Source: Acidimicrobiaceae bacterium
GTDB lineage: Bacteria > Actinomycetota > Acidimicrobiia > Acidimicrobiales > RAAP-2
Length of the DNA stretch: 46,122 nt
Direction of reading: 5' to 3'
Assembly: GCA_027314705.1 (NCBI GenBank)
Contig: DAHVAJ010000017.1
Span: 1-46,122 of the forward strand
The notes below the pieces were generated by a model. That model made no database searches and was not told where the DNA came from. It saw only the letters and a list, made by a program, of their open reading frames with translations. A program made the position numbers and the translations under genes. This document shows positions 1 to 46,122 of the stretch, piece after piece (positions within the stretch are counted from its first letter, which is position 1; every line of letters begins with the position of its first letter).

Positions 1-1110
1 TACGCGGCCCTCGGCGGCCGCGGCGGGTCGGGCGACGAGACCTTCGGGTTCGAGACCCGGCGGGCGTGGGAGAAGGAGCTCGCGACCGGCGGGTGGATCG
101 GGCTGGGTTGGCCCACGGCCTGCGGGGGGCGGGGCGCCACCGTCGCCCAGCAGGTCATCTTCAACGAGGAGTACGTCAGGGCCGACGCACCCGGACGGGT
201 GGGCGTGCTCGGCGAGGGCCTGCTCGGGCCCACCCTCGTCCAGTACGGCACGCCCGAACAGCAGGCCCGGTTCCTCCCGCCCATCCTGGCCGGCACCGAG
301 CTCTGGTGCCAGGGGTACTCGGAGCCCGACGCCGGGAGTGACCTGGCCAACGTGCAGACCAAGGCCGAGCTGGTCGGCGACGAGTGGGTGGTCACCGGGC
401 AGAAGGTGTGGACCTCCCTGGCCCACCAGGCCGACTGGTGCTTCGTGGTGTGCCGCACCGAGCCCGGCTCGAGCCGGCACCGGGGGCTCTCCTACCTGCT
501 GGTCCCCATGGACCAGCCCGGCGTCGAGGTGCGACCCATCACCCAGCTCACCCGGACCTCCGAGTTCAACGAGGTCTTCTTCGACGGGGCCCGGACCCGG
601 CGGGACCACGTGGTCGGCCAGCCCGGCGACGGTTGGCGGGTCGCCCTCGCCACCCTGTCCTTCGAACGGGGGGTCGGACTCCTCGGCCACCAGGTCACCT
701 TCCGGCGCGAGCTCGAGCACCTGGTCCGGGCGGCCCGGGAGCGGGGCCGGACCACCGACCCGGTCGTGCGCCAGCGCCTGGCCCGGGCCTACGCCGAGCT
801 CGAGGTGCTTCGCTACGACACCCTCCGCAGCCTGACCAGCTTCGACGGGCCGGTGGCGTCACCCGAGGCGTCGATCATCAAGCTCTTCTGGTCCGGGTGG
901 CACCAACGCCTCGGGGAGCTGGCCGTGGACGTGCTCGGCCCGGCCGGACTGGTGGCCGGCGCCCCGCCCTACGAGCTCGACGAGTTCCAGCGCACCTTCC
1001 TCTTCAGCCGGGCCGAGACCATCTACGGAGGCTCCGACCAGATCCAGCGCAACATCATCGGTGAGCGGGTACTGGGCCTGGCACCCGAGCCCAAAGGGGG
1101 GCAGCGATGA
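1..1110 (+). CDS. fadE30: acyl-CoA dehydrogenase, FadE30-like (5' end outside window)
   Basis: FAD-dependent acyl-CoA dehydrogenase that introduces an alpha,beta double bond. The open frame enters at base 1, so roughly the first 25-40 residues of a ~385-400 residue family protein are missing. Visible signatures are the middle-domain block WCQGYSEPDAGSDLANVQ, the GQKVWTSLAH segment, LSFERGVG (a Glu-Arg at the position used as catalytic base in isovaleryl- and FadE26-type enzymes) and the C-terminal YGGSDQIQRNIIGERVLG. These match mycobacterial FadE30, which acts on the CoA thioester of the steroid-derived indane propionate (5-hydroxy-HIP-CoA). The stop overlaps the next gene by 4 bases. The next two genes resemble IpdF and FadD3, supporting the assignment. 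Steroid specificity is inferred from remembered family similarity and context. Confidence 0.9.
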   Translation, partial: YAALGGRGGSGDETFGFETRRAWEKELATGGWIGLGWPTACGGRGATVAQQVIFNEEYVRADAPGRVGVLGEGLLGPTLVQYGTPEQQARFLPPILAGTELWCQGYSEPDAGSDLANVQTKAELVGDEWVVTGQKVWTSLAHQADWCFVVCRTEPGSSRHRGLSYLLVPMDQPGVEVRPITQLTRTSEFNEVFFDGARTRRDHVVGQPGDGWRVALATLSFERGVGLLGHQVTFRRELEHLVRAARERGRTTDPVVRQRLARAYAELEVLRYDTLRSLTSFDGPVASPEASIIKLFWSGWHQRLGELAVDVLGPAGLVAGAPPYELDEFQRTFLFSRAETIYGGSDQIQRNIIGERVLGLAPEPKGGQR

Positions 1111-1916
1111 CCGGCAGCACCGGACCGTCCCGACCGACCGGACCCCCGGCGGGCCACGGCCTCCTCGACGGCAAGGTGGTCGTCGTGACGGCGGCCGCGG
1201 GCACCGGCATCGGCTTCGCCACGGCCACGCGGTGCGTCGAGGAAGGGGCCACGGTGGTGGTCTCCGATGCCCACGAGCGCCGGCTCGGCGAGGCCGCCGA
1301 CGCCCTCGGTGACCTGCCGATGTCGGGGGGCGTGCGCCCGCTTGCCGTGCCCTGCGACGTGACCGACGAGGGGCAGGTCCAGCGGCTCTACGACGCCGCC
1401 GCGGCCGAGCACGGACGGTTCGACGTGGCCGTCAACAACGCCGGGCTCGGCGGCCAGGCCGCCGTGGTCGACATGACCGACGAGCAGTGGTCGGTGGTGC
1501 TCGACGTCACCCTGACCGGTACCTTCCGATGCACCCGGGCCGCACTCCGCCACTTCTACGCCCGCGACCGAGGAGGGGTGATCGTCAACAACGCCTCGGT
1601 GCTCGGGTGGCGGGCCCAGGCCCTCCAGGCCCACTACGCCGCGGCCAAGGCCGGGGTCATGGCCCTCACCCGCTGCAGCGCGGTCGAGGCCGCTCCCCAC
1701 GGGGTGCGGGTCAACGCCGTCGCCCCCAGCCTGGCCGTCCACCCGTTCCTCAACCGGGTCATGGCCGACGAGGAGCTGGCCGAGCTCAGCCGGCGCGAGC
1801 TCCTGGGCCGGGGCGCCGAGGTCTGGGAGGTGGCCAACGTGATCGTCTTCCTGGCCAGTGAGTACGCCACCTACCTGACCGGCGAGGTGGTCTCGGTCTC
1901 CAGCCAGCACCCCTGA
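1107..1916 (+). CDS. ipdF: short-chain dehydrogenase/reductase, IpdF-like
   Basis: NAD(P)-dependent SDR of 269 residues, the normal length for classical SDRs. The nucleotide-binding loop reads TAAAGTGIG instead of the usual TGxxxGIG. The same variant is what I recall for mycobacterial IpdF (Rv3559c), which oxidises a 5-hydroxyl on the CoA-bound C/D-ring fragment of cholesterol. NNAG is at about residue 110, and the catalytic Ser-Tyr-Lys set is spread over NNASVLGW...HYAAAKAG. The C-terminal LTGEVVSVSSQ fits the family. The ATG overlaps the upstream stop as ATGA, so translation is probably coupled to the FadE30-like gene. The SDR fold is certain; the IpdF role rests on sequence resemblance and gene order. 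Confidence 0.9.
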   Translation: MTGSTGPSRPTGPPAGHGLLDGKVVVVTAAAGTGIGFATATRCVEEGATVVVSDAHERRLGEAADALGDLPMSGGVRPLAVPCDVTDEGQVQRLYDAAAAEHGRFDVAVNNAGLGGQAAVVDMTDEQWSVVLDVTLTGTFRCTRAALRHFYARDRGGVIVNNASVLGWRAQALQAHYAAAKAGVMALTRCSAVEAAPHGVRVNAVAPSLAVHPFLNRVMADEELAELSRRELLGRGAEVWEVANVIVFLASEYATYLTGEVVSVSSQHP

Positions 1917-1946
1917 GCGGCCGGCCGCGCCGTGACGGCCATGCAC

Positions 1947-1961
1947 TACCCTGACGGCGTG
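1947..1961 (+). promoter_or_regulatory. probable leaderless promoter for the FadD3-like gene
   Basis: A TANNNT -10 box (TACCCT, 1947-1952) is followed by six bases and then GTG at 1959. This is the classic actinobacterial leaderless arrangement, with transcription starting at or next to the start codon. There is no Shine-Dalgarno sequence before the GTG. No convincing -35 is visible. Confidence 0.45.
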
Positions 1962-3608
1962 TCAGAAGTGGCCGACCCCCGCGGTGATCTGGAGTGGGGC
2001 ACGATCCCCGGCTTGGTGCAGGACGCAGCGGCCCGCTTCGGGTCGGCCGAGGCCCTGGTCGACCACCACGGTCCCGGCGGCACGGTCACGCGCTGGTCCT
2101 TCGACGAGCTGGCCGAGCGGGTGGCCGCCGCCACCCGTGCCATCGTGGCCAACGGCATCGACCGGGGCGACCGGATCGCCGTGTGGGCCCCGAACTGCGC
2201 CGAATGGGTGGTGGCCGCCCTCGGCGCGGTGGGTGCCGGGGCGCTCCTGGTCCCGCTCAACACCCGCTACAAGGGGTCCGAGGCGGCGTACATCCTGCGT
2301 GCCTCGGGGGCCCGTCTCCTCTTCACCGTCCAGGGGTTCCTGGGCACGGACTACCCGGCCCTCCTCAAGGAGGCCGTCCGGGCCGGAGACCCGGTGCCCG
2401 ACCTCGAGCGGGTCGTCGTGCTGCGGTCAGCGGGGTCGTCGTCGGCCGCCCGGGGCGACCAGGTGGTCCCCTGGGACGCCTTCGTGGCCGAGGGCGGCGC
2501 CTGTTCGGAGGACGTGGCCGCCGGCCGCACCGCCTCCCTCACGCCGGGCGACCTGGCCGACCTCCTCTTCACCTCGGGGACGACCGGGCATCCCAAGGGG
2601 GTCATGACCACCCATGCCCAGACGCTGCGCACCTTCGCCACCTGGTCCGAGGTGGTCGGCCTGCGAGCCGGCGACCGCTACCTCGTCGTCAACCCGTTCT
2701 TCCACACCTTCGGGTACAAGGCCGGGATCCTCGCCTGCCTCATGACCGGGGCCACCATGGTGGCCGAACCCGTCTTCGACGTGGACGTGCTGCTCGCCCG
2801 GATGGCCGACGAGCAGATCTCGGTGCTCCCCGGGCCTCCGACCATCTTCCGGGCCATCCTCGACCGTCCGGACCGCGCCGCCCTCGACCGCTCCAGCCTC
2901 CGCCTGGTGGTGACCGGGGCGGCCCTCGTGCCCGTGGAGCTGGTCGAGTCCCTCTGGTCCGACCTCGGCGTCGAGACGGTGCTGACCGCCTACGGCCTGA
3001 CCGAGGCCACCGGGACGGTGACCATGTGCCGCCGGGGGGACTCGGCCGCCGTCATCTCGGGGACCTCGGGCCGGGCCATCCCCGACGTCGAGGTCCGGAT
3101 CGTCGACGCCGAGGGGGTCGAGCTGGCCCGCGGGGACGCCGGCGAGCTGGTGGTGCGCGGCTACAACGTGATGCAGGGGTACTTCAACGACCCCGACGCC
3201 ACCGAGGCCGCCGTCGATCGCGACGGATGGCTCCACACCGGCGACGTGGCCGTCATGGACGCCGCCGGCAACATCACCATCACCGACCGGCTGAAGGACA
3301 TGTACGTGAGCGGCGGGTTCAACGTCTACCCGGCCGAGGTGGAGGCGGTGCTCCGGCGCCGGGAAGGGGTGGCCCAGGTGGCGGTGGTCGGCGTCCCCGA
3401 CCGTCGCATGGGCGAGGTGGGCCTGGCCGTCGTCGTCCCGGCCGAGGGGGCCGACCGTACCGCGCTGGCCGCAGACCTGGCCGCGGCCGCCCGCCAGGAG
3501 CTGGCCAACTTCAAGGTGCCACGCCGCGTCGAATTCGTGGATACCCTGCCGGTCAACGCCTCCGGCAAGGTGCTCAAGCGCGAGCTGCGCGAGCGCCTCG
3601 CCCGGTGA
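1959..3608 (+). CDS. fadD3: acyl-CoA synthetase, FadD3-like (HIP-CoA ligase)
   Basis: ANL-superfamily ligase (549 residues) that activates a carboxylate through an acyl-adenylate to its CoA thioester. Visible motifs are LLFTSGTTGHPKG (P-loop A3), the substrate-region block NPFFHTFGYKAGILACL, YGLTEATG (A5), GWLHTGDVA (A7), DRLKDMYVSGGFNVYPAEVE (A8) and a C-terminal NASGKVLK with the catalytic lysine. NPFFHTFGYKAGI, LPGPPTI and the SGGFNVYPAEVE form are characteristic of FadD3, which ligates CoA to HIP, the C/D-ring remnant of steroids. I chose GTG 1959 because a -10 box sits just upstream; GTG 1932 and ATG 1941 are in frame and remain possible. It lies 42 bases after the IpdF-like gene, matching the mycobacterial KstR2-regulon neighbourhood. 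Confidence 0.9.
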   Translation: MSEVADPRGDLEWGTIPGLVQDAAARFGSAEALVDHHGPGGTVTRWSFDELAERVAAATRAIVANGIDRGDRIAVWAPNCAEWVVAALGAVGAGALLVPLNTRYKGSEAAYILRASGARLLFTVQGFLGTDYPALLKEAVRAGDPVPDLERVVVLRSAGSSSAARGDQVVPWDAFVAEGGACSEDVAAGRTASLTPGDLADLLFTSGTTGHPKGVMTTHAQTLRTFATWSEVVGLRAGDRYLVVNPFFHTFGYKAGILACLMTGATMVAEPVFDVDVLLARMADEQISVLPGPPTIFRAILDRPDRAALDRSSLRLVVTGAALVPVELVESLWSDLGVETVLTAYGLTEATGTVTMCRRGDSAAVISGTSGRAIPDVEVRIVDAEGVELARGDAGELVVRGYNVMQGYFNDPDATEAAVDRDGWLHTGDVAVMDAAGNITITDRLKDMYVSGGFNVYPAEVEAVLRRREGVAQVAVVGVPDRRMGEVGLAVVVPAEGADRTALAADLAAAARQELANFKVPRRVEFVDTLPVNASGKVLKRELRERLAR

Positions 3609-3672
3609 CCGGGCCGCATCGAGGTGGAACGGCATCCGACCCCGCAACCGACCCCAACGAGAGGAGCATGCC

Positions 3673-4779
3673 GTGCGAGGCATCGTCTACACCGGCGACG
3701 ACGTAGAGGTCACCGACCAACTGTCCGTGGGCGACCCGGGCCCGACCCAGGTCCGGGTGGCGATCGGCGCCGCCGGCGTCTGTCACAGCGACCTGTCGGT
3801 CATCAACGGCACCATCCCGTGGAAGGCCCCCTCCGTCCTCGGTCACGAGGGCGCCGGCGTGGTCGAGGCGGTCGGCTCCGAGGTCCGCTCGGTCAAGGTC
3901 GGTGACCACGTGGTCGTGGCCACCCTGGCCAGCTGCGGCACCTGCCGGGCCTGCGCCACCGGGCATCCCACGTGGTGCGTGAAGACCCTGGGCAACGTCT
4001 CCACCCCGTTCACCTACAAGGGCGAGCCGGCGTCGAACTTCGCGGCCACGTCGGTCTTCGCCGAATCGACCGTGGTCCAGGAGGTCCAGGCGGTCAAGAT
4101 CCCGAAGGAGATCCCCCTGATCTCGGCCTGCCTCATCGGCTGCGGGGTGCTCACCGGGGTCGGCGCCGTGCTCAACCGGGCCCGGGTGCAGGCCGGGGAG
4201 ACCGCTGCCGTCTTCGGGGTCGGCGGGGTCGGGCTCAACGTGATCCAGGGTCTGCGACTGGCCGGTGCCAGCCGCATCGTCGCCGTCGACACCCTGGCCT
4301 CGAAGGAGGGTCTGGCCCGTCAGTTCGGCGCCACGCACTTCGTCGACGCCTCCGCCGGCGACGCGGTGGCCGCGGTCCGCGAGATCGTGCCCCCCGGCCC
4401 GGACCGGATGGCCGGCGCCCTCGGCTGGACGGGCGGGGTGGCGTGGTCCTTCGACTGCGTCGGCCACCCGGTGGTGCTCCGCAACGCGCTCGACGTCCTC
4501 GACTGGGGCGGCACCGCCCTGGCCATCGGCATCCCTCCCCAGGGCACCGAGGTGGCCGTGGACGTGAACGCCCTGGCCTATGTCGACCGGGGGCTCCTGG
4601 GCTGCCGGTACGGGTCGGCCCGGCCCCACCACGACATCCCCCTCATGGCCGAGCTCTACCTCTCGGGCCGGCTCATGCTTGACGAGTTGGTCACCGAGCA
4701 GCGGCCCCTCGAGGGCTTCCGGGAGATCGTGGAGGACATGGAGGCGGGCAGGCTGGCCCGCGGCGTGCTCACCTTCTGA
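3673..4779 (+). CDS. zinc-dependent alcohol dehydrogenase (MDR family)
   Basis: Medium-chain, zinc-dependent NAD(P)-linked alcohol/aldehyde dehydrogenase of 368 residues. Catalytic-zinc ligands are visible as Cys37 (GVCHSD) and His58-Glu59 (GHEGAG). The structural-zinc lobe is CGTCRACATGHPTWC (Cys88, 91, 94 and 102). The Rossmann glycine loop is GVGGVGLN. The overall pattern is that of class III-like or NDMA-type alcohol dehydrogenases common in actinobacteria. The GTG start at 3673 has GAGGAG six bases upstream; an ATG at 3668 is out of frame. It may oxidise a hydroxylated catabolic intermediate, but the substrate cannot be read from sequence. An inverted repeat follows the stop, suggesting the transcript may end here. 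Confidence 0.9.
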   Translation: MRGIVYTGDDVEVTDQLSVGDPGPTQVRVAIGAAGVCHSDLSVINGTIPWKAPSVLGHEGAGVVEAVGSEVRSVKVGDHVVVATLASCGTCRACATGHPTWCVKTLGNVSTPFTYKGEPASNFAATSVFAESTVVQEVQAVKIPKEIPLISACLIGCGVLTGVGAVLNRARVQAGETAAVFGVGGVGLNVIQGLRLAGASRIVAVDTLASKEGLARQFGATHFVDASAGDAVAAVREIVPPGPDRMAGALGWTGGVAWSFDCVGHPVVLRNALDVLDWGGTALAIGIPPQGTEVAVDVNALAYVDRGLLGCRYGSARPHHDIPLMAELYLSGRLMLDELVTEQRPLEGFREIVEDMEAGRLARGVLTF

Positions 4780-4815
4780 CCGGCCGGGCCGGTCCTGCGG
4801 GCCGACCCGGCCGGT
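4779..4815. terminator. perfect 10-bp inverted repeat after the alcohol dehydrogenase
   Basis: ACCGGCCGGG (4779-4788) and CCCGGCCGGT (4806-4815) are perfect complements around a 17-base loop, starting on the last base of the alcohol dehydrogenase stop codon. There is no T-tract, as is usual for high-GC actinobacterial hairpin terminators. It precedes a possible new promoter. Confidence 0.5.
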
Positions 4816-4836
4816 CTCGGGGTCCGGCCCCCCTGT

Positions 4837-4842
4837 TACAGT
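4837..4842 (+). promoter_or_regulatory. -10-like box before acyl-CoA ligase at 4853
   Basis: TACAGT lies ten bases before ATG 4853, with no ribosome-binding site in between. A transcript starting about 6-8 bases downstream would be leaderless or nearly so. No clear -35 was found. Confidence 0.35.
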
Positions 4843-4852
4843 CGGCGCCGAA

Positions 4853-6442
4853 ATGACGGTCCGTCAGATCGAGGGGGAGCCCGCCACGCTGGTCGACGTG
4901 CTGGCGGCCGCGGCGCGCACCCGGCCCGACGTCGAGGCCTTCGTCGAGCCGGCCACGGCCGAGCGGCCCCGGCGCGCCCTCACCTACGCGGCGTGGGAGC
5001 GGGCCGCCACCGGGGTGGCGGGACTGTTCGCCCGTCGGGGGGTGACCCGGGGCTCGGTGGTCGGCCTGCTCCTCCCGAGCTCCAGCGACTACATGGTCTG
5101 CTACGCCGCCGCCGCCCGGTTGGGCGCCGTGACGTCGGGCATCAACCTCCGGCTGGGGAGCGCGGAGGTCACGTCCATCCTGGAGAGGACGGTCCCGGCC
5201 GTCCTGGTCGTGGACGACGGCCTCGTGCCCGCGCCGGGCCCGGTGGGCGCGGTCGTCACCCGCGCCGAGGTCGCCGCCGCCGCCCACGGTCCCGGGCCCG
5301 CCGGCCCGTCGGTGCTCGACCCGTCCGACCCGGTGGCCGTGGTGTGGACGAGCGGCACCACCGGCCTGCCCAAGGGGGCGGTCTTCGACCACCGCAGCCT
5401 CGCCGCGGTGGCCGCCGGTCCCGACCCCCTGGCCGAGGCCGGGGACCGCCGGCTCTCACCGCTGCCCTTCGCCCACGTCGGGTCCATGACCCGGGTCTGG
5501 GACGAGGCGGCCAAGTGCATCACCACCGTCATCACCCCCACGCCCTGGCGGGCCGCCGATGCCGTCGCCGTGCTGACCGCCGAGCGCATCACCGTGGCCC
5601 AGGGCGTGCCCACCCAGTGGGCCCTGGTCCTGGCCCACCCCGACCTGGCCGCGGCCGACCTCTCCGCCCTGCGCATCGCCGGCACCGGCGCCTCCCGGGT
5701 GCCGCCGGAGCTGGTGGCCGAGGTGCGTCGGGTCCTCGGCGTCCCGGTGGTCGTGCGCTACACCTCGACGGAGGCCTCCCTGGGCACGGGCACGGTCCCC
5801 GGCGACCCGGACCTGGCCGTGGCCACCACGGTGGGGCGACCGGTGCCGGGCGTCTCCCTGACCCTGGTCGACGACGACGGCCGACCGGTGGGGCCCGGCG
5901 AGGTGGGGCGGGTGCGCCTGCGCTCGGCGGCCGTCATGCGCGGCTACTGGGGCGGCCCGCCGACCGGCCCGGGCGCGGCGGGGGTCGTCTACGACCGGGC
6001 CGCCACGGCCGCGGTCCTGGACGGGTCCGGCTGGGTGACCACCGGCGACTACGGCCGCCTCGACGCCGACGGCAGGCTCTGTCTGGTCGGCCGGGCCAAC
6101 GAGCTCTACATCCGAGGCGGCTACAACGTCTACCCGGCCGAGGTCGAGGCCGCGCTGGGCGACCACCCCGGTGTGGGCCAGGTGGCCGTGGTCGGCGCAC
6201 CCGACCCGGTGCTGGGTGAGATCGGCGTGGCCTTCGTGGTCCCCGGGCAGGGGGAGGACCCCGACCCCGCGGAGCTGCTGGCTGGACTCCGGGAGCGGGC
6301 CCGCGGGCGCCTTGCCGACTACAAGGCCCCGGACCGGGTGGAGGTCGTGGACCACCTCCCCCTCACCTCGATGATGAAGGTAGACAAGAGGGCCCTGGCC
6401 GACCGGGTCGCCCTCGGGACGAACGGAGCGAGCACACCATGA
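4853..6442 (+). CDS. acyl-CoA synthetase / AMP-binding ligase
   Basis: ANL-superfamily acyl-CoA ligase, 529 residues from ATG 4853. The frame stays open further upstream, but the extension lies within the alcohol dehydrogenase gene and reads as low-complexity shadow. Motifs are VVWTSGTTGLPKGA (P-loop), YTSTEASLG in place of the common YGxTE (A5), GWVTTGDYGRL (A7) and YIRGGYNVYPAEVEA (A8). The C-terminal lysine sits in TSMMKVDK, so the usual Asn/Gly before the catalytic Lys are replaced. Its stop overlaps the next ATG by 4 bases. It heads a coupled four-gene cassette with a second ligase and an SDR. Substrate unknown; given the neighbours, a steroid or other polycyclic or branched acid is plausible. 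Confidence 0.88.
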   Translation: MTVRQIEGEPATLVDVLAAAARTRPDVEAFVEPATAERPRRALTYAAWERAATGVAGLFARRGVTRGSVVGLLLPSSSDYMVCYAAAARLGAVTSGINLRLGSAEVTSILERTVPAVLVVDDGLVPAPGPVGAVVTRAEVAAAAHGPGPAGPSVLDPSDPVAVVWTSGTTGLPKGAVFDHRSLAAVAAGPDPLAEAGDRRLSPLPFAHVGSMTRVWDEAAKCITTVITPTPWRAADAVAVLTAERITVAQGVPTQWALVLAHPDLAAADLSALRIAGTGASRVPPELVAEVRRVLGVPVVVRYTSTEASLGTGTVPGDPDLAVATTVGRPVPGVSLTLVDDDGRPVGPGEVGRVRLRSAAVMRGYWGGPPTGPGAAGVVYDRAATAAVLDGSGWVTTGDYGRLDADGRLCLVGRANELYIRGGYNVYPAEVEAALGDHPGVGQVAVVGAPDPVLGEIGVAFVVPGQGEDPDPAELLAGLRERARGRLADYKAPDRVEVVDHLPLTSMMKVDKRALADRVALGTNGASTP

Positions 6443-7290
6443 CCGGGAGATCGATCCCCGCCACCGGCGGCGTCACCGACGACCCCATCCGCATCGGCAC
6501 GATGCTCTTCACCCTGGTGGAGCCCCACCGTGGTCACGAGGTCGCCTACAACCGATGGTACGAGCGGGACCACTTCTACGCCGGCTGCCAGATCGGGGCG
6601 TACAACTTCGCCGGGGCGCGCTTCGTGGCCACCGCCCCGCTGAAGGACCTGCGGCTGCCCGCCCGGGGCGGCGACGGACCGGAGCCGCTGGTGGCCGACC
6701 CGCAGTCCGGCAGCTACCTCGGCCTCTACTACGTGCTGGCCGGGCATCACGACGAGTGGAACCGCTGGGCCGTGGACCAGGTCAACGCCCTGCACGCCGC
6801 CGGGCGGATGTTCGACCGGCGCGACCACGTCCACACCGGCCTCTACCGGTTCGAATGGGAGCACCGACGGGCCGAGGACGGCGTGCCGGCCGAGCTCACC
6901 CTGGACCACCGCTTCCCGGGCCTGGTGTCCGTCTTCGTGGACCCGGCCGAAGGGGTGCCGGGGGAGCGCATCGGCGCCTGGTGCCGCGAGGAGCACCTCC
7001 CCGCCGTCCTGCCCGGCTCGCCGGTCGCATCCGTGCTCGGCTTCAGCCCGCTGCCGCTGCTGGCCGATGCTCCCGGCGACGTGCCCCGGGGAGCGGCGGT
7101 CGACGAGCGGGTGCTCCTCCTGTGCTTCGTGGACGACGATCCCGCCGCCGCCTGGGACCGGGTCGTGGCCGGACTGGACGGGGCGCTGGCCGGTGCCGGC
7201 CTGGGCCGGGTGGCCTGGGCCTCGCCCTTCCTGGCCACCGTGCCCGGCACCGACACCTACACCGACCAGTTGTGGAGGGAGCGGGCGTGA
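6439..7290 (+). CDS. EthD-like / dimeric alpha-beta barrel protein, function unknown
   Basis: A 283-residue soluble protein that I cannot assign firmly. It begins with an IRIGTMLFTLVEP strand followed by a histidine-rich segment (YNRWYERDHFYAGCQ). That resembles the ferredoxin-like dimeric alpha-beta barrel of EthD/ABM proteins, in which a small molecule sits in a barrel pocket. A second similar half may start near residue 150 (FPGLVSVFVDPAE...REEHLPAVLPGSPVASVLGF), giving an internal duplication. The ATG overlaps the upstream ligase stop (ATGA), and its own stop overlaps the next GTG (GTGA). It is thus made in a fixed ratio with two acyl-CoA ligases and is probably part of the same pathway, perhaps as an accessory binding protein or lyase. 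No catalytic residues can be identified. Confidence 0.7.
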   Translation: MTGRSIPATGGVTDDPIRIGTMLFTLVEPHRGHEVAYNRWYERDHFYAGCQIGAYNFAGARFVATAPLKDLRLPARGGDGPEPLVADPQSGSYLGLYYVLAGHHDEWNRWAVDQVNALHAAGRMFDRRDHVHTGLYRFEWEHRRAEDGVPAELTLDHRFPGLVSVFVDPAEGVPGERIGAWCREEHLPAVLPGSPVASVLGFSPLPLLADAPGDVPRGAAVDERVLLLCFVDDDPAAAWDRVVAGLDGALAGAGLGRVAWASPFLATVPGTDTYTDQLWRERA

Positions 7291-8912
7291 GCGACGAGGT
7301 GATCGACGGGATGGCGGCCCGGGCGGCCGTCCGGGGCTGGGTGTGGGCCCCCACGTTCTGGGGTCTCGTCGAGGCGCGGGCCTCGGCCACGCCGGACGCG
7401 GTGGCGGCCCACGAGGACACGGGTCGCGAGCTGACCTTCGCCCGCTACCGCGACGCCTGCCTCCGGGCCGCGGCCGGCCTCCACACCGAGTGGGGCGTCG
7501 ACCGGGACACCGCCGTGAGCTGGGAGCTGCCCACCTGGAACGAGTCCCTCGTCCTGGTGGGCGCCCTGGCCCGCCTCGGCGCCCGCCAGAACCCGCTCAT
7601 CCCCATCTACCGGGGGCGCGAGGTCGAGTTCATCACCGAGCAGAGCTCGGCCTCGCTGCTCGTGGTGCCGACCGTCTACCGGGACTTCGACTTCGAGGCC
7701 ATGGCCCGTGCGGTCGCCGCTGGTCGCACCGACCTCGGGGTGCTGGTGGTCGACCGGGACCTGCCCGAGGGCGACCCGACCGTGCTGCCGGCGGCCGACC
7801 CGGCGCCGGCCACGGCGGCCGACGCCCCGGTGCGGTGGCTCTTCTACACGTCGGGGACGACGGCCGACCCGAAGGGGGCGCCCCACACCGACCTCACGGT
7901 GGCCGCGTCGGCCCTGGCCATGGCCGAGTGCCTCGACATCCGGGAGGACGACGTCTCCGCCCTGGTGTTCCCCTTCACCCACATCGGCGGCATCGGCTGG
8001 CTCATCGCCTCCCTCCTCACCGGGTGCACCCTGCTCACCACCGAGGCCTTCGACGCCCAGGCCACGCCGGCCTTCCTGGCCGCCAACGGGGTCACCCTGG
8101 CCGGCTCGGGCACCCCCTTCCACCTGGCCTATCTGGCCGCCCAACGGGCCCGGGGCGACGGTCCGCTCTTCCCCCGGGTGCGCGCCTACCCCGGGGGCGG
8201 CGCGCCCAAGCCGCCCCAGCTCCATCACGACCTGAAGGCCGAGATCGGCGGGGTCGGCATCGTCTCCGGCTACGGGCTCACCGAGGCCCCCATCGTGGTC
8301 ATGGCCACCACCCACGACCCCGACGGCAAGCTGGCCGACACCGAGGGGCGGCCGACCCCGGGGGTCGACCTCGTGGTGGTCACCCTGGACGGCCGGCGGG
8401 CCGGTCCGGGCGAAGAGGGCGAGATCCGCCTGAAGGGGCCCCAGGTCATCGGCGGCTACCTCGACCCGTCCCTCGACGCCGAGGCCTTCGACGGCAACGG
8501 CTACTTCCGCACCGGCGACCTCGGCGTCGTGGATGCCGAGGGGTACGTGACCATCACCGGGCGCCTGAAGGACGTCATCATCCGCCACGGCGAGAACATC
8601 TCGGCCAAGGAGATCGAGGACCTGCTCTACGCCCACCCGGCGGTGGCCGACGTGGCCGTGATCGGCCTCCCCGACCCGAGGACGGGCGAGCGGGCCTGCG
8701 CGGTGGTGGCCCTGACCGACGGCCACTCCTTCGACCTCGCTGCCATGGCCGCCTACCTGACCGAGCGCCGGCTGCGCCGCCAGGCCATCCCCGAGCAGCT
8801 CGAGGTGGTCGGGGCCGTCCCCCGCAACCCGGCGGGCAAGATCCTGAAGCACGAGTTGCGCGGGCGGTTCGCCCCGCCCGGGTCCGCACCGACCGTGGAG
8901 GGGGCGCCGTGA
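7287..8912 (+). CDS. acyl-CoA synthetase / AMP-binding ligase
   Basis: Second ligase of the cassette, 541 residues from GTG 7287, which overlaps the upstream stop as GTGA. ANL motifs are LFYTSGTTADPKGA (P-loop), YGLTEAPIVV (A5), GYFRTGDLGVVD (A7), GRLKDVIIRHGENISAKEIE (A8) and a C-terminal RNPAGKILK with the adenylation lysine. The IIRHGENISAKEIE form of A8 and the QNPLIPIYRGREVEFI region resemble cyclohexanecarboxylate-type and long-chain FadD-like ligases. The frame continues upstream, but that part is shadow of the EthD-like gene. It differs clearly from the ligases at 1959 and 4853, so the three probably act on different acids. Substrate not readable. Confidence 0.88.
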   Translation: MSDEVIDGMAARAAVRGWVWAPTFWGLVEARASATPDAVAAHEDTGRELTFARYRDACLRAAAGLHTEWGVDRDTAVSWELPTWNESLVLVGALARLGARQNPLIPIYRGREVEFITEQSSASLLVVPTVYRDFDFEAMARAVAAGRTDLGVLVVDRDLPEGDPTVLPAADPAPATAADAPVRWLFYTSGTTADPKGAPHTDLTVAASALAMAECLDIREDDVSALVFPFTHIGGIGWLIASLLTGCTLLTTEAFDAQATPAFLAANGVTLAGSGTPFHLAYLAAQRARGDGPLFPRVRAYPGGGAPKPPQLHHDLKAEIGGVGIVSGYGLTEAPIVVMATTHDPDGKLADTEGRPTPGVDLVVVTLDGRRAGPGEEGEIRLKGPQVIGGYLDPSLDAEAFDGNGYFRTGDLGVVDAEGYVTITGRLKDVIIRHGENISAKEIEDLLYAHPAVADVAVIGLPDPRTGERACAVVALTDGHSFDLAAMAAYLTERRLRRQAIPEQLEVVGAVPRNPAGKILKHELRGRFAPPGSAPTVEGAP

Positions 8913-9739
8913 GCCCGGTGCGAGGGGTCACCCTCGGCCAGGGCGGCGAGGAGCACGCCGCCGCCGACGCCGCCATCGGCGAGCACGTCGGCCGGCGGTT
9001 CGAGGGCAAGGTCGCCGTCGTCACCGGCGCCGGGTCGGGCATCGGCCGGGGCGTGGCCCTGCGCCTCGCCCGGGAGGGGGCGGCCGTCGCCGCCCTGGAC
9101 GTGGACGTCGGGTCGGCCGAGGCCACGGCCGCCACCGCCACCGCCGACGGCGGGACGGCGGTGGCCTACGGGTGCGACGTGACCTCGGAACCCTCGGTGG
9201 CCGAGACGGTGGCGGCCGTGGTCGGCCGGTTCGGACCCCCGGCGGTCGTCTGCAACGTCGCCGGCATCGGGGGGTTCTTCCACACCGCCGAGATGCCGCT
9301 GGAGCGGTGGCAGCGCATCCTCGCCGTGAACCTCACCGGGCCCTTCCTGGTCTGCCGGGCGACCCTTCCCCACCTCCTCGAGCACGGTGGGGCCATCGTC
9401 AACGTGGCCTCCAACACCGCCCTGATGGGCCAGGCCTACTCGGCCGCCTACTGCGCCTCGAAGGGCGGCCTGCTGCTCTTCTCCAAGGCACTGGCGGCGG
9501 AGTACCTGGGGCGCGGGGTGCGGGTGAACGTGGTGGCCCCCGGTGGCACCGACACCCCGCTCCTCGGCACCTTCGGGCTGCCGGAGGGGGCCGACCCCCG
9601 GCAACTGACCAAGATCATGACCCCCATGGGGTTCTCGACCCCGGCCGAGATCGCCGCCTCCATCGCCTTTCTGGCCTCCGACGAGTCCTCCTACACCACG
9701 GGGGCCGTCCTCTCGGTGGACGGGGGTCTCACCATCTGA
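8909..9739 (+). CDS. short-chain dehydrogenase/reductase
   Basis: Classical SDR, 276 residues from GTG 8909, which overlaps the preceding ligase stop by 4 bases. After a ~30-residue N-terminal extension come the cofactor loop VTGAGSGIG, a CNVAG motif in the place of NNAG, and the catalytic residues in NVASNTALMGQAYSAAYCAS followed by Lys. The C-terminal TTGAVLSVDGG is typical. It likely oxidises or reduces a hydroxyl or keto group on the acyl-CoA made by the upstream ligases. An in-frame start closer to the Rossmann fold is not excluded. A 16-bp palindrome follows the stop, and the P450 gene begins 85 bases later. Confidence 0.88.
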   Translation: MSPVRGVTLGQGGEEHAAADAAIGEHVGRRFEGKVAVVTGAGSGIGRGVALRLAREGAAVAALDVDVGSAEATAATATADGGTAVAYGCDVTSEPSVAETVAAVVGRFGPPAVVCNVAGIGGFFHTAEMPLERWQRILAVNLTGPFLVCRATLPHLLEHGGAIVNVASNTALMGQAYSAAYCASKGGLLLFSKALAAEYLGRGVRVNVVAPGGTDTPLLGTFGLPEGADPRQLTKIMTPMGFSTPAEIAASIAFLASDESSYTTGAVLSVDGGLTI

Positions 9740-9749
9740 CGGCGCGGGC

Positions 9750-9765
9750 CGACCGGGCCCGGTCG
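9750..9765. terminator. 16-bp perfect palindrome between SDR and P450 genes
   Basis: CGACCGGGCCCGGTCG is a perfect palindrome starting 10 bases after the SDR stop. It could form an attenuating hairpin between the ligase cassette and the P450 gene, or act as an operator; the sequence alone does not decide. Confidence 0.35.
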
Positions 9766-9824
9766 TCGTGCCAAGATGGGACGGCGGCGCCCGAGGACGC
9801 CTTCCGGGCCGCGGAAGGAGGACC

Positions 9825-11027
9825 ATGGCCGGCTCGACACCGGTGGAGCACTGGGACACCGACTTCGACGTGATGAGCCCGAGCTACGTGGCCGACCCGT
9901 TCACGATCTGGGACCAGTTGCGGGCCACCTGTCCGATCGCCCACTCCGGGCGCCGGGGGAGCACCTGGCTGCCGACCCGGTACCAGGACGTGGTCGATCT
10001 GGCCCACGACATCGGGCACTTCAGCTCCGCCGAGATCTCCGTCATCCCGTTCGAGGGCGAGCCCCCCGACGAACCCCTCCTGGCCTACGGCGTCCCGCCC
10101 ATCTCCGCCGACCCGCCCCTGCACACCTGGACGCGCCGGCTCCTCCTGCCGTGGTTCTCCCACCGCCGGGTCGAGGGCTACGAGCCCATGACGCGGGAGC
10201 TCTGCGCCGGCCTCGTGGACGGATTCCTGGCCGACGGCCGGGCCGACGCCGCCGGGGAGTACGCCCAGCAGATCCCGGTCCGGGTCATCGCCTCCATCCT
10301 CGGGGTGCCGGCCACCCTGTCCGACACCTTCACCGACTGGGTCCGGGGCGTGCTCGAGTTCGCCGACGATCCCGAGCGGCGGAGATCGGCCACCGAGTCG
10401 CTCATCACCTACTTCGTGGAGGAGGTGGCCAAGCGCAAGCGGGAGCCCGGTGACGACCTGCTCAGCTACCTCCTGCACGCCGAGGTCGAGGGCCGACCGG
10501 TGGAGGAGGGCGTGGTGCTCGGCGTCGCCGCCCTGGTGCTCATCGCCGGGGTGGACACCACCTGGAGCGCCATCGGGTCGTCCCTCTGGCACCTGGCCAC
10601 CCATCCCGACGACCGCAAGGCACTGGCCGGCGACCCCGAGGCCATGGCCCTGGGCGTCGAGGAGCTCCTCCGGGCGTACTCGCCGGTGACCATGGCCCGG
10701 GTGGTGACCGAGGACATCGAGTTCCGGGGGTGCCCGATGCACGCCGGCGACAAGGTGCTCATGAACTTCCCGGCCGCCAACCGCGACCCCGAGGCGTTCG
10801 AGGACCCGGACCGGGTCATCCTCGACCGGGCCCACAACCGCCACGTGGCCTTCGGTTCGGGGATCCACCGGTGTGCCGGGTCGAACCTGGCCCGCATGGA
10901 GCTGCGGGTGGCGCTCGAAGAGTGGCTGCGCCGCATCCCCGAGTTCCGCCTCGCCGAGGGCGAGGAGGTCACCTGGGCCGGTGGGCAGGTGCGTGGCCCT
11001 CGGCACTGCCAGGTGGTCTTCCCGTGA
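9825..11027 (+). CDS. cytochrome P450
   Basis: Soluble bacterial class I P450 mono-oxygenase, 400 residues from ATG 9825, behind a good AAGGAGG (9815-9821). The I-helix oxygen-activation motif is AGVDTT near residue 240. The K-helix ExxR is EELLR. The heme loop is FGSGIHRCAG, with proximal ligand Cys350. The start at 9768 is rejected because it would add a low-complexity arginine/glycine stretch. The ferredoxin gene overlaps its stop by 4 bases and is the obvious electron donor; no ferredoxin reductase is in the window. The N-terminus (HWDTDFDVMSPSYVADPF) does not allow me to name a CYP family. A hydroxylation of a steroid or other hydrophobic acid would fit the context. Confidence 0.93.
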   Translation: MAGSTPVEHWDTDFDVMSPSYVADPFTIWDQLRATCPIAHSGRRGSTWLPTRYQDVVDLAHDIGHFSSAEISVIPFEGEPPDEPLLAYGVPPISADPPLHTWTRRLLLPWFSHRRVEGYEPMTRELCAGLVDGFLADGRADAAGEYAQQIPVRVIASILGVPATLSDTFTDWVRGVLEFADDPERRRSATESLITYFVEEVAKRKREPGDDLLSYLLHAEVEGRPVEEGVVLGVAALVLIAGVDTTWSAIGSSLWHLATHPDDRKALAGDPEAMALGVEELLRAYSPVTMARVVTEDIEFRGCPMHAGDKVLMNFPAANRDPEAFEDPDRVILDRAHNRHVAFGSGIHRCAGSNLARMELRVALEEWLRRIPEFRLAEGEEVTWAGGQVRGPRHCQVVFP

Positions 11028-11221
11028 GGATCCGGGTGGACGAGACCAAGTGCACCGGGCACGCCCGCTGCTACGGGTTGGCGCCCGAGCTCTTCTCGGT
11101 GGACGACTACGGCCTCTCGTCGGTGGCGGGTGACGGGACCGTGCCGCCCGAGCTGGAGGACAAGGCCCGGTTGGCCATGGCCAACTGCCCCGAGTACGCC
11201 ATCGAGGAGATCACCGACTGA
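11024..11221 (+). CDS. small single-cluster ferredoxin with CxxHxxC motif
   Basis: A 65-residue ferredoxin that should pass electrons to the P450 encoded just upstream; the GTG start overlaps the P450 stop. Cluster residues are Cys10-x2-His13-x2-Cys16 and Cys55-Pro56. The second cysteine of a standard CxxCxxC(x)nCP site is therefore histidine. Such P450-associated ferredoxins with a variable residue in that place are known from mycobacteria and other actinobacteria, and bind 3Fe-4S or 4Fe-4S clusters. The rest (YGLAPELFSVDDYG) is typical of the P450-linked ferredoxins. Confidence 0.92.
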   Translation: MRIRVDETKCTGHARCYGLAPELFSVDDYGLSSVAGDGTVPPELEDKARLAMANCPEYAIEEITD

Positions 11222-11301
11222 ACGGGCTCGGCCGGCCCACCTTCCGGCCACGCCCATCACGGGGCGCCCCGGCGGCCCGTCGCCCACCGGAGGGAGGGCC
11301 G

Positions 11302-12309
11302 ATGCGCCTCGGCAACATGTTCGGACCCGACGCCACCTTCGCCGGCGTCCCGGCCGGTGATCCCGGCGATCCGGCCAGCTTCGCCGGCGCCGGCGCCGTC
11401 ATCCTCGGTGCCCCGTTCGACGGCGGCACCAGCCACCGCCCGGGCTGCCGGTTCGGACCCCAGGCCATCCGGACGACCGACTACCTGCCCCACGACGGCC
11501 GACGTCCCCACCTGGCCCTCGGGGTCGACCCCCTGGTGGAGCTGGGCGTGGTCGACCTGGGCGACGTCGAGATGCCGCCCGGGGACATCACCACCTCCTG
11601 CGCCCGGCTCGAGGCGGCCGTCGGGGCCGTCGCCGCCCGCGGGACGGTGCCCGTCGTGCTCGGCGGCGACCACACCATCGCCTGGCCCGACGCCACCGGG
11701 GTGGCCCGCCACGTCGGTTGGGGCCGGCTGGCCATGATCCACTTCGACGCCCACGCCGACACCGCCGACACCCAGTTCGGCTCCCTGATGGGCCACGGGA
11801 CGCCGATGCGCCGGCTCATCGAGTCGGGCGCGGTGCGGGGTGACCGGTTCCTCCAGATCGGCCTACGGGGCTACTGGCCCGAGGCGGAGACGCTCGACTG
11901 GATGGCCGCCCAGGGCATGCGCTGCTACGAGATGACCCAGGTGGTCGCCCGTGGCCTCGACGCCTGTCTGACCGAGGCATTCGCCATCGTCACCGAAGGG
12001 TGCGACGCGGTCTTCCTCTCGGTCGACCTCGACGTGGTCGACCCCGGTGCCGCACCGGCCACCGGGACGCCGGAACCGGGCGGGCTCTCGGCCCGCCAGC
12101 TGCTCGACGCCGTGCGCCGCATCGGCCAGGAGCTGCCGCTCGCCGGCGCCGACGTGGTGGAGCTCTCGCCTCCCTACGACCATGCCGAGGTCACCGCCTA
12201 CCTGGCCAACCGGGTCGTGCTCGAGGTCCTCTCGGGCCTCGCCTGGCAGCGGGCCCGGAAGGCCGGCCGGCCGGTCCGCGACCCGGGGAGCCCGCTCCTC
12301 GACCGGTGA
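11302..12309 (+). CDS. agmatinase / arginase-family ureohydrolase
   Basis: Binuclear-manganese ureohydrolase, 335 residues, hydrolysing a guanidino compound to urea and an amine. Metal ligands are visible in GGDHT (about residue 117), FDAHADT (about residue 149) and SVDLDVVDP (about residue 237). The substrate-side stretch GAPFDGGTSHRPGCRFGP is characteristic of agmatinase-type members. GGAGGG lies just upstream of ATG 11302. An 80-base gap separates it from the ferredoxin gene, so it may or may not share the transcript. Guanidinobutyrase, guanidinopropionase or proclavaminate amidinohydrolase activities are alternatives, since family members are hard to separate by sequence. Its link to the catabolic genes is unclear. 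Confidence 0.88.
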   Translation: MRLGNMFGPDATFAGVPAGDPGDPASFAGAGAVILGAPFDGGTSHRPGCRFGPQAIRTTDYLPHDGRRPHLALGVDPLVELGVVDLGDVEMPPGDITTSCARLEAAVGAVAARGTVPVVLGGDHTIAWPDATGVARHVGWGRLAMIHFDAHADTADTQFGSLMGHGTPMRRLIESGAVRGDRFLQIGLRGYWPEAETLDWMAAQGMRCYEMTQVVARGLDACLTEAFAIVTEGCDAVFLSVDLDVVDPGAAPATGTPEPGGLSARQLLDAVRRIGQELPLAGADVVELSPPYDHAEVTAYLANRVVLEVLSGLAWQRARKAGRPVRDPGSPLLDR

Positions 12310-12329
12310 GCCGGGGTGGGCCCGGGCCT

Positions 12330-12356
12330 CGGCGTCGGCCGGCGGGCCCGACGCCG
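12330..12356. terminator. hairpin between convergent genes
   Basis: GGCGTCGG (12331-12338) and CCGACGCC (12348-12355) pair perfectly around a 9-base loop, with a further C:G pair outside. It lies between the stops of the ureohydrolase and the minus-strand exporter and could terminate both transcripts. No T-tract. Confidence 0.55.
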
Positions 12357-12372
12357 GCCTGCGGCCGACGGC

Positions 12373-14409
12373 CTAGGCCGAACTCGCCGCCCGGGCGTCG
12401 GCCAGCAGCTTGTCGTCGTCGGCCAGGAGGGCTCTCGCCAGGTCGCGGACCATGTCGAGCACCTCGGGATGGTCCTCGGGGTCCCAGCCCTCCAACAACT
12501 CGGTCATCGAGTCCCGGCGGGCCGCCGTGAGGTGCTCGATGGCGTCGCCACCGGCTGCCGTGAGGACCAGGCGGTGCCCCTCCGGGCAGGGGACGGCTTC
12601 GATCATGTCCCGGGTCACGAGGGCGTCGACGCCATCGGCCAGCCGCTCCGGATCGACGCCCAGGCGGGCGCCCACGTCCTCGATGGTGGCGTCGGGCCGG
12701 TCGGCCAGACGGTAGAGGAGCCAGCTGGCCCGGGGTGGGAGGTCGAGCCCGGCACGCCTGGCCAGCATCCCGTAGAGCTCGCTCCGGTTCTCCCGGCTGG
12801 CCGCCCGCTCCAGGATCCGCTGGACCTCGCCCAACGAGGTCCGGGGTTCGGGTAGTCCCAGGTGCTCGGCCGGCTCGGAGGTGCGGATCGACCGGCGCAG
12901 GGCGATCTCGGGGAGGGTCCAGCTCAGCAGGAAGGCGACGAAGGCGATGGGGACCCCGATGAGGAACATGGTCTGGATGGTGTGGGCGATGCCCTCGATG
13001 ACGCCGGCCTGCGCCGCGGCGGGCAGCTTCTGGATGGCCGCCGGGTTCTCGGCGCTGAGATTGAGGCCGGCCGGCGCCTTGGTCAGGTGCAGCGCGCGCA
13101 GGACGTTGGTGGCCACCAGGTTGGAGAAGATGGCGCCGAACACGGCGGTCCCGAACGAGCCGCCGATCATCCGGAAGAAGGTGACGCCTGAGGTGGCGGT
13201 GCCCAGCTCCTCGTAGGGGACGGCGTTCTGGACGGCCACCGTCAGCACCTGCAGGATGAGGCCGAGACCCAGACCGAACACCACCATGTAGCCGGCCATG
13301 ACCCAGGCCCCGGTGGTCACCCCGATCAGCGACATCAGGTAGAGCCCGACCGTCACGAGGGCGGTACCCACCACCGGGAAGACCTTGTAGCGACCCCACC
13401 GGCTGACCAGGAGGCCGGAGCCGATCGAGCCCACCAGCAGGCCGCCCATGAGGGGGAACAGCCGGACGCCGGACTGGATGGCACTGACCCCCCTGACCTC
13501 CTGGAAGAAGAGGGGCAGGAACGTCAGCGCACCGAACATGGCGAACCCGACGACGAAGCCGATGGCGCTGGCCGCCGAGAACACCCGGTTGGCGAAGAGC
13601 GGCAGCGGGAGGATGGGCTCCTCGGCCCGGTGCTCGGCCACCAGGAACAAGAGGGAGAACACCACCCCGGCGACCGCGAGGCCGATCACGAAGGGCGAGC
13701 GCCACGGGTAGGTGGTGCCGCCGAGGCTGGTGAACAGCACCAGCGAGGTGGCGGCCAGCGCGATCAGCGCCGTGCCCAGGTAGTCGATGACCCGGTGCAC
13801 CCGGGTGAGCACCCCGGGCAGGGCCACACCGGTCACGGCCAGGGCCACGGCTCCGATGGGGAGGTTGATGTAGAAGATCCACCGCCAGGAGAGGTAGTCG
13901 ACGAAGACGCCGCCGATGAGCGGTCCGACGATGGAGGTCACGCCGAACATGGCCATGAAGAGGCCCATGTACCGGCCGCGCTCCCGGGGGGAGACCACGT
14001 CGCCGATGATGGTCATGGCGCCGATCATCAGCCCGCCGCCACCCAGGCCCTGGACGGCCCGGAACACGATCAGCTCCAACATGGAGTGGCTCAGGCCGCT
14101 CAGTACCGACCCGACCAGGAACAGGACGATGGCCGACTGGAAGAAGAGCTTGCGGCCGTAGAGGTCCCCCAGCTTCCCCCACAGGGGCGTCGAGACCGTG
14201 GACGCCAGCAGATAGGCGGTCACCACCCAGCTCAGGTGGGAGGCGCCGTGCAGGTCCCCGACGATGGTGGGCAGGGCGGTCGCCACCACCGTCTGGTCCA
14301 GCGCGGCCAGGAACATGCCCAGCATGAGGGCGACGATGACCACCAGCACCCGCCGGTGGGACAGGGCGGGGGACGGGGTGGCCCGTGCCGCGCTCTCCGT
14401 GTCACTCAC
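12373..14409 (-). CDS. MFS drug exporter (DHA2, 14 TM) fused to a C-terminal MarR-like domain
   Basis: Proton-linked efflux pump of the EmrB/QacA (DHA2) type, 678 residues. Most such pumps are 480-540. The first ~520 residues hold about 14 hydrophobic helices and family motifs: LDQTVVATALPTIVGDL in TM1, WGKLGDLYGRK (motif A) and GGGLMIGAMTIIGDVVSPRERG. After TM14 (AFLLSWTLPEIALRR) a soluble tail follows. Residues about 545-665 read as a MarR-like winged helix: LPPRASWLLYRLADRP, a helix-turn-helix around TIEDVGARLGVDPERLADGV, a wing with HRLVLTAAG, and a long C-terminal helix pair. The GTG start has GGGAGAG upstream. No separate regulator gene is adjacent. Regulator-transporter fusion is seen directly; its function is inference. 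Confidence 0.9.
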   Translation of the reverse strand: MSDTESAARATPSPALSHRRVLVVIVALMLGMFLAALDQTVVATALPTIVGDLHGASHLSWVVTAYLLASTVSTPLWGKLGDLYGRKLFFQSAIVLFLVGSVLSGLSHSMLELIVFRAVQGLGGGGLMIGAMTIIGDVVSPRERGRYMGLFMAMFGVTSIVGPLIGGVFVDYLSWRWIFYINLPIGAVALAVTGVALPGVLTRVHRVIDYLGTALIALAATSLVLFTSLGGTTYPWRSPFVIGLAVAGVVFSLLFLVAEHRAEEPILPLPLFANRVFSAASAIGFVVGFAMFGALTFLPLFFQEVRGVSAIQSGVRLFPLMGGLLVGSIGSGLLVSRWGRYKVFPVVGTALVTVGLYLMSLIGVTTGAWVMAGYMVVFGLGLGLILQVLTVAVQNAVPYEELGTATSGVTFFRMIGGSFGTAVFGAIFSNLVATNVLRALHLTKAPAGLNLSAENPAAIQKLPAAAQAGVIEGIAHTIQTMFLIGVPIAFVAFLLSWTLPEIALRRSIRTSEPAEHLGLPEPRTSLGEVQRILERAASRENRSELYGMLARRAGLDLPPRASWLLYRLADRPDATIEDVGARLGVDPERLADGVDALVTRDMIEAVPCPEGHRLVLTAAGGDAIEHLTAARRDSMTELLEGWDPEDHPEVLDMVRDLARALLADDDKLLADARAASSA

Positions 14410-14546
14410 GTGGTCTCTCCCTGTCGTCGCCGGCCACCGTCACCAACACCGGAAGCGTGCCAGTTCATTCCGACCCCCGGACCGGCCGGCCGCACCGTCC
14501 GGCCCGCCCCTCCGGCAGCGCCGGCCGCCGAGCGGCGCGACCGGGC

Positions 14547-15755
14547 CTAGGACAGGCGCTCGACGATCATGGCCATGCCTTGGCCGCCACCCACGCACAT
14601 CGACTCGAGGCCGACGGTCGTGCCCGTGTCGTCGAGGGCGTTGAGCAGGGTGGTCATGATGCGGGCACCGGTCTGGCCGAAGGGATGGCCGAGGGCGATG
14701 GCCCCACCCCGTACGTTGAGCTTGTCCCAGCTGATGCCCAGCTCCCTGGCCGAGGGGACCACCTGGGCGGCGAAGGCCTCGTTGATCTCGACGAGGTCGA
14801 CGTCGTCGATGGTCATGCCGGCGCGGGAGAGGACCTGGCGGATGGCGTCGACCGGGCCGAGGCCCATGATCTCCGGATTGAGGCCGGAGACGGCGGAGGC
14901 CACGATGCGGGCCAGGGGGGTGATCCCGAGCTGGTGGGCCCGAGTGTCGCTCATCACCACGACGGCGGCGGCACCGTCGTTGAGCGGGCAGGCGTTGCCG
15001 GCGGTGACCGTGCCGCCCTCGCGGAACACCGGCCTCAGCCCGGCCAGGGCGTCGAGCGTCGTCCCCGGCCGGGGCCCGTCGTCCCTCCGCACGACGGTGC
15101 CGTCGGCCAACGTCACCGGGATGATCTCGCGCTCGAAGAAGCCCGACTCGATGGCCGCCCCGGCCCGCTGCTGGGAGCGGAGGGCGTACTCGTCCTGCTC
15201 CTGGCGGCTCACCTTCTTGAGCTCGGCCACGTTCTCGGCCGTCTGGCCCATGGCGATGTAGACGTCGGGGAGCGCGCCCTCGAGCGGGGTCCACGGTTCG
15301 CCGGCGGCGGGGGTCCGGGCCGTGGTGCGGGCCTCCCCGTCGGCGAAGGCGGGATTGTGCGGTCCGACGTCGGCGGCGCCGTGCCCGTACCGGCTGACCG
15401 TCTCGACCCCGGCGGCGACGAAGACGTCGCCCTCGCCGGCCTTGATGGCGTGGGCGGCCATCCGGATGCTCTGGAGCGACGAGGAGCAGTAGCGGTTCAC
15501 GGTCACTCCGGGCACGTCGGGCAGACCGGCCAGGAGGGCGGCCACCCGTGCCATGTTGTACCCGGCTTCGCCGGCCGGCTGGCCCGAGCCGAGGATGACG
15601 TCCTCCACCGAGTGCGGGTCGAGCGCCGGCACCTTGGCCAGGACCTCTCTGATGACCAGGGCGGCGAGGTCATCGGGGCGGCAGTCGACCAGCGAGCCCT
15701 TGTTGGCCCGACCGATCGGGGTCCTTCCGGTGGCGACGATGACGGCATCGGGCAT
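14547..15755 (-). CDS. thiolase (acetyl-CoA acyltransferase, FadA type)
   Basis: Thiolase of 402 residues that cleaves 3-ketoacyl-CoA (or condenses acyl-CoAs). The nucleophile is Cys90 in NRYCSSSLQS. The second-site residues are His in GHPFGQTGARI and Cys in CVGGGQGMAMI. The loop NEAFAAQ is also present. The start ATG 15755 has GAGGAG six bases upstream; a longer frame reaches 16064 but crosses the divergent regulatory region with low-complexity sequence. It is transcribed away from the FadE26/27-like pair across an intergenic region holding a KstR-type site. A role in thiolysis of steroid side-chain or ring CoA esters is plausible, although the active-site block is not that of FadA5 or FadA6 as I remember them. 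Confidence 0.92.
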   Translation of the reverse strand: MPDAVIVATGRTPIGRANKGSLVDCRPDDLAALVIREVLAKVPALDPHSVEDVILGSGQPAGEAGYNMARVAALLAGLPDVPGVTVNRYCSSSLQSIRMAAHAIKAGEGDVFVAAGVETVSRYGHGAADVGPHNPAFADGEARTTARTPAAGEPWTPLEGALPDVYIAMGQTAENVAELKKVSRQEQDEYALRSQQRAGAAIESGFFEREIIPVTLADGTVVRRDDGPRPGTTLDALAGLRPVFREGGTVTAGNACPLNDGAAAVVVMSDTRAHQLGITPLARIVASAVSGLNPEIMGLGPVDAIRQVLSRAGMTIDDVDLVEINEAFAAQVVPSARELGISWDKLNVRGGAIALGHPFGQTGARIMTTLLNALDDTGTTVGLESMCVGGGQGMAMIVERLS

Positions 15756-16062
15756 GGGGCGCTCCTCGGTGTGGGCGGCGGGAACCGCAGTGGTCGTCGG
15801 GCCGCACGGCGGCCCCGGGGACTCACCGGGGGTCACCCGAGCGGCGGGCGGTAGCACCGGGCGGACCGGGGCCACCGGGCAGGCTACCGGAGCGACGTGC
15901 CCGCTGCCTGAGGCAACAGGCGGCGGTGGCGCCGGCGAGGGGGCGAATGTAACGTGTTCTAGTCGCCGCCCACCGGCTCGGCCGGTGGGTACTCGGGTGG
16001 GCGCGGGGACCGCCGTCCGCGCCCACCGGCGGGTGCCGGGCGGGAACCACCGGGAGGGACCC
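15756..16062. other. divergent intergenic region, thiolase / FadE26-like
   Basis: This 307-base gene-free stretch holds a single clear signal, the KstR-type palindrome at 15948-15961. On the plus strand TCTAGT (15958-15963) can serve as a -10. On the minus strand TACATT (15946-15951) can. Both overlap the palindrome, so one bound dimer could silence both directions. GGGAGG precedes the plus-strand ATG at 16063. Confidence 0.55.
15948..15961. promoter_or_regulatory. KstR-type operator (TnnAACnnGTTnnA)
   Basis: TGTAACGTGTTCTA fits every fixed position of TnnAACnnGTTnnA, the 14-bp operator of the TetR-family cholesterol repressor KstR of mycobacteria and rhodococci. It lies about 100 bases before a FadE26-like gene, which belongs to the KstR regulon in M. 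tuberculosis. It overlaps possible divergent -10 boxes. No kstR gene is in the window. Confidence 0.7.
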
Positions 16063-17238
16063 ATGGAGATCGGCTACACCGAGGAGCAGGAGGCGCTCCG
16101 TGACGAGCTCCGCGCCTACTACGCCACACTGCTCACGCCCGAGGTGGAGGCGCAGCTGGCGGCCGGCCACGGCATCGGCGCGGACATGCGCCGGGTGGTC
16201 AGACAGATGGCCGCCGACGGGTGGCTGGGCATCGGCTGGCCGAAGGAGTGGGGCGGCCAGGGCCGCTCGGCCATCGAGCAATTCATCTTCTTCGACGAGT
16301 CCATGCGGGCCGGCGCTCCCGTGCCGATGCTCACGATCAACACCGTGGGGCCGACCATCATGCAGTTCGGCACCGACGAGCAGAAGGCGTCCTTCCTGCC
16401 CCGGATCCTCGCCGGCGACATCCACTTCTGCATCGGCTACACGGAGCCCGCCTCCGGCACCGACCTCGCCTCGCTGCAGACCAGGGCCGTCCGCGACGGC
16501 GACGAGTACGTGATCAACGGCCAGAAGATCTACACCTCCCTGGCCGGCGACGCCGACTACATCTGGCTGGCCACCCGCACCGACCCCGACGCCCCCAAGC
16601 ACAAGGGCATCTCGATGTTCATCGTCCCCATGGACACTCCGGGCATCAAGGTCGTCCCCATGCGCCTGCTCGGGGACCACAACATCAACTACACCTTCTA
16701 CGAGGACGTCCGGGTGCCCGCGGCCAACCTGGTGGGCGGGGAGAACCAGGGGTGGACCCTCATCACCAACCAGCTCAACCACGAGCGGGTGACCCTGTGC
16801 TCCCCGGGGATCATCGAGCGGGCCCTCACCGACGTGCGGGCGTGGGCGCAGGCCACCAAGCTGGCCGACGGCCGCCGGGTCGTCGACCAGGAGTGGGTCC
16901 AGGTCCACCTGGCCCGGATCCACGCCCGGCTCGAGTTCCTGAGGCTCATCAACTGGAAGGTGGCGTGGACGGCCACCCAGGGACAGCTCGACGTGGCCGA
17001 CGCCTCGACCATCAAGGTCTTCGGCACCGAGTTCTACCTCGAGGCGTTCAAGCTGCTCATGGAGGTGGTGGGCCAGGCGGGCTATCTGGCCAAGGGCTCG
17101 CCCGAGGCCGTCCTCGCCGGCCGCCTCGAGATGTACGCCCGCAGCCTCGTCATCTTGACCTTCGGCGGCGGCACCAACGAGATCCAGCGGGACCTCATCG
17201 CCATCTTCGGCCTGAACCTGCCCCGCTCGCTGCGCTGA
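16063..17238 (+). CDS. fadE26: acyl-CoA dehydrogenase, FadE26/ChsE4-like subunit
   Basis: Alpha-type subunit of a heteromeric steroid acyl-CoA dehydrogenase, 391 residues. The N-terminus IGYTEEQEALRDELRAYY, the block WPKEWGGQGRSAIEQFIFFD, the FAD-side segment GYTEPASGTDLASLQTRAV and FGGGTNEIQRDLIA closely resemble mycobacterial FadE26 (ChsE4). The presumed catalytic base is Glu241 in NQLNHERV, the helix-G position used in this subfamily. ATG 16063 has GGGAGG upstream; the longer frame crosses the regulatory region and is rejected. The partner subunit gene follows 47 bases later. In M. tuberculosis the ChsE4-ChsE5 heterotetramer dehydrogenates 3-oxo-cholest-4-enoyl-CoA-type side-chain esters. 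Here the substrate is inferred by homology. Confidence 0.93.
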   Translation: MEIGYTEEQEALRDELRAYYATLLTPEVEAQLAAGHGIGADMRRVVRQMAADGWLGIGWPKEWGGQGRSAIEQFIFFDESMRAGAPVPMLTINTVGPTIMQFGTDEQKASFLPRILAGDIHFCIGYTEPASGTDLASLQTRAVRDGDEYVINGQKIYTSLAGDADYIWLATRTDPDAPKHKGISMFIVPMDTPGIKVVPMRLLGDHNINYTFYEDVRVPAANLVGGENQGWTLITNQLNHERVTLCSPGIIERALTDVRAWAQATKLADGRRVVDQEWVQVHLARIHARLEFLRLINWKVAWTATQGQLDVADASTIKVFGTEFYLEAFKLLMEVVGQAGYLAKGSPEAVLAGRLEMYARSLVILTFGGGTNEIQRDLIAIFGLNLPRSLR

Positions 17239-17285
17239 CCCGGCCCGCACCGTCACCGACGCCCGCACCACCAGGAGGCACAACC

Positions 17286-18413
17286 ATGGACTTCGCACTG
17301 AGTGAGGAGCAGGAAGCCGTGCGCGAGCTGGCCGACCGCATCTTCACCGACCTCTCGACCCACGAACGGCTGCGCGAGCTCGAGGCCGAGCCGGACGGCA
17401 CTCGGTTCGACGGCAGGCTCTGGGCCGAGCTGGCCTCGGCCGGCCTGCTCGGCATCGCCCTGCCCGAGGAGGTGGGCGGCGCCGGCCTCGGCTTCGTCGA
17501 GGTGGGACTCCTGGCCGAGGCGGCCGGGCGCACGGCGTCGTACGTGCCCGTCGTGGAGACCCTGGCCGCGGCCGCCCCGGCGGTCGCCGTCTTCGGCTCG
17601 GACGACCAGCGCCGGCGGTGGCTGCCGGGCGTGGTCGAGGGCCGGTCGATCCTCACCACGGCCCTGGTCGAACTGGGGGGGAGCCCGCTGGCTCCGGCGG
17701 CCGCGGCCGAGTCCGACGGCGACGGCTGGATCCTCTCGGGGGTCAAGGCCTGCGTGCCGTCGGGCCTGGTGGCCGACCTGTTCCTGGTGCCGGCCCGGGT
17801 GGGCTCCGACGACCTCGGCGTGTTCCTGGTCCCGGCCGCGGCCGGGGGCGTGTCCATCGGGCGCCAGACGGCCAACTCGGGCCAGCCCGAGGGGCTCGTC
17901 ACCTTCGATGCGGTGCGGCTCGGGCCGGACGCCCTGCTCGGCACCCCGGCCGACGGGCCGACCATCGTGACCTGGCTCCTCCTGCGCACGACCGCGGCCC
18001 TGGCCGTGGTCGAGGCGGGAGCCGCCGCCGCCGCACTGGCCCTGGTGGCCGAGTACACGAAGACCCGAGAGCAGTTCGGCAAACCCATCGCCACCTTCCA
18101 GGCCGTCGGCCAGCGGGCCGCCGACGCCTTCGTCGACGCCGAGGCCATCCGGCTGACCGCCTGGCAGGCGGCCTGGCGGATCGCCGAGGGCCTGCCGGCC
18201 GACAAGGAGGTGGCGGTGGCCAAGTTCTGGGCGGCCGACGGCGGCCAGCGGGTCGTCCACGCCGCCGTCCACCTCCACGGCGGGGTGGGCGTCGACCGGG
18301 ACTATCCGCTCCATCGTCACTTCCTGCGGACCAAGCACATCGAGCTCACCTTGGGTGGGGCCACCGACCAGCTCCTGCGGCTCGGGGCCGCGCTCGCCGC
18401 CGAGCCCGCCTGA
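17286..18413 (+). CDS. fadE27: acyl-CoA dehydrogenase, FadE27/ChsE5-like partner subunit
   Basis: Partner subunit of 375 residues, with the acyl-CoA dehydrogenase fold but divergent active-site sequence. It starts MDFALSEEQEAVRELADRI, has GIALPEEVGGAGLGFVE, lacks the usual YxxSEPxAGSD loop in the middle domain, and ends with a helical domain around YTKTREQFGKPIATFQAVG and HLHGGVGVDRDYPLHRHF. In the ChsE4-ChsE5, ChsE1-ChsE2 and ChsE3 systems the beta-type subunit contributes FAD contacts, while the alpha subunit carries the base. The same division seems to apply here, because no FERG/HER glutamate is seen. AGGAGG precedes the ATG. Tight spacing to the FadE26-like gene supports a heterotetramer. 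Confidence 0.92.
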   Translation: MDFALSEEQEAVRELADRIFTDLSTHERLRELEAEPDGTRFDGRLWAELASAGLLGIALPEEVGGAGLGFVEVGLLAEAAGRTASYVPVVETLAAAAPAVAVFGSDDQRRRWLPGVVEGRSILTTALVELGGSPLAPAAAAESDGDGWILSGVKACVPSGLVADLFLVPARVGSDDLGVFLVPAAAGGVSIGRQTANSGQPEGLVTFDAVRLGPDALLGTPADGPTIVTWLLLRTTAALAVVEAGAAAAALALVAEYTKTREQFGKPIATFQAVGQRAADAFVDAEAIRLTAWQAAWRIAEGLPADKEVAVAKFWAADGGQRVVHAAVHLHGGVGVDRDYPLHRHFLRTKHIELTLGGATDQLLRLGAALAAEPA

Positions 18414-18427
18414 GCGGGGGACGTGCC

Positions 18428-18637
18428 GTGGTCGTGGGGCGCCGCTCCGGGGTGACCCTGGCGCCGTGGCCGATCGCCGCGGCGGACCCCTCCCGCCTGG
18501 CCCCGGAGTCCCCCTTCCCGGCCGACCCGGCGTCGCCGGCCGTGTCCGCGGTCGGTCAGGACTCCGACGGCCGGCCGCCGGTCGTCGACTCCTCCGGCGG
18601 GGACCGGCTCCCGACGGCGGGGACGGACGCCGCATGA
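18428..18637 (+). CDS. possible small disordered protein (69 aa)
   Basis: A GTG-started frame of 69 codons fills the gap between the FadE27-like and VOC genes. Its stop overlaps the VOC start as ATGA, the coupling used throughout this block. Third positions are almost all G or C as in real genes here. The product would be rich in Pro, Ala, Asp and Ser and without structure or motif. The start has only a weak GGGGG upstream. It may equally be an untranslated spacer. Confidence 0.25.
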   Translation: MVVGRRSGVTLAPWPIAAADPSRLAPESPFPADPASPAVSAVGQDSDGRPPVVDSSGGDRLPTAGTDAA

Positions 18638-19083
18638 CCGTCGCCGTCTCCCACATCGGGATCTGCGTGTCCGATCTCGACGCGTCCCTTCGCTTCTGGT
18701 GTGGCGGCCTCGGCTTCGACGAGGTGGCCGCCCACGAGGTGGGGGAGGAGTTCGCCGTCCTGATGGAGGTCCCGGGCGTGCGGCTGCGGTCGCGGATGGT
18801 CCGCCGCGACGGGGTCACGCTCGAGCTGTTGGCCTATGACGCGCCGGGGACGACCGGGGGCGGCGGGCGGCGGCCACTCAACCAGCTGGGCCTCACCCAC
18901 GTCTCGTTGCGGGTGGACGACGTGGACGCGGTGGCGGCCGCGGTCGAGGCGGCCGGGGGCACGGTGGTCCGGACGACGCGCACCACCTTCGACCTCGGCG
19001 GCGCACTCCTCGACTTCGTGTACTGCACGGACCCCGACGGTGTGCGGGTGGAGCTCATGGACCTGGGCGGGACGGCCGGATGA
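18634..19083 (+). CDS. VOC / glyoxalase-superfamily protein
   Basis: Vicinal-oxygen-chelate fold protein, 149 residues from ATG 18634. Two beta-alpha-beta-beta-beta modules are evident: VSHIGICVSDLDASLRFW...GLGFDEV at the start, and LTHVSLRVDDVDAVAAAV... with YCTDPDGVRVELMDL at the end. Metal ligands could be His7 of the first module, Glu of VTLELLAYD, His of LTHVSL and Glu of VELMDL, the standard HEHE set. Members include glyoxalase I, methylmalonyl-CoA epimerase and extradiol dioxygenases; this short one could be an epimerase or lyase. The frame is open upstream, but that part is low-complexity. The stop overlaps the DUF4031 gene start by 4 bases. Confidence 0.85.
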   Translation: MTVAVSHIGICVSDLDASLRFWCGGLGFDEVAAHEVGEEFAVLMEVPGVRLRSRMVRRDGVTLELLAYDAPGTTGGGGRRPLNQLGLTHVSLRVDDVDAVAAAVEAAGGTVVRTTRTTFDLGGALLDFVYCTDPDGVRVELMDLGGTAG

Positions 19084-19367
19084 CCGTCTACCTCGACGAC
19101 TGGCGGCAGCCGGCCCGGCTCGGTCCGGTCGACGACCGGTGGTCGCACCTCGTGGCCGACACCGACGAGGAGCTCCACGCCTTCGCCGCACGGCTCGGGC
19201 TGCGGCGGGCCTCCTTCCAGTCGAGGGCCGGTCGGCCCCACCACGACCACTACGACCTCCCCGAGCGGGCCCGGGTCGCGGCGGTCGGCCTCGGGGCCGT
19301 CGAGGTGAGCTGGCGGGAGCTCGGGCGCAGGCTGCGGGCCCGCCGGCCCGCCCGGACGGCGACCTGA
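19080..19367 (+). CDS. DUF4031 family protein
   Basis: A 95-residue small soluble protein with the signature MTVYLDDWRQPARLG at the start, FAARLGLRRASFQ in the middle and PHHDHYDLPERARVAAV towards the end. This is the pattern of the DUF4031 family found in many bacteria; its biochemical role is not known to me. Conserved Asp, His and Tyr residues suggest a small binding or catalytic site. The ATG overlaps the VOC stop, and the next gene begins two bases after its own stop, so the three are probably translated together. Confidence 0.85.
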   Translation: MTVYLDDWRQPARLGPVDDRWSHLVADTDEELHAFAARLGLRRASFQSRAGRPHHDHYDLPERARVAAVGLGAVEVSWRELGRRLRARRPARTAT

Positions 19368-19368
19368 G

Positions 19369-20838
19369 GTGGCGACCGACCTCCCCCGGGGCCGGGAGCC
19401 CGTGCTGGTCGGGGTGGGCGAGGCCTCGGCCGACGCCGAGGCCGTCGCGCTCATGGTGGCGGCGGTGGAGGCGGCCGTGGCCGACGCCGGGACGCCGGCC
19501 CTGGCCGCCGCCGTCGACCGGGTGGCCGTCCCCCAGGGGAGCTGGTCCTACCCCGACCCGGCCCGCATCGTGGCCGAGCGCATCGGTGCGCCGGCCGCCC
19601 GCACCCTCCTGGTGGAGCTCGGGATCCCCCAGCAGCGACTGATCGACGACGCCCTCCTCGCCATCCAGGAGGGTCGCTCCGAGGTTGCCGTGGTGGTGGG
19701 GGGCGAGGCCAAGCGGTGGGCGCGCGCCCGGGAGCGGGCCGGTCTGGACGCGGTCGAGACGGCCCAGGAGGGGGTGGTGCCCGACGAGGTCCACCGCCGG
19801 GAGGGGCCGCTCCTCGAACCGGTGGAGGTGGCCCACCGGCTCTGGGACCCGGTGCAGCAGTACGCCATGATCGAGAACGCCCTCCGGGCCGCCGACGGGT
19901 GTGCGATCGCCGACCACCGTCGGGAGGTGGCGCAGCTGTGGTCGGCCATGAACCGGGTGGCCCGGACCAACCCGGCGGCCGCCTTCCCCGCCCCGCTCGA
20001 GGCGGCGGAGATCGACACGCCCTCGGCCGACAACCGACTGCTCGCCTTCCCCTACAACAAGTGGCATTCGACCCAGTGGACCGTCGACCAGGCCGCCGCA
20101 CTGGTGCTGTGCTCGGCCGACACCGCCCGCCGCCTCGGCGTGCCCGTCGACCGGTGGGTCTTCCCGCGTTGCGGCCTGACCTCGGGCCACGCGGTGTCGC
20201 TCGTCTGTCGCGAGCGGCCGACGGCGTGGCCGGCCATGGAGGTGTTGGCCGCCGCGGCCGCCGGCCGCCTGGGCCGGCCCGTGGCCGACGCCGAGGTGAT
20301 CGAGCTCTACAGCTGCTTCCCGGCCGCCGTCCGGGTCCAACAGCGGGCCCTCGGTCTCGACCGGACCCGGGTCCCCACCGTCACCGGCGGCATGGCCTTC
20401 GCCGGCGGGCCGTTCAACAACTACGTGTACCAGGCCCTGGTCACCGTGGTGGGGAGGCTGCGGGCGGATCCGGACGCTCTCGCCGTGGTGACCTCGGTGA
20501 GCGGCCTGCTCACCAAGCCCGGCCTCGGGGCCTTCTCGGGACGCCCCGACGGCCGTCCGCCCCTCGTGGCCGACCTGGCCCGGCAGGCGGCCGGGGTCAC
20601 GGGCACGGTACCGGCCGTCGCGGAGCTCGACGGGTACGAGGGTCCCGGGCGGGTGGTCACGTACACGGTCACCCCCGAGGACGGTGAGCCGGCCCGGGTG
20701 GTGGCCCTCTGCGCCACCGCTGACGGCCGAAGGTGCGTGGCCCTGAGCGACGACCGCGCCCTGGCCGCTGCGGCCTGCACCGAGGAGCTGGTGGGCGCGG
20801 CCGTCCGGATCGGGGCTGGCGTCCTCACCTTGCGCTGA
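19369..20838 (+). CDS. thiolase-like protein type 1 (TLP1-like)
   Basis: Thiolase-superfamily protein of 489 residues from GTG 19369. It is about 90 residues longer than biosynthetic or degradative thiolases, because a C-terminal domain (from about residue 400, GTVPAVAELDGYEGPGRVV onward) follows the fold. This is the layout of mycobacterial thiolase-like protein type 1, which carries an extra beta-rich C-terminal domain. The normal N-terminal nucleophile motif CxSG is missing from the expected place (VAVVVGGEAKRWARA comes after the dimer-loop region). A conserved region ELYSCFPAAVR and GGMAFAGGPFNNYV remain. Classical thiolysis is therefore doubtful. Its place behind the ChsE4/ChsE5-like pair suggests work on CoA esters. 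Confidence 0.8.
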   Translation: MATDLPRGREPVLVGVGEASADAEAVALMVAAVEAAVADAGTPALAAAVDRVAVPQGSWSYPDPARIVAERIGAPAARTLLVELGIPQQRLIDDALLAIQEGRSEVAVVVGGEAKRWARARERAGLDAVETAQEGVVPDEVHRREGPLLEPVEVAHRLWDPVQQYAMIENALRAADGCAIADHRREVAQLWSAMNRVARTNPAAAFPAPLEAAEIDTPSADNRLLAFPYNKWHSTQWTVDQAAALVLCSADTARRLGVPVDRWVFPRCGLTSGHAVSLVCRERPTAWPAMEVLAAAAAGRLGRPVADAEVIELYSCFPAAVRVQQRALGLDRTRVPTVTGGMAFAGGPFNNYVYQALVTVVGRLRADPDALAVVTSVSGLLTKPGLGAFSGRPDGRPPLVADLARQAAGVTGTVPAVAELDGYEGPGRVVTYTVTPEDGEPARVVALCATADGRRCVALSDDRALAAAACTEELVGAAVRIGAGVLTLR

Positions 20839-20840
20839 CG

Positions 20841-20855
20841 CCGGCGCTCCGCCGG
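20841..20855. terminator. short GC hairpin between convergent genes
   Basis: CCGGCG-CTC-CGCCGG, a 6-bp stem with a 3-base loop, starts three bases after the TLP1-like stop and ends 15 bases before the 3' end of the minus-strand zinc-ribbon gene. It may be a bidirectional terminator. No T-tract. Confidence 0.45.
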
Positions 20856-20870
20856 TGGTGTCCGGCGTGG

Positions 20871-21032
20871 TCAGGAGGCCCGGCGGGCGCGACCGACCGG
20901 CCACTCGTGGAGGCAGCGTCGACACTGGAGGCTCGTCCCGGTGCCCCCGGCGCCCGACCCCCGCACGATCAGCCGGGGAACGTCCGCCGAGCCGCAGCTC
21001 GGACACTCCCGGTGCTCGTCCGACCCGTCCAT
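20871..21032 (-). CDS. 53-residue zinc-ribbon protein
   Basis: A small gene with ATG at 21032, GAGGTGA a few bases upstream and a TGA at 20871-20873. The product reads MDGSDEHRECPSCGSADV... with a second half LQCRRCLHEWPVGRARR. Two CxxC pairs (Cys10/Cys13 and Cys37/Cys40), 23 residues apart, form a classic zinc ribbon, followed by a basic tail suited to nucleic-acid contact. Third positions are G or C in nearly all codons. It is convergent with the TLP1-like gene and lies 107 bases downstream of the DsbA-like gene on the same strand. Function unknown; a transcription- or ribosome-associated micro-protein is possible. Confidence 0.7.
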   Translation of the reverse strand: MDGSDEHRECPSCGSADVPRLIVRGSGAGGTGTSLQCRRCLHEWPVGRARRAS

Positions 21033-21139
21033 GGCTCACCTCGGCGTGACGACCGCCGGGCGGCCCGGGCGGCTGCGACGCCCGGCACCCTAACGCGGGA
21101 CCCCGGGGGGTCGCCATCCCGACGGCCGTGCGCCGGCGG

Positions 21140-21799
21140 TCAGGGGTCCACCGGGCCGGCCGTGGTGCGGGAGGCCCAGGACCGTTCCAGGGCCCGGAGC
21201 AGCACGTCGGCCGGCTGGGCGCCGGGGACCCCGAGGCGGCCGTCCATCACGAAGAAGGGGACCCCCGTGCACCCGAGTTCGGTGGCCCTGGCCTCGTCGG
21301 CGCGCACGGCGTCGGCGAACTCGTCGCCGGCCAGGACGGCCCGAGCGCGCGCCGGGTCGATCCCGACCTCTCCGGCCAGCCCGGCCAGCGTGGCCGGGTC
21401 GGAGACGGCCCGACCCTCGGTGAAGTAGGCGGCCATCAGGCGCTCGCTGAGCTCCGCTCCGAGTCCCTCTGCAGCGGCGAGGTGGAGCAACCGGTGGGCG
21501 TCGAACGTGTTGCCGATCCGGACCCGGTCGAGGTGGTACTCGAGCCCGACCCCGGCCGCCAGCTCGGTCATCTGCCGGTTGGCCGCCTCGGCCCGTTCCG
21601 GGCTCATGCCGTACTTGCGCCCGAGCACCTCGGCCATGGTCAGGTCGACCCGGCGGGGGGACGCCTGGTCGAGCTCGTAGCTTCGCCAGGTGACCGTCAC
21701 CTCGTCGGCGTGGGCGAACCGGGCCAGGGCCGACTCGAGCTCGCGCTTGCCGATGTAGCACCACGGGCAGACGACGTCCGACCACACCTCGACCTGCAC
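21140..21799 (-). CDS. DsbA/FrnE-family thioredoxin-fold oxidoreductase
   Basis: Cytoplasmic DsbA-family protein of the FrnE type, 219 residues. The active site CPWC is at residues 11-14 in WSDVVCPWCYIGKRELE. The helical insertion carries GNTFDAHRLLHLA, and the cis-Pro loop is CTGVPFFVMDGRLGVPGAQP, all standard for FrnE and 2-hydroxychromene-isomerase-like proteins. I start it at GTG 21799, because GGGAGG lies eight bases upstream and the protein then begins like its family. Upstream GTG 21808 and ATG 21895 are in frame, but the latter would read through the probable promoter. Likely a thiol-disulfide exchange protein for oxidative stress; no signal peptide. Confidence 0.88.
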   Translation of the reverse strand: MQVEVWSDVVCPWCYIGKRELESALARFAHADEVTVTWRSYELDQASPRRVDLTMAEVLGRKYGMSPERAEAANRQMTELAAGVGLEYHLDRVRIGNTFDAHRLLHLAAAEGLGAELSERLMAAYFTEGRAVSDPATLAGLAGEVGIDPARARAVLAGDEFADAVRADEARATELGCTGVPFFVMDGRLGVPGAQPADVLLRALERSWASRTTAGPVDP

Positions 21800-21840
21800 G
21801 GTCGCCACCTCCCGTTCATCCGCGTCTGGGCGTGGGGACG

Positions 21841-21846
21841 ACGCTA
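21841..21846 (-). promoter_or_regulatory. -10-like box for the DsbA/FrnE gene
   Basis: On the minus strand TAGCGT fits TANNNT. A transcript starting near 21834 would have a leader of about 35 bases holding the GGGAGG site before GTG 21799. This arrangement supports the shorter start chosen for that gene. Confidence 0.35.
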
Positions 21847-21879
21847 CCGCCGGTGGGCACCCTCGGTCGTCCCGGCCGG

Positions 21880-21885
21880 TACGGT
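21880..21885 (+). promoter_or_regulatory. -10-like box for the ABM-family gene
   Basis: TACGGT lies eight bases before ATG 21894, with no Shine-Dalgarno sequence in between, so the mRNA would be leaderless. It is divergent from the minus-strand box at 21841-21846. Confidence 0.35.
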
Positions 21886-21893
21886 GGACCCCC

Positions 21894-22193
21894 ATGGTCC
21901 TCGAGCGCGCCCACTTCGCCGTCCTGCCCGGCGCCGGCGACCGTTTCGAGGCGGCGCTCGGCGAGGCCCGGTCCGTGATCGCCGCCTCGCCCGGCTTCGT
22001 CTCCCTCGAGCTCCACCGAGGCGTCGAGTCGCCCGAGCACTACCTCCTGCTCGTCGAGTGGGAGACGCTCGCCGACCACGTGGTCGGCTTCCGCGAGTCG
22101 GACGCCTTCGCCCGGTGGCGGGCCCTCATCGGACCCTTCTTCGCGGCGCCGCCCGACGTCGAGCACTTCGAGCCCGTCGCCGGTCTCGGCTGA
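21894..22193 (+). CDS. antibiotic biosynthesis monooxygenase (ABM) family protein
   Basis: A 99-residue dimeric alpha-beta barrel protein. The pattern is typical of ABM/YgiN-like proteins: ERAHFAVLPGAGDRFEAALG at the start, then SPGFVSLELHRGVESP, then YLLLVEWETLADHVVGFRESDAFARW. Members act as cofactor-free monooxygenases on quinols, degrade heme, or simply bind small molecules. No heme-degrading Asn/Trp pair can be assigned with confidence. The gene is divergent from the DsbA/FrnE-like gene. Its last 68 bases overlap the 3' end of the minus-strand glycosylase gene on the opposite strand. Confidence 0.82.
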   Translation: MVLERAHFAVLPGAGDRFEAALGEARSVIAASPGFVSLELHRGVESPEHYLLLVEWETLADHVVGFRESDAFARWRALIGPFFAAPPDVEHFEPVAGLG

Positions 22194-22959
22194 CACCCCC
22201 CGGACCCCCGGGGGCCGGGGCGAGGGCGAGGGCGAGGGCGGCGGCCAGGTGGACGGACGCGTCGTCGAGGGACGTCCGGGCGTTGCGTCCACTGGTCGAC
22301 GGCATCACGTAGGCCGGCCGCCCACCGAACTCCTCCGGCTGGGGCCCGGCCACGGCCCGACGGTCGACCACGTCCCGCCAGCCCGAGAGCCCGACGAAGC
22401 AGACCGCCCCGGGGAGGAGCCAGGCGACCAGGCGCTCGACCCGGGCGAACCCGGCCGCGTACTCGGCCGAGGTGAGCTCGGCGGCGGTGGCCGTGGCCCG
22501 CTTGACCAGGTCGGTCATGCCGACGGCGTGGTCGCTGAGGGCGGCCACGGCATTCCGGTCCTGGGTGACGAGGCCGGCGGCCAGGGCGGCGGGCCAGTAC
22601 CGGTTGCCCGGGCGGGCATAGCCGACACCGGCATCGGCCGAGAAGAGCGACGGGTTCACCCCGCACACGAGGAGTCGCATGCCCGGCCCGACCGTGTCGG
22701 CCAGGGTGCGGGCCCGCACGCACGCGGCGACCACCGTGCCGTCGGCCCGACGGCGCGGGGGGCGGCGCAGGGCGAACCCGGCGCCGACGACCACGTCGGC
22801 CAGGCGGGCGCGGCTCCATCCGGTGGAGGGCCCGGCCTCGACGACGAGGGGCCGGCCCACGGGCAGGGATCGCTGGACGGCACCGAGCGCGCCGGGCAGC
22901 TCCTCGGGTGCGGCGTCCTCGGGGGGCCGCCAGACGGCGGGAACCGGGGCGTCGTCCAC
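22126..22959 (-). CDS. mug: mismatch-specific uracil/thymine DNA glycosylase (Mug/TDG) with N-terminal extension
   Basis: Family 2 uracil-DNA glycosylase removing U or T (and ethenocytosine) opposite G. The Mug core begins at Met94: MRLLVCGVNPSLFSADAG (motif 1), GNRYWPAALAAGL, GMTDLVKRAT, VCFVGLSGWRD and MPSTSGRNAR (motif 2, DNA intercalation). The 93-residue N-terminal part (VGRPLVVEAGPSTGWSRARL...VVGAGFALRR) looks like the C-terminal end of a SAM methyltransferase rather than random sequence. Starting at ATG 22680 would remove it. GTG 22959 lies 26 bases after the kdpE stop, so it is probably cotranscribed with the kdp genes. The 3' end runs antisense into the ABM gene, and the tail is Ala/Arg-rich. 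Confidence 0.85.
   Translation of the reverse strand: MDDAPVPAVWRPPEDAAPEELPGALGAVQRSLPVGRPLVVEAGPSTGWSRARLADVVVGAGFALRRPPRRRADGTVVAACVRARTLADTVGPGMRLLVCGVNPSLFSADAGVGYARPGNRYWPAALAAGLVTQDRNAVAALSDHAVGMTDLVKRATATAAELTSAEYAAGFARVERLVAWLLPGAVCFVGLSGWRDVVDRRAVAGPQPEEFGGRPAYVMPSTSGRNARTSLDDASVHLAAALALALAPAPGGPGGVSRDRRRARSARRRAAPRRRVR
22222..22239. repeat. three tandem GAGGGC hexamers
   Basis: Three perfect copies of GAGGGC lie in the 3' part of the glycosylase gene. On the coding strand they give the Ala-Leu repeats (LALALA) between the conserved core and the basic tail. Such hexamers can expand or contract without a frameshift. Confidence 0.6.
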
Positions 22960-22985
22960 GGGCAGCGAGCGTACTCCGGGGCCGA

Positions 22986-23699
22986 TCAGGGCTCGAAGCG
23001 GTACCCCATCCCCGGCTCGGTCAGGAAGTGGCGGGGATGGGCGTGGTCGGCCTCGAGCTTGCGGCGCACGCGGCCGATGAGGACCCGGAGGTACTCGGTC
23101 TCCGCCTCGTACCCCGGTCCCCAGACCTCGAGGAGGAGCTGGTGCCGGGGGACGATCCGACCGGGGTGCCGGGCGAGGGCCTCGACGAGGGCCCATTCCT
23201 TGGGGGTCAGGTGGACGTCGGTGGTGCCCCGGAACACGCGATGCGCGGCGAGGTCCACGGTGAACCCGGCGGCTTCGACGCGAGGACCCGGCTCGTCGGC
23301 CCGGGCCCGCCGGAGGGCCGCACGGACCCGGGCCAGGAGCTCGTCCATCCCGAAGGGCTTGGTGAGGTAGTCGTCGGCACCGAGGTCGAGGGCCTCGACC
23401 TTGCTCGGGCGTTCGTGGCGGGCCGAGAGGACGATGATGGGCACCTGGCTCCATCCCCGCACACCCTGGATGACCTCGGTGCCGTCGATGCCCGGGAGGC
23501 CGAGGTCGAGGAGGACCACCTCGGGGTGCCAGTGCGCCACGCGGTCGAGGGCCTCCTCGCCCGACACGGCCCCGACGGCGTCGTAGCCCCCGGCCCGGAG
23601 CGAGATGGTGAGCGCCCGGAGCAGGGACGGGTCGTCGTCGACGACGAGGACGCGGGTGTCCGGTGCCGCACCGCCCGGGTGGGGCCCGGCCGCGCTCAC
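22986..23699 (-). CDS. kdpE: KdpE-like OmpR-family response regulator
   Basis: DNA-binding response regulator, 237 residues. Receiver domain: acidic pocket VVDDD at 19-23, phospho-acceptor Asp65 in VVLLDLGLPG, and Lys114 in YLTKPFG. The C-terminal winged helix has LTPKEWALVEALARHPG and the recognition region YLRVLIGRVRRKLE, typical of KdpE. The GTG start overlaps the kdpD stop by 4 bases. It should be phosphorylated by KdpD and activate kdpFABC under potassium limitation. It is placed downstream of all kdp structural genes in the same orientation, so the system probably autoregulates. The longer frame to 23837 lies within kdpD and is rejected. Confidence 0.93.
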   Translation of the reverse strand: MSAAGPHPGGAAPDTRVLVVDDDPSLLRALTISLRAGGYDAVGAVSGEEALDRVAHWHPEVVLLDLGLPGIDGTEVIQGVRGWSQVPIIVLSARHERPSKVEALDLGADDYLTKPFGMDELLARVRAALRRARADEPGPRVEAAGFTVDLAAHRVFRGTTDVHLTPKEWALVEALARHPGRIVPRHQLLLEVWGPGYEAETEYLRVLIGRVRRKLEADHAHPRHFLTEPGMGYRFEP

Positions 23700-26383
23700 G
23701 GCGCGTTCCCGACGCGCCCGCCCGGCCCGCCGTCGTCGGCCGTGTCCCCGGTGGCACGGACCGGGCCGTCCCGGCTGCGACGGGCCCGGTCGGGCCCGTC
23801 GTCGGAGGCGGCCGGCAGCCGCACGACCATCGTGCACCCGCCGCCCGGGGTGTCCTCGAGTTCGAGCTCGCCGCCGACGGCCTCGGTGAACCCCCGGGCG
23901 ACGGCGAGCCCGAGCCCCACCCCGCTCCCGTGGCGGGCGTCGCCGAGGCGTTGGAAGGCCTGGAAGACCCGCTCACGGTCGGCGACGGGGACACCTGGTC
24001 CCCGGTCGACGACGCGGAGGTCCACCCGGCCGGGCACCGGTCCGGCCTCGACCCGGACCGGCGCGCCCCCGCCGTAGCGGAGCGCGTTGTCGACGAGGTT
24101 GGCCAGCACCCGCTCGACCAGCACCGGATCGACCCGCACCGCGGGCGTGCCCCCGTCCACGGCCACCGCCACGTTCCGGCCCCGGGGGCCGAGGCTGGCC
24201 AGGGCCGCACCGACCAGGACCCGGACGTCGGTCGGCCGGCACCGGACCTCCATGGCCCCCGCCTCCAGCCGGCTCAGGTCGAGCAGGTTCTCGACCAGGG
24301 CGTTCAGGCGGTCGGCCTCGTGGTCCACGGTCTCCAGCAGGAGCTGCTCCTCCTCGGCGTCGAGGGTGATCTGCTCCGAGAGGAGGCTCGAGGCGGCCGC
24401 CTTGATGGAGGCGAGCGGGGTGCGGAGGTCGTGGCTGACCGCGGACAGGAGGGCGGAGCGGAGGCGGTTGGTCTCGGCCTCGGCCCCGGCCTCCGCCGCC
24501 TCGGCCCGGAGGCGGGCGCTGTCCAGCGCCGCCGCCAGCTGGGCGGCGAACGCGGCGAGGATGTCGCGGTCGGCCGCGGTGAGGTCCGAGCCGCGCACCG
24601 CCAGGACCTCGTCGTCGGTGAGGGGCAGGGTGACGGTGGTCTCCTCGGGCGTTCGCGGTGGCGAGGGCCCCACCGAGACGACGCTGGTCCACCGTCCGGG
24701 GCCGGTCCGGGTCCCGGCGGCCGCCCCACCTCCGTCCTCGGCCCGGAGCACGGCGGCGGCGTCGAGGCGGAACGCCCCGACCAGGTCACCGAGCAGACCG
24801 GGGAGCGGATCGCCCCCGGGCGAGACCATGCGACCGGCCACCCGGGCCAGCACCCGGGCGTCGGCGCGGGCCTGGAGGGCGGCGGTGGATCGGCGGGCCG
24901 ACACGTCGACGAGCACGCTCACCACGCCCCCGGTCAGAAGGAACATGACCAGGGCGAGGATGTCGCGGGCATTGGCGATGGTGAAGGTGTGGACCGGCGG
25001 GGCGAAGAAGTAGTTCGAGAGCAGGAAGCCGGCGACCGCCGCCAGGAAACCCGGCCACACGCCGCCCGTGGCCGCCACGGCCACCGTGAGGATGAGGTAC
25101 GAGCTGAGGGCGATGGCCAGGTCCAGGGGGCCGGCGGCCGAGGTGAGGACGAGGGTGAGGAGCGGGAAGCCGATGACGCCGAGGAGGACGGCGGACAGGC
25201 GCCGCCGCGCCGACAGCGGCGACCGCAGGCGCCGTCGGCGCCCGCTCCGACCGCTCGGGTGGGATCCGGCCCCCGCCCCGGCACCGCCGGCCGCTTCGGC
25301 GGTCTCGCCGAGGTCGGTGGCGATGATGTGGACGTCGAGGTCGCCGCCGGCCTCCCGGATGACCGAGTTCACGACCGAGCCGCGGACGAACTCGGTCCAG
25401 CGGCTCCGGTGGGTGGCCCCGAGCACGAGCTGGGTGGCGTTCTCGGCCCGGGCCACCTGCAGGAGGGCCGGGGCGACGTCGGCGCCGATCACCTCGACGT
25501 AGCGCCCGCCGAGGTCGTCGAGGAGGGCCCGGTTGCGGCGCAGGCCGTCGAGGCCCGACCCGGTCAACCCGTCGTCCGTGCGGACGTGCACCCCGACGAG
25601 CTCTGCCTTGGTGCGCTGGGCCATCCGCGCCGCCCGCCGGACGAGCACCGCGCCGCCCCCGGCGCCGGTGAGGGACACCACCACCCGCTCCTTGGTCTCC
25701 CAGGGTCCGGCGATGTTGTGGCGCTCGCGGTAGTCCTGGAGCTCCTCGTCGACCCGGTCGGCCAACCACAGGAGGGCCAGCTCCCGCAGGGCGGTCAGGT
25801 TGCCGGCCCGGAAGTAATTGGCCAGTGCGGCGTCGATCCGCTCCGGCGGGTAGACGTTGCCGTGGGCCAGCCGGCGCCGCAGCGCCTCGGGCGCCATGTC
25901 GACGAGCTCGATCTGATCGGCCGACCGCACCACGCGGTCGGGTACCGTCTCGCGCTGGGCGACCCCGGTGATGTGCTCCACCACGTCGTTGAGGGACTCG
26001 AGGTGCTGGAGGTTGACCGTCGAGATGACGTGGATCCCGGCGTCGAGCAGGTCCTCGACGTCCTGCCACCGTTTGGCGTGGGTCGCGCCGGGGACGTTGG
26101 TGTGGGCCAGCTCGTCCACGAGCGCCAGCTCGGGGCGGCGGGCCAGGAGCCCTTCGAGGTCCATCTCCTCGAAGGGCTGTCCCCGGTACTCGATGGTCCG
26201 GCGGGGGAAGACGGGCAGGTCTCGGATCTGGGCGTCGGTCTGGGGTCGGCCGTGCTCCTGGACCCAGCCGATCACGACGTCGGTGCCGCGCTGGGCGCGG
26301 CGCCACCCCTCGTTGAGCATGGCGTAGGTCTTGCCCACGCCCGGCGCGGCTCCGAGGTAGAGGCGGAGGTTGCCTCGGGCCAC
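23696..26383 (-). CDS. kdpD: KdpD potassium-sensing histidine kinase
   Basis: Full-length KdpD, 895 residues, GTG start. Order of domains: N-terminal KdpD domain with Walker A GAAPGVGKT (residues 11-19) and Walker B-like ALVDELAHTN. Next is a universal-stress-protein-like domain (VVVSLTGAGGGAVLVRRAARMA; GATHRSRWTEF). Four close membrane helices (DUF4118 region, about residues 390-480, including FFAPPVHTF) follow. Then comes a GAF-like region, then HisKA with phospho-acceptor His651 in SAVSHDLRTPLAS. The ATPase domain carries the N-box LVDNALRYGG and G-boxes DRGPGVP and GSGVGLGLAVARG. The N-terminal domains may bind c-di-AMP or ATP in relatives. It lies 59 bases downstream of kdpC and overlaps kdpE by 4 bases. 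Confidence 0.95.
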   Translation of the reverse strand: MARGNLRLYLGAAPGVGKTYAMLNEGWRRAQRGTDVVIGWVQEHGRPQTDAQIRDLPVFPRRTIEYRGQPFEEMDLEGLLARRPELALVDELAHTNVPGATHAKRWQDVEDLLDAGIHVISTVNLQHLESLNDVVEHITGVAQRETVPDRVVRSADQIELVDMAPEALRRRLAHGNVYPPERIDAALANYFRAGNLTALRELALLWLADRVDEELQDYRERHNIAGPWETKERVVVSLTGAGGGAVLVRRAARMAQRTKAELVGVHVRTDDGLTGSGLDGLRRNRALLDDLGGRYVEVIGADVAPALLQVARAENATQLVLGATHRSRWTEFVRGSVVNSVIREAGGDLDVHIIATDLGETAEAAGGAGAGAGSHPSGRSGRRRRLRSPLSARRRLSAVLLGVIGFPLLTLVLTSAAGPLDLAIALSSYLILTVAVAATGGVWPGFLAAVAGFLLSNYFFAPPVHTFTIANARDILALVMFLLTGGVVSVLVDVSARRSTAALQARADARVLARVAGRMVSPGGDPLPGLLGDLVGAFRLDAAAVLRAEDGGGAAAGTRTGPGRWTSVVSVGPSPPRTPEETTVTLPLTDDEVLAVRGSDLTAADRDILAAFAAQLAAALDSARLRAEAAEAGAEAETNRLRSALLSAVSHDLRTPLASIKAAASSLLSEQITLDAEEEQLLLETVDHEADRLNALVENLLDLSRLEAGAMEVRCRPTDVRVLVGAALASLGPRGRNVAVAVDGGTPAVRVDPVLVERVLANLVDNALRYGGGAPVRVEAGPVPGRVDLRVVDRGPGVPVADRERVFQAFQRLGDARHGSGVGLGLAVARGFTEAVGGELELEDTPGGGCTMVVRLPAASDDGPDRARRSRDGPVRATGDTADDGGPGGRVGNAP

Positions 26384-26442
26384 CGGGCGTCCCTACCGCC
26401 GCCCGGTCCGCGCCCCGACCACCGCCGCACCCGGGGCCACGG

Positions 26443-27234
26443 TCAGTGCGCCCCGAGGCGGTCGAGGGCGAGGTTGAGGGTCAGCACGTTCACTCCAGGG
26501 TCGCCGAGCACCCCCAGGCTACGCCCCGTGGTGTGGGCCGCGACCAGGCGGCGGACCTCGGCGAGCGACAGGTGGCGGGCCCGCGCCACCGCGGGCGCCT
26601 GCAACTCGGCGTTGGCGATGGAGATGTCCGGGTCGAGCCCGGACCCCGACGCCGTGACGGCGTCCACGGGCACGCTGGCCCCGGGGGGCAGGCCGAACTC
26701 GGCGCGGTAGGCGATCGCCCGCTCGGGCACCGTGTTCGGGTCGCACACGTAGGTCCCGTCGGCGTGCCTCGCCAGCCGCTCCCCGGGAGTCGGACGGGTG
26801 ACCGGTGTGGCTGCCGTGGTCGCCGTGACCGGCACGCAGAAGGGGTCCACCGGCGTGGCGAAGACGTTCGCCTTCGACGGCCGGCCGTTCAGCCCGACGG
26901 TGTTGACCCCGGGCACGAACCCGATGAGGAGCGGGTTCGACGGTCCGAGGTTCGAGGCGCCGCCCACCGTGATGCCGCCGGTGGCGGCCGAGGTCACGGC
27001 GGCCGACGGGCGACCCTGGAAGTAGCGGGCCACCGGGTGGCCCGCGGCGTCGGTGTAGCGCTGACCGAGCAGCGAGGAGCCGACCACCCTCCCCCCCGAC
27101 GAGACGAGGGACCCGTTCGCCAGGTGGCCGAAGGCGCCCTCGCCGATGCCGACCAGGGCGAGCGAGTAGCCGAGGCCGCACACCAGGGTCACCAGGAGGA
27201 CCATGACCACGGCGGTGGTCAGCTGGCGGCGCAT
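26443..27234 (-). CDS. kdpC: KdpC, potassium-transporting ATPase subunit C, with large insertion
   Basis: Single-span KdpC subunit that joins KdpA and KdpB. It is 263 residues, whereas E. coli KdpC is 190. The N-terminal membrane helix (about residues 6-28) and the conserved LANGSLV, GSSLLGQ, YFQGRPSA, GASNLGPSNP, VPVDAVTASGSGLDPDIS and VLTLNLALDRL are all intact. Between SNP and VPVDAVTAS it has about 87 residues where E. coli has 23. This extra ~64-residue loop carries Cys133 and Cys164 and much Thr/Pro. The ATG shares one base with the kdpB stop (TGATG). The loop lies on the extracytoplasmic side, so a disulfide is possible. Confidence 0.93.
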   Translation of the reverse strand: MRRQLTTAVVMVLLVTLVCGLGYSLALVGIGEGAFGHLANGSLVSSGGRVVGSSLLGQRYTDAAGHPVARYFQGRPSAAVTSAATGGITVGGASNLGPSNPLLIGFVPGVNTVGLNGRPSKANVFATPVDPFCVPVTATTAATPVTRPTPGERLARHADGTYVCDPNTVPERAIAYRAEFGLPPGASVPVDAVTASGSGLDPDISIANAELQAPAVARARHLSLAEVRRLVAAHTTGRSLGVLGDPGVNVLTLNLALDRLGAH

Positions 27235-29321
27235 CAGCGGACCCCCAGCGCGGTGATGACGAGATCGATGGCCTTGATGCCGAGGAACGGGATGACGAAG
27301 CCACCGGCGCCGTAGATCAGCAGGTTGCGCCGGAGCACCTCGGCCGCACCTGCGGCCCGGAACCGCACCCCCCGCAGGGCGAGGGGGATGAGGGCGACGA
27401 TGATGAGCGCGTTGAAGATCACCGCCGAGAGGATGGCGGTGTGCGGCGAGTGCAGGTGCATGATGTTCAGCCTCTGCAGGGCCGGGAAGACCCCGACGAA
27501 CATGGCCGGGATGATGGCGAAGTACTTGGCCACGTCGTTGGAGATCGAAAAGGTGGTCAGCGAACCTCGGGTGATGAGCAGTTGCTTGCCGATCTCCACG
27601 ATGTCGATGAGCTTGGTCGGGTTGGAGTCGAGGTCGACCATGTTCCCCGCTTCCTTGGCCGCCTGGGTCCCGCTGTTCATGGCCACGCCCACGTCGGCCT
27701 GGGCGAGGGCCGGGGCGTCGTTGGTGCCGTCACCGGTCATGGCCACCAGCCGACCGCCGGCCTGTTCCTTGCGGATGAGCTCCAGCTTGTCCTCGGGGGT
27801 GGCCTCGGCCAGGAAGTCGTCGACGCCGGCCTCGGCGGCGATTGCCGCCGCGGTCACCGGGTTGTCGCCGGTGATCATGACCGTACGGATCCCCATGGTC
27901 CGCATCTGGTCGAATTTCTCGGCGATGCCCGGCTTCACCACGTCCTTCAGGTGGACGACCCCGAGCACGCGGGGGCCGTCGGCGACCACCAGCGGGGTGC
28001 CGCCGCCCGAGGCGATGGCCTCGACCACACGCGACAGCTCGGCCGGCGCCGTGCCGCCCTGGGCCTCCACCCATCGGCGCACCGAGTCGGCGGCGCCCTT
28101 GCGGATCGACCGGCCGGCCACGTCGAGACCGCTCATGCGGGTCTGGGCCGTGAAGGGGACCAGCTCGGCACCGGGGACGTCCGGTGCCCCGAGCCCGTAC
28201 TCGTGCTCGGCCAGGTCGACGATGGAGCGGCCCTCGGGGGTGTCGTCGGCCAGGCTCGAGAGCAGCACGGCCGAGGCCAGGTCGCTCGTCTCGACGCCGG
28301 GCATGGGCACGAAGACGGTGGCTCGCCGGTTGCCGAAGGTGATGGTCCCCGTCTTGTCGAGCAGGAGGGTGGAGCAGTCGCCGGCCGCTTCGACCGCCCG
28401 GCCGGACATGGCCAGCACGTTGCGCTGGACCAGGCGGTCCATCCCGGCGATGCCGATGGCCGAGAGGAGGGCCCCGATGGTCGTCGGGATGAGGCAGACG
28501 AGCAGGGCCACCAGCACGACGATCGACTGCTGGGCGCCCGAGTAGATGGCGAAGGGCTGCAGGGTCACCACCGACAGCAGGAAGATGAGGGTGAGACCGG
28601 CGAGCAGGATGTCGAGCGCGATCTCGTTGGGCGTCTTCTGGCGGCTGGCCCCCTCGACGAGGCCGATCATGCGGTCGAGGAAGGTCTCGCCGGGACGGGA
28701 GGTGATGCGCACGACGATCCGGTCGGAGAGCACCCGGGTCCCTCCGGTGACCGAGGTCCGGTCACCGCCGGATTCGCGGATCACCGGGGCCGACTCGCCG
28801 GTGATCGCCGACTCGTCGACGGTGGCGATGCCCTCGACGATCTCGCCGTCCCCGGGGATGAGCTGGCCGGCCACCACCACGCAGCGGTCGTCCAGCTGGA
28901 GCTGGCTGGACGGCACCTCGACGACGGCGTCCCCCCGCTGGACGTAGGCCACCGTCTCCGCCCGGGTCCTGCGGAGGGTGTCGGCCTGGGCCTTTCCCCG
29001 TCCCTCGGCCACCGCCTCGGCGAAGTTGGCGAACAGCACGGTGAACCACAGCCAGACGCTCACCAGCCCGGTGAACAGGTTGTCCTGGAACGTCCCCGAG
29101 GGCAGGGCCCGGAAGAAGTAGAAGGTGGTGAGGACCGAGCCGACTTCGACCACGAACATCACCGGGTTGCGTGCCATGTGGCGGGGGCGCAACTTCGAGA
29201 CCGAGTCGAGGAGGGCCCGTCGGACGAGGGCGCCGTCGAAGCTGGCGCCGCGGCGGCGTGACCCGTGCACCCCTGGGACCGGCGCGTCGGGGATCTCGGG
29301 CATGCTCAGGGTGGCCGTCAT
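27234..29321 (-). CDS. kdpB: KdpB, P-type potassium ATPase catalytic subunit
   Basis: Catalytic subunit of the KdpFABC pump, 695 residues. Actuator motif TGES is at residues 174-177 (ITGESAPV). Phosphorylation site is Asp322 in [14 protein letters not shown]. The nucleotide domain includes [12 protein letters not shown], and the hinge is [21 protein letters not shown]. Membrane helices flank these in the normal KdpB order, including [15 protein letters not shown]. The N-terminus is ~20 residues longer than E. coli KdpB. GAGGAG precedes ATG 29321, which lies 12 bases after the kdpA stop. It hydrolyses ATP to drive high-affinity potassium uptake through KdpA. Confidence 0.96.
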
Positions 29322-29333
29322 TGGCGCTCCTCC

Positions 29334-31046
29334 TCAGAACTTGCCGGCGAGGTGCTCGACGATGGGCCCGAGCGCCAGCACCGGGAAGTAGGTGAGCCCG
29401 ACCACGATCACGGCGATGCCGATGAGGAGGACGGAGAAGAGGGGCGTGCCCGTCGGGAACGTCCCGGGTGACACCGGCACCCGCTGCTTGCGGCCGAGGG
29501 AGCCGGCGATGGCCAGGACCGGGACCATGAGGGCGAACCGGCCGACCAGCATGCAGATGCCGAGCGTGGTGTTGTACCAGTCGGTGTTGGCGCTGAGGCC
29601 GGCGAAGGCCGAGCCGTTGTTGTTCGAGGCCGACACGAAGGCGTAGGCCACCTCGGTCAGACCGTGGGGCCCCGGGTTGCCGAGGGAGGCCAGCGAGGTG
29701 TGCATCACCACCGAGATGGCGCTGAAGGTGAGCGCCACCAGGGGGACGAGCAACAGGTAGAGGACGACGAGTTTCATCTCGGCCGCCTGGACCTTCTTGC
29801 CCAGGTACTCGGGTGTCCGGCCGACCATGAGCCCGGCCACGAACACCGCCAGGAGGGCGAAGACCAGCATGCCGTAGAGTCCCGAGCCGTCGCCGCCCGG
29901 GCTCACCTCGCCGAGCATCATGTTGAACAGGAGCACCCCGCCGGCCAGCGGTGTGTAGCTGTCGTGGGCCGAATCGACCGAACCCGTCGAGGTGCTGGTC
30001 GACGAGGATCCGAAGGCGGCGGAGAGGACGGGTCCGAACCGGACCTCCTTGCCTTCCATGTTGCCGCCCGGGGAGGCCGCGGTGGTGGCTTGGGTCACGT
30101 GGGCCTGGGCGAAGTGGGCATTGCCGGCGGCCTCCAACGGAGCCACGATGACGAGGGCCGTGACGAACAGCGCGGCCATGGCCCCGAGGACGGCGTAGCC
30201 CTGCCGACGGTTGCCGGCCATGACGCCGAACGTCCAGGTGAGGGCGAAGGGGATGGCCAACAGGGCCCAGTTGGACACCAGGTTGGTGAGGCCGGTGGGG
30301 TTCTCGAAGGGATGGGCGGCGTTGGCGCCGTAGTAGCCGCCGCCGTTGGTCCCGAGCTGCTTGATGGCCTCCTGGGAGGCGGCCGGTCCGCCCGGGATCC
30401 CCTGGTGCAGGCCGGTGAGTGTCGTGACCATGGTGGTGGCGTGGAGGTTCTCGACCGCTCCCTGGGCGATGAAGATGACGGCCAGGACGACGGAGAGGGG
30501 GACGAGGACACGCGTGAGGATCCGAGTGAGGTCGACCCAGAAGTTGCCGAGCGTCGTGGCCCTGGCCCGGGTGAGACCTCGGATGAGGGCCACCGCCACG
30601 GCGATGCCGACGGCTGCGGAGGCGAACATCTCCGTCACCAGGCCGGCCATCTGGGTGAGCTGGGTCATCGTGTCCTCGCCGGCGTAGTTCTGCCAGTTGG
30701 TGTTGGTGAGGAAGCTCACGGCCGTGTTGAACGAGAGCGCCGGCGGGACCGCCGCCAGGTGGTCGGGATTGACGGGGAGGTGGCCCTGGAGCCGCTGCAG
30801 GGCGTAGAGGACCACCACGGCGACCAGCGAGAAGGCGAGCAGGGACAGGGCGTAGACCGTCCAGCGCTGTTCGCTCTCGGGGTCCACGCCGCAGACGCGG
30901 TAGGCCAGGCGCTCGACCGGCAGGAAGACCCGGTCGCCGGGTGCCCGCTTGTTGGTGAAGACCCGCGCCATATAGGTGCCGAGGAGGGGCGTCGAGACGG
31001 CGAGCAGACCGACCAGGACGACGATGTCGATGACGTTCTGGGCCAT
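29334..31046 (-). CDS. kdpA: KdpA, potassium channel-like subunit
   Basis: Potassium-binding, channel-derived subunit of KdpFABC, 570 residues from ATG 31046. The four pore-loop repeats are seen in FNTAVSFLTNTNWQNY, QLGTNGGGYYGANAAHPFENP-type sequence (residues near 230-250), the MMLGEVSPGGDGSGLYGM segment and FVSASNNNGSAFAGLSANT. About ten hydrophobic helices lie between them. The frame is open to 31148, but that stretch is the overlapping kdpF gene. The ATG shares a base with the kdpF stop (TGATG). A serine/threonine run (SSSTSTSTGS) in an extramembrane loop before the third pore repeat looks lineage-specific. Confidence 0.96.
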   Translation of the reverse strand: MAQNVIDIVVLVGLLAVSTPLLGTYMARVFTNKRAPGDRVFLPVERLAYRVCGVDPESEQRWTVYALSLLAFSLVAVVVLYALQRLQGHLPVNPDHLAAVPPALSFNTAVSFLTNTNWQNYAGEDTMTQLTQMAGLVTEMFASAAVGIAVAVALIRGLTRARATTLGNFWVDLTRILTRVLVPLSVVLAVIFIAQGAVENLHATTMVTTLTGLHQGIPGGPAASQEAIKQLGTNGGGYYGANAAHPFENPTGLTNLVSNWALLAIPFALTWTFGVMAGNRRQGYAVLGAMAALFVTALVIVAPLEAAGNAHFAQAHVTQATTAASPGGNMEGKEVRFGPVLSAAFGSSSTSTSTGSVDSAHDSYTPLAGGVLLFNMMLGEVSPGGDGSGLYGMLVFALLAVFVAGLMVGRTPEYLGKKVQAAEMKLVVLYLLLVPLVALTFSAISVVMHTSLASLGNPGPHGLTEVAYAFVSASNNNGSAFAGLSANTDWYNTTLGICMLVGRFALMVPVLAIAGSLGRKQRVPVSPGTFPTGTPLFSVLLIGIAVIVVGLTYFPVLALGPIVEHLAGKF

Positions 31047-31138
31047 CAGAGCTTTTCGGGGGCGATGAGGGCGTAGACGAGGTAGGCGGCCGCGAGCACC
31101 GAGAGGATGAGACCCAGGAGGTTGTCGTAGCCGCTCAT
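31046..31138 (-). CDS. kdpF: KdpF, small membrane subunit
   Basis: A 30-residue, single-helix protein that stabilises the KdpABC complex. It reads MSGYDNLLGLILSVLAA followed by the diagnostic YLVYALIAPEKL. The ATG overlaps the stop of the upstream 56-residue protein (ATGA), and its TGA overlaps the kdpA ATG. Length and ending match KdpF of other bacteria. Confidence 0.93.
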   Translation of the reverse strand: MSGYDNLLGLILSVLAAAYLVYALIAPEKL

Positions 31139-31305
31139 GCCCGTGCACCCTCGGGGCCGTCCTCGACGTCGCCGACCCGGTCCGGGCCGGCGACGTCGAG
31201 GCCGAGGCCTTCGTCGGGGCCGACGATCCGTTCGCAGAGGCGGACGAAGAGGACCATCAACGCGAAGAAGGCCACGATGACGGTCAGGAAGAGCAGGTCA
31301 AGCAT
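31135..31305 (-). CDS. small single-pass membrane protein in the kdp operon (56 aa)
   Basis: A 56-residue protein with one strong membrane helix (MLDLLFLTVIVAFFALMVLF) followed by an arginine (VRLCERIVG) and an acidic, glycine-rich cytoplasmic tail (PDEGLGLDVAGPDRVGD...). ATG 31305 has AGGAGG upstream; a longer frame to 31395 is arginine-rich shadow. Its stop overlaps the kdpF ATG by 4 bases and its start lies within the end of the upstream DUF4118-GAF gene, so it is fully embedded in the operon. I know of short membrane proteins at this position in other actinobacterial kdp operons, but no function is established. It could be an additional KdpABC-binding peptide or a link to the sensor. Confidence 0.8.
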   Translation of the reverse strand: MLDLLFLTVIVAFFALMVLFVRLCERIVGPDEGLGLDVAGPDRVGDVEDGPEGARA

Positions 31306-32176
31306 GGGGGCCTCCTGGGGACCGTGCCGGGCCGGGGGGATCGGGCGCCAGGCCGGGCGTCGCCTGCGGCGCGGGGTCGGCGCCGCCGAGGGCACCGGCG
31401 GGCGCCTGGCCCTCGGTGTCCTCGGCGAGCAGGACCGCCCCGACCTGGTCGGCGAGGGCGACCGCGGCGAGCAGGCGGGACGGCCGCACCTGCTGGCCCT
31501 GCCGGGGGGTGAGGACGAAGTGGCCGAGCAGCCACCCGTTGGCCCGGACCGGCAGGTCGACCCGGCCCGTCGGCAGGCCGAGGCGGGCGCCCGACCACCG
31601 CTCGTTGCCGACCATGAGCTCGCCGGCGGCGGTGATCCGGGCCGGCAGGCGGCCGGGGTCGTGCCGAGTGAACGAGCACGACCGCAGGCCGAGCAGACCG
31701 GAGAGTTCGAGGCGGGCGGCCTCGACCACCTCGTGCGGCTCCCGACCCGAGGCCGCCAGCTCGGTGACGGAATGGAGGCGGCTCAGGGTCTCCTCGCCGG
31801 CCTCGGCGACCGTCCGGTGGCGCCGCCCGCGGGCGGCGAGCTCGCCGACGGCCAGGCCCACCACAACCAGGAGGATCTCGGTGACGAGGTCCTGGTGGCG
31901 GACGATGCGCAGCGACTCGTAGGGGCGGGTCAGCAAGAAGTCGAAGCTCAGCGCGGCGCTCACCGCGGCCAGCGCCGCCGGCGTCCGCCGGCCGGTGCCG
32001 CTGGCCACGGCCACCACCACCACGACCAGGACCAGGGCGCTGTCGGCGGTGTCGAGGGTCGAGCGCCACGGGGTGAGGGCGGCGGCCACGGCGAGCGGGG
32101 CGGCAGCGGCCACGACGAGGAGGGGCCACGGGCGCCCGGAGGTCGTCGTGCTCGCTCGAGGTGCGCGATCCGCCAC
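31298..32176 (-). CDS. DUF4118-GAF membrane protein without kinase domain, first gene of kdp operon
   Basis: A 292-residue protein that looks like the middle of KdpD without its ends. It has four membrane helices of the DUF4118 type (PLLVVAAAAPLAVAAAL; LVLVVVVVAVASG; LAAVSAALSFDFLLTRPYES; EILLVVVGLAVGELAARG). A linker helix (RTVAEAGEETLSRLHSVTEL) and a GAF-like domain (ELSGLLGLRSCSF...LPVRANGWLLGHFVL...LADQVGAVLL) follow, then a Pro/Ala tail. No Walker motifs, histidine-phosphorylation helix or ATPase domain are present. I chose GTG 32176; the frame runs to 32311 but through promoter-like sequence. Its stop overlaps the next gene by 8 bases. It may sense potassium, turgor or a nucleotide and modulate KdpD, which carries the same membrane module. 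Confidence 0.85.
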   Translation of the reverse strand: MADRAPRASTTTSGRPWPLLVVAAAAPLAVAAALTPWRSTLDTADSALVLVVVVVAVASGTGRRTPAALAAVSAALSFDFLLTRPYESLRIVRHQDLVTEILLVVVGLAVGELAARGRRHRTVAEAGEETLSRLHSVTELAASGREPHEVVEAARLELSGLLGLRSCSFTRHDPGRLPARITAAGELMVGNERWSGARLGLPTGRVDLPVRANGWLLGHFVLTPRQGQQVRPSRLLAAVALADQVGAVLLAEDTEGQAPAGALGGADPAPQATPGLAPDPPGPARSPGGPHA

Positions 32177-32362
32177 GCCGCCAGTGTGTGCTCGGGAGGT
32201 CCGGGCGTGAAGTGAGTTTTCCGGGTCTGTTACGCGCCTGGCCCGATGTTCTACGCCGTTGTCACGCCCCGAGCACCGAGGAGCGGGGGACCCGGGCTCA
32301 CTGCGGGGCATCGGGTGGTCGCACGGCGAGCAGCGGGGGACGGTCGGAGCGGGGCCGGGCGC
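32177..32362. other. likely kdp operon promoter region
   Basis: A 186-base gene-free interval upstream of the kdp operon, with the SDR gene ending on its far side. It is less G+C-rich than its surroundings (around 32205-32265, with AGTTTTCC and several TT and AA steps), as expected for a promoter. I could not fix a -10/-35 pair or a KdpE site, and see no riboswitch-like structure. Confidence 0.4.
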
Positions 32363-33121
32363 TCAGCGGAGGGCGATCCCGCCGTCGACCAGGACGACCT
32401 CCCCGGTGACGTAGGAGGCCCGGGCCAGGCCCACCACCAGCTCGGCGACGTCCTCGGGGAGGGCCGTGCGCCGGAGGGGGGCCTGGGCCCGCACGAACTC
32501 CCGAACGACGTCCCAGTCGGCCGTCCACGGGGTGTCGACCAGCCCGGGGGCCACGGCGTTGACCCGCACCTCGGGGGCGAGCGTGGCGGCCAGCAGGCGC
32601 GTCATGTGGCTGAGCGCCGCCTTCGAGCAGGCGTAGGGGATCGAGCTCCCCACCGGGCGCTCACCGGCCAGCGAGGAGACGTTGACCACCTGCCCCCGCC
32701 CGGAGGCCCTCAGGTGGGGGACGGCGGCCACCGTGAGTTGCCACGTCCCGATGACGTTGGTGTCGAGGATCCGCCGCCAGACCTCCGGGGTCACCGCCTC
32801 GAGGTCGTGATGGGGGATCACCGCCGTCGTCCCGGCGTTGTTCACCAGGATGTCGAGCCGGCCGTGGGTCGTCACCACCTTCTCGACCAGCCGGGCGGCG
32901 TCCCGCGGATCGGCCACGTCGGCCTGGACGTAGGACGCGCCCGGAAGATCGGCGGCGACGGCCCGGCCGGCGTCGACCGAGTGCACGGAGTTCACCGTCA
33001 CGGTGGCCCCCTCCGCGGCGAAGCGGCGGGCGGTGGCCGCTCCGATGCCGGAGCTCGAGCCGGTCACCAGGACGACCTGGTCCCGGAAGGGGGCCTCGGG
33101 GGTGGGGCGGGGGGAGGGCAT
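32363..33121 (-). CDS. short-chain dehydrogenase/reductase
   Basis: Classical SDR, 252 residues from ATG 33121. Cofactor loop VTGSSSGIGAATARRF, NNAG in DILVNNAGTTAV, and catalytic Ser-Tyr-Lys in NVSSLAGERPVGSSIPYACSK. The C-terminus TGEVVLVDGGIAL is of the FabG-like group, and the residues after the glycine loop (VTVNSVHS) lean towards NADPH. The longer frame to 33217 adds an arginine-rich stretch overlapping the divergent ArfB-like gene and is rejected. Substrate unknown; FabG-like reductase or sugar/steroid dehydrogenase are equally possible. It is transcribed towards the kdp promoter region. Confidence 0.88.
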   Translation of the reverse strand: MPSPRPTPEAPFRDQVVLVTGSSSGIGAATARRFAAEGATVTVNSVHSVDAGRAVAADLPGASYVQADVADPRDAARLVEKVVTTHGRLDILVNNAGTTAVIPHHDLEAVTPEVWRRILDTNVIGTWQLTVAAVPHLRASGRGQVVNVSSLAGERPVGSSIPYACSKAALSHMTRLLAATLAPEVRVNAVAPGLVDTPWTADWDVVREFVRAQAPLRRTALPEDVAELVVGLARASYVTGEVVLVDGGIALR

Positions 33122-33189
33122 GGGCCGAGTGTAGGACCGGCGCCCGCCTACGTTTGGGGTGTGGACCGGTACCTCGGGACGGGCGGGCG

Positions 33190-33633
33190 ATGAGCGGCGA
33201 CGTGCGGCCGGGGTCACCCGTCGGTCGGGCGGTGGTTCGGGTGACCCCGAGCGTCACCGTCCCGGTGGCCGAGCTCCGCTTCCGCTTCGGGCCGAGCGGC
33301 GGCCCCGGGGGCCAGCACGCCAACAAGGCCAGCACCCGGGTCGAGCTCCGCTTCGACGTGGTCGGCTCGCCCTCCCTCGGGCCGAACCAGCGGGCGCGGG
33401 TGCTGGCCCGCGTCGGTCCCGAGCTCCGGGTGGTGGCCGACGACGAACGGTCCCAGGCCCGCAACCGGCAGTTGGCCGTCGAGCGGTTCCGGGCCCGCCT
33501 CGCCGCCGCCCTCCAGGTCGAGGCCCCCCGACGGCCGACCCGGCCGACCCGGGCGTCCACGGAGCGCCGGCTCGAAGCCAAGCGCCGGACGGCCGAGCGC
33601 AAGCGGGGCCGTCGGCCGACCGGTGACGACTGA
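33190..33633 (+). CDS. arfB: ArfB/YaeJ-like ribosome-rescue peptidyl-tRNA hydrolase
   Basis: Release-factor-like protein of 147 residues that hydrolyses peptidyl-tRNA on ribosomes stalled without a stop codon. The catalytic GGQ is at residues 40-42 in SGGPGGQHANKASTRVEL. The C-terminal third is the basic tail (RPTRPTRASTERRLEAKRR and on) that enters the empty mRNA channel, and no codon-recognition domain is present. Both features distinguish it from RF1/RF2. ATG 33190 is chosen; GTG 33160 and ATG 33154 are in-frame alternatives. It is divergent from the SDR gene with a 68-base gap. Confidence 0.9.
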   Translation: MSGDVRPGSPVGRAVVRVTPSVTVPVAELRFRFGPSGGPGGQHANKASTRVELRFDVVGSPSLGPNQRARVLARVGPELRVVADDERSQARNRQLAVERFRARLAAALQVEAPRRPTRPTRASTERRLEAKRRTAERKRGRRPTGDD

Positions 33634-33654
33634 CCCGGCCGCCCGGCGCGGGTC
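33632..33654. terminator. weak hairpin between convergent genes
   Basis: GACCCG (33632-33637) and CGGGTC (33649-33654) pair around an 11-base loop at the junction of the ArfB-like gene and the convergent hydrolase. The loop is itself GC-rich. It may help terminate either transcript. Confidence 0.3.
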
Positions 33655-33671
33655 GGCCCCCGGTCCCGGGC

Positions 33672-34490
33672 TCAGCCGGCCCGGCTCTGGCCGGTGGCCG
33701 GTGCCGACCAGGCGGCGTCGAGCAGACGGTTGATCTCGGTCGTCAGGCGTTCAGGGTGGACCCGGAGCTCGAGCATGGAACTGGCCTGGACCAGCTGGCC
33801 CTGGGGCAGGCGCCGGGCCAGCTGCTCGGCGTCGTGGAAGGGGTGGACGTGGTCGACCCGGTGACCGATGACCAGGGCAGGCACGTCCATGGCCGCCCGC
33901 TGGTCGACGGTGGGGGCGATGGGACCGGCCAGGATGCCGTGGAGCACGGCCGCCGTCTCCACGGGGTTGTTGGAGAGGGCGTTCATCACCGAGTCCACCG
34001 CTCCGTGGCCCGTGCGGGGCAGCCGTCGGAAGAGCGTGGCCATCCGGGACACCAGGGGCCGGGCGAAGTGGACGGCGAGCAGCATGGGGATGAAGGTGGC
34101 CGCCGCCGCCGGAAGGGCCCATTCCAGGACGGGCATCTCGATGACGAGGCCACGCACCCGCCCGGGGGCCTGGGCCGCCACGAGCAGGCTCACGTTCCCG
34201 CCGAGGGAGACGCCCCCGATCACGGCCTCGTCGATGCCGAGGTGGTCGAGCAGCGCCACCACGTGCCCGGCGTAGGTGTCCATGCGGTGGAAGGAGGCCC
34301 GCTGGGGCCGGGCCGACCGCCCGTGACCGGGCAGGTCGAGAAGGATGACCCGGTTGCCCAGTGCGGCCAGGTCGGTGGCGAGCCGCCGGTTGAGGTTGGC
34401 GTCGAGGAGGATCCCGTGGAGGAAGACGAGCACCCGGGGTCCCTGGCCGTGGACCTCGTAGTAGAGCTGCAGGCCGTCGGAGTCGAACAT
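33672..34490 (-). CDS. alpha/beta hydrolase
   Basis: Alpha/beta-hydrolase-fold enzyme, 272 residues from ATG 34490. Oxyanion region VLVFLHGILLDANLN, nucleophile elbow GGVSLGG (Ser), and catalytic-acid and His candidates in GHRVDHVHPFHDAEQL and LRVHPERL. The strand RVILLDLPGHGRS is typical of esterases, lipases and haloperoxidase-like enzymes. GAGGTG sits five bases before ATG 34490. In-frame ATGs at 34619 and 34628 would overlap the nitrilase gene, lack a ribosome site and add 43-46 low-complexity residues. A cap segment with ALPAAAATFIPMLLAVHFARPLV is rather hydrophobic and may contact membranes or lipids. Substrate unknown. Confidence 0.85.
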   Translation of the reverse strand: MFDSDGLQLYYEVHGQGPRVLVFLHGILLDANLNRRLATDLAALGNRVILLDLPGHGRSARPQRASFHRMDTYAGHVVALLDHLGIDEAVIGGVSLGGNVSLLVAAQAPGRVRGLVIEMPVLEWALPAAAATFIPMLLAVHFARPLVSRMATLFRRLPRTGHGAVDSVMNALSNNPVETAAVLHGILAGPIAPTVDQRAAMDVPALVIGHRVDHVHPFHDAEQLARRLPQGQLVQASSMLELRVHPERLTTEINRLLDAAWSAPATGQSRAG

Positions 34491-34569
34491 GCCCACCTCG
34501 TAGGGGACGGCCGCCGGAGGGGCGCTCCCGGCCCGACCGGCCGTCTCGCCCCGGACGCCACCGACCGGC

Positions 34570-35439
34570 TCAGGACCCCCCGTGGCGCGGGGCCGACCGC
34601 TCGCCCCCGGCGTCGTCATGCAATCCACGGTACGCCCCGGGTCGGCGGTTCGCCAACACCGGCAGCTCGGCCCGGATACGGGACAGGTCGGTCAGGTCGA
34701 GGTCGGCCACGACCACGCCGGGCGTCGGGGCGTCACGCACGGCGAGGACGGTGCCCCACGGGTCGGCCACCAGCGAGTGGCCGTGGCAGCGTGGCATCCC
34801 CGGGGGAAGGGCGCCGACCTGGCCGGCACCGATCACGAAGACCTGGTCCTCGACGGCCCGGGCCCGCAGCAGCACCTCCCAGTGGGCCGGGCCGGTGGTG
34901 GCGGTGAAGGCCGACGGGACGGCGACGACCGTTGCCCCCTGCAGGGCGAGCATCCGGTAGAGCTCGGGGAAGCGCAGGTCGTAGCAGAGGCTCAGGCCGA
35001 GGACGGCGCCTCCGGGGCCGAGGGGCGCCGTGACCACCTCGTCACCGGGCACCACCGTGTCGGACTCGAGGAAGCGGAGACCGCCGAGGGCCACGTCGAA
35101 GAGGTGGATCTTGCGGTAGGTGGCGACCACGTCTCCGTCCGGCCCGTAGAGCCGGGAGGTGTTGGACACCCGCCCATCGTCCCGGCGCTCGGGCACGCTG
35201 CCGGCCAGCAGGTGGAGCCGGAGGCGGGCCGCCGTGGCCGCGGCCCATGCCGCCGTGGGCCCTTCGGCGTCCTCGGCCCCGGCCCGCAGCACGGCCGAGG
35301 GGCCGGCCACCGAGAAGTACTCGGGGAGGACGACGAGCTCCGCCCCGGCCGCCGCCGCCTCCTCCACCAGCTCCCCGGCGGCGGCGAGGTTGGCCTCCCG
35401 CTCGGGACCCGCCCTGGTCTGGACCGCGGCGACGCGCAT
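34570..35439 (-). CDS. carbon-nitrogen hydrolase (nitrilase superfamily amidase)
   Basis: Nitrilase-superfamily enzyme of 289 residues from ATG 35439. The Glu-Lys-Cys triad is Glu40 (VVLPEYF), Lys110 (YRKIHLFD) and Cys152 (SLCYDLRFPELYR). The set matches the Nit1/Nit2-like branch, deaminated-glutathione or omega-amidase type, rather than true nitrilases. MRVAAVQ at the start is the normal family N-terminus; the frame runs upstream to 37461, but that is shadow. The next gene on the strand, the alpha/beta hydrolase, begins about 80 bases after its stop. Likely role: repair of deaminated metabolites or amide hydrolysis. Confidence 0.9.
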   Translation of the reverse strand: MRVAAVQTRAGPEREANLAAAGELVEEAAAAGAELVVLPEYFSVAGPSAVLRAGAEDAEGPTAAWAAATAARLRLHLLAGSVPERRDDGRVSNTSRLYGPDGDVVATYRKIHLFDVALGGLRFLESDTVVPGDEVVTAPLGPGGAVLGLSLCYDLRFPELYRMLALQGATVVAVPSAFTATTGPAHWEVLLRARAVEDQVFVIGAGQVGALPPGMPRCHGHSLVADPWGTVLAVRDAPTPGVVVADLDLTDLSRIRAELPVLANRRPGAYRGLHDDAGGERSAPRHGGS

Positions 35440-35492
35440 GCCCCAGGGTAGGCGCCGACCGCCGGCCGGCCCGGACCGCCCCGGGGATCGGG

Positions 35493-35498
35493 CACAAT
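35493..35498 (+). promoter_or_regulatory. -10-like box before PONH-like hydrolase
   Basis: CACAAT sits in a locally AT-richer spot about 65 bases before the chosen GTG start at 35563. It would give a leader of about 60 bases containing GAGGAG. Weak match. Confidence 0.25.
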
Positions 35499-35562
35499 GA
35501 CCGTCGACGGCGGTGGGGTCCACCCGCCGCCGACCGGCGCCGCCGGGGGGAGAGGAGCCGCC

Positions 35563-36804
35563 GTGTCCTTCGAGGACTCCGATGTGGTCCGCAGCGCCGT
35601 CCGAGTGGAGGGCTTCCGGGACGACGAGTTCAACTACCAGCTCATCCGGGCGCTCGGGGTGGCCGACTACGGCGGCTCGACGGTGGGCGAGTGCCTGGCC
35701 GTGGTGGCCGGGATCACCGACGGCAGCCCCTCGAGCTGGGCCGGGGCCTTCGAGCGGCTGGCCCGCCGGGTGGAGGAGCGGGGCCGGGCCTGCCTGGCCG
35801 AGGGCCACCGGGTGAGCGCCCGCGACCACCTCCTGCGGGCGTCCACCTACTTCCGCACGGCCGAGTACTACGCCGAGGGGTCCTCGGGCGGCACGGCTCG
35901 GGCCGGGGAGCGCAGCCAGGCCTGCTTCTCCGACGCCGCCGGGCTCCTCGACCCGCCGGTCGAGCGCTTCGAGGTCACCTTCGGCGGCGGCCACCTGCCC
36001 GGCTACCTGATCCGGCCGACCGGGGGGCCGGAGGAGCCCCGTCCCACCCTCGTCGGCGTGGGCGGGTTCGACTCCAGCGCCGAGGAGCTGTACTTCCACT
36101 ACGGGGCGCCCGGCGCCGAACGGGGATGGAACGTCTTCGTCTTCGACGGGCCCGGCCAGCTCGGTTGCCTGCGCGGGAACCCGTCGATGACCTTCCGGCC
36201 CGACTACGAGGTGCCCCTGGCCGCCGTGCTCGACGCGCTGTGCGCGCTGGACGACGTGGACGCCGGCCGCGTGGCCCTCGCCGGCCAGAGCTTCGGTGCC
36301 TACTTCGCCGCCCGTTCGGCGGCCACCGACGGCCGGGTGCGCGCCCTGGTGGCCGACCCTCCGGTGGTGGACATGGGCCGCTACATGGAGGCGTGGGTCG
36401 GGTCGGAGGTCTACAACATGAAGCGGGACATCCGGCCCGAGGACGTCTCCGGCGTACCCGAGGACCTGATGCCCCGCCAGATGCAGTGGGGGATCGAGGC
36501 CATCTGCAGTCGTTTCGGAGTGTCCTCGTTCCATGCCTGGCGGGAGGCCATGGGCGCCTACGTGCTCGGCGAGCTGACCGGGCGCATCACCTGCCCCGTG
36601 CTGGCCCTGGTGGGGGAGCGGGAGGGCCCCGAGCCCCGGGCCCAGTTCGACGCCTTCGTGGCCGGGGTGGCCGGCCCCGTGCGGCCGGTGGTGTTCCGGC
36701 CGGCGGACGGGGCCGCCACCCACTGCCAGGCCGACAACATCCGTCTGGCCGCCCAGGTCACCTTCGACTGGCTGGACGACCGGCTGGCAGCCCCGCCGGC
36801 CTGA
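35563..36804 (+). CDS. alpha/beta hydrolase, 2,6-dihydroxypseudooxynicotine hydrolase/FrsA-like
   Basis: Hydrolase of 413 residues with a helical N-terminal domain (about residues 10-135) ahead of the alpha/beta core. The helical part with GHRVSARDHLLRASTYFRTAEYY and the entry strand FGGGHLPGYLIRP are typical of the 2,6-dihydroxypseudooxynicotine hydrolase / FrsA-like group, which cleaves C-C bonds or esters. Nucleophile Ser is in LAGQSFGAYFA, and the catalytic His is probably in DGAATHCQADN. GTG 35563 with GAGGAG five bases upstream is preferred over ATG 35497, which would prepend a Gly/Pro-rich stretch. It is divergent from the nitrilase gene. Substrate unknown. Confidence 0.85.
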   Translation: MSFEDSDVVRSAVRVEGFRDDEFNYQLIRALGVADYGGSTVGECLAVVAGITDGSPSSWAGAFERLARRVEERGRACLAEGHRVSARDHLLRASTYFRTAEYYAEGSSGGTARAGERSQACFSDAAGLLDPPVERFEVTFGGGHLPGYLIRPTGGPEEPRPTLVGVGGFDSSAEELYFHYGAPGAERGWNVFVFDGPGQLGCLRGNPSMTFRPDYEVPLAAVLDALCALDDVDAGRVALAGQSFGAYFAARSAATDGRVRALVADPPVVDMGRYMEAWVGSEVYNMKRDIRPEDVSGVPEDLMPRQMQWGIEAICSRFGVSSFHAWREAMGAYVLGELTGRITCPVLALVGEREGPEPRAQFDAFVAGVAGPVRPVVFRPADGAATHCQADNIRLAAQVTFDWLDDRLAAPPA

Positions 36805-36811
36805 TCCCGCG

Positions 36812-37378
36812 TCAGAGGCCCAGTCGGCGGGAGCAGGCCGGCCACTGGCCCCATCCACTGCGGGCCTGGAGGCGGGCGGCGGCCTGGTCCTGGACGGCCG
36901 GGGGGGCGTCGCTCGGCAGGCCGGGGTAGCCGAGGCCGTGCCACGTGGTGGCCGAGAACTGGTAGGCGCCGTAGTAGCCGTTCCCGGTGTCCTCGGTGTA
37001 GTCGCCGCCCGACTCGCACTGGCGCAGGGCGGCCCACGCGCCGCCGGACGGGGTGACGGCCGGGTCGGTCGACGTCGTCGTGGTCGACGTCGTCGTCGTG
37101 GTCGGCGGCACCGGGAGGGGCACGGGAAGGTGGAGGGCGCTGAGGGCGATGGTGGCCGCCGGCACCGGTCCGGCGCCGGCGGCCGGCGTGGGTTGGAGGT
37201 CGTCGAGGACGACCTCGCTGCCGACCTGGGCCGCGGTCCGTCCGGCCGTCCCGACCGCCAGCGGGGGGCCGGTGGGCGCGGCCACCGCGGGGGCGGCGGC
37301 CGGCGAGAGAACGGCCAGGGCCACGGCGGCGCCGGCGGCCGCGGGCAGGGCCAGTTTGACGGAGCGGTTCGTGCGCAT
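36812..37378 (-). CDS. secreted Rpf-like transglycosylase
   Basis: Exported peptidoglycan-cleaving protein related to resuscitation-promoting factors, 188 residues. Signal peptide: MRTNRSVKLA, then an Ala-rich core to about residue 34 (AVAAP). A Pro/Ala and Thr-rich linker follows (PPTTTTTSTTTT, residues 91-104). The C-terminal ~75 residues are the transglycosylase-like domain: WAALRQCESGGDY with catalytic Glu122, GYYGAYQFSATTWHGLGY, and the paired Cys121/Cys182 known from Rpf domains. GAGGAGG precedes ATG 37378; the longer frame covers the leader. Rpf proteins act with cell-wall hydrolases in growth and exit from dormancy. A single domain without LysM or G5 suggests the short RpfC/E-like form. 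Confidence 0.9.
   Translation of the reverse strand: MRTNRSVKLALPAAAGAAVALAVLSPAAAPAVAAPTGPPLAVGTAGRTAAQVGSEVVLDDLQPTPAAGAGPVPAATIALSALHLPVPLPVPPTTTTTSTTTTSTDPAVTPSGGAWAALRQCESGGDYTEDTGNGYYGAYQFSATTWHGLGYPGLPSDAPPAVQDQAAARLQARSGWGQWPACSRRLGL
37069..37101. repeat. GTCGTC-type codon repeat coding the Thr-rich linker
   Basis: Near-tandem GTCGACGTCGTCGTG units encode the Thr/Ser linker of the Rpf-like protein on the minus strand. This is a likely site of slippage that would change linker length in steps of one residue. Confidence 0.5.
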
Positions 37379-37795
37379 CTCGCGCGCCTCCTCGTTGGGA
37401 TGGAGGCCTGAGGGGCCCCCGAGGGTGGCTTCGGGAATGCGGGCGACCGTCGTGGGTGCATGCGACTCGCGAGGCGGTGCCGGGAAGGGCAGGACGCTCG
37501 GGACGTGGTGGGCTGTCCGTACGAGGTGCAGACGGGGGACCCTGGTCAACTCGGTGTTTGGCGCCTCCTCGACGGTCTGCGGCCGGTGGGACCCTCCCGG
37601 TCGGCGCTCGGGCTCCACGCCGGTCGCTCGGGCGGGGTCACAGACGGGGTGACGGACACGATCGCCACATGGTAGCGCGTTTGGTGGCCATGTGACCACT
37701 CTGAGCGCGAATGGTGCACCCGGAGACGTCCGGACCGCGCCGTGTCGCGCCGCGACGGTCCGCCTGGTGCGCCCACCCGATGCTCCGGCGCCGGG
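37379..37795. other. 417-base gene-free region upstream of the Rpf-like gene
   Basis: No supported gene lies here. The end near 37666-37694 holds a promoter-like element, so the Rpf-like mRNA would have a leader of about 280 bases. The leader contains several GC-rich potential stems and ends in GAGGAGG. Long structured leaders of rpf genes in streptomycetes carry a c-di-AMP riboswitch, but I do not find that consensus here. Confidence 0.5.
37666..37694 (-). promoter_or_regulatory. inverted repeat over a candidate promoter of the Rpf-like gene
   Basis: CACATGG (37666-37672) and CCATGTG (37688-37694) form a perfect 7-bp inverted repeat with centres 22 bases apart, close to two DNA turns. On the minus strand a -10-like TACCAT (37669-37674) lies in the arm facing the gene, and TGGTCA, 18 bases upstream of it, can serve as -35. 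A dimeric regulator bound here would block or shape transcription. Confidence 0.4.
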
Positions 37796-38644
37796 TCAGA
37801 CGGCGGCCACCGAGGCCAGCGCGGCCCGCAGGGCGCCGCTGCCGCGGCCGCTGACGTCCTCCCGGACGCCGACCAGGGGGGTGAGCGAGGCCCAGCCGGC
37901 GTCGACCAGCGCGGCGTCGGAGCCCGGTTCGAGTTCGGCCTGCTCCTGGAGCCGGTCGCCGGCCACCCCCATGCCGCGGAGGGCCAGGACGATGGCCCCC
38001 CCGGTACGGTCGACGGCCGGGCCCTCGACCGGGAGCGGCGTGCGCTCGGGCCGGACCGAGCGGATGAGGCCCACGCTGCCGAGCGTGCCGTGGCGGAGGC
38101 CCCGGAGCTCGGCGCGGGCCACGGCGGGGACGTTGAGGTTGAGCACCGTGCCGGGCTCGGCCTCGGCCAGGGCGGACACGATGCCGGTGGCCAGTTCGAC
38201 GGCCGTGTCCCAGTGCACCGGGTCGCGACTCCAGGCCAGGGACACGGCCAGGCCCACCGCCCCGAACTGGGCACCGGTGAGGGCGGCGCCCACCGTTCCC
38301 GAGTGGAGGGCCGAGCGGCCGGCGTTGATGCCGTGGTTGACGCCCGAGACGACGAGGTCCGGCCGGGGCCCGAAGCCCCCGATGCAGGCCAGGATCACGG
38401 CGAGGGCGGGCGAGCCGTCGATGCCGTACGCCGCCGCGCCGAGCCCCGGGAGCTCGACCGCCTCGTAGGCGATGGACTCGCGTTCGTAGACCGGTCCCAC
38501 GGCCGCGGCGGACCCGCTGTGGTCGGTCAGGGGGGCGACCACCACGAGCTCGTGCACGCCGGAGAACGCCGACTCGAAGCCGCGGGCCAGTGCGCCGATC
38601 CCGGGCGCGAAGACGCCGTCGTCGTTGGTGATGAGGATGCGCAT
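37796..38644 (-). CDS. surE: SurE 5'/3'-nucleotidase
   Basis: Divalent-metal nucleoside monophosphatase, 282 residues from ATG 38644. The start MRILITNDDGVFAPGI carries metal ligands Asp8 and Asp9. Ser of PLTDHSGSA is the third ligand, and Asn in SGVNHGINAGRSALHSGTVGAA is the fourth. This set defines the SurE fold. GGAG lies upstream of the ATG. The frame extends to ATG 38740, but the added 32 residues are Pro/Arg-rich and unlike any SurE. The C-terminus is slightly longer than E. coli SurE (253 residues). Role: nucleotide salvage and stress survival. Confidence 0.92.
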   Translation of the reverse strand: MRILITNDDGVFAPGIGALARGFESAFSGVHELVVVAPLTDHSGSAAAVGPVYERESIAYEAVELPGLGAAAYGIDGSPALAVILACIGGFGPRPDLVVSGVNHGINAGRSALHSGTVGAALTGAQFGAVGLAVSLAWSRDPVHWDTAVELATGIVSALAEAEPGTVLNLNVPAVARAELRGLRHGTLGSVGLIRSVRPERTPLPVEGPAVDRTGGAIVLALRGMGVAGDRLQEQAELEPGSDAALVDAGWASLTPLVGVREDVSGRGSGALRAALASVAAV

Positions 38645-38744
38645 GGCGGGCGCTCCGTTCGTCGGGGTGCCGGTGGGAGTGGCGTGGGGGGGTCGGCCGG
38701 CTGCCGGCCGGACCGGCCTCAACGGCGCGCGCGGCCGCATCGCC

Positions 38745-38751
38745 TACCATA
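38745..38751. promoter_or_regulatory. overlapping divergent -10-like boxes (surE / epimerase)
   Basis: In the 197-base divergent gap, plus-strand TACCAT (38745-38750) and minus-strand TATGGT (38746-38751) overlap almost completely. Each fits TANNNT. They would give leaders of about 85-100 bases for the epimerase and surE genes. No -35 elements stand out. Confidence 0.3.
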
Positions 38752-38841
38752 CCGGGCGACATCGGCTGGAGTCCGTGCCCGGGTCCCGCCCGGGCCCGGG
38801 TCGCGGCCCGCCTGCGAGCGCGCCACCGCCGATCCGCCACC

Positions 38842-39795
38842 ATGCCTCCACGCCCCGTACCCCACGACCAGCGCCCATCGGAGACCACCGCGGCCACCGG
38901 CGACCAGTGGGTCATCGGCCACGGGCACCAGCGGGCCACGGTCACGGAGGTCGGGGCCACGCTCCGCACCTTCACCGTGGCCGGTCGCCCGGTGGTCGAC
39001 GGCTTCGGACCGGAGGAGTGGAGCCACGGCGGCCGGGGTCAGGTGCTGGCCCCGTGGCCCAACCGGCTGGGCGACGGGGCCTACCGGTTCGGGGACGTCG
39101 CCGGCCAGGCGCCCCTCGACGAGGTCGACCGGCGTACGGCCATCCACGGGCTGGTGCGCTGGCTGCCCTGGCGGATGACCGGACGGGCCCAGAACCGGGT
39201 CAGCCTGGCGTGCGAGCTGCGACCCTCGCCCGCCTACCCGTTCGCCCTCGGCCTGCTCCTCGAGTACCGCCTGGGCCGGGACGGCCTCACCGTGACGGCC
39301 GACGCCGAGAACCTGGGCCCGGCCGACCTCCCGCTCGGCCTCGGCTTCCACCCCTACCTGACCGTCGGAACCCACGCCGTGGACCAGGTCCGGCTGCGGG
39401 TGCCCGCCCGGCGCCGGTTGGTCACCGACGACCGTGGCCTTCCCACCGGCTCGGCCGAGGTGGCCGGCACCGAATTCGACTTCACGGTGGCCCGACCCAT
39501 CGGGGTGACCCGCCTCGACACCGACTTCACCGATCTGGTCCGCGACGGCGACGGCCGGGCCCGGATCGACCTCGACCACCCCGACGGGGGAGGGGTGACC
39601 CTCTGGGTCGACGACCGGTACCGGCACGTCATGGTGTACACCGGGGACACCCTCCCCGAGGAGGAACGGCGGCGGGCCCTGGCGGTCGAGCCCATGACCT
39701 GTCCCCCGGACGCCCTGCGGAGCGGGACGGACCTGGTCGTGCTCCGGCCCGGGGTGCGGTGGACGGCGTCATGGGGGATCACGCCCCGGCTCTGA
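38842..39795 (+). CDS. aldose 1-epimerase (galactose mutarotase family)
   Basis: Beta-sandwich mutarotase-like enzyme, 317 residues, interconverting anomers of free sugars. Family marks are PWPNRLGDGAYRFGD near residue 72, catalytic-His block AIHGLVRW and GLGFHPYLTV, and WVDDRYRHVMVYTGD near the end. In this family a Glu close to the C-terminus is the base; AVEPMTCPPDAL supplies a candidate. The N-terminal 25 residues have no counterpart in the fold and a later start is possible. It is divergent from surE and lies upstream of an acyl-CoA dehydrogenase after a 335-base gap, so it is probably an independent gene. Confidence 0.88.
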   Translation: MPPRPVPHDQRPSETTAATGDQWVIGHGHQRATVTEVGATLRTFTVAGRPVVDGFGPEEWSHGGRGQVLAPWPNRLGDGAYRFGDVAGQAPLDEVDRRTAIHGLVRWLPWRMTGRAQNRVSLACELRPSPAYPFALGLLLEYRLGRDGLTVTADAENLGPADLPLGLGFHPYLTVGTHAVDQVRLRVPARRRLVTDDRGLPTGSAEVAGTEFDFTVARPIGVTRLDTDFTDLVRDGDGRARIDLDHPDGGGVTLWVDDRYRHVMVYTGDTLPEEERRRALAVEPMTCPPDALRSGTDLVVLRPGVRWTASWGITPRL

Positions 39796-40130
39796 GCCCA
39801 CCGGGCCGGGCTCCACCGTCCACGGCGACGACCCCGGCGACCGGCTGGGCGGGTCCCTGGGCCGGGGGGCCGAGACCGTGCCTCCGGGGCGACGCACCGG
39901 CGACCCGATCGCACGGCGCCGTGCCGGAGCGGTCGAAGGCGGGGACCGGTCGAGTGCCCCGGGCCCCCGGCGTGCCCGGGGAACCCGGTATCCTCGGAAT
40001 CCCCGGCCCGGTCCGCAGTCCGGTCGGCGGGCGTGCGGGGCCCCGCACCGCTCCGTCCCGGCGGCGCGTCGGGACGGAGCCTCGCTCCGACCGAGGGACC
40101 GCGTCGCCGATCGCCACACCAAGGGGAGGG
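39796..40130. other. gene-free region before acyl-CoA dehydrogenase
   Basis: 335 bases without a supported gene. A -10-like TATCCT (39989-39994) lies in a GC-rich context about 140 bases before the start at 40131. GGGGAGGG precedes the ATG directly. Otherwise nothing recognisable. Confidence 0.35.
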
Positions 40131-41285
40131 ATGCCCGTGCCCGTCGACCGTCTCCTGCCCACCCCCGAAGCGGCCGAGCTCATCGATCTGACCCGCCGGA
40201 TCGCCGACGGTGAGCTGGCCACCCGGGTGGTCGAGGGGGAGCGGGACGACGTCTACCCGGCGGACGCCTTCGCCGTGCTCGGCCGGGCCGGCCTTCTGGG
40301 CCTGCCCTATGCCGAGGAGTTCGGCGGCGGTGGGCAGCCCTACGAGGTCTACCTCCAGGTCCTCGAGGAGCTCGGGTCCCGATGGGCGGCCGTGGCCGTG
40401 GCCGTCAGCGTCCACGGGCTGTCCTGTCACCCCATCGCCGCCTACGGCACCCGAACCCAGCAGGAGCGCTGGCTGCCCGGCCTGCTGGCCGGCAGCCAGA
40501 TCGGTGCCTACAGCCTGTCCGAGGCCCATGCCGGCTCGGACGCCGCCGCCCTCCGCTGCGAGGCCACCGCGGTCGACGGCGGCTACCGGATCAACGGCTC
40601 CAAGGCATGGATCACCAACGGCGGTCGGGCCGACGCCTACACCCTGTTCGCCCGGACCGGGGCCGACCGGTCCGGGGGCGTGAGCTGCTTCCACGTGCCG
40701 GCCACGGTGGCCGGCCTGACCTTCGGGGCCCCCGAGGACAAGATGGGGCTGCGGGCCGTGCCGACCACGTCGGCCTACTACGACGACGCCTTCGTGCCCG
40801 GGGATCACCGCATCGGCGACGAGGGCCAGGGCCTCGCCATCGCGTTCAGCGCCCTCGACTCGGGCCGGCTGGGGATCGCTGCCATCGCCGTCGGCCTGGC
40901 CCAGGGGGCCCTCGACGCCGCGTTGGACTACGCCCGCCAGCGGGAGACCTTCGGCCGCCGGATCATCGACCACCAGGGCCTCGGGTTCCTCCTGGCCGAC
41001 CTGGCGGCCACGGTCGAATCGGCCCGGGCGACGTACCTGGACGCGGCCCGCCGCCGCGACGCAGGCCGCCCGTACAGCCGCCAGGCCAGCATCGCCAAGC
41101 TGGTGGCCACCGACGGGGCCATGCGGGTGACCACCGATGCCGTCCAGGTGCTGGGAGGCTACGGCTACACGCGCGCGTTCCCGGTGGAGCGGTACATGCG
41201 CGAGGCCAAGGTCATGCAGATCTTCGAGGGGACCAACCAGATCCAGCGGCTGGTCATCAGCCGCCATCTGGCCGCCCAGCCGTAG
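40131..41285 (+). CDS. acyl-CoA dehydrogenase (short/medium-chain type)
   Basis: Homotetrameric acyl-CoA dehydrogenase, 384 residues. FAD/substrate loop YSLSEAHAGSDAAALRCEA, KAWITNGG, C-terminal YARQRETFGRRIIDHQGLGFLLADL, and VQVLGGYGYTRAFPVERYMREAKVMQIFEGTNQIQR-type ending. The Glu of IFEGTNQ is the catalytic base in the MCAD/SCAD position, unlike the FadE26-type dehydrogenases earlier in the window. The ATG is right behind GGGGAGGG; GTG 40137 would have better spacing and is possible. Resembles butyryl-, isovaleryl- or glutaryl-type enzymes of beta-oxidation. No electron-transfer flavoprotein genes nearby. Confidence 0.93.
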   Translation: MPVPVDRLLPTPEAAELIDLTRRIADGELATRVVEGERDDVYPADAFAVLGRAGLLGLPYAEEFGGGGQPYEVYLQVLEELGSRWAAVAVAVSVHGLSCHPIAAYGTRTQQERWLPGLLAGSQIGAYSLSEAHAGSDAAALRCEATAVDGGYRINGSKAWITNGGRADAYTLFARTGADRSGGVSCFHVPATVAGLTFGAPEDKMGLRAVPTTSAYYDDAFVPGDHRIGDEGQGLAIAFSALDSGRLGIAAIAVGLAQGALDAALDYARQRETFGRRIIDHQGLGFLLADLAATVESARATYLDAARRRDAGRPYSRQASIAKLVATDGAMRVTTDAVQVLGGYGYTRAFPVERYMREAKVMQIFEGTNQIQRLVISRHLAAQP

Positions 41286-41741
41286 GAGGCCGCCACGGGC
41301 ACGACCGGTGCACGGTGCTCGTCCGCCGGGCACCGGGCGCACGTGGCGGCGCCGGAGGATCCTCGTCGTCGCCGCCGCCGGCATCCCGAGCATGCTCACG
41401 TGCGAGTCGCCGTCTCGCGTCCCTGAGGATCGCCGACGCCTCCCGGTCCTGTCGATCGGCCCCGACGTGGGGGCCCGCACCGCCCTCGCGGACGTCCCCC
41501 ACCGGACCGGCCCGGGAGCCGGCCCTCCACCGCAGGCCACCGCAGCTCGGGCACCTGCCCGGCGGTCTGCACGGTACGTCCCGAGGTCGACCCGCTCGAC
41601 CACCGCGGCGACCGGTGGGTCCGCCACCGCCCGACCGCGGCGTGGCCGGCCGGTCGACAGACTCCACCCGCCCCAACCGTGGGAGGCGGAGCGGCCCGAT
41701 GGTGACGGCCGACGGTGGAGCGGGCCCGGTCCCGATCCCGG
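41286..41741. other. gene-poor region between convergent genes
   Basis: 456 bases between the acyl-CoA dehydrogenase and the minus-strand exporter. A minus-strand frame from GTG 41667 to 41257 contains CPSCGG followed by a helical, charged segment. It has only moderate third-position G+C, lower than real neighbours, so I do not call it. No hairpin or repeat is convincing. Confidence 0.35.
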
Positions 41742-45082
<3,341 letters not shown>

Positions 45083-45103
45083 CCCGGGCATCATCGCAGA
45101 CCG

Positions 45104-45745
45104 ATGGGAGCACAGCCCCTCGTTGGAGTGCCGGCCGGGGGCGTCTCGCCCGTCGGCCCGAGGGGGCGTTCGGGCGACGTCTCGGTCGTCCCCGGCGGAG
45201 GCCCGAGCGTCGGGATCGATCCCGGCGATGCGCCGGCCAGTCGAGCTCCCGCCCCACTCCGGGGCGGCGGTCGTGGGCCACTGGTGCGTGGTGCCCTCGC
45301 CGGCCGGACTGCGCCGGCCGGCCGTCGGGTCCGGTTCGTTCGCGTGGTCCGCTACGGCGCCACGTCGGTGACAGCCTTCGGCGTCAGTGAGGCAACGCTT
45401 CTCGCCCTGTACGGGGGTGGTCTGGCGAGCGCAACCGTGGCCGCGCTCGTGGCCAACCTGGTGGCCACGGTGCCCTCGTACCTGATGAGCCGGTACTGGA
45501 TCTGGAGCGAGGCGACCCGCTCCCGAGCGGGTCGCCAGGTGCTCCTGTACTGGGCTGTCTCCATCGCCAGCATCGCCGGCACGAGCTTCGCGACCGGCGC
45601 GATCGCCTCATTGACCCCCGCCGGGCATCCGTTCCATCTGGTCGTGGTCGGCGCCGGCTTCTTCGTGGTCAGCGTCGGGTTCTGGTTGGCCAAGTTCGTC
45701 GTGTACCAGCGCGTCGTCTTCCCTGTGGCACAGGCGGGTGCCTGA
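45104..45745 (+). CDS. GtrA-like four-helix membrane protein
   Basis: GtrA/DPMS3-family membrane protein. The core (about residues 80-205) has four helices: RYGATSVTAFGVSEATLLAL, then TVAALVANLVATVPSYLMSRYW, then VLLYWAVSIASIAGTSFATG, then VVVGAGFFVVSVGFWLAKFVV ending in YQRVVF. YLMSRYWIW is the family signature. Relatives help move polyprenyl-linked sugars across the membrane or assist glycosyltransferases in surface-polysaccharide and arabinogalactan synthesis. From ATG 45104 the first ~75 residues are Gly/Pro/Arg-rich and unstructured. GTG 45284 or 45344 are plausible true starts. It lies 21 bases after the sqdB-like gene and overlaps the next gene by 8 bases, so it may help transfer the sulfosugar to a surface glycan. 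Confidence 0.8.
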   Translation: MGAQPLVGVPAGGVSPVGPRGRSGDVSVVPGGGPSVGIDPGDAPASRAPAPLRGGGRGPLVRGALAGRTAPAGRRVRFVRVVRYGATSVTAFGVSEATLLALYGGGLASATVAALVANLVATVPSYLMSRYWIWSEATRSRAGRQVLLYWAVSIASIAGTSFATGAIASLTPAGHPFHLVVVGAGFFVVSVGFWLAKFVVYQRVVFPVAQAGA

Positions 45746-46122
45746 GCTGAAGGGGCCACCGGCCGGCCGGCGGGTCACCGTCGAGCTCAGGGGGAACGGC
45801 AGGCAGGAGGGACCCACCCTCGACCTGATCGAACCGGCCCGGCCGGTGGCCGGTGGCCTCGTGGTCGAACTCCTGGCACCGCGGACGTTCAAGGAGGACG
45901 AGTGCACCGAGACCCCCGAAGGCCGTTGCGGCCCCCCGAACCGTTCGCCGGCCGAGGAAGTCCGCTTCCAGCAGGAGGGGTGGAAGGCCGGGTACGCAGC
46001 AGCTCGCCGGCACCGGTCGTGGACCGTCGTCGGGCCGGACGTGGGCGTCATCGTGCCACTGCGGCGGCTGAAGCGGCCGGTGGTGGCGTTCGTCGACTGG
46101 GGCTCGGCCTCCGTCCTCGCCT
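45738..46122 (+). CDS. unrecognised protein, 3' end outside window
   Basis: A frame from GTG 45738 runs open to the window edge (128 codons seen), overlapping the GtrA-like stop by 8 bases. Third positions are about 90% G or C, as in real genes here, while the opposite-strand frames are not coding-like. The visible part starts MPELKGPPAGRRVTVEL (GTG read as Met). It contains a short cysteine pair (DECTETPEGRCGPP), a charged helix (EEVRFQQEGWKAGYAAARRH) and a later hydrophobic strand (RPVVAFVDWGS). No signal peptide or known motif is visible. By position it may be part of the sulfosugar/surface-glycan group; no function is assigned. Confidence 0.65.
   Translation, partial: MPELKGPPAGRRVTVELRGNGRQEGPTLDLIEPARPVAGGLVVELLAPRTFKEDECTETPEGRCGPPNRSPAEEVRFQQEGWKAGYAAARRHRSWTVVGPDVGVIVPLRRLKRPVVAFVDWGSASVLA

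Follow-up and report, generated by a model that had tools for sequence, protein, structure and literature searches.

What does a 14-bp palindrome do between a thiolase gene and a pair of acyl-CoA dehydrogenase genes in an Acidimicrobiaceae bacterium? A sequence-only reading of the window, by which we mean the entire analysed stretch of 46,122 bases, had taken it for an operator of the cholesterol repressor KstR, and had proposed that steroid control by a KstR orthologue extends to this lineage and also covers the divergent thiolase. Our analysis upholds much of that reading, in that a KstR-family regulator, FadE26/27-type neighbours, a conserved motif and further sites at FadA5 and other lipid genes were found; a steroid signal is possible, as is control of the thiolase. 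The site is very probably a real KstR-type operator, ordinary in kind, and the best reading of the sequence comparisons is that it would lie, as a KstR operator, over the core promoter of fadE26 (Table 1).

Table 1. Predicted regulatory elements and genes discussed in the text. Positions are those of the window, except for the regulator gene, which lies on another contig of the host genome (G000).
Feature	Position	Strand	Basis
KstR-type operator TGTAACGTGTTCTA (palindrome TnnAACnnGTTnnA), predicted	15948..15961	.	Exact match; conserved before fadE26-like genes; 14-mer in Table 3 of Kendall 2007
−35-like element GTGGCG of the fadE26 promoter, putative	15926..15931	+	Conserved; some relatives have TTGGCC in this register; function inferred
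−10-like element TAACGT within the operator, putative	15950..15955	+	18 bp after the −35-like element; fits TAnnnT; inferred
Thiolase, NCBIfam PRK07851 type, divergent neighbour	14547..15755	-	NF005890, 668.8 bits (cut-off 580)
FadE26/ChsE4-type acyl-CoA dehydrogenase	16063..17238	+	Best PDB match 4x28_A, 488.5 bits, E 1.3e-145
FadE27/ChsE5-type acyl-CoA dehydrogenase	17286..18413	+	Best PDB match 6wy8_A (E 1.2e-83), 4x28_D (E 7.7e-70); start by gene caller
KstR-family TetR regulator	G000:C116, about 2142-2741	-	KstR is the best NCBIfam model

Results

The site and its neighbours

Both the location of TGTAACGTGTTCTA and its agreement with the palindrome TnnAACnnGTTnnA at all eight fixed positions, as given by the sequence-only reading, were borne out exactly. 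The site is the sole exact occurrence of TnnAACnnGTTnnA in the window, where 0.03 would be expected by chance, and shuffling of the window produced at least one match in 3 of 100 trials. Near matches elsewhere in the window amount to four 7/8 sites, every one of them within a called gene, in keeping with the earlier remark that the other promoter regions lack a second good match. The 307-bp divergent intergenic region that holds the site separates the thiolase from the acyl-CoA dehydrogenase pair; 192 bp lie between the site and the thiolase ATG, and 101 bp between it and the first ATG of the pair.

We take PDB entry 4x28, listed under the title ‘Acyl-CoA dehydrogenase’ only, to be the ChsE4–ChsE5 (FadE26–FadE27) complex, and the thiolase of the window to be FadA6-like. 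The FadE27-type gene is probably co-transcribed with the FadE26-type gene. For the latter, a start at 15997 put forward by the gene caller was rejected because the PDB match already begins with the first residue encoded from the ATG at 16063. At the edge of the window, positions 1–3608 hold in a row an acyl-CoA dehydrogenase gene cut by the contig end, an SDR gene (PRK07831) and a gene for a FadD3-family ligase, the last two (1107–3608) both over their cut-offs; the row presumably resembles the fadE30-ipdF-fadD3 genes.

In M. tuberculosis nomenclature we take Rv3504 to be fadE26 and the Rv3545c/Rv3546 site to be that of fadA5. The sites at Rv3503c/Rv3504 and Rv3545c/Rv3546 are reported as EMSA positive for KstR in Kendall 2007 (PMC1995591), and the claim that the palindrome adjoins homologues of known KstR targets thus holds good for the FadE26/27 type. 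Table 3 of that paper also contains the identical 14-mer twice: at MSMEG_5925, which was RT-qPCR positive, and at Rv3525c/Rv3526, for which binding had not been determined.

Conservation upstream of fadE26-like genes

An exact motif was present within 420 bp upstream of the fadE26-like gene in 43 of 80 loci, 19 of the 80 carrying the identical 14-mer, and 12 more loci had a 7/8 match; as a control, 11 palindromes obtained by permuting its letters were each found in 0–2 of the 80. It is this conservation in orthologous upstream regions that marks the window site as more than chance. Across 18 loci (L034–L051) site identity, 7/8 variants included, was 96%, against 48% in the left and 36% in the right flank, and among the 29 loci measured the operator stood between 15 and 181 bp from the start codon. 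A plasmid of Tsukamurella tyrosinosolvens on which kstR is annotated served as a positive control; there, TAGAACTTGTTCTA starts 24 bp before a fadE26-like gene of 56% identity.

The motif also tends to occur together with a KstR homologue. When KstR presence was defined as E <= 1e-15 to NF033703, 42 of the 80 loci had both, 1 the motif only, 15 KstR only and 22 neither (Fisher 6e-9, not corrected for kinship). Among the 15 of 57 KstR-bearing loci without an exact site, 7 have a 7/8 match and one is L106, for which the upstream sequence comprises 42 bp only and which was scored as motif-negative in this table and omitted from the kinship-corrected test. With kinship taken into account on supported branches of the FadE tree, the 7 independent pairs that differ in motif gave no significant association (median p 0.25); on average 3.4 pairs agreed, 0.0 were opposite and 3.6 showed no difference in KstR. 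The direction of the co-occurrence agrees, and the pairs are too few for it to be significant once kinship is counted.

Further matches in the genome and genus

The host genome contains 9 exact matches to the motif, 3 intergenic and 6 in genes, and in 14 genomes of the genus 232 motif matches were counted against 222 for the reversed control, that is, there is no genome-wide excess. Besides the window site, the intergenic matches lie between genes for a FadD-type ligase and a luciferase-like monooxygenase, and between another FadD-type ligase gene and an SDR gene. The best NCBIfam model for the FadD beside the luciferase-like gene is steroid-22-oyl-CoA synthetase, at 671.7 of 900 bits. A 7/8 site precedes FadA5 in the host genome (NF005889, 690.3 bits against a cut-off of 515; PDB FadA5, E 5e-172), and in five fetched relatives (L197–L200, L202) FadA5 genes over the cut-off are preceded by 8/8 sites. 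Another 7/8 site, TAGAACACGTTTCG, was seen at L145:6601–6614 (G000:C38), 11 bp before the called start of a PRK07798-type acyl-CoA synthetase gene.

Sixteen stretches with recurring sites were picked because the same letters recurred in the genus, and they consequently illustrate conserved context and not an unbiased rate. Five of them lend specificity no support: L201, L204, L193, L203, whose site is coding, and L205, near which no gene was called. In L193, P450 and amidohydrolase genes instead flank the 14-mer known from the FadD/luciferase-like site. In L201 and L204 (1501–1514 in each; genomes G012 and G011, respectively) the exact palindromes TAGAACGCGTTCTA and TAGAACAGGTTCTA are intergenic and immediately precede a lumazine synthase gene; in L201 a gene of AIR-carboxylase type occupies the opposite side of the site. 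Lumazine synthase is not a KstR target that we know of.

A divergent KstR-family regulator

The sequence-only reading would have fallen had the genome held no KstR-like TetR regulator, and it recommended a search for a KstR homologue. One is present. The host genome (2.69 Mb, 131 contigs, 93% complete) has 24 TetR_N matches, 20 of which were scanned with NCBIfam, while the KstR model was run against the whole genome. The protein encoded on C116 scores 156.3 bits with the NCBIfam KstR model (NF033703), below the equivalog cut-off of 280, and is thus a divergent member. Over residues 11–192 it matches four PDB sequences (E 8e-33 to 1e-32); three bear the name KstR, and 3mnl is described just as a probable TetR-family regulator. 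In its 33-residue helix-turn-helix, 24–27 positions are identical to those of ten KstRs over the NCBIfam cut-off, a comparison that leaves out L168 (no usable row). With KstR as the nearest characterised protein, a full-length match and a conserved helix-turn-helix, the C116 protein belongs to the wider KstR family. The runner-up for the KstR model in the genome is a TetR protein on C108, at 55.5 bits, for which KstR is likewise the best NCBIfam model. A further regulator in the host genome, MftR of the mycofactocin system, is encoded at L017:1081–1716 (G000:C95) and scores 234.8 bits against an NCBIfam cut-off of 224.9.

KstR homologues of about 150–165 bits occur in all 14 genomes of the genus. 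The 23 other genomes of the family divide into 10 with a homologue at E <1e-40 and 13 with weak matches only; the KstR cut-off of 280 was exceeded in none of the 61 genomes of the relatives search and in 10 of 296 drawn from the phylum. Second copies in the f57 genomes, a family whose first copies are over the cut-off, score as high as the C116 protein (198.5 and 159.3 bits), and this we counted against the KstR assignment. In a tree of 99 KstR-family rows, which fixes neither the root nor the distinction of orthologues from paralogues, the host’s own family forms a clade with support 100/100, and a split supported at 96/94 separates the Acidimicrobiales side from a side with f57, the f57 second copies, f43, f52 and the Tsukamurella KstR. 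By this split, the C116 regulator appears not to have been acquired recently from the f57/f52/Tsukamurella side.

Autoregulation was sought in the promoter of the C116 gene, and no site of at least 7/8 was found within 350 bp. Elsewhere in the tree an operator precedes the kstR-family gene in 36 of 99 rows, among them L124 of the own-family clade; the stretch searched ran from 350 bp upstream of the first position of the aligned row to 30 bp downstream of it, this position not being a mapped start codon. Exact operators before their own KstR-family genes were found in 10 of 10 rows of f57, in 11 of 11 rows of f52 and in 9 of 11 metagenome-assembled genomes (MAGs) of Myxococcota/Deltaproteobacteria, and permuted palindromes in at most 1 of the 99. 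The f52 rows (L239–L244, L246–L250), a second KstR-like lineage, have TAGAACAAGTTTCA in all 11 cases; the MAG genes with an operator of their own are L156, L158–L160 and L162–L166, with TGAAACGTGTTTCA in 7 of 9 and a second 7/8 copy in L162 and L163. Four of the 11 MAGs have an exact site before fadE26 as well (L089, L094, L104, L113), and in 7 it is absent, one of these having 42 bp of upstream sequence only. The taxonomy of the 11 MAGs is that of the record labels (Myxococcota, Myxococcales, Polyangiaceae, Deltaproteobacteria or proteobacterium), and misbinned contigs are possible.

Promoter architecture and proposed mechanism

The −35-like element of Table 1 is part of a pattern in which TGGC stands 21 bp before the operator in 14 of the 29 loci aligned; in 1000 shuffles no offset gave more than 4. 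The −10-like element fits the −10 consensus TAnnnT, and in four relatives (L058, L061, L062, L066) the start codon follows TAACGT by 7–8 nt, which would fit a leaderless transcript. Judged from these alignments, the stretch from −10 to +1 of fadE26 would lie under the operator.

On the thiolase strand a −10-like TACATT can be drawn, but the conserved base is also part of the longer KstR palindrome (Kendall 2007). No conserved −35-like block was found in the right flank of L034–L051 (mean identity as given above), and we make no claim for a thiolase promoter element. In 21 of the 43 motif-bearing loci a divergent thiolase was not found in the upstream DNA, 4 of these 21 having less than 500 bp upstream; because of this, we consider that the operator goes with fadE26. 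The idea that it also controls the divergent thiolase has the position of the site in its favour and these 21 loci against it, and such control may at most be suggested from position.

We propose with considerable confidence that the 14-mer is a functional operator for the divergent KstR-family TetR repressor encoded on C116, which would occlude the fadE26-fadE27 promoter and be released by an acyl-CoA. From the site, its conservation, the regulator gene and the motif before other side-chain genes, all of them observed, we infer binding, occlusion, the identity of the effector and any effect on the thiolase. A repressor dimer on the palindrome would cover the −10 element and the start region of the fadE26-fadE27 promoter and so keep RNA polymerase off it; an acyl-CoA effector arising from side-chain breakdown would bind the repressor, which would then leave the DNA, and the operon would be expressed. 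The effector of mycobacterial KstR is given as a cholest-26-oyl-CoA in a review (PMC6678751).

Discussion

Could an AT-rich palindrome have arisen in this GC-rich promoter by coincidence, unconnected with any regulator? The raw counts speak for this, with 6 of the 9 matches in the host genome falling in genes and no excess over the reversed control in the genus, and a motif equally frequent inside genes is what the sequence-only reading had named as evidence against itself. These counts are outweighed by conservation: a match was hardly to be expected in the window, the motif stands in 43 of the 80 orthologous upstream regions, in 19 of them as the identical 14-mer, and the site has been kept at widely differing distances from the start codon while its flanks are much less conserved. 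On the conservation of the site over its flanks and across the 80 loci we reject chance, which we consider highly unlikely. It is more conceivable, yet still improbable, that the site is real and bound by a TetR-family protein other than that of C116, either a KstR paralogue or an unrelated one. There are two dozen TetR_N matches to choose from, the C108 protein also has KstR as its best model, and the C116 protein is under the KstR cut-off. Against this stand the distance between the two best candidates (156 bits, next 55), with C116 by far the closest to KstR in the genome, and the sharing of the operator before their own genes by members of the C116 family on distant branches, including L124 in the own-family clade.

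The SDR and FadD3-family ligase genes at 1107–3608 might point to KstR2 instead, as we take them to resemble genes of the KstR2 (C/D-ring) regulon. The KstR2 operator is described as AnCAAGnnCTTGnT in Kendall 2010 (PMC3068626). This consensus has no exact match in the host genome and is not fitted by the site at 15948–15961, so that a KstR2-type site is rejected and receives scarcely any credence from us. An operator for the KstR-family repressor of C116 is the reading that we retain.

Compared with the KstR regulons of Mycobacterium and Rhodococcus, the host shares the operator consensus, the identical 14-mer and a KstR-family regulator in the genome. It differs in that the regulator is divergent and has no obvious site before its own gene, that the thiolase is divergent from fadE26, and that searches of the genome yielded no ring A/B genes of KstD, KshA or HsaC type. 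The KstR2 regulon (PMC3068626) is alike in placing C/D-ring genes of the IpdA type found here under TetR control, and unlike in its operator. The KstR-like regulators of f52 and of Myxococcota/Deltaproteobacteria have the same class of palindrome before their own genes, with different outer bases (TAGAACAAGTTTCA and TGAAACGTGTTTCA, respectively).

Whether the signal is a steroid is a question on which the gene content of the host genome speaks in two directions. In favour are side-chain genes (FadA5, the FadE26/27 type and a FadD nearest to the steroid-22-oyl-CoA synthetase model) together with the FadD3-family ligase in the window and C/D-ring genes of the IpdA type in the genome, where a PRK07938-type enoyl-CoA hydratase gene adjoins one for a CoA-transferase alpha subunit matching 6co6 (E 2.6e-104). 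We take the hydratase to be EchA20 and the 6co6 match to be IpdA. On the other side, ring A/B genes were not found as part of the regulon in the host genome, which has no KshA_C, no HsaC-type dioxygenase at E 1e-10 and, as far as found, no KstD type; of its five FAD_binding_2 matches at E 1e-8 three were scanned, the top two being succinate dehydrogenase and L-aspartate oxidase and the third reaching 163 of 789 bits with the KstD model. All 14 genomes of the genus have a KstR homologue, yet KshA_C is present in only 4 of them and HsaC-type proteins of >190 bits, all below the cut-off, in 2. Missing contigs are not a likely cause of the absence of KshA_C, because 8 of the 10 genus genomes that are at least 90% complete lack it. 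A steroid signal, as proposed in the sequence-only reading, is therefore no more than possible.

In published work the origin of KstR has been placed at the ancestor of Mycobacteria and Rhodococcus (PMC3388012). In N. simplex a KstR has been assigned by reciprocal BLAST (PMC7807495), so that within Actinomycetes its occurrence outside Mycobacteriales is no longer new. Neither Acidimicrobi- nor Deltaproteobacteria nor Myxococc- occurs in the main text of PMC4810484. A literature search with the terms Acidimicrobi, steroid, cholesterol and KstR returned no paper joining them, and among the matches listed no title concerned KstR in Acidimicrobiales or in Myxococcota/Deltaproteobacteria; as far as searched, the operator has not been reported in this lineage or in Myxococcota/Deltaproteobacteria. 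Tentatively, and with more doubt than belief, we entertain the idea that KstR and its operator form an ancient pair, older than the split of the Actinomycetota classes and reaching Myxococcota/Deltaproteobacteria, which would here have been kept without KstD/KshA/HsaC ring opening and might now answer to side-chain acyl-CoAs of another or a partly degraded isoprenoid.

The interest of the site lies in its evolutionary reach and in the missing ring A/B genes. A regulon seemingly kept without these genes is a natural case that bears on what the regulator senses. The triple of regulator, operator and target in Acidimicrobiales, together with the KstR-like gene and operator in Myxococcota/Deltaproteobacteria, would either push the control system back in time or show its movement between phyla, and control by KstR may have a longer history and a wider distribution than has been assumed.
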